In this document: one piece after another, positions 1 to 45,533 of the stretch
How the letters are laid out: every line of letters starts with the position of its first letter
Numbering within the stretch: position 1 is the stretch's first letter
Origin: Candidatus Limosilactobacillus merdigallinarum
GTDB lineage: Bacteria; Bacillota; Bacilli; Lactobacillales; Lactobacillaceae
NCBI GenBank assembly: GCA_019114515.1
Contig: DXFH01000030.1
Coordinates: 1-45,533 of the forward strand
Direction of reading: 5' to 3'
DNA: 45,533 bases
The notes under the pieces: model-generated
What the model was told of the DNA's origin: nothing
What the model saw: only the letters and a program-made list of their open reading frames with translations
The model's database searches: none
Translations under genes and position numbers: made by a program

Positions 1-1
1 A

Positions 2-121
2 GCCAGTGAGGCAGTAACTGCTTTTCAAGATGAAGTAAAAAGAGCGATTGCTCGTTTTCAATTTAAGTCCCAGCCACGACTGGATAAAATTAACGAGATC
101 GTCAAGCATTTAAATAAATAG
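2..121 (+). CDS. C-terminal end of an unidentified protein (partial)
   Basis: An open frame enters from outside the window and reads 39 codons to a TAG at 119-121. The tail is charged and helical in character (it ends EIVKHLNK) with no motif I recognise. It is followed within 15 bases by a strong terminator and converges on prsA. In related lactobacilli a small HIT- or YtxH-type gene often sits next to prsA, but the fragment is too short to test that. Function unknown. Confidence 0.6.
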   Translation, partial: ASEAVTAFQDEVKRAIARFQFKSQPRLDKINEIVKHLNK

Positions 122-135
122 TCTCCTGAAAAATT

Positions 136-178
136 AAGACCCAGCGTTCACTATTTTGTGAATACTGGGTCTTTTTTA
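136..178. terminator. Bidirectional rho-independent terminator
   Basis: Nine-base arms AAGACCCAG (136-144) and CTGGGTCTT (165-173), with inner GTTCAC/GTGAA pairing, are followed by T6 on the plus strand and preceded by an A-rich run. It lies between the convergent partial gene and prsA, so it can serve both. Confidence 0.85.
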
Positions 179-226
179 TATGACCAATCTAAGCACCCTA
201 TAATATCAATGCTTTTGGTTGTTCAC

Positions 227-1180
227 TTACTTAGAACTAGAACTGCTGGAGTTGGAATTGCTGGTACCAATAGAACCATTAGTACGTGAAGAACTAGGGT
301 TCAAATAGCCATCTAGGATATTCTTCAGGTCCTTATCCTTAATGGAGACATTCCCCTTCTTCAATACCTTGGAAACCACATTAGCCATGAAGGACTGCTT
401 GTTCATGTTTTCTTCCACGATCTGGTCCTTCAAGTCATCAATGTGTGCACTCTTAGCACCCTTAGAGGGGTGTTTAACCATGTAGATAACCTGGTAACCG
501 TTATCGGTCTTGACTGGGGCCTTGGTATATTCACCCGTCTTCAAGGCAAATGCAGCCTTCTTATATGCAGAGTCGACGGATGAGCTGGTGTTATCGAATG
601 CTGGTACCACACCACCAGCTGCCTTGTTAGAGCTGTCAGTGGACTTAGACTTTGCCATCTTCTTAAATTCTTTGTACTTATCCCCATTCGTATTGTCTAA
701 TTGGCTAATGATGTTTTGTGCATCTTCCTTAGAACCAACAAGGATTTCCGCCGTTTGTACCTTTGGCTCATAACTCTTCCACTGCTTGTTGATGGCCTGG
801 TTAGAGAAAGTTGAGTAGTGACGAACAGCTGCTTCCAATAAGAGACGTGAACGGATTTGGTTCTTGAAAGTCTTCGTGGTGAGGCCTTGCTGCTGCAGTA
901 CCGCACTAAATTCGGAACCATATTGTGACTTGTAGGAATTGTATTCCTTGTTTACCTGTGAATCCGTAACCTGCTTACCATACTGCTTTTGAAGCACCTT
1001 ATCCAAAATCATTTGTTGCAGCACAGCCTTTCCTTGAGAGGTCTGCTTCATGCTGCTGTAATATTCACTTTCGGTAATCTTACCACCACTGGTAGTTGCT
1101 ACGGCTTTGTTGCCACAAGCAGCTAAAGGCAGCATAACAGCAACGCCGGCAATGATAGCCAGTAATTTCTTTGATTTCAA
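227..1180 (-). CDS. prsA: Foldase lipoprotein PrsA (peptidyl-prolyl isomerase)
   Basis: A 317-residue lipoprotein expected on the outer face of the membrane, where PrsA proteins help secreted proteins fold. A signal peptide ends in the lipobox LAAC with the lipidated cysteine at residue 22. A parvulin-type PpiC domain spans roughly residues 139-240 (AEILVGSKEDA..., AGGVVPAFD, GYQVIYMVKHP). The C-terminus is a low-complexity Ser/Asn tail. The start is TTG: the in-frame ATG four codons upstream is followed at once by TGA, and AAGGA precedes the TTG by about 11 bases. Confident from domain order and lipobox. Confidence 0.93.
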   Translation of the reverse strand: MKSKKLLAIIAGVAVMLPLAACGNKAVATTSGGKITESEYYSSMKQTSQGKAVLQQMILDKVLQKQYGKQVTDSQVNKEYNSYKSQYGSEFSAVLQQQGLTTKTFKNQIRSRLLLEAAVRHYSTFSNQAINKQWKSYEPKVQTAEILVGSKEDAQNIISQLDNTNGDKYKEFKKMAKSKSTDSSNKAAGGVVPAFDNTSSSVDSAYKKAAFALKTGEYTKAPVKTDNGYQVIYMVKHPSKGAKSAHIDDLKDQIVEENMNKQSFMANVVSKVLKKGNVSIKDKDLKNILDGYLNPSSSRTNGSIGTSNSNSSSSSSK

Positions 1181-1270
1181 ACTGTTTCACATCCTTATAA
1201 ATAGTTACCCATCTAATATAACACAAGCAAATTAGACAACCATGTTGATTATAAAATATTTAGTATTTCT

Positions 1271-2233
1271 TCACTCATTTTTCTTATTCAGCAACGGACG
1301 GTAGAAAGAACGGTTATCTAAGGCAAAAATACAGTCAGAAAACTCGCCCGGCGCTGTCTTCCTCAATGCCGTCTGCATCATCATGATGCTGGCATCCAAT
1401 TCATCTAAATGATGTAAAATTTCCGCCTCCATTAACTGGGGCCTGATTGGCGAGCCATATTCCTGCAATCCATGGTGAGACAAGACCATATGCCGTAGTA
1501 AAACCACTTCGGGAGCATCCTGATCAAGATGAAGCTCTTCACAAGCAGTACAGATCTCCCCATCAATTAATGAGATATGACCAATCAGTTTGCCGGTAAC
1601 CGTGTACTGGGTACCGATCGCTCCTGATAGTTCAATGGTTTTGCCTAAATCATGCAGTAATGCTCCCGAATACAGCAATGACTTGTTAATAACGGGATAC
1701 AGTTCACAGACTGATTGGGCCAATCGTAAAATAGACAACGTATGATATGACAAGCCACCCACGAAGGCATGGTGGTTGGACTTGGCAGCTGGTGATTTAA
1801 AAAAGGCTTCACCGTGTTGACCAATTAGGTAATAAACAATTTTTTGCCAAACTGGGTTGTCGATTGCTTTCAAAAAGGGGCGCAGCTCATCTTTAATTTG
1901 TTCTTCGCTTTCTGGTGCCCGTGCCACATAATCGGCGGGATCATTAGGCTCATTGTCAGTGGCGACCCTCACACTATCAATATTAACCTGCGGATTATCT
2001 TTATATGAAGAGCGCGTACCTTCTAAATAGACCACCGTTCCTGGAGTCAGGGATTGTTCTTGCTCTTCATTTACATCCCACAGATTGCCCATCAAGTCGC
2101 CAGAACGATCACTAAAGGTCAGTGATAAGTAATCGTCACCCTTTCTGGTTTGACGAATTTGGGCATCTTTAATCAACGCAAATAATTGGACGTGATCGCC
2201 ATCTTGCAAGTCTGCTAACTGTTGATCGGCCAT
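1271..2233 (-). CDS. yhaM: 3'-5' exoribonuclease YhaM
   Basis: A 320-residue cytoplasmic nuclease of the YhaM family, which trims RNA (and single-stranded DNA) from the 3' end. The N-terminal part is an OB-fold-like nucleic-acid domain (DGDHVQLFALIKDA, YLSLTFSDRSG). An HD hydrolase domain follows, with a histidine pair near 154-155 and the HDLGK metal motif at about 194-198. An in-frame ATG six codons upstream exists, but AAAGGAG sits 8 bases before the ATG at 2233, so the shorter start is chosen. It lies downstream of the UPF0342 gene, separated by a terminator-like hairpin. Confidence 0.92.
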   Translation of the reverse strand: MADQQLADLQDGDHVQLFALIKDAQIRQTRKGDDYLSLTFSDRSGDLMGNLWDVNEEQEQSLTPGTVVYLEGTRSSYKDNPQVNIDSVRVATDNEPNDPADYVARAPESEEQIKDELRPFLKAIDNPVWQKIVYYLIGQHGEAFFKSPAAKSNHHAFVGGLSYHTLSILRLAQSVCELYPVINKSLLYSGALLHDLGKTIELSGAIGTQYTVTGKLIGHISLIDGEICTACEELHLDQDAPEVVLLRHMVLSHHGLQEYGSPIRPQLMEAEILHHLDELDASIMMMQTALRKTAPGEFSDCIFALDNRSFYRPLLNKKNE

Positions 2234-2252
2234 TTTACCGCTCCTTTCCATG

Positions 2253-2291
2253 AAAAAATGGGGCTAGCGATCATGCGCTTTTGCCCCATTT
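2253..2291 (-). terminator. Intercistronic terminator before yhaM
   Basis: On the minus strand AAATGGGGC pairs with GCCCCATTT around an inner AGCG/CGCT stem, followed by a T6 run ending 20 bases before the yhaM start. It is the shape of an intrinsic terminator or partial attenuator between the UPF0342 gene and yhaM. Confidence 0.75.
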
Positions 2292-2305
2292 GATTCAGAA
2301 ATTAA

Positions 2306-2659
2306 TTATTGCAGTGCTTCTTTGTACAAATCTTGGATTGGCTTCGTGATCGTATCATTCAGCTGCTGCAACATGTTGTCCATCTGCTTTTCTTTTTCCA
2401 TCAAAGCGCGGACCGCATCCTTTTGTGAAACCTGCTTAGCCAGGTCCTGAACATTTTTGATCTCTTCGTCACTCAGCTTTTCGCCCTTCATTTGCTTCTG
2501 CTGAGCTTGTGCTTGGGACTGCTGGAACTTCTTAAACAAGTCAAATGCTTCCGTATCAGCCTTTAAAGCATCAAAGGACTGCTTCAAAGCTTGAAATTCC
2601 TGTGTCTGACTCATTTGTTGTTCCAATTCATTTGCCGTGTCGTAAATATTTACCACCAT
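2306..2659 (-). CDS. UPF0342/YheA-YlbF-type helical protein
   Basis: A 117-residue, almost wholly alpha-helical protein rich in Gln, Lys and Glu. It matches the length and style of the UPF0342 (YheA/YmcA) family: MVVNIYDTANELEQQM at the start, then a long coiled region and a C-terminal PIQDLYKEAL. Relatives YlbF and YmcA in Bacillus form a complex acting on RNase Y; the exact role of UPF0342 members is not settled. It lies between pbp2A and yhaM on the same strand, a familiar lactobacillal order. Family call is firm, function is not. Confidence 0.82.
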   Translation of the reverse strand: MVVNIYDTANELEQQMSQTQEFQALKQSFDALKADTEAFDLFKKFQQSQAQAQQKQMKGEKLSDEEIKNVQDLAKQVSQKDAVRALMEKEKQMDNMLQQLNDTITKPIQDLYKEALQ

Positions 2660-2710
2660 GTGATAAACCTCCTCAATAATGCTGTCTATTATTGTAGCAT
2701 GTGGGGAAAA

Positions 2711-4828
2711 TTACCGAAAGAGTGAAGAGATGCCATTCCATAAGTCCTTTGCCTTTTGGCCGATGTTACCCGCACCCTGACGAACCTGGTTGGCAAAATC
2801 GCCAGCATCGGTCCAGAAGTCGCTGCCATTATTCTTAGTATCCTTTTGCGCCTTTTCCTGAGCGTCTTCAACTTTAAATTTAGTTCCGGCCGTATGCGGC
2901 AAGAGACTACCCATCTCAGCTTTAAATAATGAGTTTACGTCATTACTTTGGATATTAGTTTGTTGGTTCTGCTTGCTGTCATAACCTTCCCAGGTCACCA
3001 CAACGACATCAGGCGTGTAACCAATTATCCATTGGTCACGATCACTTTGATCATTCTTGATGCCTGTATCCGTAGTGCCAGTTTTACCAGCTAATGTATA
3101 ACCAGTTGGTTTCGCTGTTTTACCAGTACCATGCTTGTATACGCCAATCATCATACTCGTCATTGTGTCAGCGTTTTTCTTGGAAATCACCTGTTTGCTG
3201 GTTAAGCGCGCTTTTGATTTACGTTTAATGGTATGACCAGTGGAATCCTTAATCTCGGTAATTAAATGCCCCGTTGGCAATTTACCATCAGCCGCAAAAG
3301 CTGAGTAAGCCCGTGCCAGCTGTTCAGGGGACACTCCCGTCGTCATCCCGCCTAATGCAAGTGCTAAGTTCTTATCACCCTTTTGAACGGGCAGACCAAA
3401 TTTTTGGGCCATCGAGTAGCCATCATTCACGCCAATCTTATTCAACAACCATACCGCTGGTGCATTCAGTGACTCATACAATGCCTTATACATTGGCACG
3501 CTACCGCTATATTCATTATTGTAATTGTGTGGTGTGTAATGATTGGTGCCGTATGACTGCTTCTCATCTTGCAAAGAAGAATCATAGTAATAACCGTTTT
3601 CTAGGGCAGGTGCGTACACTGCAATCGGCTTCATCGTTGATCCTGGCTGCCGACGCATTTGTGTCGAACGGTTATAGCCCCGGAAGACGTGTTTGCCACG
3701 GCCACCAACAATTGCGGTCACCCCACCTGTCTTCGGGTTCATCGCAATGGAAGCAGATTGAGCCATTGCACCTGTGGACTGTGGGAAGTTATCGTCATCA
3801 TCATAGGTTCTTTGCATTGCTTTTTGCTGACCCTGATCGAGTGTGGTATAGATCTTATAACCATCGTTCATAACTTCTTTTTCCGTCAATCCATAGTCGC
3901 TAATAGCCTCACTAATCACGGCATCAAAGTAATACGGGTAACGGTAAGTGTCTGGTGCGTGGTAACCATTATCAATGGTCAGGGGTTCGTTTTGATAACG
4001 TTTGGCTGCTGACTGTGACAATTTGTGGTTATCAACCATGAGCTGCAAGACCACATTCCGTCGCTCACGACAAGCCTCTGGATGAGCAATCGGATCGTAT
4101 ATTCCTGGAGAAGTCAACATTCCCGCCAAAGTGGCAGCTTGAGGCACAGTCAGATCACTGGCGTCAGTATTAAAGTAACGCTTAGCGGCATCTTGCACAC
4201 CCCATACCCCATTGCCAAAGTAAGCATTATTCAAGTACATCGTCAAAATGTCGCGTTTGGAATACTGATTTTCCACTTCTACCGCAATAAAGATTTCCTT
4301 GGACTTTCGGGAAAAGGTTTGCTGCTGCGTTAAGAAGGCATTCTTAACTAATTGTTGGGTAAGGGTACTACCCCCACCAGAAATATAGTTACGGTGCAAG
4401 ATTTTATTCTTTACCAGTAAGAAACTGGCACGCATGATGCCCTTTACAGAGAATCCATGTTCATGATAAAAATTGCGATCTTCTGTCGATAAGACCGCAT
4501 CAGGCACGTTTTTAGAAATGTGGTCCAGTTTAACATAGGTGTCCTTTTGGGAATATAAGCTGCCCGCTGAATCTCGATTGCGATCATAAATCATGGTCGG
4601 GCGCTCCAAGCGTGACTGCAAATTTTTTACATCCGCTGTCTTGGCAACGAAAGTTAAGTAGATGCTAGCGATCAAAAATAAAGACAGAACAATGACAATC
4701 AACCAACGTGTAAGCTGGTAACGATGCCATTTTTGCTTCAACCATCGCCATGCACGCGAAGCCCAGGCAGAGATTAATTTTTTCAATCGTTCGGTCCATA
4801 AGGACTGATCCTGTGGTGCACGTTTCAT
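2711..4828 (-). CDS. pbp2A: Class A penicillin-binding protein (PBP2A/1A type)
   Basis: A 705-residue bifunctional peptidoglycan synthase. A basic cytoplasmic tail is followed by one membrane anchor (about residues 41-61), then a GT51 glycosyltransferase domain (catalytic EDRNFYHEHG at 116-125; GGSTLTQQ at about 152) and a transpeptidase domain with the three expected motifs: STMK near 397, SLN near 454 and KTG near 580. The start has AGGAG six bases upstream. All catalytic residues appear present. The gene precedes the UPF0342 gene as in other lactobacilli. The pbp2A name is by position and architecture; pbp1A-type naming is possible. Confidence 0.92.
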   Translation of the reverse strand: MKRAPQDQSLWTERLKKLISAWASRAWRWLKQKWHRYQLTRWLIVIVLSLFLIASIYLTFVAKTADVKNLQSRLERPTMIYDRNRDSAGSLYSQKDTYVKLDHISKNVPDAVLSTEDRNFYHEHGFSVKGIMRASFLLVKNKILHRNYISGGGSTLTQQLVKNAFLTQQQTFSRKSKEIFIAVEVENQYSKRDILTMYLNNAYFGNGVWGVQDAAKRYFNTDASDLTVPQAATLAGMLTSPGIYDPIAHPEACRERRNVVLQLMVDNHKLSQSAAKRYQNEPLTIDNGYHAPDTYRYPYYFDAVISEAISDYGLTEKEVMNDGYKIYTTLDQGQQKAMQRTYDDDDNFPQSTGAMAQSASIAMNPKTGGVTAIVGGRGKHVFRGYNRSTQMRRQPGSTMKPIAVYAPALENGYYYDSSLQDEKQSYGTNHYTPHNYNNEYSGSVPMYKALYESLNAPAVWLLNKIGVNDGYSMAQKFGLPVQKGDKNLALALGGMTTGVSPEQLARAYSAFAADGKLPTGHLITEIKDSTGHTIKRKSKARLTSKQVISKKNADTMTSMMIGVYKHGTGKTAKPTGYTLAGKTGTTDTGIKNDQSDRDQWIIGYTPDVVVVTWEGYDSKQNQQTNIQSNDVNSLFKAEMGSLLPHTAGTKFKVEDAQEKAQKDTKNNGSDFWTDAGDFANQVRQGAGNIGQKAKDLWNGISSLFR

Positions 4829-4962
4829 AGTATGCTCCTGTTTAAAATACTGAATTTAATTTTACCACTGCAGGGAAAAAAGGCATTTCAACTAGCCACT
4901 CCTTAGTTAATTCTTCAACATTGTTTCTCTTAAAAATAGCTTGCAAGCTGACTTTCTCAGTC

Positions 4963-5007
4963 AAAAAAGCCCTAACACTCTGTTTTTGGCGAGTGTTAGA
5001 GCTTTTT
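4963..5007 (-). terminator. Terminator of argS
   Basis: Arms CTAACACTC (4972-4980) and GAGTGTTAG (4991-4999), extended by AGC/GCT, with T6 on the minus strand just after the argS stop. The plus strand also has a T5, so it may work both ways. Confidence 0.85.
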
Positions 5008-5030
5008 AAAATACTCAATTGCAATTTACG

Positions 5031-6719
5031 CTACATTTCATCAGGTGCCTTAACACCTAACAGTGCCAAGGAAGATTTAAGGATTTCACTAACCGCACGT
5101 ACTAGTGCTAAGCGTGAGTCGCGTTCGTCATCCACAACCAAAATCCGGTTGTGGGCGTAATATTGGTTGAAATCTTTTGCCAAAGCCAGCGCATATTTAC
5201 CAATCAGGGAAGGATCGTATTCCTTGGCAGCCCGTTCAATTACTTCGCCGTATTGCCCCAATCGTTTAATAATTCCCCAGGCCTCGTCGCCTTCCAGGTG
5301 GATATCAATATTCGTCAAATCTGATTGACCGGCCTTACGCAAAATACTTTCTGCACGAGCATGGGCATACTGAACATACGGACCAGTTTCTCCTTCAAAC
5401 TTCACCACGTCGGCTAGCTTGAAGTCAATAGAGTTAGTCCGTTCATTCTTCAAGTCATGGAAAATCACGGCACCTACACCGACTTGCTGAGCAACCACGT
5501 CCGCATTCTTTAGCGTGGGGTTCTTTTCAGCGATCTGTTGACGAGCCAACTTAATGGAATCATTCAATACGTCCTCAAGTTGGACAATATTTCCCTTACG
5601 CGTGGACATCTTTTTACCATTTAAGCTCATTAAACCAAACGGGATGTAGTGAATTTGTTTCGACCACGTGAAGCCCATTTCTGCCAAAACCGCTCTCAGT
5701 TGATCAAAGTGGTTACGCTGTTCTGCACCAACCACGTACAGGGCCTGGGCGAAACCATACATCCGCTTACGGAACAGAGCAGCGGCAAGGTCACGCGTCA
5801 TGTACAAAGATGAGCCGTCTGACTTAGTAATCAAAGCTGGGTTCAGGTTGTACTTGGTCAGGTCAACAATCTTTGCCCCACGACTCTCTTGTAACAAACC
5901 TTTGTCTGCTAACAGCTGGTCGATTTCAGGCATCTTATCGTTATAGAAAGCCTCACCATTGTATGAATCGAAGTGGATGTCCAGCATCTGATAAATCTTC
6001 ATAAACCGAGACAATGATGCTGCCCGGAACCACTTCCACAAACGACGAGCTTCGGGATCGCCGTCTTCCAGCTTCTTAAACCATTTACGCCCTGCATCCG
6101 AATATTCAGGGTGTTCGTCTGCTTCAGTATTAATCCGCACGTAATACTTTTGCAGGGTATTAATCGGGTCCTTTTTAACGGCCTCTTCGTCGCCCCACAT
6201 TTCATAAGCAGCCATCAGCTTACCAAATTGGGTACCCCAATCGCCTAAGTGATTAATGCGGATTGGATTGTAGCCAACTTTTGCCAGGATGTTGGCAATG
6301 GCATTACCGATAACGGTTGAACGCAAGTGACCCATCCCCATTGGCTTGGCTATGTTTGGCGATGACAGGTCGATCGCTACATTGGCCTGGTGACCAATAT
6401 TTTGTGAACCATAGTTTTGCGGATCGTGCAAAATGGTTTGCAAAAGATTAACCGCGACTGCCTGCTTATCCAGGTAAAAGTTAATGTACGGTCCAGCAAC
6501 GACAACTTTTTCAAAACCATCTTGGTCAATTTGGGCAACTAAATCCTTTGCAATTAACTGTGGTGCCTTGTGCAAAGTCTTAGCTAAGAAAAAAGTAGGA
6601 AATGCGTAGTCCCCATTTTTTTCGTCTTTAGGGCGTTCAATTTTGCCCAAAATGTCTACCATACTTAAATCAGGTAGTGCTTTTGCTAGTGTCTGCGCCA
6701 CTTGTTGACGTTCATCCAT
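5031..6719 (-). CDS. argS: Arginyl-tRNA synthetase
   Basis: A 562-residue class I synthetase that charges tRNA-Arg in the cytoplasm. Visible are the N-terminal Add1 domain, the HIGH-type motif in [16 protein letters not shown], a KMSKS-type motif [10 protein letters not shown], and the C-terminal anticodon-binding DALR region ending [10 protein letters not shown]. Length is normal for the family. AGGAGG lies seven bases before the ATG. The leader upstream is a T-box with an arginine specifier, so expression should rise when uncharged tRNA-Arg accumulates. Confidence 0.97.
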
Positions 6720-6737
6720 GATTAAACCTCCTAAATA

Positions 6738-6945
6738 AAAAAGTCTCTAATAGGCCGTTACCTATTAGAGACGAGAATTCCCGCGGTACCACTCTAGTTG
6801 AATTTTCATTCCACTCAAGTCTAATTTAAATAATGATTTACCAGCACGCTTTCCGTCCCTTTATCAATTCGTCTCCCACCAAATACGAACTCGCTGAATG
6901 AATTCAGGACTTACTACTCTGGCAAATGACCGCTGTTAAAGAAAA
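6738..6945 (-). promoter_or_regulatory. T-box riboswitch of argS (Arg, CGU specifier)
   Basis: On the minus strand the T-box core AGAGTGGTACCGCGG (6782-6796) is followed by a terminator hairpin, TCTCTAATAGG pairing with CCTATTAGAGA, ending in T6 at about 6738. Stem I is readable: TTGCCAG pairs with CTGGTAA and GTCC with GGAC, with AGTA on the 5' side of the internal loop and GGAAAGCGTG on the 3' side. The triplet CGT (6846-6848) in that loop is the arginine specifier. No separate promoter is clear between it and tRNA-Gly. T-box call is firm; the specifier is my reading of the fold. Confidence 0.92.
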
Positions 6946-6977
6946 AAGCATCATCAACTGACGGTGCTTAGCGGCTA

Positions 6978-7048
6978 AGCGGGTAACGAGAATCGAACTC
7001 GCGACTTAACCTTGGGAAGGTTATGTTTTACCACTGAACTATACCCGC
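6978..7048 (-). tRNA. tRNA-Gly(CCC)
   Basis: The minus strand folds as a 71-nt tRNA: acceptor GCGGGTA/TACCCGC, T-arm with TTCGAAT, and anticodon stem TAACC/GGTTA around loop TTCCCAA, giving anticodon CCC for GGG codons. The D-stem has only three clear pairs. CCA is not encoded. It stands alone just upstream of the argS T-box leader, on the same strand. Confidence 0.92.
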
Positions 7049-7053
7049 AAAAT

Positions 7054-7076
7054 AAATGAGTAATATCTACTCATTT
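7054..7076 (-). terminator. Weak terminator after the DUF2187-like gene
   Basis: AAATGAGTA and TACTCATTT form a perfect nine-pair stem with a five-base loop, followed on the minus strand by ATTTTG just before tRNA-Gly. The T-run is short, so some read-through into the tRNA and argS leader is possible. Confidence 0.5.
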
Positions 7077-7091
7077 GATAATACCATATTT

Positions 7092-7445
7092 TTAGTCGTT
7101 GTCAGCAGCTTTTTTAGTCTTTTTGCTTTTAGCTTTGCTGCTCTTCCGCTTGCGTGAAGTCTTGTTAGCCTTGGCAGCCCTTTCTTCCGCTTCCTTTTCT
7201 TCCAAAGCGGCCACTTTACGGTCTTCATCAGTCCGCGGAACTGCCTTAATCATCTTGGCTTCACTCTTACGAATGACGGCGCGGCCGTTTAATTCGTTAA
7301 CGCTGGACTTATCTGATGAGTTGAAATCATCAATCGATATCATTAATGAGTTATCGTAAACCTTTTCGACCACACCAGAGAAATTATGCTCCAGCTGACC
7401 AAACTTTTTACCTTCAACAACGTCGCCAACCTTAAAGAAAGTCAT
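7092..7445 (-). CDS. DUF2187-like KOW-type small basic protein
   Basis: A 117-residue protein with two parts. Residues 1-65 resemble the KOW-like beta domain of DUF2187 (FFKVGDVVEGKKFGQ, FSGVVEKVYDNSLMISID). A highly charged tail (about 80-117) of Glu/Ala then Lys/Arg/Ser ends KKTKKAADND. A GTG three codons upstream is open, but GAGG eight bases before the ATG at 7445 favours that ATG. The basic tail and beta domain suggest nucleic-acid or ribosome contact; this is inference. It precedes tRNA-Gly and argS on the same strand. Confidence 0.75.
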   Translation of the reverse strand: MTFFKVGDVVEGKKFGQLEHNFSGVVEKVYDNSLMISIDDFNSSDKSSVNELNGRAVIRKSEAKMIKAVPRTDEDRKVAALEEKEAEERAAKANKTSRKRKSSKAKSKKTKKAADND

Positions 7446-7588
7446 CCAAGCCACCTCACAAATAAATGATTAAACAGTAATAAATATTTTACTCTTTTTA
7501 TAAGGCTTTCTCAAGTAATCAATATTTTACTATGACGATGGCTTAAAATGATAAGATATGAATGTAACTAATGGCTTGGAGGAGCAAA

Positions 7589-7921
7589 ATGCTAGTTTTC
7601 TTGTACTTTTTAGTTTGTGGTTTGCTTTTTCTAATATGTTTGCATTTGGGGCTGCATGCAAATGTTGAAAAGCACGTTTCAAAATGGCTGGTCTGGGACC
7701 GCATTTTTATTTCCGCCCTACTCATCGGGAAAATTGTCCAATCCTTACGTAATCTCAATCATTTTTGGGGAATCAACCTCGTGCAGATACTGATTTTAAT
7801 CATCATTATGCTGCTGGTGGAAATGAGTTTCCGGCGCAAACGACTCACTTTTGGTGATCCCCACCTCAATTCAGTGGTCGAAGTACTTTCCTTATCTGCA
7901 GTAATTGTGATCTTAATCTGA
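7589..7921 (+). CDS. Small membrane protein, DUF1516 (YisL)-like
   Basis: A 110-residue integral membrane protein with about four hydrophobic segments (MLVFLYFLVCGLLFLICLHL, WDRIFISALLIGKIV, INLVQILILIIIMLLVEM, and a C-terminal one). Spacing of segments and the basic FRRKRL turn resemble the DUF1516/YisL family (about 115 residues), but I rate this as likely, not certain. The ATG at 7589 has GGAGGAG four bases before it; an upstream ATG at 7571 has no such site. It ends exactly against the stop of the convergent FolC-like gene. No function is known to me. Confidence 0.7.
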   Translation: MLVFLYFLVCGLLFLICLHLGLHANVEKHVSKWLVWDRIFISALLIGKIVQSLRNLNHFWGINLVQILILIIIMLLVEMSFRRKRLTFGDPHLNSVVEVLSLSAVIVILI

Positions 7922-8806
7922 CTAAACTAACACAGTACTAGTAGTCTTCACCGTCAAGCCATTATCTTTTAACCAGTTGGCAACGGTCAAGAGCAGACAA
8001 ATATTGCGTAATTGCTTTTCATCTGGATAATCAGCCAAAGCTAATTTAAAGTGCTGCCGTGGGGTGGCAACTTGCAAACATGCAGGTTGTTGCCCCTCTT
8101 TTTTTATTGTCAGCGTTACAAACTGACTGCTTTCAATCACCTTTACTCCTTTCTTCTTGACAAAATTAGCAATGTTTTTATGGAATTCTCCCTTAATTTC
8201 GGGGCCGACAATGACTGCCTTTGTTCCTCTCTTCACCACTCCGGCTTTGGCCCACGCAATTTGTCTGATTGTAGTTCCCAATTTACGCCAGTGATCCATA
8301 CAGCAACTAGTCACGATCACTAAGTCGGGGATACTAATTGCATTACTTATATCACCAATGCCACCCATCCTAGCCGACAAAATTAACCAATCAACGTTTT
8401 TTGTTGCAAAATAATTAATTGCAATCAAAAATGTCCATTCTTCTAAAGTTAATGAGCTTTCAGCCATATCAAGCGGTAAATGACAATATATTTGCCAATA
8501 ATTACGCACATAGTCTGCTTGATTAATCGCTTGCCCATTAATTTGGATTTGCCTGCACGGGTCTAAAGATTCATCACGATGAAAGCAAGCAATTTTTAAC
8601 TTACTCTGACCCATGAGGGGTAACAACGCAGTGATCAAATATTGTTTGCCATGGGTACCAACGACGTGAATGATCCGGAAATTCTGATCAGGATGATTTA
8701 AATTAAATAGCACTTGGCGAACACGACCTACCCGATCACAATTGGTATTAATACATGAATTATTTTTTAAAGAGTGCACAAGCTCTTTATAGTTATCTAC
8801 TATCAT
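7922..8806 (-). CDS. Degenerate FolC-like (Mur ligase superfamily) protein
   Basis: A 294-residue protein that aligns by eye with the first two-thirds of folylpolyglutamate synthase. IHVVGTHGKQYL stands where FolC has HVTGTNGKGS; LTLEEWTFLIAINYF, VDWLILSARMGGIGD, CMDHWRKLG and AWAKAGVVKRG match successive FolC blocks. The P-loop GKGS is GKQY, the catalytic Glu of the EVGxGG motif is Ser, and the whole C-terminal ligase domain (about 130 residues) is missing, yet the frame is open. Activity as FolC is therefore unlikely. The ATG at 8806 is preceded by GGTGAG; an upstream GTG is the alternative. Confidence 0.72.
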   Translation of the reverse strand: MIVDNYKELVHSLKNNSCINTNCDRVGRVRQVLFNLNHPDQNFRIIHVVGTHGKQYLITALLPLMGQSKLKIACFHRDESLDPCRQIQINGQAINQADYVRNYWQIYCHLPLDMAESSLTLEEWTFLIAINYFATKNVDWLILSARMGGIGDISNAISIPDLVIVTSCCMDHWRKLGTTIRQIAWAKAGVVKRGTKAVIVGPEIKGEFHKNIANFVKKKGVKVIESSQFVTLTIKKEGQQPACLQVATPRQHFKLALADYPDEKQLRNICLLLTVANWLKDNGLTVKTTSTVLV

Positions 8807-8893
8807 CTTTCTCACCACATTTGGCTAAAATCATTTCCAGTATTAACATACGCAGTCATACCGAAAAAATGCGAAAAAAGTCTAAATGGCAAT

Positions 8894-8925
8894 AAAAAAA
8901 CCGCTAAGCAATCAATGCTTAACGG
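8894..8925 (-). terminator. Terminator of tRNA-Leu(CAG)
   Basis: CCGCTAAGCA (8901-8910) pairs with TGCTTAACGG (8916-8925) and is followed on the minus strand by T7, just downstream of tRNA-Leu. Confidence 0.8.
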
Positions 8926-8933
8926 CTAAATGA

Positions 8934-9017
8934 TGCCCCAAACAGGATTCGAACCTGTACATGGTTACCCATACAACGACCTGAACGTTGCGCGTCTGCC
9001 AGTTCCGCCACTGGGGC
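8934..9017 (-). tRNA. tRNA-Leu(CAG)
   Basis: An 84-nt class II tRNA on the minus strand: acceptor GCCCCAG/TTGGGGC, anticodon stem CAACG/CGTTG with loop TTCAGGT (anticodon CAG), a long variable arm (TATGGGTAACCATG), and T-loop TTCGAAT. CCA is not encoded. It decodes CUG, the codon displayed by the leuS T-box in this window. Confidence 0.94.
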
Positions 9018-9131
9018 ATTTTTCCAACACAAACTAATATACGTTATTTTCTTGATTTTGGCAAGGACAAATTAGAAATATTCTGGCGAATTTTATTTTA
9101 ACTAGCATTTGACTTATAATGAAACTGTTCG

Positions 9132-9204
9132 GCGTCCTTAGTGTAACTGGATAGCACATGAGATTTCGGTCCTCATACTCGGGGTTCGAACCTCCGGGGA
9201 CGCA
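9132..9204 (+). tRNA. tRNA-Arg(TCG)
   Basis: A 73-nt tRNA with acceptor GCGTCCT/GGGACGC, D-arm TTAGTGTAACTGGATAGCAC and T-arm GGGTTCGAACC. Anticodon stem TGAGA/CCTCA with loop TTTCGGT gives anticodon TCG. Pair 31-39 is A-C, a mismatch. The identity rests on the purine at 37 and resemblance of the D-arm to other tRNA-Arg; CCA is not encoded. It is the only plus-strand tRNA here. Confidence 0.85.
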
Positions 9205-9244
9205 ATATTGACAGATTTTCTCAAGTTTTGTCTTGATTTTAAAT

Positions 9245-9294
9245 CAGCTACAAGTACCGTTATATCGGCGTTTATAGCTGGTTTTTTTATTTTT
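9245..9294 (+). terminator. Terminator downstream of tRNA-Arg
   Basis: CAGCTA (9245-9250) and TAGCTG (9275-9280), with inner CCG/CGG pairing, are followed by G and T7, about 40 bases after tRNA-Arg. Confidence 0.65.
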
Positions 9295-9299
9295 CCAAA

Positions 9300-9366
9300 A
9301 TTGTCTGAAATTTGCTAAAATTCGAAAGCTGACACACAACGGGCACACAAAACAAATTTCACAAAC
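9300..9366. other. Non-coding stretch beside tRNA-Arg
   Basis: Between the tRNA-Arg terminator and the hairpin at 9369 there is no ORF with a start and ribosome binding site. An open plus frame in 9318-9399 has no start. I see no copy of the tRNA-Arg 3' end here, so there is no direct evidence of an integrated element. Confidence 0.4.
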
Positions 9367-9368
9367 AA

Positions 9369-9397
9369 AAAAGCCGCCTCTGGGCGAGACGACTTTT
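9369..9397 (-). terminator. Terminator of the cre-controlled small transcript
   Basis: On the minus strand AAGTCGTCTC pairs with GAGGCGGCTT (two G-T type pairs) around a GCCCA loop, followed by T6. It closes a transcript that would start near 9630. Confidence 0.75.
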
Positions 9398-9536
9398 ACT
9401 AAGGGAAGGACTAATATTTACTTTGCGAGAAAGCTCTTTTTTCTAACTTAACTCATATCGATTTATTAAATTCTTCCGCAAAGTAATTTCTAAACTTAGT
9501 GCACACCGGTAACTACAATCTAAAAAAACAATCTTT

Positions 9537-9608
9537 CTAGTTATACTTATGCTGCTTCTGGCCTACTAATTCTTCAACCCCTAAGTTAATGTAGATTTCT
9601 TGTTGCAT
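9537..9608 (-). CDS. Candidate 23-residue peptide in a CcpA-type controlled transcript
   Basis: ATG at 9608 opens a 23-codon frame beginning MQQEIYINLGVEEL and ending at TAG (9537-9539). GGAAGGAAAGAG ends a few bases before the ATG, and a promoter with a cre site lies 20-50 bases upstream. The peptide has a short hydrophobic/acidic first half and a basic, polar end with no signal sequence. After it come about 140 non-coding bases with an inverted repeat (ACTTTGCG near 9476-9483 and CGCAAAGT near 9421-9428 in minus-strand sense) and a terminator. It could be a small protein, a leader, or the coding part of a dual-function sRNA. Confidence 0.5.
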   Translation of the reverse strand: MQQEIYINLGVEELVGQKQHKYN

Positions 9609-9623
9609 CTACTCTTTCCTTCC

Positions 9624-9660
9624 ACACTTTTAATATATCACTAAATGTAAGCGGTTGCAA
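9624..9660 (-). promoter_or_regulatory. Sigma-A promoter overlapped by a cre (CcpA) site
   Basis: Minus strand: TTGCAA, 17 bases, TATATT. The -35 box lies inside TTGCAACCGCTTACA (9646-9660), which fits the Gram-positive cre consensus WTGNAANCGNWNNCA at every fixed position. A cre over the -35 predicts repression by CcpA in rapid sugar growth. It drives the small transcript at 9369-9640, as the protease gene ends at 9675 on the same strand. Confidence 0.72.
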
Positions 9661-9674
9661 TAATTATTTTTAAC

Positions 9675-10352
9675 TTAATGAATTAGGGCTATTAAAGCAA
9701 AGAAATTATTCAGTGCGTGCAACAGGATCGTGTTGGTTAACCGCCCCGTGCGCCGATAAATATAGGCAAACACGAAGCCCATGTAAAAGTAAATTAAGTA
9801 TGAAATCGGCGTTGTACTAGAATGAGCCAGCGTAAACATTAATCCTGATAAGCAGATTGGCAACCAATATGCATCTTCTTTAAAGAAGATATTCATCAAG
9901 ATGCCGCGAAAAATTAATTCCTCAGCAATCGGGCTTAAGACCACCGCCGCCAATGACATTAATAACAATGCCTGATGGCTGCTACCCATGATTTGCTTAA
10001 TAGCATCATTATTGGCCGTGCTGGACTGATGATAGATTGCCATATTTAAGCGTGCGAGAAAGTTTTCACCTAGGATGACAAATAACCAACCAATTACTGG
10101 CCAACCCACATACATAATGGGCGTTTGGGGTTGAACAGAGAAATGGCGATAACGACGAAAAAGCCAGGCAGCCCAGGCAATGATGAGGCCAAACACACAC
10201 AAATAGATTGTCGTACCTATTAGGTCAGTGACACTTTCAGCACGATAATGAGGTAACAACATCAAAATAACTGGTGGCACTTGGATTACGAGCATCAGTA
10301 AAGCAATTAATAAGATCCTAATTAATAGCGGTGGTCGGGTCGTTTGTGTCAT
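9675..10352 (-). CDS. CPBP-family intramembrane metalloprotease (CAAX/Abi type)
   Basis: A 225-residue polytopic membrane protein. The CPBP motifs are present: EELIFRG with E144, E145 and R149, then FTLAHSS with H177, and an Asn-rich third motif ALNNFFALI near the C-terminus. In lactic acid bacteria such proteins are linked to bacteriocin self-immunity or envelope functions, but no bacteriocin gene is nearby. It starts 11 bases after the LacI-type gene with GAGGAG upstream of the ATG, so the two are probably co-transcribed. Substrate unknown. Confidence 0.85.
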   Translation of the reverse strand: MTQTTRPPLLIRILLIALLMLVIQVPPVILMLLPHYRAESVTDLIGTTIYLCVFGLIIAWAAWLFRRYRHFSVQPQTPIMYVGWPVIGWLFVILGENFLARLNMAIYHQSSTANNDAIKQIMGSSHQALLLMSLAAVVLSPIAEELIFRGILMNIFFKEDAYWLPICLSGLMFTLAHSSTTPISYLIYFYMGFVFAYIYRRTGRLTNTILLHALNNFFALIALIH

Positions 10353-10362
10353 TCAATCTCCT

Positions 10363-11373
10363 CTATTTCTTCAAACCAGTGCTTTCCCTCTTAATTAATT
10401 TAACTGGAAACTTGATCAGCTGCCGGTCAATGTCTGGCTTCTCCAGGCGGTTAACCAATAGGTGCGCACTTTCTCTACCAATTTCCGCAACTGGTTGGTC
10501 AATGGTCGTTAACTTTGGATTGACATATTGATCTAAGTCAATGTCATCATAACCAATGATAGACAAGTCATCTGGCACCTTTAATCCGCGCTCTTCCAAG
10601 CCACGATAAAGACCAATCGCCAACAGATCATCTGCACAAAAGACAGCTGAAACTCCACTATCTAAAATTGATTTCGTAGCCTGATAACCTGCCTCCATGC
10701 TGAAATTTGCATTAATCTCAACCAAATTGTTTTCTGGTAAACCGGCGTCTTTAATTGCGGTCTTAAAGCCCCGTAGCCGTTCACAAACATTCACGGTGGA
10801 GTCCTTTGGCAAAAGCATAGCCAATTTCTGGTGTCCTAGCTGGGTTAAGTGCTGCCCAGCTAAATAGCCGCCATGGTAGTCATCTACTTCAATTCGGTCG
10901 GCCAAGTTGGCAATCTGGTTCTGGTCAAAGAGTAAGTATGGCACCTGTAACGGCTTAACCAGCTTATCAATTGCTTCAGCAGTAATAGTGGCACTAGCAA
11001 TAATCAAGCCGTCTACCGAATGTTCTAAGAGTTTGCCTAAGTAGTAGGTTTCCAGATTAGCATCATGATTAGCACTGAATACTATTGGCATGTAGGTGGC
11101 GTCACGACTATAATCCTGAACTCCTTTGACAAAGCTGCTGAAAAATGGGTTCCCTAGATCAGGGATCAGTACGCCTAGCATCTTAGATGAGTGCAAAATC
11201 AAATTACGTGCATTAAAGTCAGGAACATAGTGAAGTTTTTCCTTAACCGCTAACACTTTATTGCGGGTTTTTTCGCTAAATCGGCCGCCCTTGTTATTAA
11301 GGATCTGAGAAACGGTCGTGACCGATACGCCAGCTTCATTCGCCACTTGTCTAATTGTTACTTTCTTTGCCAT
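10363..11373 (-). CDS. LacI/GalR-family transcriptional regulator
   Basis: A 336-residue repressor with a classic N-terminal helix-turn-helix (TIRQVANEAGVSVTTVSQIL) and hinge, followed by a periplasmic-binding-protein-like sensor domain (LGVLIPDLGNPFFSSFVKGV; ADGLI-type VDGLIIASA; SIIGYDDIDL). It resembles ribose/sugar regulators, but no sugar transporter or catabolic gene lies beside it, so its ligand cannot be named. The ATG at 11373 has AGGAG seven bases upstream; a TTG two codons earlier lacks spacing. It sits in an apparent operon between the 199-residue protein and the membrane protease, and a cre-type site lies 0.7 kb downstream. Confidence 0.92.
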   Translation of the reverse strand: MAKKVTIRQVANEAGVSVTTVSQILNNKGGRFSEKTRNKVLAVKEKLHYVPDFNARNLILHSSKMLGVLIPDLGNPFFSSFVKGVQDYSRDATYMPIVFSANHDANLETYYLGKLLEHSVDGLIIASATITAEAIDKLVKPLQVPYLLFDQNQIANLADRIEVDDYHGGYLAGQHLTQLGHQKLAMLLPKDSTVNVCERLRGFKTAIKDAGLPENNLVEINANFSMEAGYQATKSILDSGVSAVFCADDLLAIGLYRGLEERGLKVPDDLSIIGYDDIDLDQYVNPKLTTIDQPVAEIGRESAHLLVNRLEKPDIDRQLIKFPVKLIKRESTGLKK

Positions 11374-11388
11374 CCTCAATCTCCTGTG

Positions 11389-11988
11389 TCATTCATTATC
11401 ATTAAAAACGGTCCGTATCACTGCTTTGGTGGTAGCACTTTGGGTACCAAAAGCGCGGACATAATCTATCTGAGCCAGTAATATCTCATATTCCCACTCC
11501 GATGATAAATCATGTTCATTATAGTAATGCAGAACTAATTTTTGGGGAGTTAATGCATGTACAAAGCCCTCAAACTCATCGCGTGCTTTGTATTTACGCG
11601 TGCCCACGACAATGGCTTCATCCATCGTCTGTGACTGAGTCAGGATGGTTTTTAATAAGCCTTTGTTTTCATAATGGTGCTGTTTTAAGAAACGCTCAAT
11701 TCCCCATAAATCATAATAATGGTTTTTACGTGCTACTGCACCCTTTATTGCAACAGTTTTTAAATAATCCGTAAAGCCTTGCACCTTATGGATGCTTGTT
11801 AGGCGAATAGCAATGAGACTTCCGATCTTGCCGTCCCAATCGATGCTCTTCAGTAAAACAAACAATGGGTCAATGGCAATCACATAGCCAATATGAAAGT
11901 TATCTTCATCATTGAAATTGTATACTTCCAGCATCCGTCCTTGCTGCTTTGCCATCACCAGCTGTGCTCGAATCTCAGCAGTATTCAT
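11389..11988 (-). CDS. Protein with two possible Sm-like beta domains
   Basis: I do not recognise this 199-residue protein. Residues about 18-70 (MLEVYNFND..FHIGYVIAIDPLFVLLKSID..SLIAIRLTSIHKVQ) and 125-185 (AIVVGTRKYKARDEFEGFVHALTPQKLVLHYYN..WEYEILLAQIDYV) share a pattern: a strand, a turn with G-x-V, a strand ending in a bulky run, and a final I-x-L-x-x-I-x-V strand. This is how Sm/Hfq-type folds look, so a tandem Sm-like protein is a reasonable guess, not a finding of homology. There is no signal or membrane segment. It is first in the operon with the LacI-type regulator; AAGGGA precedes the ATG. Confidence 0.6.
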   Translation of the reverse strand: MNTAEIRAQLVMAKQQGRMLEVYNFNDEDNFHIGYVIAIDPLFVLLKSIDWDGKIGSLIAIRLTSIHKVQGFTDYLKTVAIKGAVARKNHYYDLWGIERFLKQHHYENKGLLKTILTQSQTMDEAIVVGTRKYKARDEFEGFVHALTPQKLVLHYYNEHDLSSEWEYEILLAQIDYVRAFGTQSATTKAVIRTVFNDNE

Positions 11989-12133
11989 AAGACATCCCTT
12001 TTCAAAAATTTTTGCTTGGTTCTGCTTGCTGTAAAGCTATTTCCCATTGTTGACCAAAATCAACTCATAGGCAACGACCGTCGAATGTAGTAAGATAGTT
12101 ATCGTTGTTAAATTCTAGTAAAGAGGGGCCAAT

Positions 12134-12766
12134 ATGGTGATTATTACAGCAGGTATGATTGGTGTCGGCAAAACTACTTTAACTGGTAAAATTGCCGCAC
12201 ACCTCCACACAAAAGCATTTTACGAACCAGTCGGTGAAAATCCAGTACTTCCACTATACTACAAGAATCCAAAGCAATACGGCTTCTTGCTGCAGATTTA
12301 CTTTTTAAACAAACGTTTTTCAATGATCAAGCAGGCGCTGACCGACGATAATAACGTCCTTGATCGGTCAATTTACGAAGATGCATTGTTTACTAAAGAA
12401 AATAATGCTGAAGGTAATATTTCTGATACGGAACTCTCCGTTTACTTGAAACTGCTGGATAATATGATGAATGATCTGAAACAGTTGCCAAAGAAGGCAC
12501 CCGACCTCATGGTGTATTCTGAAACCGACTTTGACACAATCCTTTACCGGATTAAAAAGCGTGGGCGCGATTACGAACAAATCGATAACCGTCCTGATTT
12601 AAAGGACTACTACTACAAGATGTGGAATGCATACAAAGATTGGTATCGTGATTATGACGCTGGTCCGAAGATGAAGATTGATTTGCAAAAATACGACCTC
12701 GAAGAACCCAAGCATGTTCAGGAAGTATTAGCAATGATTGATGAACGGCTCAAAACCATCCGCTAA
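12134..12766 (+). CDS. Deoxynucleoside kinase (dAK/dGK type)
   Basis: A 210-residue cytoplasmic kinase of the deoxynucleoside kinase family, which salvages deoxynucleosides to monophosphates; lactobacilli are known for dAdo/dGuo kinases of this type. Visible motifs are the P-loop GMIGVGKTT (7-15), the DRS motif D77-R78-S79 (VLDRSIYED), and a LID-like RIKKRGRDYEQ. Length is typical. GAGGGG precedes the ATG. It is a single-gene unit divergent from the Sm-like gene and ends in the palindromic repeat element. Substrate preference cannot be read from sequence. Confidence 0.9.
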   Translation: MVIITAGMIGVGKTTLTGKIAAHLHTKAFYEPVGENPVLPLYYKNPKQYGFLLQIYFLNKRFSMIKQALTDDNNVLDRSIYEDALFTKENNAEGNISDTELSVYLKLLDNMMNDLKQLPKKAPDLMVYSETDFDTILYRIKKRGRDYEQIDNRPDLKDYYYKMWNAYKDWYRDYDAGPKMKIDLQKYDLEEPKHVQEVLAMIDERLKTIR

Positions 12767-12780
12767 TTGAATAGCATACA

Positions 12781-12939
12781 AAAAGGGGCTGTGACTTAAG
12801 TCTTTTATATAGATCAAAAGTCAACAGCGCGGTACACAAATGGCCTCAAGTGTTCGGATTTCTTCGAACGCTTGAGGCCTATTTGTGCTCGCGGGGGCGT
12901 GACTACGAAGTCATAAATGACTTCTGTCATGTTCCCTTT
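12781..12939. repeat. Palindromic interspersed repeat, copy 1
   Basis: About 159 bases that are nearly self-complementary over their whole length. The centre is GGCCTCAAG/CTTGAGGCC around GTTCG/CGAAC; next come CACAAAT/ATTTGTG and CGCG/CGCG; outside these GAC-GTC blocks and GGGG/CCC close the fold. The core 12791-12929 matches copy 2 (27475-27613) at all but three of 139 positions. It lies between convergent genes (kinase and GH73-like). It has no ORF, so it could be a MITE-like element or a structured terminator. Confidence 0.85.
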
Positions 12940-13890
12940 TTATTTGAGTAAGCGACGGACAATTTCTAAGATTCCTAATGATCCTGCCCCACCTGCTAGT
13001 GGCCACTGCCATTGTACTGGGTGATCTTTATGCTTAGTCACTGCAGGCTTTACTTTATAGCTACCCGTCTTTTTAGCAGTCGCTAGAATACGCTGCGGGT
13101 GGCTTGGTTTCTTGGAATTTTGATCAAAAGCATCTAAATGATAGTGTTTGATCAATAAATTTAGCTTATGATCATAGTCTGCATCTGTGGCGTATTTGCC
13201 CTTTAAATTAGCAGTAACTTCCCGATAGTTGTTAGTTTCGGAGCGATGACAGCCATTATAAAGGTCGGATTGCATAATATGACCATAATCCTCTAGTGCT
13301 GACTGAACATTCTGATAGACCCGAAAATTAGCGTTTATTGAACATAACTGGACCCCTGCTTGTTCTAGTGTCGGCATACAAACGCCATTTCCTTTAACTC
13401 CCAATGGGTTGTGATATTTGCGAAATAATGTACTTTGTCCCCAGCTGCTTTCAAGAATCGCCTGGGCAATGATAATCGACGGATACAAATCAAATTTCTC
13501 ACCAACGCGTTTCGCTAATGGTGCGAAATCATGAATAAAGGCTTGTCTATCTTTATTCAGCACTGGCAAATCATTTTCCGTGATAACGGCTTTTTTGACT
13601 GCTGACTGCTGTGATTTCTTCAACTGCGCATTCTCTGAATTGTCACCGCTAATTTCTTGGTCAACTCTTGCTTGACGATACTGTCCTAGTGCGATCACTA
13701 ATCGCTGCTTATCTTGATCTGATAACGATTGCAATTCTGTAGCTGACAATGGGCCCCGACGACCATCGATAATTGCCTGTGCTAAATCATCACAAACATT
13801 CACAGATGTCGACACATCTGCCAGAACGGTCATTGGCAGCTGCATGAACATGCTGGCAAACAAGCATCCTACTATTAATTTTTGCTTCAT
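12940..13890 (-). CDS. Secreted glucosaminidase-domain (GH73-like) cell-wall hydrolase
   Basis: A 316-residue exported protein. A signal peptide (residues 1-24, ending VLA) is followed by a helical, Gln/Lys-rich region (about 30-105) and a mannosyl-glycoprotein endo-beta-N-acetylglucosaminidase-like domain (about 110-250) with YPSIIIAQAILESSWGQS; E147 is the expected catalytic Glu. The C-terminus is short, basic, then hydrophobic (WPLAGGAGSLGILEIVRRLL), perhaps a membrane tether; there is no LPxTG and no repeat domain. AAGGAGG precedes the ATG. It probably cleaves peptidoglycan glycan strands. The adjacent L,D-transpeptidase gene fits a wall role. Confidence 0.85.
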   Translation of the reverse strand: MKQKLIVGCLFASMFMQLPMTVLADVSTSVNVCDDLAQAIIDGRRGPLSATELQSLSDQDKQRLVIALGQYRQARVDQEISGDNSENAQLKKSQQSAVKKAVITENDLPVLNKDRQAFIHDFAPLAKRVGEKFDLYPSIIIAQAILESSWGQSTLFRKYHNPLGVKGNGVCMPTLEQAGVQLCSINANFRVYQNVQSALEDYGHIMQSDLYNGCHRSETNNYREVTANLKGKYATDADYDHKLNLLIKHYHLDAFDQNSKKPSHPQRILATAKKTGSYKVKPAVTKHKDHPVQWQWPLAGGAGSLGILEIVRRLLK

Positions 13891-13929
13891 TGTTATTTCC
13901 TCCTTATCACCTAAATACGGAGAAAAAAG

Positions 13930-13959
13930 AAAAAGGTCGGAATTTTTCCGACCTTTTTT
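13930..13959 (-). terminator. Terminator of the L,D-transpeptidase gene
   Basis: AAAAGGTCGG and CCGACCTTTT form a ten-pair stem with a seven-base T-rich loop, immediately after the 13968 stop on the minus strand. Confidence 0.85.
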
Positions 13960-13967
13960 GCTTTAAA

Positions 13968-15347
13968 TTAATAGATGATTACTGGCTCATGTGTCTCCAT
14001 TGCTTCAAAGGCAGGGCCCGCATCACCAGGATGCATGTTGCAGCAACCGTTAGAGCCATCTGACAGGTAAGCACTCGGCGACCAATTACTTCGCCATGGT
14101 GCATCGTGGAACCCATCGCCACTATCGGTAAATGGTGACCAATACTTAACTGGTTGAGAGTAAGTATGGCCACTTTTACTGCTACCCTTCAAAGTGGCAT
14201 TCTTTTGCTGATACAGAATGTACCAAACTCCCTTTGGCGTATCTTCACCAGTGGAGTGCTTTCCAGTAACAATATCAGCACTGTAAGCCAGCTTACCATT
14301 CTTATAGAACCAGGCATGTTGCTGTTCAATAGATACTTCAACATAGGTATTACCTAATCCGTTATTTTTGGTAACACCGTATCCCAAACCATGAGCAGTA
14401 TAACCGCGACCTTCCAGATCCGCCTTAGCGTTAACAGTGCTCTTATTATCTAACAAAGCTTTTGCTAGTGACTGTCCCGCCTTGTGAGTATTAATCTTCC
14501 AGCCATAGGACCCGCCCGTTGCTGTCTTAATTTCCTTATCCGCATGAGTCCGGAACTTGAATGGTTTGCCTAATGTTGCCTGTTTTTCGTTAATTTCTCT
14601 AATTTTGCTATTCAGCTTTCTGGTGTCAAAGTGGTAGCTGCCATCATAAGTCGCCTTTGAAATGACTTGATCGGCATTAAACTTATACTGTTTATCCTCA
14701 ACCTGGTAGGTCACCTGGCGATTGTTCAATGCCTGTAATTTCTTCTGTTCACGCTTAATAGTGGCACTGCCTGGTCCCAAAGGCTGCAAGTAGTAAGTTG
14801 GCAGCTTGATTGTTGCATCATATTGATGATGACGTAAGTAATTGGCCAACCGCTGTTCATCATAGTAATTACCCTTCTTTGGCTGAATCACTGACACATG
14901 ATTGTCTGCCCAAGTGACTTTTGCATCAACGGGTTTTGTACGCGTTTGGTTTAAAATGGCTATTTTGTCGTTGACAGCTGCCCGCATCTCTTTTGCAGCA
15001 CTCTTATTAGCATTGCTTGGCTGAATAGTCAATGAGCGCTGCTTGCTGCTTGGAAAAAAGGTAACCTGCTTCTTCAATGCTGCCTTTACTTTGACTTGAT
15101 CGGCACTAGTAAAACCAGCATCGTGTGCTATGCCAGTGTATATTTTATGACCATTCAAATAAACGTTATTGCTGATCTTTGTGGAGGACAGTTTGTGATA
15201 AGCTTGCTGAGCATTCATACCGCCAACTGCCACCCCATTTACAGTGACGTGCTTATTAAAATGAGTTGCTTGGTACCAATAGTTCAGGCCTAATACGATA
15301 ACGATAATTCCTATCGCGGTCCAGGCAATTCGTGTTCCTTTCTTCAT
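13968..15347 (-). CDS. L,D-transpeptidase (YkuD) with peptidoglycan-binding repeats
   Basis: A 459-residue protein with an N-terminal signal anchor (about 8-26), a long region with repeated YxF/Y-type peptidoglycan-binding (PG_binding_4-like) segments, and a C-terminal YkuD domain. The catalytic region shows FHDAPWR (His) and SNGCCNMHPGDA with C435. Most family members have SHGC; here the His is Asn. The enzyme class makes 3-3 cross-links or attaches proteins in the wall and is insensitive to most penicillins. GGGGAG precedes the ATG. Its own terminator separates it from the GH73-like gene downstream. Confidence 0.9.
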   Translation of the reverse strand: MKKGTRIAWTAIGIIVIVLGLNYWYQATHFNKHVTVNGVAVGGMNAQQAYHKLSSTKISNNVYLNGHKIYTGIAHDAGFTSADQVKVKAALKKQVTFFPSSKQRSLTIQPSNANKSAAKEMRAAVNDKIAILNQTRTKPVDAKVTWADNHVSVIQPKKGNYYDEQRLANYLRHHQYDATIKLPTYYLQPLGPGSATIKREQKKLQALNNRQVTYQVEDKQYKFNADQVISKATYDGSYHFDTRKLNSKIREINEKQATLGKPFKFRTHADKEIKTATGGSYGWKINTHKAGQSLAKALLDNKSTVNAKADLEGRGYTAHGLGYGVTKNNGLGNTYVEVSIEQQHAWFYKNGKLAYSADIVTGKHSTGEDTPKGVWYILYQQKNATLKGSSKSGHTYSQPVKYWSPFTDSGDGFHDAPWRSNWSPSAYLSDGSNGCCNMHPGDAGPAFEAMETHEPVIIY

Positions 15348-15451
15348 AAATAACTCCCCAAAAATCTATTTGCCAATGTTTAAATCACCGACTAACTTAA
15401 GTATCATATCACTTTATATACAAAACTTTTAGTGCGCATTCGTGATATATT

Positions 15452-15487
15452 AGGTGCCTTCCACTATAACAAAAGGGCGCCTTTTTG
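15452..15487 (+). terminator. Possible hairpin terminator in the gap upstream of the transpeptidase gene
   Basis: AGGTGCC (15452-15458) pairs with GGCGCCT (15476-15482, one G-T pair) followed by T5 on the plus strand. No plus-strand gene precedes it, so its role is unclear; the gap 15348-15573 holds nothing else I can support. Confidence 0.35.
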
Positions 15488-15573
15488 CAAGAGCGTCCTC
15501 ATAAATTCACTTTTTCCTCATCTTATTAATGACAAATCGACCATGTTAAGTATCTTTAAATGGCCAACTAAAA

Positions 15574-16068
15574 TTAAACATCAGGATATGATACTTGGTC
15601 TACATGAACTTCTTTATTCTTCTGGTCAGTCTTAACCACCATGACATCGCATGGTGACTCACGAACCACGTAAGCAGCCGTAGAACCAACGATCATCCGC
15701 CCAATGACGTTTAATCCCGTAGCACCAACGACGATGAGGTCAATATAATGCTTCTTTGGGTAATGTTCAGTCAACACAACCTTGGCATTGCCCACGACAA
15801 CTTCAGTATGTACGTTTTCAATACCAGCTTCATGTGCCTTCTTGGCTAATTCTTCTAAGTTCTTGTTCATCTTAGCTTCTGCGGCATCATACATATGCTT
15901 ATCGACAATCCCGTAACCCACAGCAGTTGGGTAATGTTCGCCATTGATTACACAAAGCAAATACAGTTGTGCTTGATTCTGGTTACAAACCGACACTGCT
16001 TTATCAAAAGCCATTTGGGCCTGCTTAGAACCATCAATACCAACTAACACATTCTTGTATACACTCAT
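15574..16068 (-). CDS. Universal stress protein (UspA family)
   Basis: A 164-residue cytoplasmic single-domain Usp. It begins VYKNVLVGIDGSKQA and carries the ATP-binding pattern G-x2-G-x9-G-S in VVGATGLNVIGRMIVGSTAAYVV. A C-terminal extension (TDQKNKEVHVDQVSYPDV) is longer than in minimal Usp domains. The ATG at 16068 follows GAGGTGATTAGG; a GTG three codons upstream overlaps that site and is less likely. It is a single-gene unit downstream of pepV. Usp proteins bind ATP and support stress survival; the precise role is unknown. Confidence 0.92.
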   Translation of the reverse strand: MSVYKNVLVGIDGSKQAQMAFDKAVSVCNQNQAQLYLLCVINGEHYPTAVGYGIVDKHMYDAAEAKMNKNLEELAKKAHEAGIENVHTEVVVGNAKVVLTEHYPKKHYIDLIVVGATGLNVIGRMIVGSTAAYVVRESPCDVMVVKTDQKNKEVHVDQVSYPDV

Positions 16069-16127
16069 CCTAATCACCTCAATTTCGTCAATTACTTACA
16101 CTTTTATTTTACCATGATTATTGGTGA

Positions 16128-17528
16128 TTATTTGCTGGCAAGGTCATGAATTGCTTTTAAGTAAATCGCCATTGACATAATCAGGTCGTCGACTGGTTGA
16201 AATTCATTGGCTTGGTGCATGGTATTCGGCGTGTTAGGCATTAAAGCGCCAAATGCAACGCCACGTTTTATCAGACGGCCATAAGTCCCGCCACCAACGA
16301 CTTCCGGTTGGGCAGCTTGATCCCCCGTTACCTCAGTATAAGCATTCATTAAAGTAGTAACGATGGGGTCGCTTGGATCAACATAGTGAGGTTTTTCAAA
16401 GCCGTTATAGCTAGCCTGGCAGTGGTACAGGTTTGCTAACGGTTGGATTGCCTGCAGCAGTTTCTCAGGTTCAACGCCCTTTGGATAACGGAAATTCATA
16501 TCAATGTGTGCATGACCGCCTTGTTCAAATGAAAGCAGCCCGACATTCATTGTCATTTCACCCATCACGTCATCTGTACATGCCACATTAAGATGGTGAC
16601 CCCTGGTATCATCATGCAAGTACTTAGCAATAAAATCGACAAATGACTTTGCATTGCCACCCAGTTGCAGTTGGGTCAAGAAAAGTGCCAAGTAGGTACC
16701 GGCATTGATGCCCTTTTCCGGCTCCATTCCGTGGGCTGCCTTACCAATTAACTGTAAGTGCAGACCATCTGCTTCGTTACTTAACTGACCTTCTACCGGA
16801 TTGGCAGCTAAGAAAGCCGAAAACTTCTTTTGCGTGTCTTGAACATCATTGACGGCAACAACTGCTTCAGCTTCGCGCGGCACCATATTGAACCGTAAAC
16901 CAGCATTAAAGGATTTCAATTGATCATTGCCATCATTATTGGCGTCCATATCCAATAGAATCGACACTTGCCCCTTTTCACCGTTAATTAGTGGAAATTC
17001 CGCATCTGGGGAAAAGCCCATTGTTGGTGCCGGTTCAGTAGCAAAGTAGTGGTGCATTCCTGTCCAATTGCTTTCTTCATCAGTACCAACGATGAAGCGA
17101 ATCTTCTTATTGAACTTCGTACCCATTTCCTTCAAAGTCTTTAAGGCATAGTAACAAGCCATGCCAGGGCCCTTATCATCAGAAGCGCCCCGCGCAATTA
17201 AGTTACCATCTTTGATAACAGGATCAAAGGGATCGCTATCCCAGCCATTACCAGCTGGCATTACGTCCACATGGGCCAAAATAGCTACCGTTTCGTCACC
17301 ACTACCAATCTCAGCGTAACCAACGACATTATCAATGTTTTTCGCCGTAAAGCCATCCCGTTGCGCCATCTTTAAGAATGCTTTTAACGCTTCCGTAGGG
17401 CCAGGTCCTAATGGTGCGTCCGCTGTTGCCTGATTATCATCGCGGACACTCTTGATCTTCAGCATAGTAGTCAAGTCCTGCAAGAAGTCCTGTTTTTGGT
17501 CTTGCGCAATTTTTAACCAATCTATCAT
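16128..17528 (-). CDS. pepV: Dipeptidase PepV
   Basis: A 466-residue zinc dipeptidase of the M20 family that cleaves dipeptides imported by peptide-dependent lactobacilli. Metal-site motifs are visible: ILAHVDVMPAG, GASDDKGP and TDEESNWTG, with later GGGTYGR and the C-terminal HQANEF histidine. Length matches known PepV. An upstream ATG would add 35 residues with no match to the family; AGAGGAG precedes the ATG at 17528, which gives the family N-terminus MIDWLKIAQ. It is divergent from the NAD(P)HX dehydratase gene. Confidence 0.95.
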   Translation of the reverse strand: MIDWLKIAQDQKQDFLQDLTTMLKIKSVRDDNQATADAPLGPGPTEALKAFLKMAQRDGFTAKNIDNVVGYAEIGSGDETVAILAHVDVMPAGNGWDSDPFDPVIKDGNLIARGASDDKGPGMACYYALKTLKEMGTKFNKKIRFIVGTDEESNWTGMHHYFATEPAPTMGFSPDAEFPLINGEKGQVSILLDMDANNDGNDQLKSFNAGLRFNMVPREAEAVVAVNDVQDTQKKFSAFLAANPVEGQLSNEADGLHLQLIGKAAHGMEPEKGINAGTYLALFLTQLQLGGNAKSFVDFIAKYLHDDTRGHHLNVACTDDVMGEMTMNVGLLSFEQGGHAHIDMNFRYPKGVEPEKLLQAIQPLANLYHCQASYNGFEKPHYVDPSDPIVTTLMNAYTEVTGDQAAQPEVVGGGTYGRLIKRGVAFGALMPNTPNTMHQANEFQPVDDLIMSMAIYLKAIHDLASK

Positions 17529-17627
17529 GATAAATTCTCCTCTAAAGACGTTTAGCAATATGATACCATATGTGGTAATCTCACTTAAGGTAAAGACATC
17601 TAGGTATTTAAAAGGAGCATCACACAT

Positions 17628-18488
17628 ATGCAAGTCTTAGATGATTCAATTTTAACGAAAGTAATTAAGCCGCGTCCGCCGGAAAGTTTTAAGGGAACTT
17701 TTGGTAAAATCCTGCTGGTCGGCGGTAACCACCAGTTTGGTGGAGCAATCATTATGGCCACCACTGCGGCTGTTTATAGCGGTGCCGGATTAGTGACCGT
17801 TGCCACAGATAAGAAGAATGCCGCACCTTTGCATGCAAACTTACCCGAAGCCATGGTCATTGACTTTGATGACCAAGAAGCCGTTGCTAATATAGTAGAA
17901 AAGGTGAATACGGTTGTAATCGGTCCCGGTTTAGGTGAAGAACGCGAAAGTCGGGCTGTTTTAGACAATGTATTTACCCACACCCAGCCACAACAAGCTG
18001 TAGTCATTGACGGCTCAGCGATCACTTTAATGGCCAAAGAAGACATTCCATTACCAAAGGGGCACTTGATCTTTACCCCTCACCAAATGGAATGGCAACG
18101 GCTATCCGGTATTAAAATTAGCGATCAAGCAGAAGCAGTGAACCGGAAAAAGGTTGATCAATTGGGTGGCATCGTCGTGTTAAAGAAGCACCACACGGAA
18201 ATTTATACTGAAAAAGACACCTACCAGCTGCCCAATGGTTCTGCTGCCCAGGCAATCGGCGGTATGGGTGACACTTTGGCCGGAATGGTGGGCGGCTTTA
18301 CCGCTCAGTTCCGTGATCACCTGACTGATGCTGTCCTCGCTGCCACGTATGCGCACAGTGCCGTTGCTGACCAGATTGCCCAAGATCAATACATCGTTTT
18401 GCCTCACCAGATCAGCATGGCCTTGCCCCAATTCATGAAAAAGATTTCCGATCAAGATCAAGACCATCAGATTGGTTTTTTAAACTAA
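17628..18488 (+). CDS. nnrD: ADP/ATP-dependent NAD(P)H-hydrate dehydratase
   Basis: A 286-residue single-domain member of the YjeF C-terminal (ribokinase-like) family that repairs damaged NAD(P)H hydrates. Motifs: KILLVGGNHQFGGAIIMA near the start, VVIGPGLGEE, LIFTPHQMEW and the catalytic-site GGMGDTLAGMVGGF. There is no N-terminal epimerase domain, so the epimerase must be elsewhere or absent. GGAG precedes the ATG at good spacing. It appears co-transcribed with the HAD phosphatase gene 21 bases downstream. Confidence 0.93.
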   Translation: MQVLDDSILTKVIKPRPPESFKGTFGKILLVGGNHQFGGAIIMATTAAVYSGAGLVTVATDKKNAAPLHANLPEAMVIDFDDQEAVANIVEKVNTVVIGPGLGEERESRAVLDNVFTHTQPQQAVVIDGSAITLMAKEDIPLPKGHLIFTPHQMEWQRLSGIKISDQAEAVNRKKVDQLGGIVVLKKHHTEIYTEKDTYQLPNGSAAQAIGGMGDTLAGMVGGFTAQFRDHLTDAVLAATYAHSAVADQIAQDQYIVLPHQISMALPQFMKKISDQDQDHQIGFLN

Positions 18489-18509
18489 TTCATCACTAAA
18501 GGAGAAATT

Positions 18510-19316
18510 ATGACAGTACCTTTTAAAGCAATTGCCGTTGATATGGATGGCACTTTTTTAGATGACCACAAGCACTTCAACCGTGACCACTTCAATCAGA
18601 TCCTAAATCAATGCCAAGAACAAGACATCCGTTTTGTGATTGCCTCTGGCGACCCATTGCTGTGCCTGCAGCGCTTTTTCCCCGATGATCTGGATAAGTT
18701 AACCGTTGTTGCGGAAAACGGCGCACAGGTCGATGATAATAACCAGCCGCTCATCACCAAGACGATGGACGAACACCTAGCTCACGACATGATCAGCTTT
18801 TTGGTAAAATCCATGCACTTATCCCCTGTTTTATCAGGAATCAAGGGCGGATACATTGCATATAATGCTGATCCGACAGTAATCGACCACTTGTCGTTTT
18901 ATTACCCGGTGCTTCACCGCGTTGATTCATGGTCTACCCTACCTGATGACCATTTTTTCCAAGCATCATTTCTAATCGATGATGACGACGTACCGGCTAC
19001 TCAAGAACACTTGCAAAGCGAGTTTGGCAATGAATTGGCTATCACGCCCAGTGGTAATAGCTCGATGGATTTAACCATTCCGGGCATCAACAAGGGCTGG
19101 GCACTGCGCCAATTGATGAAGGATTGGAACATTAGTGGTGACGAGCTAGCTGCCTTCGGGGACGGCGCCAATGACGTTTCGATGCTTAAATTAGCTCACT
19201 ACAGTTTCGTGATGCCTAATGGCGGTTTAGCTGCGCGCGACGCTGCCAACTTCACCGCACAGGCCGATAATAACCATGATGGGGTTTTGACTACATTAGA
19301 CCAATATTTGAATTAA
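18510..19316 (+). CDS. Cof-type HAD-superfamily phosphatase
   Basis: A 268-residue cytoplasmic phosphatase with HAD motif I DMDGTFLD (nucleophile Asp and acid Asp), motif II VIASGD, a C2 cap, NKGWALRQL (motif III lysine region) and motif IV GDGANDVSML. Cof/YidA-like enzymes dephosphorylate sugar or cofactor phosphates broadly; substrate cannot be assigned. AAAGGAG precedes the ATG. It is the second gene of an apparent two-gene unit ending at a strong terminator. Confidence 0.92.
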   Translation: MTVPFKAIAVDMDGTFLDDHKHFNRDHFNQILNQCQEQDIRFVIASGDPLLCLQRFFPDDLDKLTVVAENGAQVDDNNQPLITKTMDEHLAHDMISFLVKSMHLSPVLSGIKGGYIAYNADPTVIDHLSFYYPVLHRVDSWSTLPDDHFFQASFLIDDDDVPATQEHLQSEFGNELAITPSGNSSMDLTIPGINKGWALRQLMKDWNISGDELAAFGDGANDVSMLKLAHYSFVMPNGGLAARDAANFTAQADNNHDGVLTTLDQYLN

Positions 19317-19327
19317 AAAATGTAAAG

Positions 19328-19372
19328 AAAACGGGTGGCAAGGGTCAAATATGACTCCTGCCGCCCGTTTTA
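19328..19372. terminator. Bidirectional terminator
   Basis: AAAACGGG/CCCGTTTT with further GGCA/TGCC and GTCA/TGAC pairing forms a long stem with a four-base loop, between the convergent HAD and flippase genes. Confidence 0.85.
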
Positions 19373-19388
19373 TGTTCTGAAATCAAGA

Positions 19389-21044
19389 TTACTGAATATG
19401 AAGACGATTTCGAATACCATCAACGCGTGCACCCAACATTTGATCAGCTAAGCGGTAACGTAGTGCCAAGTAGGTGAAAACAGCAACCCCGACCATTACG
19501 CCGATCACTAGTAAGAAGAAGGCTGTGTATCGCCCATAAGGACTAATGAAAATTCCTAATGCCATCATTAATGCCTTAACTACAATGAACATAATTAAGG
19601 AATAAGCCAAAATTTGATTAGTTGTCTTAGCCATATCGTTAAAGTGCAAGCCAAATTCCATGTTGAAAGAGTGCAGGATCAAGTAGTTGACAACAAACAT
19701 CGACAAACCTGTCGCCATTAATGGCCCCAATCCTTGCAACAACCAAATGCATGGCGCCTGCAGAATGAATTTAATGATGATGCCAATAAAAAGAAATTTG
19801 ATCATCCGCCGATTTTCTGAAATCCCCTGCATCATCGCTGCAGCTACTGTGTACATCCCCATCGGAATCGAAACAAAGGCAGCAAATTGTAAAACTGTGA
19901 TTCCAGCAGCATCATAGCGATAAAAGACGGTGTACAACTGTGAAGCGACTGCTTCGACTCCCAGAGTTGCCGGGATCATTACGAAGTAGAACATTAAGAG
20001 GGCATTTTCGATCTGTTTACGCATACTTTCCTGGTTATTTTGTGCACGGGCGGTAGCCAACAACGGGATGGCGGTGACTGCCAATGCAGACGCAAACGAA
20101 ATAATGATCATATACAGTTTGTTTGCGTTGAATGAGAACAATGCATAAACCGCATTTAACTGGTAATTTGTGTAACTACCAAACCACTTCATCATCCGAT
20201 TAAAGGTATATTGATCAATCAATTGGTAAATGATAATTCCCGATTCAATGATAATGAACGGAATTGATTGGTAAACAATTTTAACGATCAGGTCAAACGT
20301 TGAAACTCCCGGATCTGATTCACCATCACGAACTAATTGATTCATCTCACGAGAATGGTGCATATAAGAGTACGCTAGGACCATGATGGCACCTAAAGCA
20401 CCAATAAACGCTGCAAATGTGGATTGCGTGACTGCCGCTACCCAGCTACCTTTCTGAATCTTCATGATCAGATAAGTAGCTGCCAGCATGTAAATAACTC
20501 GGAACAGTTGTTCAATAAACTGGGACATCGCAGAAGGAGCCATCCAGTTGTAGCCTTGCAAAAAGCCCCGTGTGATGCTCATTAGCGGGATGATCAACAC
20601 TGCCCATGCCAAGGAACGGACAACCGGCACCACATTAGCATCTCCATCAGCCAATATATTAGCTCCAAAACCCATGATGGTCGCGCACACGACCCCCATT
20701 GCCATCGAAACATAAATTCCGGTGTGATAGAAACGTTTACTAACAATGTATTGGTTAAGACCGTTATAATGGCCAACCAGCTTTGACATTGCCGATGGAA
20801 TACCTGCTGTCGCTATTGTTAAGAACATGCTATACAGGTTATACCCCTTAGCAAATAACGCATTCGCTTGTGTACTATATGCACCGAACCACGTAACCCA
20901 TGGAATCACATAAATGGCTCCCAGGATTCGTGACATGATACTGCCAGCCGTCATCCAAGCAGATCCAGACAGCATTTTATTTCGTGAATCTTGGAATGTC
21001 TGGTTAGCCTGCTTTGTTGACGGCCCTTGATTATGAGATTGCAT
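19389..21044 (-). CDS. ytgP: YtgP/MurJ-type lipid II flippase (MOP superfamily)
   Basis: A 551-residue membrane protein with about 14 transmembrane segments. The N-terminal block (SRILGAIYVIPW, GYNLYSMFLTIATAGIPSA, SKLVGHYN) and the block RGFLQGYNWMAPSAMSQFIEQ match Bacillus YtgP, a MurJ relative thought to flip lipid II across the membrane. Length agrees. A flippase for another polyprenyl-linked saccharide remains possible, since paralogues exist in lactobacilli. AGAAGGG lies upstream of the ATG. Single-gene unit, upstream of a shared terminator. Confidence 0.85.
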   Translation of the reverse strand: MQSHNQGPSTKQANQTFQDSRNKMLSGSAWMTAGSIMSRILGAIYVIPWVTWFGAYSTQANALFAKGYNLYSMFLTIATAGIPSAMSKLVGHYNGLNQYIVSKRFYHTGIYVSMAMGVVCATIMGFGANILADGDANVVPVVRSLAWAVLIIPLMSITRGFLQGYNWMAPSAMSQFIEQLFRVIYMLAATYLIMKIQKGSWVAAVTQSTFAAFIGALGAIMVLAYSYMHHSREMNQLVRDGESDPGVSTFDLIVKIVYQSIPFIIIESGIIIYQLIDQYTFNRMMKWFGSYTNYQLNAVYALFSFNANKLYMIIISFASALAVTAIPLLATARAQNNQESMRKQIENALLMFYFVMIPATLGVEAVASQLYTVFYRYDAAGITVLQFAAFVSIPMGMYTVAAAMMQGISENRRMIKFLFIGIIIKFILQAPCIWLLQGLGPLMATGLSMFVVNYLILHSFNMEFGLHFNDMAKTTNQILAYSLIMFIVVKALMMALGIFISPYGRYTAFFLLVIGVMVGVAVFTYLALRYRLADQMLGARVDGIRNRLHIQ

Positions 21045-21142
21045 CCTCTACACCCTTCTAACGTTTAAAATAAACAATCCGTTTTATTTTATCCTGTCCC
21101 AAATGCCTACGCAATAATGTTTTTTATTATTGATAGAAATCT

Positions 21143-21415
21143 TTAATATTGACTGAGGTCGGTCCAAATCAATTCAACCTGGGCATCGGTCCCTACCTGT
21201 GCCTTAACGTCTGCTAAGCTGGAAGGTGAAGGAACAGTTTCATAATGGCTCTCCAAGTCAATAATGACAATTGCCAAGCCAATTTTCGCCCGCAAGAGTG
21301 CATGCTGTGCATCAGGATCCACCACATCCGCTGCTGGCAAATCTGGAAAGTGAATTTTGGTTTGGTGATCGCTGGGTTGAATGATCGCTGGGTAAGCAAC
21401 TTTACTATCTGCCAT
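21143..21415 (-). CDS. HicB-like (UPF0150) domain protein without a HicA partner
   Basis: A 90-residue protein whose first half, YPAIIQPSDHQTKIHFPDLP, matches the HicB N-terminal fold (normally YPAxxEpddgYxVxFPDLPG), followed by a helix AQHALLRAKIGLAIVI. No DNA-binding C-terminal domain and no adjacent HicA mRNA interferase of about 60-80 residues is present. It therefore looks like a solitary domain rather than half of a toxin-antitoxin pair. GGAGGGG precedes the ATG. It sits between leuS and the flippase gene on the same strand. Confidence 0.75.
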   Translation of the reverse strand: MADSKVAYPAIIQPSDHQTKIHFPDLPAADVVDPDAQHALLRAKIGLAIVIIDLESHYETVPSPSSLADVKAQVGTDAQVELIWTDLSQY

Positions 21416-21474
21416 AATTTACCCCTCCTTAATTAATGCCAAAACGTAGCCCTGATTATTGCTAGGTAAATAGA

Positions 21475-21520
21475 TTAATGGACCCCAGCATTTTTAAATA
21501 ACTGCTAGAGTCCATTAAAA
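21475..21520 (-). terminator. Hairpin after leuS
   Basis: TTAATGGAC/GTCCATTAA with inner AGCA/TGCT forms a strong stem just past the leuS stop. The following T-run is poor on the minus strand, so termination strength is uncertain. Confidence 0.55.
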
Positions 21521-21531
21521 CTTTAAAACGC

Positions 21532-23952
21532 TTATTTAACTACGATGTTAACGATCTTGTTTGGAATAACAATGACCTTCTTGATATCTTTGCCATCCAC
21601 AAACTTCTGAACGTGTTCATCAGCTAATGCTTGCTTTTGGACATCGTCTTTGTCATCATCCTTTGGCATCTGCAGCTTAGCCCGAACCTTGCCGTTAACC
21701 TGTACAATTACTTCGACGTTCTTTTCGATTAACTTACTTTCATCATAAGTTGGCCATGGCTGGTAAGTAATTGTGTCACTTTCGTGGAAGTGGCTCCACA
21801 GTTCTTCGGCCATGTGTGGCATGATCGGTGCCAGCATCTTAACGAAGCCTTCCATGTATTCAACAGGCAGGTCGTCAACCTTGTATGCTTCATTGACAAA
21901 CACCATCAGTTGCGAAATGGCGGTGTTGAAATGCATCCGTTCATAGTCGTCCGTAACCTTCTTCACGGTCTGGTTGTAGATCTTATCCAGCTTGCCGTCA
22001 TTGAAGGTCGAAACCCGGTCGCGCAGGTGGTTGTTATCATCCATCAGTAAGCGCCATACACGGTGAACCCACTTGTTAGCACCATGCAGGCCCTTTTCAT
22101 CCCACGGAACACTTTCTTCCAAAGGTCCCATGAACATTTCGTAAAGCCGCAGCGTATCAGCACCATATTGGTCCACGATGTCGTCAGGGTTAACCACGTT
22201 GCCCTTGGACTTGGACATCTTTTCGTGGTTTGACCCCAGGATCATTCCTTGGTTAACCAGCTTCATAAATGGTTCTGGCGTTGGTACTAAGCCCAGATCG
22301 TAAAGGAACTTGTGCCAGAAACGCGCGTACAGCAAGTGTAATACGGCGTGTTCGGAACCACCAACATACAGGTCAACTGGTGACCAGTAATCCAAGGCTT
22401 CCTTGGATGCAAAGGCTTGGTCGTTGTGCGGATCCGTGTAACGTAGCCAGTACCATGATGAACCAGCCCATTGTGGCATCGTGTTGGTTTCCCGCAAACC
22501 ATGGCGACCATTCTTGTCGTAAACGTTGACCCAGTCCTTAATCTTAGCCAGTGGTGATTCCCCAGTGCCGGAAGGTTCAATGTTGTCGGTGTCCGGCAGC
22601 TTCAGCGGTAATTCATCTTCTGGAACTAATGAGGTCGTACCATCATCCCAGTGAATAACCGGAATTGGTTCACCCCAGTAGCGTTGCCGACTAAAGATCC
22701 AGTCACGCAGACGGTAGTTAACCTTCTTGCCACCCGCATGGTGTTCTGTCAGCCAGTCAATCATCTTAGCCTTGGCCTGTTCAATGTTTAACCCATCCAG
22801 GAAGCCAGAATTAATGTGTTTGCCATCGCCAGCAAAGGCCTCTTTAGAAAGGTCGGTGCCTTCAATAATTGGCTTGATTGGCAGGTCAAACTTCTTGGCA
22901 AAGTCGTAATCCCGTTGGTCACCAGCAGGAACGGCCATCACGGCACCAGTACCGTATGAAGCCAATACATAATCAGAAATCCAGATTGGTAACTTTTCGC
23001 CGTTAACTGGGTTAATGGCGTAAGCACCGGTAAATACACCTGTCTTATCTTTGTTCAAGTCCGTTCTTTCCAGATCGGAACGCCGTGAAGCCTCTTCCTG
23101 GTAAGCCTTAACGCTGGCCTTTTGTTCCGGCGTCGTAATGGCGTTAACCAAGTCTAATTCTGGTGCTAAGACAATGTAGGACGCACCAAACAGTGTGTCG
23201 GCACGAGTAGTGAAAACTTCAATCTTTTGATCATCATGATCAGCAACTTGGAAGTAAACCTTTGCCCCTTCAGAACGACCAATCCAATTACGCTGCATTT
23301 CCTTGATGTTTTCTGGCCAGTCAATCAGGTCCAGGTCATCAATCAAACGATCCGCGTAGGCGGTAATCTTCAGCATCCACTGCTTCATTGGCTTACGGTA
23401 AACGGGGTAGCCACCACGCTTGGTTTTACCGTCTTCAACCTCTTCGTTGGCCACAACGGTACCACCCATGAAATCAGGTGCCCAGTTGACCATCGTTTCC
23501 TTTTCGTAGGCCAGGCCCTTCTTGTAGAGCTGTTCAAAAATCCACTGCGTCCACTTATAGTATTTCGGATCCGTCGTGTTAACTTCGCGATCCCAATCAT
23601 AAGAAAAGCCTAAAGACTTAATCTGCTTGCGGAAGTGGTCAATATTCTTGTTCGTGAAGCCCTTTGGATTATGCCCCGTCTTTAATGCGTATTGCTCAGC
23701 TGGCAGGCCAAAAGCGTCAAAGCCCATTGGGTGCAGCACGTTAAAGCCCTGCATCCGCTTCATCCGGGCCATCACATCAGTAGCCGTGTAACCTTCAGGG
23801 TGACCCACGTGCAATCCCTGACCAGATGGGTATGGGAACATATCAAGAACATAATATTTTTTCTTGTCCTTGTTAATCGTAGCGTGAAAGGTATCATGCT
23901 GATCCCAGTAACGCTGCCATTTATTCTCAATTGCTGAATGATCGTATGCCAT
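21532..23952 (-). CDS. leuS: Leucyl-tRNA synthetase
   Basis: An 806-residue class I synthetase. The HIGH motif is in [15 protein letters not shown] (about 40-54), the CP1 editing domain lies about 220-420 (with [12 protein letters not shown]), and the KMSKS motif is in [11 protein letters not shown]. The C-terminal anticodon-binding and [14 protein letters not shown] region is present. Length is normal. AAGGAG precedes the ATG by seven bases. The leader is a T-box with a leucine specifier, so transcription should increase when tRNA-Leu is uncharged. Confidence 0.97.
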
Positions 23953-23989
23953 AATTTCGCTCCTTTTAACTCACTAGCAACATTTTCTG

Positions 23990-24228
23990 ATCAAAAAAAG
24001 TCCTGTAGATGTTTAACATCTACAGGACGAAAAATATCCGCGGTACCACCCGTAATTCTACTAAAAGTAGCTCTTAGAAGCTTTAACGCGGCCAACGCTA
24101 TTGCTTACTCGGATTCAGCAATAGTCGATTTATGGGCCAGTTCACTACTGCTTGCCCTGCATTTTCAGCACCATGCAGTCTCTGAATGACTAACAGCAGC
24201 TACTATTCCCTTCGTGATCAGATATTAC
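23990..24228 (-). promoter_or_regulatory. T-box riboswitch of leuS (Leu, CUG specifier)
   Basis: The minus strand carries the T-box core GGGTGGTACCGCGG (24037-24050) followed by terminator GTCCTGTAGATG pairing with CATCTACAGGAC and T7 (ending about 23994). In stem I the specifier loop reads GTGAA-CTG-GCC, with CTG at 24138-24140; the opposite side has AATAGTAGC. The CUG reading matches leucine and the anticodon of tRNA-Leu(CAG) at 8934-9017. Confidence 0.93.
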
Positions 24229-24232
24229 GCGT

Positions 24233-24261
24233 ATCATAGCAACTTTAAGGGATAAATGCAA
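24233..24261 (-). promoter_or_regulatory. Promoter of the leuS T-box transcript
   Basis: TTGCAT and TATGAT separated by 17 bases on the minus strand, placing the start of transcription just before the T-box stem I. Confidence 0.65.
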
Positions 24262-24315
24262 GCAGATTAACGTGACTTTTGGTAGGATATAAGGGTAATT
24301 AAAGGAGTAACCACC

Positions 24316-24954
24316 ATGAATAAACGCACTAGCCAATGGCTTTTCATCATTAGTCTAATTATTTTTCTTATCCTATTAGGCTTCATTTTAATTGTACCCC
24401 AGCAGCTGACACGATTTGATACCAGTATCAGGCTGTGGGTAAATAATTATCATGCGCCCCTAGCTAATGCTTTTTGGCGGCAATATACCAGTTTATTCAA
24501 TGCCCAGGCATCCTTCACCTGGGCTTGTGGAATATCTCTGCTCGCCTTTTTAACCCGGGACTGGCACCTTGGTTTACAGATCTCAATTAGTATCTTTGGC
24601 GGGATTATGTTGAACCACTTAATTAAGATCATCGTGCGTCGACCGCGACCATTTACCAATGTGCTGATGCACTACAGCGGCTTCAGCTTTCCTAGTGGCC
24701 ATTCATTAACGGCGGTCCTTGTTTTTGGCTCAATAATGATCATCACTAGCCGCTGGGTTCACCATCAGGGGTGGCAATACCTAATTAATGGTATCCTCAT
24801 CGTATTAATCCTGATGATCGGTTTTTCACGAGTATTTGTCGGCGCCCATTATCCTAGCGATGTGTTAGCAGGTTGGTCACTAGGGGTGGTCATTTTAACT
24901 GGACTGAACCTGGTCACACTGAAAATCAACCAATTGACTGCAACAAAGAATTAG
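24316..24954 (+). CDS. PAP2-family membrane phosphatase
   Basis: A 212-residue membrane protein with about six helices and all three PAP2 motifs: KIIVRRPRPF (K-x6-RP), FPSGHSLTA (PSGH) and SRVFVGAHYPSDVLAG (SR-x5-H-x3-D). Members dephosphorylate undecaprenyl pyrophosphate (BcrC/PgpB-like) or phosphatidylglycerophosphate at the outer face. Either job is possible; the location next to leuS and metK is not informative. AAAGGAG precedes the ATG. Confidence 0.92.
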   Translation: MNKRTSQWLFIISLIIFLILLGFILIVPQQLTRFDTSIRLWVNNYHAPLANAFWRQYTSLFNAQASFTWACGISLLAFLTRDWHLGLQISISIFGGIMLNHLIKIIVRRPRPFTNVLMHYSGFSFPSGHSLTAVLVFGSIMIITSRWVHHQGWQYLINGILIVLILMIGFSRVFVGAHYPSDVLAGWSLGVVILTGLNLVTLKINQLTATKN

Positions 24955-24993
24955 CGCTCAGATCGTATCTTCCACAAATGATCAATATCCGAA

Positions 24994-25031
24994 AATAAAA
25001 AAGCTCGTCCACTATTCAAGAAGACGAGCTT
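24994..25031 (-). terminator. Terminator of metK
   Basis: AAGCTCGTC (25001-25009) pairs with GACGAGCTT (25023-25031) and is followed on the minus strand by a T6 run, 17 bases past the metK stop. Confidence 0.8.
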
Positions 25032-25047
25032 AAATTATATATGTGAA

Positions 25048-26235
25048 TTAGCCTAAAATATGCTTCAATGCATCAACCTTGTCTAAGTGTTCCCAAGGCA
25101 GATCAACATCGGTTCGGCCGAAGTGACCATAAGCAGCAGTCTTTTCGTAGATTGGCCGTTCCAGATCCAGCATCTTGATGATCCCGGCAGGACGCAAGTC
25201 AAATACCTTCCGCACTGCGGTAATCAATTCTTCGTCAGACTTGGTGCCCGTACCAAACGTATCAATGGCGATGGAAACTGGTTGTGCAACCCCAATTGCA
25301 TAAGCAATCTGGATTTCCAGCTTCTTGGCATAGCCGGCAGCAACTAAGTTCTTTGCAATGTAACGGGCAGCGTATGAAGCACTCCGGTCAACCTTCGTAG
25401 CATCCTTACCAGAGAAGGCACCACCACCATGGTGAGCAGCACCACCGTAAGTATCAACGATGACCTTCCGACCAGTCAAACCAGCATCCGCTTGTGGACC
25501 ACCGATTACAAAACGACCGGTTGGGTTAATCAGGTACTTGGTCTGATCATCCAGTAATTCCGCTGGAATAACATGCTTGATGACCTTTTCCGTCACGTCT
25601 TTGCGAATCTGGTCCAGACTAACATCAGGATCATGCTGCGTACTCAAAACAACCGTGTCTACCCGGAAAGGATGGTTGTTGTCATCATATTCCACCGTGA
25701 CTTCGGCCTTAGCATCCGGACGCAGGTAAGGGATCTTGCCTTCCTTACGCAGCTTAGTGATGTACACCATTAAGTGGTGGCTAAGCATCAATGCTAATGG
25801 CATGTATTCTGGTGTTTCATCCGTAGCATAGCCAAACATCAACCCTTGGTCACCGGCACCAATCTTGTCCAGTGGGTCTTCATTACCTTCACGGGTTTCG
25901 ACAGAGTCGTCTACCCCTTGGGCAATGTCAGGTGATTGTTCATCGATCGCAGTAATCACGGCACAGCCATCGGCATCAAAGCCATATTTGCCGTCCGTAT
26001 AGCCTATCCGCCGAATCGTGTCCCGCACGACCTGCTGAATGTTAACGTAAGCTTTGGTAGAAACTTCACCGAAGACCAGTACCAAACCGGTAGTAACGGA
26101 AGTTTCTACAGCAACCCGTGACTTAGGGTCCTGCTCAAGCATCGCATCCAGAATAGCATCACTAATTTGATCAGCGATTTTGTCCGGGTGTCCTTCAGAA
26201 ACTGATTCGGACGTAAATAAGTGTTTTTCTGTCAT
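25048..26235 (-). CDS. metK: S-adenosylmethionine synthetase
   Basis: A 395-residue enzyme making SAM from methionine and ATP. Signature blocks are present: [22 protein letters not shown] at the start, [12 protein letters not shown], and [17 protein letters not shown]. An in-frame ATG six codons upstream overlaps the GGGGGAA that serves as ribosome binding site; the ATG at 26235 gives the family N-terminus [12 protein letters not shown]. The leader is an SMK-box riboswitch, so SAM should shut off translation. Confidence 0.96.
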
Positions 26236-26243
26236 TATTAATA

Positions 26244-26321
26244 ATTCCCCCATTTAAAACTGAAACTAGAGTTCTTGCGGTTACAAGGCAGCGAAGGGTT
26301 ACCCCTCCTCCCATCGGGAAT
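26244..26321 (-). promoter_or_regulatory. SMK-box (SAM-III) riboswitch of metK
   Basis: On the minus strand TTCCCGA (26314-26320) can pair with the Shine-Dalgarno GGGGGAA, a GGGGTAACCC hairpin follows, and the conserved GCTGCCTTGTAACCGC block lies between. These are the parts of the SAM-III riboswitch known from metK of Enterococcus and other Lactobacillales. SAM binding would pair the ribosome binding site with the anti-SD arm. About 26 bases separate the core from the SD, longer than the compact Enterococcus version as I recall it. Confidence 0.9.
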
Positions 26322-26344
26322 TTGCTCCATAACGAGAAACATCT

Positions 26345-26720
26345 TATCACAAATCATGAAACACATTCAAATCAACGGCACAGATCTGCTATACTTACTT
26401 TTATGTGCACCATAGTTATTTTGATAAATAACTAGATATATTATGCAGCCTATTATTAACCCATATACTAATAATTCAAACAAACCATAATATATTGATC
26501 ACAATGATTGTCAATTCAAAAAAGGCATCAGTTGACGCGTTGGGACTCAGCAGTGACATTGTCGTAAGCGTTGTAAAAACGCTTACGACAAGACCAAGCT
26601 TGGAAACGATTGACAATTGGTTCCAAGTTGTGTCCACTGCGGTCCAGACCAACATTAGCGTAGAAGCTGATGCAAATAAACTTTAGAATATATAATTCGC
26701 ATACTGTACTTTTACGGAAG
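26345..26720. other. Intergenic stretch with two inverted repeats
   Basis: No convincing gene. A 63-codon plus frame starting at 26495 has no ribosome binding site and runs across both hairpins. TTGTCGTAAGCGTT (26559-26572) and its exact complement (26578-26591) make a 14-pair stem with a five-base loop. A second pairing is CTTGGAA (26599-26605) with TTCCAAG (26621-26627). No T-run follows the first. Confidence 0.55.
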
Positions 26721-26731
26721 GAATGTCTAGT

Positions 26732-27457
26732 TTGATTAAACAGTTAAAAGACGAGTTATTAACCGATCGTTGGAAATCAATTTTCGCTTCCGTCCTCATC
26801 TTATTGATTGCCTGGTCGTATGCCCCATTTGCATATGTCGTCGGCATTTCTGGTAATCACTTTAATACCAATATGGGCTGGTTATTTGCCTACGAAGTAT
26901 GTATCGGTTTGGCAGTCACCTTAATTGTTTACGGCCATTTCAAGTCCTTACTATCTTGTCTGCCCACTATCCTAAGCATCATCGTTGTTTTGCTAGGCTT
27001 CAATAAGTTTCCCGTTATTATAGGACTGTTACTGCTTTTGCCCATTTTTCTCCTTTTATCGCAGACACCATGGCTTCAATTTAATAATTGGTATGGTTTG
27101 CTTACTTTCGGCATTTTAGTGTCATTGTCCATTGGCAGTTTCTGTGCTTATTCCAGTCTCCACTTCATCTCATGGGAAATTGTGTCTTTCTTGCTGCCCG
27201 TCATGGCGAGCTGCTGGTTCTTTATGGCCCCCTTCTTTTTAGAAAAGCAGCCTTTTGCTTTCCCCATTTTAACCGTCTTGGCCGTCATTTTAATCATCTT
27301 GGCATTGACCCGTCCCCTGCGTTGGCAGCTTTATTTAGCAATTATCATTGTTGCGGGAATTTGGCTGTTAATCCTGTTCAACCGCAACCGGCATCCTTCA
27401 TTTATCCTTTTTAGTTTGGCTCAGATGCTGGTGATTGTTTTAATCTATTGGAATTAA
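26732..27457 (+). CDS. Hypothetical polytopic membrane protein
   Basis: A protein of about 241 residues with roughly seven transmembrane segments (for example IIVVLLGF, VIIGLLLLLPIFLLL, LYLAIIIVAGIWLLILF) and short polar loops. No motif I recognise. The start is uncertain: ATG at 26723 is only one base after GGAAGG, too close for normal initiation, whereas TTG at 26732, three codons later, has AAGGA nine bases upstream. I use the TTG. It is alone on its strand and ends in copy 2 of the palindromic repeat. Confidence 0.7.
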   Translation: MIKQLKDELLTDRWKSIFASVLILLIAWSYAPFAYVVGISGNHFNTNMGWLFAYEVCIGLAVTLIVYGHFKSLLSCLPTILSIIVVLLGFNKFPVIIGLLLLLPIFLLLSQTPWLQFNNWYGLLTFGILVSLSIGSFCAYSSLHFISWEIVSFLLPVMASCWFFMAPFFLEKQPFAFPILTVLAVILIILALTRPLRWQLYLAIIIVAGIWLLILFNRNRHPSFILFSLAQMLVIVLIYWN

Positions 27458-27462
27458 AGCGC

Positions 27463-27623
27463 AAAAAGGACGTTGTGACTTAAGTCTGTTATATAGATAA
27501 AAAGTCAACAGCGCGGTACACAAATGGCCTCAAGTGTTCGGATTTCTTCGAACGCTTGAGGCCTATTTATGCTCGCGGGGGCGTGACTACGAAGTCATAA
27601 ATGACTTCTGTCACGCTCCCTTT
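27463..27623. repeat. Palindromic interspersed repeat, copy 2
   Basis: Same length and order of self-complementary blocks as copy 1 (12781-12939). The core 27475-27613 differs from it at three places I can see (T/G, C/A and G/A). It too lies between convergent genes, the membrane protein and the Tag-like glycosylase, and begins a few bases after one stop and ends just before the other. Confidence 0.85.
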
Positions 27624-27626
27624 CGA

Positions 27627-28169
27627 TTACCACTCATCAACTTTTACCTGGTAAATACCAACGGCACACAAATATGAAAAGATGATAGTCGGGCCTACAA
27701 AACGGAAACCGGCCTTTTTCATATCTTTGCTAATCTTTTTTGACAATTCATCGCTAGCTGGCAAATCGGTACTGGATTGATAGTGAAACATCCGTGATTT
27801 ACCGTCAACGTATCCCCATATAAAATCATTTAAGCTTTTACCATTCTGGTGCCATTTTTGCAATACTTGCGCATTATTAATGGTCGCCTGAATTTTAAGA
27901 CGGTTACGAATAATGCCAGTATCTTGTTTGAGGGCAGCTGCCTGCTCTTCCCCAAAAGCAGCTACTTGATCAACATCAAAGTTAGCAAAGGCGCGTTCAA
28001 AACCCTTGCGCTTTTTCCAAACCGTTTTCCAAGTTAAACCCGCCTGAAAAAGTTCTAAGCAAAGCATTTCATACAGACAGCGCTCATCATGTGTGGGCTG
28101 ATCCCAATAATTATCATAATAGTCCTTCATTAAGGAATCATCGACCCAGGATGGGTAATCAGTTGCCAT
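27627..28169 (-). CDS. tag: DNA-3-methyladenine glycosylase I-like protein (Tag)
   Basis: A 180-residue protein matching the Tag family: DYYDNYWDQPTHDERCLYEML, LELFQAGLTWKTVWKKRKGF, FDVDQVAAFGEEQ, TGIIRNRLKIQATINNAQ, with FVGPTIIFSYLCAVGIYQV near the end. Tag removes 3-methyladenine from DNA. The zinc ligands of E. coli Tag (Cys4, His17, His175, Cys179) are not seen: the N-terminal RCPW is YPSW, YHD is YYD, and the C-terminus lacks the His/Cys pair. TAGGAG precedes the ATG. Confidence 0.87.
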   Translation of the reverse strand: MATDYPSWVDDSLMKDYYDNYWDQPTHDERCLYEMLCLELFQAGLTWKTVWKKRKGFERAFANFDVDQVAAFGEEQAAALKQDTGIIRNRLKIQATINNAQVLQKWHQNGKSLNDFIWGYVDGKSRMFHYQSSTDLPASDELSKKISKDMKKAGFRFVGPTIIFSYLCAVGIYQVKVDEW

Positions 28170-28200
28170 GTGATCAACTCCTAATCTAAGTTTTCAATAC

Positions 28201-29640
28201 TTAATTACGAGTTTTAGCTGTTTTCTCATCTTTTAGAATTAATGCCAAGAACAAACCACATAATTCAATAATAATCATCACAATAAACACTGCCCGGTAA
28301 CCGTGTAAAGATGCATCCAGTTTGGATAGGCCCGCATGCTGTCCAGAAGTAGTTAAACTCGTCAATATCATGGTGGTAATGGCCACCCCTGCTGATCCTA
28401 ATACTTGGCGAATAGTCGTAATCACTGCAGTTCCATGGGAAACTAATTCATTCGACAGTGAGTTGGCACCCAGTGTGACAGCAGGCATCATCACAAACGC
28501 ATTGCCGCCTTCAATGATCATCGCACAAATAATCATCCCTAAAAGACTCTGCTTTGAAATTAAGAAGAGTCCGGCAATCCAACCGCAGACAATCATGAGC
28601 ATGCCAATCCGCAAGGTTAATTTAAAGCCTAGTTTGTCTGCTAATTTCCCTGTCAAGGGGTTCAAGATACTGAGAAAGATCGCCCCCGGTACCAACGACA
28701 TGCCAGACACAAACGGACTGACTTTTAATACGCCTTGATAGTAGAGGGGGAAAATGATGGTAACGACAATTAAGGCAACGTACGAAATTCCCGTCAGTAA
28801 AATTGCTAAATCATAGTTGAACGTCTTTAAAACACGTAATTCCAGCAGTGGCGTTGGCAGATGAAATTGTCGCCAGCAAAAAGCAATAATTGCCAGAATA
28901 CTAATCACCAAAATGATACCATTCATGGCCCAGTTAGCCTTGCCTTTGCCAACTTGGTTAAGGACGTACATCATGCCAATCAGTCCTAGAGATAAGAAAA
29001 CCGACAGCCAATCTAGTGAACTTTCATGTCTAGGCATTACATTGCGAATCAGGCCTAGCCAGGACATGATCAAAACGGCAGTGATGATGATCATGAACAG
29101 GATAAACAGTGATTTCCAAGAGAAGAATTTCAGGACAATTCCCGAAATGATTGGTCCACAAGCAAGAGCCGAGCCCATTACTAAGCCGGCAACTCCCATT
29201 GTGGTCCCCCGCTGATCCTCCGGCGTGATCTCCAAAAGAACTGTTTGGTAGGAAGGAAAAAGCACCCCTACGGCAAAGGCTTCCATTGTTCGCCCAATCA
29301 TCATGAACCAAAAGCCCGAAACGCCCCACGATGCTGGTGTGAACAAAATCATTAATGACCCAATATCGAAGAGTGCCAGCGCACCAATAAACATTTGTCG
29401 AAAAGTCAGGTTGTTTAGCATCCATGGGCTAATCGGCATGCTGACACACATTACCAGCATGAATCCCGTCGTCAGCCACTGAACCGTATCAGCGGAAATG
29501 CCAAAATTCTGCATCAACGTCGGATAGGCCGTTGACAATGACGACTGACTAATTGACATTGTAAAGGTACCTAACAATAACGTCAGAATAAACCAAAAAC
29601 GACTATATGGTTTTCCTGCTTGATCAACTTGTTCAGACAT
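28201..29640 (-). CDS. MFS drug exporter, DHA2/EmrB-QacA type
   Basis: A 479-residue, 14-segment transporter of the major facilitator superfamily. Visible DHA2 features are MSISQSSLSTAYPTLMQNFG in helix 1, GRTMEAFAVGVLFPSYQTVLLE (motif C-like region near helices 4-5) and GVAGLVMGSALACGPIISG. It resembles LmrB/EmrB-like exporters; substrate unknown. An upstream ATG adds 13 residues that do not fit; GGGGAAG six bases before the ATG at 29640 decides the start. It is divergent from the PerR-type regulator and has a Fur-like box in its leader. Confidence 0.9.
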   Translation of the reverse strand: MSEQVDQAGKPYSRFWFILTLLLGTFTMSISQSSLSTAYPTLMQNFGISADTVQWLTTGFMLVMCVSMPISPWMLNNLTFRQMFIGALALFDIGSLMILFTPASWGVSGFWFMMIGRTMEAFAVGVLFPSYQTVLLEITPEDQRGTTMGVAGLVMGSALACGPIISGIVLKFFSWKSLFILFMIIITAVLIMSWLGLIRNVMPRHESSLDWLSVFLSLGLIGMMYVLNQVGKGKANWAMNGIILVISILAIIAFCWRQFHLPTPLLELRVLKTFNYDLAILLTGISYVALIVVTIIFPLYYQGVLKVSPFVSGMSLVPGAIFLSILNPLTGKLADKLGFKLTLRIGMLMIVCGWIAGLFLISKQSLLGMIICAMIIEGGNAFVMMPAVTLGANSLSNELVSHGTAVITTIRQVLGSAGVAITTMILTSLTTSGQHAGLSKLDASLHGYRAVFIVMIIIELCGLFLALILKDEKTAKTRN

Positions 29641-29660
29641 ATTCGACTTCCCCTTATTTA

Positions 29661-29675
29661 GAATGATTATTATCA
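29661..29675. promoter_or_regulatory. Candidate Fur/PerR-type box
   Basis: GAATGATTATTATCA matches the Fur/PerR 7-1-7 dyad TGATAATNATTATCA at 11 of 14 positions, with a perfect right half. It lies between the exporter start (29640) and the PerR-type gene (29774). Confidence 0.45.
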
Positions 29676-29773
29676 GCAAATACTATTATATGTTTCCCTT
29701 GGCTTTATGTAAATGATATACTAGAAAGTAGAAAACCGTAAATGGTAATACGTAAATGAAGGGGTGTGTACTT

Positions 29774-30247
29774 ATGGCTGTGACCGAATTGGCTCGTGCA
29801 ATCAAACGTCTGCAAGCAAATAAAGTTCGTTTAACTCCACAAAGAAAAACAATTCTAAACTACCTTATCACACACCACACTCATCCAACCGTTGAAATGA
29901 TCTTCAATGATTTAAAGAAGAGCGATGACAGTATCAGTATGGCTACCGTCTACAATACCGTCAAATTGCTAGTGAATTACCAGCTGGTCATCGAATTGAA
30001 AAATGGTGATGAGTCGGTGCACTATGACTACTTTGGCCATCCGCACTTTCACGTCATCTGTGATAATTGTGGTAAAATCACCGATGTAATGAATGAACAA
30101 TTCAATGACATCACAAAGCAATTAGCTCACCTAACCCGCAGTGAAACTAATTACTTGGTCACCAGAAGCGATGTCGAGGTACATGGTCTCTGCCCCGATT
30201 GTCAGTATAAGCTGGGGTTGGCTAACCATGATCAGCATGAGGACTGA
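29774..30247 (+). CDS. perR: Fur-family regulator, PerR type
   Basis: A 157-residue metalloregulator. The winged-helix reads VRLTPQRKTILNYLI and SMATVYNTVKLLV. All five residues that bind the regulatory metal in Bacillus PerR can be matched: His (HPTVEMIF), Asp (HYDY), the two His of PHFH, and Asp (GKITDV). The structural zinc CxxC pairs CDNC and CPDC are present. The Asp pair favours peroxide sensing over iron (Fur) or zinc (Zur) sensing. The ATG at 29774 is preceded by AAGGGG; the ATG at 29756 overlaps that site. A 72-residue gene follows 11 bases later. Confidence 0.85.
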   Translation: MAVTELARAIKRLQANKVRLTPQRKTILNYLITHHTHPTVEMIFNDLKKSDDSISMATVYNTVKLLVNYQLVIELKNGDESVHYDYFGHPHFHVICDNCGKITDVMNEQFNDITKQLAHLTRSETNYLVTRSDVEVHGLCPDCQYKLGLANHDQHED

Positions 30248-30258
30248 GGAGGATAATA

Positions 30259-30477
30259 ATGATTTCTAACGAACAACGTGCCCATGATATGGCAGTAGCT
30301 TTAATGGCAAAACGTAATGACGTTTCTAACCCCGTTAAGGCCTACCAGGAATATATCAACATTTTGCTACCAATTTTAAAGGAAATTGATAAGGACTTTC
30401 CTTCTGGGATTGCGGAACACCCGGTAGTACAACAAAAAACGCCACGCAATGAAGAACCGCGTCCAGAACAAAAATAA
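30259..30477 (+). CDS. Small hypothetical protein co-transcribed with perR
   Basis: A 72-residue protein with a helical first two-thirds (MISNEQRAHDMAVALMAKRN, AYQEYINILLPILKEID) and a polar, Pro/Glu-rich tail. No cysteines, signal or membrane segment. GAGGAGG six bases before the ATG is a strong ribosome site, so the gene is likely real. I do not recognise it. It is followed by a strong terminator. Confidence 0.8.
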   Translation: MISNEQRAHDMAVALMAKRNDVSNPVKAYQEYINILLPILKEIDKDFPSGIAEHPVVQQKTPRNEEPRPEQK

Positions 30478-30493
30478 TTTAATTCTATGAAAA

Positions 30494-30535
30494 CACAAAA
30501 CCCCGTTTGCAACTTGGCAAACGGGGTTTTGTGTT
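30494..30535. terminator. Terminator of the perR unit
   Basis: CACAAAACCCCGTTTGC pairs perfectly with GCAAACGGGGTTTTGTG around a six-base loop; the run of A and T in the arms lets it act in both directions. Confidence 0.88.
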
Positions 30536-30548
30536 AGCCGAATACATA

Positions 30549-30583
30549 AAAACCGTGCCACCCGGTAAGCAGGTGCCACGGTT
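30549..30583 (-). terminator. Hairpin terminator of the hsp20 gene
   Basis: AACCGTG/CACGGTT with inner ACC/GGT forms a stem downstream of the hsp20 stop; the minus strand continues with TTTTTATG. Confidence 0.6.
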
Positions 30584-30638
30584 CTTGTCTTTATTGGGAG
30601 ATTGAATGACACAGTTACTTATGCAGCTGCCCTATCAA

Positions 30639-31061
30639 TTACTGAATTTCGATATGACTGCCCCTGTCTTCTTCACTGATCTTTGGCAAGTCTAATTCAA
30701 GCACGCCTTCATTATACTTAGCGTTAACCTTCTTCAGGTCAACGTTTGGCAGACGGTAAGAACGACTCATCTGACCATAGCGACGTTCAGATTGAATAAC
30801 CTGACCATCCTTATCAGCAGCATCATCAAATGTTTCACGGTGACCACTAACCGTTAACAGACCATTGTCGTAGTTAACGTGGATGTCCTTCTTGTCAAAG
30901 CCAGGCATATCAATCTTTACTTGGTAGCCTTTATCGGTCTCGGTAACGTCACTCTTCATGTAGTTGCTCTTCATTGCCGGGAAGAAGTTGTTATTAAACA
31001 AATCCCGCATGGTCATCATGTCATCAAAGAAGTTATCACGACGTTGTAAATCGTTAGCCAT
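30639..31061 (-). CDS. Small heat shock protein Hsp20 (alpha-crystallin family)
   Basis: A 140-residue chaperone that holds unfolding proteins. A short N-terminal arm (MANDLQRRDNFFDDMMTMRDLF) is followed by the alpha-crystallin domain (about 38-130): DVTETDKGYQVKIDMPGFDKKDI, LTVSGHRE and the GVLELDLPK signature. The I-x-I tail is present as HIEIQ. The ATG at 31061 has AAAGGG nine bases upstream; an upstream TTG overlaps that site. A CIRCE-like operator lies 90-120 bases upstream. Confidence 0.93.
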   Translation of the reverse strand: MANDLQRRDNFFDDMMTMRDLFNNNFFPAMKSNYMKSDVTETDKGYQVKIDMPGFDKKDIHVNYDNGLLTVSGHRETFDDAADKDGQVIQSERRYGQMSRSYRLPNVDLKKVNAKYNEGVLELDLPKISEEDRGSHIEIQ

Positions 31062-31153
31062 AAAAAACATCCCTTTCAAATTTATTTTTTATTCCTTATT
31101 TCCTTCCTTACAATTTATATGGTAAACCCTTAATTTAAGAAAACAAGAGATTT

Positions 31154-31180
31154 TTAGCAATTAATGTCTCAGAGTGCTAA
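31154..31180. promoter_or_regulatory. CIRCE-like operator of hsp20
   Basis: TTAGCAATT, nine bases, GAGTGCTAA. The HrcA operator CIRCE is TTAGCACTC-N9-GAGTGCTAA: the right half is perfect, the left matches six of nine and spacing is exact. On the minus strand a possible promoter TTGCTA-N17-TAAATT (-35 inside the operator) points to hsp20. Confidence 0.65.
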
Positions 31181-31324
31181 TCATTTTTAACCAATCTTGA
31201 CCAAACAGTGCTGACGCCGCTTGAGCGTAGGCTTTACCCACTTTATAAATTCGTGTCATGGTCCAAAATATTCTTTGACCTTAGCGTTATATATGAATCA
31301 TTAATCATACGTGTAGCAAATAAA

Positions 31325-31350
31325 AAGGAATGGTGGCCACCATTCCTTTA
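31325..31350 (-). terminator. Terminator of the Apf-like gene
   Basis: AAAGGAATGGTGG pairs perfectly with CCACCATTCCTTT with almost no loop, 24 bases past the stop; the minus strand continues with TTATTTG. Confidence 0.7.
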
Positions 31351-31373
31351 ATCGTTAATATTAATTGTTAATT

Positions 31374-32006
31374 TTAGTACCAACCATGTGACTGCCAGAA
31401 TGCCTGTGCAGCGGTCCATGAACCATAACGGCTAGCAACGTATTGGTCAGCTACCCGTTCCTGGTTAGCAGCAGAGTAGTCACCATTCAGGTAAGATGCA
31501 GATAACTGGTACTTACCGATGTATTGACCGTTTTGAGCACCATAGTTACCACCAGATTCACGAGCGGCGATCCATGCCTTAGCAACAGCATCGTCACCAG
31601 CAACACTGGAAGTGTAACTAGCATTGTAAGTTTGACCAGCAGTAGTTGCAGTACCTGCATTAGTTGAACTAGCGGCGCTGCTTGCAGTAGCAGTGTTTTG
31701 ACTAGTAGCTGATGGCAAGTTAGCAGCCTGTTGTGCAGTAGCAGGAGCAACTTCACCATCATCGGTGATTACCAACTTTTGACCAACGTAGATCAGGTCC
31801 TTGTTAGCAATCTGGTTCTTGCTGGCTAATGTGTCAACAAAAGTTAAATCATGTCCTAACTTGTAGGAAATGCCAGAAAGCGTGTCGCCTGATTGTACGG
31901 TGTAAATCGAGTCGGCATTTGCGGAAGTAGCAGTTGCGGCAGTACCAAAAGCAACGGCACCGGCAACAACAGCAGCAACTTTAATAGCTTTCTTATTGAA
32001 CTTCAT
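31374..32006 (-). CDS. LysM-containing aggregation-promoting-factor (Apf)-like surface protein
   Basis: A 210-residue secreted protein: signal peptide (to about residue 31, TATSANA), one LysM wall-binding domain ([18 protein letters not shown], about 33-78), a Ser/Thr/Ala linker (about 85-135), and a C-terminal lysozyme-like domain ([20 protein letters not shown]...FWQSHGWY). This is the build of lactobacillal Apf proteins, linked to cell shape and aggregation; the Glu of ARESGG is the likely catalytic residue. An upstream TTG would add 15 residues; the ATG at 32006 gives a proper signal peptide, although AAAGGA is rather far upstream. Confidence 0.9.
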
Positions 32007-32051
32007 ATAAATTAAAACATCCTTTTCTTTAAAATCTGTAGTTGCATTCAA

Positions 32052-32378
32052 TAACTTATCAACGGTTACTACTATAGACCTTAGTAATTACGCCCCAATT
32101 ACTGCTAATTTGCAAAAAAACACTTCTTTGTAATTTTTTGTAATATAAGTGGCGATTTTATGTATGCCTAAATTGGCTGTTCCCTTATCTGATACGGAAT
32201 AAGCGGTTTAGCGAACGTGTGGTCGGTTACCGTTCGCCTTTGTAATCTAATTACCAAATTTTCCCAAATTTCTCCTAGTTTTTTTGGTTGACACCGGCAA
32301 AGCACCAGAAAAAAAGGCTATTTAGTAAAATGCACGTAATATTGTAACGAATAATTTGCTTCCATTTAGACAATAAAA
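32052..32378. other. Long non-coding leader region upstream of the Apf-like gene
   Basis: No ORF. A direct repeat TGTAAT-TTTT-TGTAAT (32129-32144) resembles the WalR/YycF box but with spacer 4, not 5. An inverted repeat GCGAACG/CGTTCGC lies near 32211-32237. A TTGCAA hexamer in minus sense near 32109 could be a -35. Confidence 0.4.
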
Positions 32379-32420
32379 GAAGCGTGCCTGAAGTTCTGGT
32401 TAACTTCATGAACACGCTTA
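32379..32420 (-). terminator. Terminator of the NCS2 permease gene
   Basis: AAGCGTG/CACGCTT with inner GAAGTT/AACTTC around CTGGTT; located past the permease stop. Confidence 0.65.
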
Positions 32421-32508
32421 ATTAGTATGAGCTGACGTTTTACGACGCCAGTTCATCCACTATTTGTTAGAGTATTTCTTTTTTTCTTCTATTTCATATA
32501 GCTGTCTG

Positions 32509-33852
32509 TTATGCCAATGTTGATTGGTAAGCCCGCCGTGGCATCAGCAAGTTTAAGATGATGGCTGCCAGTGCAGCAATCGCAATTGGTGAACCTAACA
32601 AGTATTGCACCATTTGTGGTGCGGCGTTAACCACGTGCTTTGGCAAGAAAGTGATAGCCAAGGTCAGGATGATCGGTAAACCGATGACGTATAAGTCACC
32701 AGGAGCGGTCTTTAATCCCCGAATGACGTTCAGGCCGTTCAGCATGATCGTGACGGTAATGATGGCAAAGACACCACCAATGACCGGTGCCGGAATAGCG
32801 GCCAAGAATGCGGACAGCTTGGAGAAGAAACCTAACAGGATGAACCAGCCCCCAGCAGCAACGAAGACCTTCTTGGAAGCAACTCCCGTAATGGAAATGA
32901 TCCCGGCGTTAGTGGAGTAACCGGTAACCGGAGTTGTCCCACTTAAAGCGGCCACTAAACAGCTCAATCCTTCACCAACAATCCCGTGGTTCCATTGACG
33001 GTTAGAAATTGTGTGATTGGTAACGGCGCCCATCGCAAACCAGGTACCAGTCGTTTCAGTAGTGATAATGGCGTAAATAATTAAGAATGTCAGGATGGAA
33101 GTTAAGTTAAAACGTACGCCCCAGTGGAAGATCGTCCGTGATGGAAGACTGAACCATGGGCTAGCCGCAACGGTTGACCAATTGAACCGGCCCATTGAAG
33201 CACTCATCAGAGTACCAACCAGCAAAGCAATCACAATGGAACCAGTACGGAATAATTTCTGCACCTTCGGGAACCGAATGCTAATGCCCACACAAATCAG
33301 CATTACTAAGGCCGTTGCACTAGCTAATTCAATGTTTTGGTAAATATTGCCTGAAGCTTCAAAAATATTACTATTAAGCGCACTCGGAATCAGTGACAAG
33401 CCCACACAAGTAATGATTGTGCCCCCGACTACGGCCGGTACCAGTGCGTTGATAATCTTTTGGAAAACACCACTCAGACCCAGTAAGATAAGCACAATGG
33501 CGCCAACAATCAGTGCACCAATTAAGGTTGCCATTCCTTGACCTTTCAGACCGCCACTAGCTAGGACTACCCCAGCAGCTGCACCCAGTGGTACAAATGA
33601 TGGTCCTTGCGAAACCGGCATCTTCATGCAGAGCACAGTTTGAATGATCGTCCCAATCCCAGCTGCTAAGAAAGTTGATTGGACTAAGCCAGATGAATCA
33701 GTACTGCCCATCGCTAGCATCCCCGCCAAAATGATCGGTGGCACGTAAACGTCCATTGCTAGCACGTGCTGTAATCCTAAGAGGGTCGCTTCACCATTAG
33801 CGATCGGATCATCTGGACCAATTAACAAACTGCTTTTTGCTTCCTCGTTCAT
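32509..33852 (-). CDS. Uracil/xanthine permease (NCS2 family)
   Basis: A 447-residue protein with about 14 transmembrane segments. It opens with GLQHVLAMDVYVPPIILA and has SQGPSFVPLGAA, TTETTGTWFAMG and GVFAIITVTIMLNGLNVI, all in NCS2 style. Family members take up uracil, xanthine or guanine by proton symport; which one cannot be told. AGAGGAAAG precedes the ATG. Single-gene unit with no purine or pyrimidine genes beside it. Confidence 0.92.
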   Translation of the reverse strand: MNEEAKSSLLIGPDDPIANGEATLLGLQHVLAMDVYVPPIILAGMLAMGSTDSSGLVQSTFLAAGIGTIIQTVLCMKMPVSQGPSFVPLGAAAGVVLASGGLKGQGMATLIGALIVGAIVLILLGLSGVFQKIINALVPAVVGGTIITCVGLSLIPSALNSNIFEASGNIYQNIELASATALVMLICVGISIRFPKVQKLFRTGSIVIALLVGTLMSASMGRFNWSTVAASPWFSLPSRTIFHWGVRFNLTSILTFLIIYAIITTETTGTWFAMGAVTNHTISNRQWNHGIVGEGLSCLVAALSGTTPVTGYSTNAGIISITGVASKKVFVAAGGWFILLGFFSKLSAFLAAIPAPVIGGVFAIITVTIMLNGLNVIRGLKTAPGDLYVIGLPIILTLAITFLPKHVVNAAPQMVQYLLGSPIAIAALAAIILNLLMPRRAYQSTLA

Positions 33853-33949
33853 AACAATTCTTTCCTCTTTTCCCGAGCCTTCATTGTCTCGATGATTGTA
33901 GTGAGTTTATCACGAACTAGGAAGCTTGTAAAACACATATTGTTCGGAA

Positions 33950-33985
33950 AACGCCTAGACTGGTTACCAGCCTAAGCGTTAAAAA
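33950..33985 (-). terminator. Terminator of the suf operon
   Basis: AACGC/GCGTT with inner CTGGT/ACCAG forms a long stem; on the minus strand it follows the sufB stop and ends in TTTTC. Confidence 0.75.
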
Positions 33986-34000
33986 TTTATATTTTATTCA

Positions 34001-35419
34001 TTAACCGACCGAGCCAGCCATTTGGAAGTCAATTAACCGGTTCAATTCCACCGCGTATTCCATCGGCAATTGCTTAGTGAAGGGTTCGATAAAGCCCATT
34101 ACGATCATCTTAGTGGCCTCTTCCTCACTAAGTCCCCGACTCATCAGGTAATATAGTTCCTCTTCCGAAACTTTGGAGACCTTCGCTTCATGCTCCATCG
34201 ACACATCACCGATGGCTACTTGGTTCTTAGGAATCGTGTCACTGCTGGATTGGTCATCCATGATAATGGTGTCGCATTCCACGTGCGAGCTGGAACCATG
34301 TGCATTCTCGTTCATCTTGACCTCACCACGGTAATCACAAATCCCCCCCGCACGACACAACGATTTGGAAATGATGGTCGAACTAGTATCTGGTGCTTCA
34401 TGAATCATCCGTGCACCAGTATCTTGATCAATGGGACCATTTGCAAAGGCAATCGACAGCATGGTGCCCTTAGCACCGCGACCACGCAGATAAACACTCG
34501 GGTACTTCATCGTCACTTTAGATCCCAAGTTGCCATCAACCCATTCCATCACGGCATCTTCGTCAGCGACCGCCCGTTTGGTTTCCAGACTGTAGACATT
34601 GGCCGACCAGTTCTGAATGGTGGTGTAACGGCAGAATGCATGCGGTTTAACGAAGACTTCCACGACCGCTGCGTGCAAACTATCTTCTGAATAAACCGGT
34701 GCGGTGCAGCCTTCGACATAGTTAACACTGGCGCCTTCGTCGACGATGATCAGCGTCCGTTCAAACTGGCCCGTATTCTCCGCGTTAATCCGGAAGAAGC
34801 TTTGCAACGGCGCATCCGCATGCACGCCCTTTGGCACATAAATAAAGGTACCACCAGACCACACGGCCGTATTCAGCGCTGCAAAGATGTTGTCCGTTGG
34901 TTTGACTAAGTGCGCGAAGTATTGACGAACTATTTCCGGATACTTCTGTACAGCCGTGTCCGTATCCATAAACACGATTCCTTGCCGCGAAAGATCGCGC
35001 TTTAAATTGGCATACACAACTTCTGATTCATACTGTGCCGTTGCTCCCGCTAAGTATTTGCGTTCCGCCTGTGGTACCCCCATCTTCTGAAAGGTCGTCT
35101 TCATTTCTTCCGGAACGTCATTCCAACTGCGGGCCACATGGTCAGTTGGCCGTTGAAAGTAACGCAATTTACTGAGGTCGAGCTTACTTAAGTCAGGACC
35201 GAATTTAGGCAATGCCATTTTTTTAAACTGATGATAGGCATTCAGACGAATCTTCAACATCCATTCTGGTTCATGTTTGCGCCGTGAAATTTCTTTGACA
35301 GTATCCTCATTCAAGCCGACCCCCGTCGAGAAAATCGGTTTAACGTCATCATGGAAACCATACTGATAATGCTCTTTGGCAAAATTTTGAATTGCCCGTT
35401 TGTCTTCATCTTGACTCAT
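34001..35419 (-). CDS. sufB: Fe-S cluster assembly scaffold SufB
   Basis: A 472-residue protein of the SUF scaffold, where SufB with SufC and SufD builds Fe-S clusters. Family blocks are clear: [22 protein letters not shown] at the N-terminus, [56 protein letters not shown]. Length agrees with Bacillus SufB. The start overlaps the sufD stop by four bases, showing translational coupling. It is the last gene before the terminator, so no sufU follows. Confidence 0.95.
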
Positions 35420-36570
35420 TCTGCCACCTCCAGACGATCCAGTAATTCTTGTTGTGTCCGTTCACGCAGGTCTTTATCTGGGAATTTGTTGATGACTGGC
35501 AATAAGAAACCCTTCGTCAGCAAAATCTGTGCCTGTTGCAAAGTCAGGCCCCGCGATTGCAGGTAGTAAAGCTGGTCAGCATCCACCTTACCGATCGAAG
35601 CCGCGTGCCCCGCATCAACATCATTATCTTCAATCAAGAGAACCGGGTCAGTCTCTCCCCGGCTTGCTTGGTTCAACGTCAATAAGCGACTTTCCTGGTT
35701 CGACTTTGATTCATGACTGCCATGATAGATCTTACCCACCGCGTGGAAATTCAAAACACCACTGTCCAGTGCCACCCCATTTTGCTGGATTTCACCATCC
35801 GTGTGCAGACCATGATTATCAATCCGGGTATGAACTTCTTGGTGCTGATGGCCATTCGTAATCGCTACCGTTTTCACATTAGCGTTACTGCCATCACCAT
35901 CTAGGCTCGTGAAAGTATCGGTAAACAGATCGTTGTGATCAAAAAAGGCCGTGTAGATATTTAATTGACTATCGGCTGCTTGATAGGCCCTGGTAGCCTG
36001 CCAGTTATTGTCCGCCGTAAAATGGTTGCTCTGGTAGTAGTTCAAAACGGCCCCATCGCCCAGCAATAATTCAGTACCAAAGAAGGTCGGACACTTACTT
36101 TCGCCCGTTTGTTGTTCCACAATCGTCACTTGGGCATTAGCGCCAACGATGATCAAATTGTGGTAGTTGGTCATGGGACAATCCACATGCAGTTCAATCG
36201 GCTTTTCAATGATTTTGCCATCCGGCACGTAAATAAAGCGACCCCCGTTAAGCAGCGCCATGTGCAGAGCATTGAGCTGACTATCTTGCCAGAAAATCGC
36301 CTTTTCCATCAGGTTTTCTTGCAGCAATTCTGAATATTTATGGGCTGCATCAAAGAGCGGCAGATCAACATAGTCAGCCGTTGAGCAATCACCTTGACCA
36401 TCGTCAACAACGCTCAAGTCTGGTGTTTGCCACTCGTCTACAATCCGCTTTGCAAAATGGTTACTAGACAATGACGTAGCTAATTGTCCGGCCAGCTGAC
36501 GCTTCTGTTGTAGCCATCCCGGTTGATCCTGCACGGCCGATTTTATTTGTGAGAGCAAATCCTGCTTCAT
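35416..36570 (-). CDS. sufD: Fe-S cluster assembly protein SufD
   Basis: A 384-residue SufB paralogue with the same beta-helix core: [40 protein letters not shown]-type loop and [26 protein letters not shown]. It pairs with SufB and SufC. It is somewhat shorter than Bacillus SufD (about 437). The ATG overlaps the sufC stop by four bases and the stop overlaps sufB. In most Firmicutes sufS and sufU lie between sufD and sufB; here sufD runs straight into sufB. Confidence 0.93.
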
Positions 36571-37334
36571 GATTCTTCCTCACCTTTCGCCTGTTGCTCG
36601 TATTTTGCGTAACCATTCTTTTCCAGTTCATTAGCCAATTCGGGACCACCATTATCTACAATCCGGCCGTCGACCATGATATGAATCTTGTCCGGGACCA
36701 CGTATTTCAGCAGCCGTTCATAGTGGGTAATTAAGAGCGCACTAAATTCCGCACTCCGTAAGCTGTTGATTCCCTTAGCAACAATCCGCATGGCGTCAAT
36801 ATCCAATCCCGAATCAATTTCATCCAGAATTGCAAGCTTGGGCCGCAGCATCAGCATCTGAAGCACTTCGTTACGTTTCTTTTCACCACCAGAAAAGCCG
36901 ACATTCAGGTAACGGTCAGTAATATCATCGGGCATTTCCAACAGGTCGGTGGCTTCATTCAAGCGCTGCATAAATTGCAAAACGGGCATCATTTCACCCT
37001 TGGGCATCGTCGCATTTACGGCTGCCCGCAAGAAATCCGCATTTTTCACACCTGGAATTTCCGACGGGTATTGCATCCCCAGAAAAAGCCCCATTTGGGC
37101 ACGCTCATTAACTGGTTTATCTAAGACCGATTCACCATTAAAGGTAACCGTTCCCTGAGTTGCTTCATAAGCTGGGTAACCCATGATGGTCGAAACTAAG
37201 GTCGACTTACCATTCCCATTGGGGCCCATAATGGCATGTACCTGCCCTGTCGGGATCGTTAGGTTAACCCCCTTCAAGATTTCTTCACCAGTTTTTTTGA
37301 CGACAACGTGCAAATCTTTTACTTCTAAAGTCAT
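36567..37334 (-). CDS. sufC: SUF ATPase SufC
   Basis: A 255-residue soluble ABC ATPase that drives the SufBCD scaffold. Walker A is GPNGNGKST, the signature LNVGFSGGEKKRNEVLQ, Walker B LAILDEIDSGLD and the H-loop LLITHYERLL, all in SufC style. The ATG at 37334 has AGGTGG five bases upstream; a GTG three codons earlier overlaps that site. It is first in sufC-sufD-sufB and begins 16 bases after nrdG, so the suf genes may be read together with nrdDG. Confidence 0.96.
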   Translation of the reverse strand: MTLEVKDLHVVVKKTGEEILKGVNLTIPTGQVHAIMGPNGNGKSTLVSTIMGYPAYEATQGTVTFNGESVLDKPVNERAQMGLFLGMQYPSEIPGVKNADFLRAAVNATMPKGEMMPVLQFMQRLNEATDLLEMPDDITDRYLNVGFSGGEKKRNEVLQMLMLRPKLAILDEIDSGLDIDAMRIVAKGINSLRSAEFSALLITHYERLLKYVVPDKIHIMVDGRIVDNGGPELANELEKNGYAKYEQQAKGEEES

Positions 37335-37350
37335 ACTTACCACCTATTGA

Positions 37351-37938
37351 TTAATGAACCAACTTGTCCCAGATAACTACTTTGTTAGCTTTCAAGGATT
37401 TCTGGACATCGATAATTCTTTGGTTGCTTGAGCCCCGGAATTGCAGAGTTAAGTCCTTCTTGTCTTCCAAGAAGCGGCCGTCAACTAAGATGTCAATTAG
37501 GCTCAGCATCTCCAACTTGTCATATGATTCTTTCTGCAATTCTTCCCAAGTATAGCCCGACCAAGACCAGATATCTTTATCGTGGCCAAATTCCTTACGC
37601 ACCCGCTTAATGATCTTCAAACAAACTTGGGTGTTCAAGAAGGGTTCCCCACCAAGCAGAGTGAGTCCTTGAACATAGTCATGACTCATATCTTTAATGA
37701 TTTGGTCTTCCAATGCCTTGGTATAAGGCTGACCATAGTGGAAGTTTTGTGCCGCCTTGTTGTAGCAACCAGGGCAGTCGAAGAGGCAGCCGCTGACATA
37801 TAAACTGCAACGAACTCCTTCCCCGTCCACGAAGTTAAACGGCTTGTAATCCGCTACATATTGCAAAGAGTGATCTTGTGCTAACCATTCCTTGGGTTGG
37901 GGATTTTTTGGTAAACGGTGACGATGTCTTTCAACCAT
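37351..37938 (-). CDS. nrdG: Anaerobic ribonucleotide reductase activase NrdG
   Basis: A 195-residue radical-SAM enzyme that makes the glycyl radical on NrdD. The cluster motif C-x3-C-x2-C is at C51, C55 and C58 (GCLFDCPGC), and LLGGEPFLN follows. An in-frame ATG 24 codons upstream would run through a hairpin; GGAGG nine bases before the ATG at 37938 decides the start. It lies directly downstream of nrdD. It needs a 4Fe-4S cluster, which the neighbouring SufBCD could provide. Confidence 0.95.
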   Translation of the reverse strand: MVERHRHRLPKNPQPKEWLAQDHSLQYVADYKPFNFVDGEGVRCSLYVSGCLFDCPGCYNKAAQNFHYGQPYTKALEDQIIKDMSHDYVQGLTLLGGEPFLNTQVCLKIIKRVRKEFGHDKDIWSWSGYTWEELQKESYDKLEMLSLIDILVDGRFLEDKKDLTLQFRGSSNQRIIDVQKSLKANKVVIWDKLVH

Positions 37939-37961
37939 AATAAAAAGCCTCCATGACAAAA

Positions 37962-37998
37962 TTGGGATGCGGAAAAACTGTGTTTCACCACATCCCAA
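37962..37998 (-). other. Intercistronic hairpin between nrdD and nrdG
   Basis: TTGGGATGCGG (37962-37972) and CCACATCCCAA (37988-37998) pair over 11 bases with one G-T, loop 15. It lacks a T-run, so an mRNA-stability or processing element that sets the NrdD:NrdG ratio is more likely than a terminator. Confidence 0.6.
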
Positions 37999-38018
37999 AT
38001 TGTATTGCATTTCTTAAA

Positions 38019-40253
38019 TTAAATTTGCGTGCCAGTAATATTAGCGTGCGTTTCCCGCGAATCAGATTGCCGGTTAGTTTCAAATGCGGCCGCCGACTTG
38101 ATCATCGATGGTGACATGTGCTTTACCCGGTGAATGATTTCCTCGTGCCGACCATGAACCATTGGCCGTTGCATTGGGTTGCCTAAGTAGCCACAGGTCC
38201 GCTTAACCACGTCACAAGTTGCCGGGTCGTGGTTGCCACACTGAGGGCACTTGAAGCCACGAGCCGTTGCTTCAAATTCACCCTTAAAGCCACACTTGAA
38301 GCATTGGTCAATTGATGTGTTGGTGCCTAAGTAACCAACGTGATCATATGCCCAGTCCCAAACTGCTTCCAGTGCCTTAGGGTTCTGCCGCAGGTTTGGA
38401 TATTCACAGTAGTGGATGAAGCCACCAGCGGCGTACTGAGGAAAGTCCTCTTCAAACTCCAGCTTTTCAAACGGGGTTGGGTGCTTGCGCACATCATAGT
38501 GGAAACTGTTCGTGTAGTATTCCTTATCCGTAACGTCTTCAATCCGGCCAAACTTCTTAATATCGTCTTGGCAGAAGGTATCGGTTAAGGATTCAGCAGG
38601 CGTGGAATAAACGCTATAGTGGTAGCCTTCTTCTTTCTCCCACTTAGCACACAAATCATGCATTTCACGGACAATGGAAACCGCAAAGTCATGAGCTTCC
38701 TTATTGTGTTCCCATTTCGGGCCATAGAAGGTGGTGCCCACTTCATACAAACCAATGTAGCCTAAAGAAATCGTGGCCCGACTGTTCTTAAATACTTCAT
38801 CAACGGAATCCGTCTTCTTCAGCCGCTTGCCAAATGCCCCATACATGTATAGCAATGGTGCATTTTCGGGCTTAGCCTGCTTAACCCGGGAAATCCGGTA
38901 CTTCAAAGCGATATGGCAGATCCGCATCTTTTCCTTGAAGATTTCCCAGAATAATTGCTTGTCGCCATGTGCCTCCAGCGCAATCCGTGGCAGGTTAACG
39001 GTCACAACCCCGAGGTTCATCCGGCCAGAGTTGACTTCCTTGCCCGTTTCAGGATCTTTCCATCCTTGCAAGAAGGAACGGCAACCCATTGGTGTTTTGA
39101 AGCTACCAGTGATTTCCTTGATCTTGTCATACATCAAAAGATCAGGGTACATCCGCTTGGTGGAACATTCCAATGCTAATTGCTTAATATCATAGTTTGG
39201 ATCACCAGGGTTCAAGTTCAAGCCCCGCTTCAGCGTAAAGATCAGCTTTGGGAAGATCGCAGTCCGGTGTTCCTTGCCTAAGCCCTTGATCCGAATCCGC
39301 AGAATCGACCTTTGAATTTCCCGTGCAATCCAGGAAGTACCTAAACCAAAGTTAATAGTCGTAAATGGCGTTTGGCCCTGAGAAGAATACAGGGTGTTGA
39401 TTTCGTATTCCAAGGCTTGCATGGCATCATAGATATCCTTCTTCGTCTTGGTCTTGGCATATTCTTCCCACTTGTCTTCTGGGACCCAACGCTTAGCATC
39501 ATGCATGTGCTTTTCGTAATTGATTTTAGCGTAAGGCTCCAGCAACTGGTCAATCCGGTTAGCGGAACAGCCACCATACTGTAATGAGGCCACGTTAGCA
39601 ATGATCTGTGACATCTGGGCAGTGGCCGTTTGAATAGACCGTGGTGATGAGACCCAAGCGTTACCAATCTTGAAGCCATTCTTAAACATTTCATCAAAGT
39701 CAATCAAACAGCAGTTGGTTTCCGTGCTAACTGGTGAGTAGTCCAGGTCATGCCAGTGAATATCACCCCGTTGGTGAGCCTTAGCGACGATTCCTGGCAA
39801 CATCCGTAAGCCCAGTGCCCGACTGACCATGCCAGCTTCCAAGTCCCGCTGAGTGTTAAAAACCCGGCTATCCTTGTTGGCATTTTCGTGGACAACTCGT
39901 GAGTTGTGGTCCTGCAATTGATCCAGTTTGTACATTGGGTTCGTGGCCTTAGCAAATTCAGCCTCGTCCTGTTTCCGATAATTAATGAAAGCTTCTGCCA
40001 TGTCCTCATGACCGGCTTGACGAAAGCCTTCAATCATGGCTTGGCCAATTTTCTTAGTGCTAACCTCATTCATGTTAGCTAAAGAATCCAAGAGGTGCTG
40101 GTAAACTACTTGTTGAGTTTTAAGATCGGCATGCAGTGCACGCATGATTAAATCTAATTTATATGTGTAAAACGGCGTCTTGGTACCGTCACGCTTGATT
40201 ACTTTTACCGTCTGCAGTGACTGCAGAGGTTTCGTTTCAGTATTCGTTATCAT
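38019..40253 (-). CDS. nrdD: Anaerobic ribonucleoside-triphosphate reductase NrdD
   Basis: A 744-residue class III reductase that reduces NTPs to dNTPs without oxygen. An N-terminal ATP-cone (VKVIKRDGTKTPFYTYKL) is followed by the ten-stranded barrel and the C-terminal glycyl-radical loop RTCGYLGNP with the radical Gly at 688. The zinc site C651, C654, C669 and C672 is complete. AAGGAG precedes the ATG. Two NrdR-type boxes lie in its promoter region. Confidence 0.96.
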   Translation of the reverse strand: MITNTETKPLQSLQTVKVIKRDGTKTPFYTYKLDLIMRALHADLKTQQVVYQHLLDSLANMNEVSTKKIGQAMIEGFRQAGHEDMAEAFINYRKQDEAEFAKATNPMYKLDQLQDHNSRVVHENANKDSRVFNTQRDLEAGMVSRALGLRMLPGIVAKAHQRGDIHWHDLDYSPVSTETNCCLIDFDEMFKNGFKIGNAWVSSPRSIQTATAQMSQIIANVASLQYGGCSANRIDQLLEPYAKINYEKHMHDAKRWVPEDKWEEYAKTKTKKDIYDAMQALEYEINTLYSSQGQTPFTTINFGLGTSWIAREIQRSILRIRIKGLGKEHRTAIFPKLIFTLKRGLNLNPGDPNYDIKQLALECSTKRMYPDLLMYDKIKEITGSFKTPMGCRSFLQGWKDPETGKEVNSGRMNLGVVTVNLPRIALEAHGDKQLFWEIFKEKMRICHIALKYRISRVKQAKPENAPLLYMYGAFGKRLKKTDSVDEVFKNSRATISLGYIGLYEVGTTFYGPKWEHNKEAHDFAVSIVREMHDLCAKWEKEEGYHYSVYSTPAESLTDTFCQDDIKKFGRIEDVTDKEYYTNSFHYDVRKHPTPFEKLEFEEDFPQYAAGGFIHYCEYPNLRQNPKALEAVWDWAYDHVGYLGTNTSIDQCFKCGFKGEFEATARGFKCPQCGNHDPATCDVVKRTCGYLGNPMQRPMVHGRHEEIIHRVKHMSPSMIKSAAAFETNRQSDSRETHANITGTQI

Positions 40254-40304
40254 AACTGCTCACTCCTTAATGACAGATTCTATCTTACTAGTTCTAAGCG
40301 CCCA

Positions 40305-40353
40305 ACACAACATCTTGTAAGTTTAGAAGAGATAAATACCATATATAGTGTGT
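40305..40353 (-). promoter_or_regulatory. Tandem NrdR-type boxes upstream of nrdD
   Basis: Box 1 ACACAACATCTTGTAA (40305-40320) and box 2 ACCATATATAGTGTGT (40338-40353) both resemble the NrdR palindrome, ACACwATATAtwGTGT. Their starts are 33 bp apart, about three helical turns, the spacing typical of NrdR pairs. On the minus strand TTGACA (40352-40357) overlaps the outer box as a likely -35. Confidence 0.75.
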
Positions 40354-40379
40354 CAAGCTTTTTTTAGCAATCTTGACGA

Positions 40380-40580
40380 CTAATCCGCTTCAAAGATCGT
40401 TTGTTCAATTGAAGTTAAATCGTTTTGACAAGCGTCCCGACACCCATAATCTATTCTCACTAGTAGGCCATAAAAATATTCAAAAAGAAAAATTTCTTAT
40501 CGCTTGATATGCTAAATAAAAAGGCAAATTTTTTATTTTTAATATGACATTCTGGTCATTTTGAATCATTATAAAGCAAT
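40380..40580. other. AT-rich gap upstream of the nrdD promoter
   Basis: I see no ORF with a start signal and no clear structured element here; it separates the nrdD control region from the terminator of the ABC transporter genes. Confidence 0.4.
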
Positions 40581-40582
40581 AG

Positions 40583-40618
40583 AAAAACCGCTCTAGATGT
40601 TGATCTAAAGCGGTTTTT
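40583..40618 (-). terminator. Terminator of the amino acid ABC genes
   Basis: AAAAACCGCT/AGCGGTTTTT with inner TAGAT/ATCTA around GTTG: a strong stem with T5, past the permease stop. Confidence 0.88.
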
Positions 40619-40641
40619 AAAGGTAAAGGCGGAATTTTCAA

Positions 40642-41334
40642 TTAGTGACTAACCGTGTATTTCTTGCTCATCCGGTTTTCTAAGGCGTTGAGCAAGAGGG
40701 CCAGCAACTGAGTAATCATAAAGTAGATAATTGCCGCAACAATTAGCGGTGGAATAAAGTTGTAAAGGGTTCCACCAACACCTAGTGCTTCGGAAGTTAC
40801 TTCTTGGACACCGATATAGAAGAGGACGGAAGATTCCTTAATTAAGGTAATGAATTCGTTGCCCATGGCTGGCAAAGTGTTCCGCAAAGCTTGGGGGAGG
40901 ACAATTTCAAACAAAGTATCGTGCCTACTTAAGCCTAGAGAAAGCCCCGCTTCCGTTTGACCTTCAGGAATGGAGATGACACCAGACCGGAAGATTTCTG
41001 AAGTATATGCCCCAGAGTTAAGCCCAAGGGCTAATGCACCAGGGATAATCCGGTCAAGCCCGGATCCCAGCAATTGAGTCTGGGGAATCGGCAATGTCTT
41101 GGATAAAATGTAGTAAATCAGCAGCACTTGAATCATGGATGGCGTGCCCCGGACGATGGAAACATAGATCCGTGCAATCCACTGGATCACCTTGACATTC
41201 GACATCCGCATAATTACTAATAACAGCCCGATCAAGAAGCCCATGATGACACCGATCACTGAGATTACCAGTGTTAATGAGGCCCCTTGCATAAATAGTG
41301 GCCAATATTTACCCAGGAAAGAAAAATCAAACAT
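40642..41334 (-). CDS. Polar amino acid ABC transporter permease
   Basis: A 230-residue inner-membrane permease of the HisMQ/GlnP family with about five helices and the EAA loop (EAGLSLGLSRHDTLFEIVLPQALRNTLPA). SIVRGTPSMIQVLLIYY is the family signature near helix 2. The ATG at 41334 follows AAAGGTGAC; a GTG three codons upstream overlaps it. It is downstream of the binding-protein gene. No ATPase gene of this system is in the window, although these systems usually include one. Confidence 0.93.
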   Translation of the reverse strand: MFDFSFLGKYWPLFMQGASLTLVISVIGVIMGFLIGLLLVIMRMSNVKVIQWIARIYVSIVRGTPSMIQVLLIYYILSKTLPIPQTQLLGSGLDRIIPGALALGLNSGAYTSEIFRSGVISIPEGQTEAGLSLGLSRHDTLFEIVLPQALRNTLPAMGNEFITLIKESSVLFYIGVQEVTSEALGVGGTLYNFIPPLIVAAIIYFMITQLLALLLNALENRMSKKYTVSH

Positions 41335-41368
41335 ACCTGTCACCTTTACCTTTCTTTAGCTTAGATAA

Positions 41369-42193
41369 TTACTTACCATTGTTTTCTTGCATCTGCTGAG
41401 CCTTGTTGAACATCTTGTCCAGTTCACCGGTCTTTTGCAGATGAGTGATTTCCTTGTTAACCTGCTTCTTCAGCTTTGGTTCGTTCTTTGGCAATGCAAT
41501 ACTGATTTCCTTCAGTGATTGTGGAACCGGAATCTTAACCTTTGCTTCTGCATAATCATTCGGGTACTTCTTGACGTATTCGTCAGCAACCTTGGTAGCC
41601 AAAACAACCCCGTCCAGCTTGCCAGACTTCAGATCAGTAGTTAATGCCGTTACCAAACCTTCAGTCACAATGTGGGCCTTGGTATCTTGCTTACCAATCG
41701 TTTCTTGCGTAGAACCTTGTTGAGCACCAAACTGTGCACCCTTAGTATCCTTAATGGTGTTGAATTTGTTAGCATCAGCTTTCTTAACTAACAGCGTTTC
41801 GCTTTCTTGGTAGTAAGGCTTAGAGAAGTCCACTGCCTTCTTCCGCTGCTTCGTTTCGGTCATGCCGGCCATCACAATGTCGACCTTCTTGTTTTGCAGT
41901 TCACCGATTAAGGAAGAGAACTCCATGTTTTCGACCTTGAGCTTAACGCCCATGCTTTGCGCAATCTTGTTGGCAACCATGATGTCGTAACCAACGTACT
42001 TCTTATGACCATTTTGCATTACCGGGAATTCAAATGGTGCAAAGTCCGCTGAAGTCCCCATCTTCAAAACTTTTTCTGATTTGATCTTGTCATAAGTAGT
42101 GTTTTCTTTTTTGCCACAACCAGCTAAGGTGCTAACCGCACATAATGCTACTGCACAAATGGTCAGCAGCTTTTTATTCATCTTCCACTTCAT
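41369..42193 (-). CDS. Amino acid ABC transporter substrate-binding lipoprotein
   Basis: A 274-residue lipoprotein. The signal peptide ends in lipobox LAGC with C26; the SBP family 3 domain follows (KVLKMGTSADFAPFEFP, YVGYDIMVANKIAQSMGVKLKVE, VDIVMAGMTETKQRKKAVDFSKPYY). The pattern suits polar amino acids such as glutamine, histidine or cystine; the ligand is not decided. GGAGG lies nine bases before the ATG at 42193; a longer frame upstream lacks a site. It is the first gene of the unit with the permease. Confidence 0.92.
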   Translation of the reverse strand: MKWKMNKKLLTICAVALCAVSTLAGCGKKENTTYDKIKSEKVLKMGTSADFAPFEFPVMQNGHKKYVGYDIMVANKIAQSMGVKLKVENMEFSSLIGELQNKKVDIVMAGMTETKQRKKAVDFSKPYYQESETLLVKKADANKFNTIKDTKGAQFGAQQGSTQETIGKQDTKAHIVTEGLVTALTTDLKSGKLDGVVLATKVADEYVKKYPNDYAEAKVKIPVPQSLKEISIALPKNEPKLKKQVNKEITHLQKTGELDKMFNKAQQMQENNGK

Positions 42194-42349
42194 ATTTCTC
42201 TTCCTCCGTCCCGTGCTTTTGAATAACAATTGAATATTTCTTGAATACAGTTAATATAATACATTGATTATACAGCTAATGCAAGTAAAAATTCTGAATT
42301 TAGTGAAATTTATGCATTTTAGCTGGATGAAGTACTATATTTATACACA

Positions 42350-42391
42350 AAAACAGGATTACTAAGCATTTGCTACTTAATAATCCTGTTT
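42350..42391 (-). terminator. Terminator after the broken membrane-protein gene
   Basis: AAACAGGATTA/TAATCCTGTTT with inner TAAG/CTTA-like pairing, just past 42409. It is symmetrical, so it may work both ways. Confidence 0.7.
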
Positions 42392-42408
42392 CTACTATAT
42401 AGTTGTGT

Positions 42409-43144
42409 TTAGTTACCAACGTCTAGGGCTTGGTGATGCAAGCGGGGAAAGACGAGGCGGTCAGACCAGCCAGTGATTGCCCCCTGCAGCAATAACGCAA
42501 AAATAGTCGCTAAACCAAAGTTATGGATACCGTCCTGCATAAACGCTGCAATGACTGCCATAATCGGCGGCGGAATGTATGATAGCCACATTGCGACCGT
42601 CGCATTACCATGGCAGTAACGAAAGCGAATGATTTGGAATAAATCATCAGCTGGATGAAGCACCAAGTTCACCCGCTGATAGATCGAAATGGCCACCCCA
42701 ATCAAAGTGACAACCGAGAAATTAATCAGCGTGTAGAGAATTAACCCGGTAATGAATAAACATCCGGCATGATCCGGTTAAAGATATCTGAGAACCATTG
42801 AATAAAGATGGAAAACGGCAGCATAAATACGAAGTTGCCCATAATCCGGTGCCAATCCCACTTATGCATCAAGATAGCATTCAAAACGGAGGTCAGCATT
42901 CCGAGAATCATAAATGCCCAGACCAGGGTCATCGAATTATTACCTAAAACCGCATTACCTCAATTGTTTTCCGCCGCGGTTCAGTATGCTGACCCCAAAA
43001 ATGGGGATGAATATGGGAACTAGTAACTAGAGTTAAAACGTTACCCATTGAATTAATCACAATTGATATCACGAAGTAGGTCCAGCTGGCTGACAACGAA
43101 ATGTCACGAGCTTGAACTCTCCCTCTTTGTGACGCTTGTTGCAT
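42409..43144 (-). pseudogene. Frameshifted membrane-protein gene
   Basis: Three consecutive open pieces on the minus strand lie in three different frames: 43144-42944 (MQQASQRGRVQ...), about 42960-42741 (MTLVWAFMILGML...WHRIMGNFVFML) and about 42775-42409 (AGCLFITGLILY...LDVGN). Together they give about 240 residues with four or more transmembrane segments. The joints can be placed near 42960 and near 42770, each by one base. The WHRIM/PF pattern recalls DUF2798-like proteins, weakly. TTGAGG precedes the first ATG and a good promoter lies upstream, so the damage looks recent, or reflects sequencing errors. Confidence 0.7.
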
Positions 43145-43180
43145 AATTTTTGCCTCAACTTATCTTGTTTGCAAAAGATT

Positions 43181-43209
43181 ACATTAGTTGTGTTGACAGC
43201 CAATGTCAA
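43181..43209 (-). promoter_or_regulatory. Promoter with inverted repeat upstream of the broken gene
   Basis: TTGACA-N17-TAATGT on the minus strand. The -35 box is half of the dyad TTGACA-TTGGC-TGTCAA (43193-43209), which could be an operator. Confidence 0.5.
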
Positions 43210-43350
43210 TCGCTTATCAATTAAAGATTTATCAATGTGATTAAATTGCGAAGTTCAAGTTATAACGTGTTTTGAGAAATTGTGAAGCGCTAATTTGAAA
43301 CCGCAATTTACACTTAATTTATCTACCGTGTTTTTTGCTCTTCCATAACA

Positions 43351-43378
43351 TGTGGGTTCGACTCCCACCGGAGGTATA
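43351..43378 (+). other. Remnant of a tRNA-Leu 3' end (T-arm and acceptor strand)
   Basis: 28 bases beginning TGTGGGTTCGACTCCCACC and ending in GGAGGTATA match the 3' end of tRNA-Leu(CAA) at 44055-44139 with two C-to-T differences. The T-arm is intact; the D-arm and anticodon arm are absent. It is on the plus strand, opposite to the tRNA. The rest of 43210-43497 shows no gene. Confidence 0.75.
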
Positions 43379-43456
43379 AAACTCTGATGACGTAAATCTC
43401 CGACAGACTTCAATGGTTATACATTTTCAGAATAAAAAAATGTAAACCTTTATTTG

Positions 43457-43489
43457 GACGTTTTTAGTCACCATCAAAATTCTTCCAGA
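43457..43489. repeat. Imperfect direct repeat, left copy
   Basis: 33 bases containing TTTAGTCACC and AAATTCTTC, matching 44010-44042 at 27 of 33 positions in the same orientation. The pair brackets the GNAT gene. Confidence 0.6.
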
Positions 43490-43497
43490 TATCCTGT

Positions 43498-43917
43498 CTA
43501 TTTCCATTGCATCCGGTATTCTGTTTTGCCAGTCTCACTGTCAACTCCGGACTTTATAATCTGCAACCCTTCTCTTAGATAAAAACGGATAGCTGGTTTG
43601 TTTAGCACATATACATCCAGTTGAAATGCGGAAAACTGCTGTTTGATATGTTTCATTAGTGCATGACCAACTCCCTGTCCTTGAAATTCCTTAACTACAA
43701 AAATGCCTGCTAAATAATCGTCTTGTATCTCAGCAAAACCCTTAATAATATTTTGTTCTTGATATATATAAACATTAGCAACTAACATTGCTTTTTTGAC
43801 ATCTGCATAATGCGCTTTCCAGTATGTATCATCGACAAACGAATGAGCTCTGATATTCTCCTGCAACCATATCGACATTACCCGGTTAATGTCTGATGCA
43901 CGTAATTTACGAATCAT
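43498..43917 (-). CDS. GNAT-family N-acetyltransferase
   Basis: A 139-residue acetyltransferase with the acetyl-CoA loop in VKEFQGQGVGHALMKHI and a following LDVYVLNKPAIRFYLREGLQ, as in YjaB- and RimI-like GNAT proteins. Substrate unknown. GAGGAA precedes the ATG. It is inserted between the tRNA operon terminator and the broken membrane-protein gene and is bracketed by 33-bp imperfect direct repeats, which suggests a local duplication or insertion. Confidence 0.9.
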   Translation of the reverse strand: MIRKLRASDINRVMSIWLQENIRAHSFVDDTYWKAHYADVKKAMLVANVYIYQEQNIIKGFAEIQDDYLAGIFVVKEFQGQGVGHALMKHIKQQFSAFQLDVYVLNKPAIRFYLREGLQIIKSGVDSETGKTEYRMQWK

Positions 43918-43970
43918 GTTATTCCTCTAGTAGGATATAATCTGTATAATTTCCTAAAATCTTTACAAAA

Positions 43971-44011
43971 CAGAAAAACACCCGCAACCCTTGATTTCAA
44001 AGAGTTACGGG
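43971..44011 (-). terminator. Terminator of the rRNA-tRNA operon
   Basis: On the minus strand CCCGTAAC-TCTTTG pairs with CAAGG-GTTGCGGG around ATTT-type loop bases, followed by TGTTTTTC. It lies 45 bases past the last tRNA. Confidence 0.8.
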
Positions 44012-44042
44012 CGTCTTTAGTCACCGTAGAAATTCTTCAAGA
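44010..44042. repeat. Imperfect direct repeat, right copy
   Basis: Partner of 43457-43489 (27 of 33 bases). It overlaps the edge of the tRNA operon terminator and ends 13 bases from tRNA-Leu(CAA). Confidence 0.6.
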
Positions 44043-44054
44043 AGCTCTATACTA

Positions 44055-44139
44055 TGCCTCCGGTGGGGGTCGAACCCACACTCCCTCAACGGGAACTGGA
44101 TTTTGAGTCCAGCGCGTCTGCCAATTCCGCCACAGAGGC
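44055..44139 (-). tRNA. tRNA-Leu(CAA)
   Basis: 85-nt class II tRNA: acceptor GCCTCTG/CGGAGGC, anticodon stem CTGGA/TCCAG with loop CTCAAAA (anticodon CAA), long variable arm. Last tRNA of the operon; a copy of its 3' end lies at 43351-43378. Confidence 0.95.
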
Positions 44140-44154
44140 ATTATTTTGACTAAA

Positions 44155-44225
<71 letters not shown>

Positions 44226-44289
44226 AAATAGTGTTTGAACATAACCGTTCAAACAATTAGACGGAGTTTCGTCCCCGTCCAATCAAAAG

Positions 44290-44365
44290 GGCGGTATGTG
44301 GGATTCGAACCCACGCGTGTCGGACCCACAAACCGATGTGTTAACCAAGCTTCACCAATACCGCC
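44290..44365 (-). tRNA. tRNA-His(GTG)
   Basis: 76 nt with the extra 5' G (G-1) opposite C73, as all tRNA-His need. Anticodon GTG in loop TTGTGGG; pair 31-39 is T-T, a mismatch. Confidence 0.93.
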
Positions 44366-44381
44366 ATAATATTCAGTTAAG

Positions 44382-44452
44382 CAGGGATAGTAGGAATCGA
44401 ACCCACAACGACGGTTTTGGAGACCGTAGTTATACCGTTTAACTATATCCCT
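44382..44452 (-). tRNA. tRNA-Trp(CCA)
   Basis: 71 nt: acceptor AGGGATA/TATCCCT, anticodon stem ACGGT/ACCGT with loop CTCCAAA (CCA). Confidence 0.95.
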
Positions 44453-44460
44453 ATAAAAAG

Positions 44461-44543
44461 TGGAGGAGGACGGATTCGAACCGCCGAACCCGAAGGAATG
44501 GATTTACGGTCCATCGCGTTTAGCCAGACTTCGCTACTCCTCC
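44461..44543 (-). tRNA. tRNA-Tyr(GTA) with C33
   Basis: 83-nt class II tRNA: acceptor GGAGGAG/CTCCTCC, anticodon stem ATGGA/TCCAT with loop CCGTAAA (GTA), long variable arm. Position 33, nearly always U, reads C. Confidence 0.93.
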
Positions 44544-44548
44544 ATAAG

Positions 44549-44621
44549 TGGCGCGGGACGGAATCGAACCGCCGACACACGGAGCTTCAATCCGTTGCTC
44601 TACCAACTGAGCTACCGAGCC
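44549..44621 (-). tRNA. tRNA-Phe(GAA)
   Basis: 73 nt: anticodon stem ACGGA/TCCGT with loop TTGAAGC (GAA). The acceptor GGCTCGG/CCGCGCC has a T4-C69 mismatch. Confidence 0.94.
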
Positions 44622-44656
44622 ATATGGGTGTCTGGTTTTAACAGCAAACGCTGTAA

Positions 44657-44729
44657 TGGAGGATACAGGGCTCGAACCTGTGACCCTCTGCTTGTAAGGC
44701 AGACGCTCTCCCAACTGAGCTAATCCTCC
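44657..44729 (-). tRNA. tRNA-Val(TAC)
   Basis: 73 nt: acceptor GGAGGAT/ATCCTCC, anticodon stem TCTGC/GCAGA with loop CTTACAA (TAC). Confidence 0.95.
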
Positions 44730-44734
44730 AAAAG

Positions 44735-44807
44735 TGACCCGTGCGGGATTCGGACCCACGTTACCAGCGTGAAAGGCTGGTGTCTTAACCAACTTGACCA
44801 ACGGGTC
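44735..44807 (-). tRNA. tRNA-Glu(TTC) with C55
   Basis: 73 nt: acceptor GACCCGT/ACGGGTC, anticodon stem CCAGC/GCTGG with loop CTTTCAC (TTC). The T-loop reads TCCGAAT in place of TTCGAAT, so position 55 is C, not U. Confidence 0.92.
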
Positions 44808-44814
44808 ATAACTA

Positions 44815-44905
44815 CGGAGAGTAAGGGATTCGAACCCTTGATACAGGCTTGAACCCGTATACAGCATTTCCAATGCTGCTCCTTCAGCCACTCGGACAAC
44901 TCTCC
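44815..44905 (-). tRNA. tRNA-Ser(GGA)
   Basis: 91-nt class II tRNA: acceptor GGAGAGT/ACTCTCC, anticodon stem CAGCA/TGCTG with loop TTGGAAA (GGA), long variable arm TACGGGTTCAAGCCTGTATC. First tRNA after 5S rRNA. Confidence 0.95.
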
Positions 44906-44950
44906 ATAATCCAAGCCCCAGCACAAAGCCAGGTGCTAAAGCTTGTTCTC

Positions 44951-45067
44951 GCGCGGCAACGTCCTATCCTCGCAGGGAGCGATCCCCCAACTACTTTCGA
45001 CGCGTTGAAGCTTAACTTCTGTGTTCGGCATGGGAACAGGTGTATCCTTCAAGCCATCATCACCGCA
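44951..45067 (-). rRNA. 5S ribosomal RNA
   Basis: About 117 nt on the minus strand with conserved 5S elements: GGTGATGATGGCTTGAAGG near the 5' end, CACCTGTTCCCATGCCGAAC, and GAAGTTAAGC. Ends are set by 5'/3' complementarity (TGCGG... with ...CCGCG) and may be off by a few bases. It follows 23S by about 70 bases. Confidence 0.93.
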
Positions 45068-45137
45068 CTATTGAAAGCTTGTGCTTTCAAAACTAAACAA
45101 TATCTTTCCCTAACTCGTGAATCCCTTCAACACCTTT

Positions 45138-45388
45138 TTGGTTAAGTCCTCGACCGATTAGTAATGGTCCGCTCCACGCCTCGCGGCGCTTCCACTTCCA
45201 TCCTATCTACCTCATCATCTCTGAGGGGTCTTACTTCCTTAACGGAATGGGAAATCTCATCTTGAGGCGAGTTTCACACTTAGATGCTTTCAGCGTTTAT
45301 CTCATCCATACATAGCTACCCAGCGGTGCTCCTGGCGGAACAACTGGTACACCAGCGGTATGTCCATCCCGGTCCTCTCGTACTAAGG
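45138..45388 (-). rRNA. 3' end of 23S ribosomal RNA (truncated by a junction)
   Basis: The last roughly 250 nt of 23S are clear on the minus strand: TTAGTACGAGAGGACCGGG (sarcin-ricin region follow-on), GGTACACCAGTTG-type helices and the 3' end ATCGGTCGAGGACTTAACC. Upstream of TTAGTACGAG the normal GAGGAGCTGTCC is missing; at 45388/45389 unrelated sequence begins. The gene is therefore broken here or the assembly is. Confidence 0.9.
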
Positions 45389-45533
45389 CTGGATCATCAA
45401 CATTTAATTGTTTGTAATTAACCATTCCAGTTAAAACTAAAATTCCAGTTCCGATGATTGCGCCAATACCTAGAATAGAAAGGTCGAAGAGGCCGAGAGT
45501 TTTCTCATGCTCTTTTCCCTTGGGTAACTGATT
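45389..45533 (-). CDS. Fragment of an amino acid permease (APC family), N-terminal part
   Basis: On the minus strand the frame from the window edge reads HEKTLGLFDLSILGIGAIIG, then TGILVLTGMV, the first-helix signature of YfnA/CAT-type amino acid permeases (usually KTLGxFDLxxLGIGAIIGTGIFVLTG). After TGMV the sequence (NYKQLNVDDP) no longer fits the family and 12 residues later runs into 23S rRNA. Its start codon lies outside the window. Either a chimeric contig end or a real rearrangement. Confidence 0.65.

Follow-up and report, generated by a model that had tools for sequence, protein, structure and literature searches.

Sugar-controlled RNAs have been described in several bacteria. SR1 of Bacillus subtilis, which goes together with the peptide SR1P, is a sugar-controlled small RNA, RsaI of Staphylococcus aureus is a CcpA-repressed ncRNA, and ArgX of Lactococcus is reportedly a catabolite-linked RNA of lactic acid bacteria (LAB). 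According to a study on 6S RNA, the 6S genes of LAB often have a cre site over the -35 box, a promoter cre being found in about one third of the LAB species, and ccpA mutation raises the 6S RNA level of L. lactis 3-fold (PMC8414754).

The locus considered here lies in a 45,533-nt stretch of DNA from Candidatus Limosilactobacillus merdigallinarum, hereafter called the window. An initial annotation of the locus had proposed a short transcript encoding a small protein or acting as a dual-function RNA, comparable to SR1. Our best reading is that the locus would represent a new family of structured ncRNA, stand-alone and catabolite-controlled, carried by two related genera of lactobacilli. With a probability of roughly 0.75, we propose a stand-alone structured ncRNA gene of about 260 nt that is controlled by CcpA through the cre site and acts in trans through its junction core, the small ORF being a by-product. 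The features of the locus are collected in Table 1.

Table 1. Predicted elements of the RNA gene and of its upstream neighbours (window positions).
Feature	Position	Strand	Basis or remark
Predicted ncRNA, about 260 nt	9363..9625	-	Ends predicted from the -10 box (5') and the terminator (3'); fold; homologues
Promoter TTGCAA-N17-TATATT, TG preceding the -10 box	9632..9660	-	Identical layout in homologues
cre TGCAACCGCTTACA over the -35 box	9646..9659	-	At most one mismatch in any of the 47 distinct regions upstream of intact copies
Shine-Dalgarno-like GGAAGGAAAGAG	from 9623 downwards	-	
P1, 5' strand GGAAGGA	9617..9623	-	Pairs with 9404-9410; GGAAAGA/UCUUUCC in six loci of L043-L051
P2 hairpin GUAGAU...AUCUAC	9591..9612	-	Carries the ORF start; varies between clades
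23-codon ORF MQQEIYINLGVEELVGQKQHKYN, judged incidental	9537..9608	-	Homologue comparison
P3, 5' strand AACUUAG	9581..9587	-	Pairs with 9493-9499; permutation test
P4 hairpin, GGUU/GGCC stem; loop GAA (9573-9575) and AGUA (9564-9567)	9560..9579	-	
Junction P4-P5 AGAAGCAGCAUAAG	9546..9559	-	Near-invariant; homologue alignment
P5 hairpin, UAACUA (9538-9543) with UAGUUA (9510-9515)	9510..9543	-	Covariation
Junction P5-P3 CCGGUGUGC	9501..9509	-	Near-invariant; homologue alignment
P3, 3' strand CUAAGUU	9493..9499	-	Permutation test
P6 arm UUACUUUGC/GCAAAGUAA, inner GGAAG/CUUUC	9418..9486	-	Covariation
P1, 3' strand UCCUUCC	9404..9410	-	Pairs with 9617-9623
Intrinsic terminator, 12 pairs	9369..9397	-	
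CPBP/Rce1-like membrane protease gene, upstream neighbour	9675..10352	-	PF02517
RbsR, LacI-family ribose repressor, two genes upstream of the RNA	10363..11379	-	NF047341, 440.1 bits, cut-off 382

Promoter, cre site and candidate regulators

The promoter, the Shine-Dalgarno-like sequence, the 23-codon ORF, the ACTTTGC/GCAAAGT pairing and the terminator of the initial annotation were all recovered where it had placed them, on the minus strand. The cre site, which it had described as a perfect consensus overlapping the promoter, has no mismatch to TGNAANCGNNNNCA and covers five of the six letters of the -35 box. In the window alone these elements carry little weight: the cre pattern gives four matches (two of them being one palindromic site) for 1.79 expected, a number without significance since 11 of 100 shuffles reach it, and promoter-like sites near cre are close to the background of the window DNA (9 against 7.7 expected). 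The locus stands far above chance because it is conserved in relatives.

Intact copies gave 47 distinct upstream regions (counted as sequences, not as genomes), and in every one the cre site is found at the same place on the -35 box, with a perfect match in 38 and one mismatch in 9, and its distance to the GGAA of P1 is 36-37 nt. The two promoter boxes are 17 nt apart in each of the 46 regions scored together. The 47th, L051, whose -10 box is off the search expression, was scored separately and has a perfect cre at the same place. A decayed copy, L028, stands outside this set and has no cre, its best candidate showing three mismatches at another place. These comparisons bear out, as far as DNA sequence can, the proposal of a stand-alone unit of about 260 nt with a cre at its promoter.

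Membership of the CcpA regulon is indicated by the consensus cre at the promoter together with a ccpA gene in the genome of the window (G000 C14), which scores 474.9 bits for a cut-off of 442.35. The RNA gene is probably CcpA-repressed, with RbsR as the rival regulator. CcpA bound to the cre over the -35 box would block the promoter as long as a preferred sugar is present, and its release once this sugar is gone would allow the RNA to be made. In the 6S study, a cre over the -35 box of LAB 6S genes is likewise read as repression (PMC8414754). It is rather unlikely that RbsR recognises the cre-like site, either in place of CcpA or alongside it, in which case the RNA would be ribose-responsive. 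The gene order rbsR-CPBP-RNA in the window fits this reading, as does the fact that both regulators are LacI-type, RbsR reaching 198.9 bits on the CcpA model, but the site fits the cre consensus, and the three second-genus copies tested have other genes before the RNA and yet keep the site (with one mismatch in L149).

Distribution and gene neighbourhood

When the 321-nt stretch was used as a blastn query, 20 of 56 genomes matched, its own included, all from one genus, and a distant homologue as query matched 38 of 50 genomes of Limosilactobacillus. The covariance model R1, 203 positions long, retrieved one copy each from 40 of 50 Limosilactobacillus genomes, the copy of G024 being partial near a contig end and that of G028 decayed. 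In the draw from the family, which spanned 40 genera, R1 matched 27 of 397 genomes and two genera. The second of these is represented by seven carrier genomes with one copy each, a count of carriers only and without a denominator, one of them taken as Paucilactobacillus hokkaidonensis (LOOC260T, earlier Lactobacillus hokkaidonensis). The draw from the order gave 3 of 295 genomes and 2 of 74 genera. A model of the core (R2) retrieves the same two genera, finds one place only in the window and, in the draw of 398 genomes from the class, matches the window's own genome only. Since searches over more than 40 genomes were run with stricter Infernal filters, by which weak matches are lost, absence elsewhere holds at this filtered sensitivity only.

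A pattern scan that named its sources pointed to L. oris, pontis, vaginalis, mucosae, secaliphilus, frumenti, coleohominis and others. It returned 58 stretches, 28 of which carry the core by R2 (three of these belonged to the building set of R2) and are titled Limosilactobacillus, Lactobacillus or Lactobacillaceae; the other 30, with no R2 match at E 0.01, were taken as chance. L. mucosae DSM 13345 and L. pontis DSM 8475 are among the carriers. Viral contigs yielded no stretch with the exact P6-P1 pattern, and a mobile origin was rejected, since blastn against phages (50,697 records) and plasmids (72,556 records) matched nothing.

No R1 match was obtained in 10 of the 50 Limosilactobacillus genomes, and a CPBP relative is kept in 8 of these 10. 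In G018 (L164) there is no RNA gene, and the CPBP stop codon lies immediately next to the start codon of a gene of the YbjQ-like type, as if the RNA gene had been cleanly lost from between them. The copy of G028 (L028, around 1400-1700) has kept its neighbours and lost the cre, the promoter and part of P5; on R2 it scores 34.1 bits, as does the L. fastidiosus record L133. Judging from these genomes, the RNA is dispensable in some species, because 10 of 50 lack a match, G018 looks like a loss and the G028 copy has decayed without its cre.

Within Limosilactobacillus the RNA lies mostly downstream of a CPBP-type gene (assigned by Pfam in the window and L044 and by eye in the rest, L014 looking different), and it is followed by tRNA-Leu in the window and by a YbjQ-like gene or other ORFs elsewhere. 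In the second genus it stands behind an alpha-acetolactate decarboxylase gene (L149 80-811, L152 168-905) or behind the gene of a PLD protein (L154). The upstream genes differ between the two genera, and the downstream genes differ within Limosilactobacillus. Because promoter, RNA and terminator are constant while the neighbours change, we read the RNA as a stand-alone gene. On this account, the comparison of homologues supports a stand-alone gene as well as the conservation of its fold and of its promoter with the cre.

A leader or riboswitch, in which the terminator would switch a downstream gene, is an improbable explanation of these arrangements. An aptamer-like junction followed by a terminator would suit it, and in several species a YbjQ-like gene (assigned by Pfam in L044 only) lies on the same strand, about 240-330 nt past the core start. 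Against it, what follows the RNA changes between loci: tRNA-Leu in the window, an ORF on the reverse strand in L149 and L154, and various genes in other copies. It was rejected on the ground that there is no constant downstream gene among the loci read (37 of 38, mostly by eye, with L158 outside the set).

Three other features of the window may be recorded. A tRNA-Arg(tcg) gene (9132-9204, plus strand) stands alone between the terminator of the RNA and tRNA-Leu(cag), near argS (5031-6719, minus strand). A FolC-like ORF of 298 aa (7922-8818, minus strand) covers 2-250 of a 400-position model and may be short or broken. A T-box leader is found at 24020-24224 on the minus strand, with 99.7 bits, over the cut-off.

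Conserved fold and the small ORF

The RNA of the window folds better than its shuffles (z -2.79, 0 of 200 as good), and its unconstrained MFE structure includes P1, P2, P3, P4, P6 and the terminator. From covariation and conservation, the RNA is predicted to form a body closed by P1, with a P2 hairpin that varies, a junction of P3, P4 and P5, the P6 arm and the terminator. P1, P2, this three-way junction, and the overlap of the ORF with P2, P3, P4 and the conserved junction had been missed in the initial annotation, and its ACTTTGC/GCAAAGT pairing falls within the P6 arms (9478-9486 and 9418-9426).

P1 closes the RNA body, and its GGAAGGA/UCCUUCC becomes GGAAAGA/UCUUUCC in one group of homologues. 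At the position of P2, many homologues have other hairpins, often GAGG..CCUC-like when read by eye. The joining strands, AGAAGCARCRUAAG and CCRGSGUGC, are almost invariant across the homologues. P3 links the strand before P4 to the strand after GUGCRC by about 4 to 12 pairs whose sequence is almost free. RNAalifold on a MAFFT alignment did not show it, because its strands are out of register in the alignment; it was spotted by eye and then tested by permutation on 42 distinct strand pairs from 47 rows (L028 outside), with a statistic that ignores relatedness. Cognate partners average -11.08 kcal/mol, against -5.90 for non-cognate ones, a result equalled by none of 20,000 permutations, and three of the 42 cognate partners (L005, L006, L007) rank 19th or worse.

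When P4, P5 and the GCA/UGC pairing were scored jointly, 97.5% of 408 cells were paired, against 25-41% in slid controls, six pairs were changed on both sides (reached by 2 of 500 shuffles) and no shuffle of the 500 attained the covariation score; the count of pair types, which 50 of 500 shuffles attain, gives no support. In separate tests, with L028 again outside the set, 92 of 96 cells are paired in P5, the shuffle maximum being 89, and P4 alone, with 23 of 27 cells, stays within its shuffle maximum of 24. Compensatory changes are found in P1, P3, P5 and P6, and in P4 jointly with P5, not alone; that of P6 is a GC to UA change in L150. In L154 and L155 of the second genus the letters of P6 are gone and a hairpin of other sequence is there instead, whose stability does not exceed that of shuffled sequences (equalled by 52 and 17 of 200). 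Since these letters are lost there, we take the core to be P1 and the three-way junction. The GAA of P4 opposite AGUA looks like a bulged-G (loop E) motif and would adopt the corresponding three-dimensional fold.

The ORF overlaps this structure, and the proposal of the initial annotation, a small-protein mRNA or dual-function RNA, is very unlikely to hold. An ORF with a good Shine-Dalgarno-like sequence is indeed present in the window, L002, L003, L005 and L006, but these are 5 of the 40 distinct homologous sequences surveyed (several second-genus copies being outside the set), the L002 version ends after 16 codons at an early stop, and in L004, taken as L. coleohominis 101-4-CHN, ATA replaces the ATG. 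Six aligned copies have 6, 8 and 6 variable columns at codon positions 1-3, of 23 each, and so vary about equally, without coding bias; the pairwise codon differences, which are not independent, amount to 96 nonsynonymous and 21 synonymous. P1 would in addition cover the Shine-Dalgarno-like sequence. The small-protein reading was rejected on this rarity among homologues and this lack of coding bias.

Some other homologues have unrelated short ORFs with no likeness at the start, the longest being 37 codons from a TTG (L155). The frame in which the window ORF crosses the junction (QKQRKS) recurs in L040, L041 and L155 because the RNA junction itself is conserved, and the likeness of the ORF among close relatives arises because P2, P3, P4 and the junction supply its letters. 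We therefore judge the 23-codon ORF to be an incidental by-product of the structured RNA sequence. Conservation in relatives, which the initial annotation had named as a check on its proposal, thus separates its two subjects: the peptide is not conserved and the RNA structure is conserved well. A neat small ORF in a single genome can arise as a by-product of RNA structure.

Mode of action and known RNA families

We propose that the RNA would act as RNA, in trans, through its junction core. Antisense pairing is the commonest mode of catabolite-controlled sRNAs in Firmicutes, and a possible, if tentative, alternative is a trans-acting antisense sRNA that would pair with mRNA via open segments (the P6 loop, the linkers, and the P1 3' strand if P1 opens), its structure serving mainly for stability. 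The CU-rich 3' strand of P1, UCCUUCC, resembles an anti-Shine-Dalgarno sequence, in agreement with such pairing. However, the best-conserved unpaired letters are junctional and purine-rich, and P1 covaries between its two forms, which speaks for P1 pairing with itself. Moreover, the RNA is no more complementary to 37 ORF starts of the window (one genome, starts as given by the ORF lister) than shuffles are, the best value being -16.4 kcal/mol for a mean shuffle best of -18.7 kcal/mol. Just as tentatively, the near-invariant junction core with its GAA/AGUA element could bind a dedicated protein or a compound of central metabolism, the RNA being a stand-alone sensor or sponge of pentose-fermenting lactobacilli and belonging to a new class under catabolite control. 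We infer that the most likely role of the junction core is to bind a partner, more probably a protein than a metabolite, at about even odds with antisense pairing.

No family of Rfam 15 reaches its gathering cut-off on the RNA in the material scanned (the window, 14 of the then 21 loci, and 10 sources of which 9 were new). Three families were considered and rejected, their weak matches on the 3' part being below cut-off and outside the conserved junction core: RsaH (RF01821; 19.4 and 24.8 bits, cut-off 50), ncr1015 (RF02449; 29.6 and 34.7 bits, cut-off 60), whose alignment is carried by A/U-rich stretches and the terminator, and SpF03 (RF02426; 20.0 bits, cut-off 50). Among the top-listed open papers on catabolite-linked RNAs of LAB, mainly on 6S and ArgX, we recognised no description of this RNA; a catalogue of structured RNAs of the human microbiome may contain it unnamed.

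That the RNA is a divergent 6S RNA is extremely unlikely. LAB 6S genes often also have a cre over the -35 box (PMC8414754), and RF00013 has no match in G000-G003 and G005, but the RNA carriers G004, G006 and G007 have RF00013 matches over cut-off at separate loci, and the fold of the RNA is branched, not one long bubble hairpin. Identity with 6S was rejected on these separate loci, and the RNA itself does not reach the RF00013 cut-off. Across the genomes scanned, RF00013 is found in G004 and G006-G009 and absent from G000-G003 and G005, an absence that incomplete assemblies may explain.

Taken together, these data lead us to prefer a stand-alone structured ncRNA probably under CcpA control. 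The genera that carry it include probiotic and starter species, and because the sugar-response site at the promoter is kept in two genera, regulation, partner and phenotype are directly testable in harmless strains. The likeness to SR1/SR1P drawn by the initial annotation survives in concept only: the conserved peptide is missing here, the ORF being present in 5 of 40 homologues, and no Rfam family reaches its cut-off on the RNA. RsaI is alike in concept, as a CcpA-repressed ncRNA, and gave no match in the Rfam scans, where its model is possibly not included. With the 6S RNA of LAB, our RNA shares a stand-alone ncRNA gene and a cre at the promoter and differs in fold and sequence. The RNA would thus form a family separate from 6S and ArgX, with a strongly conserved junction core.
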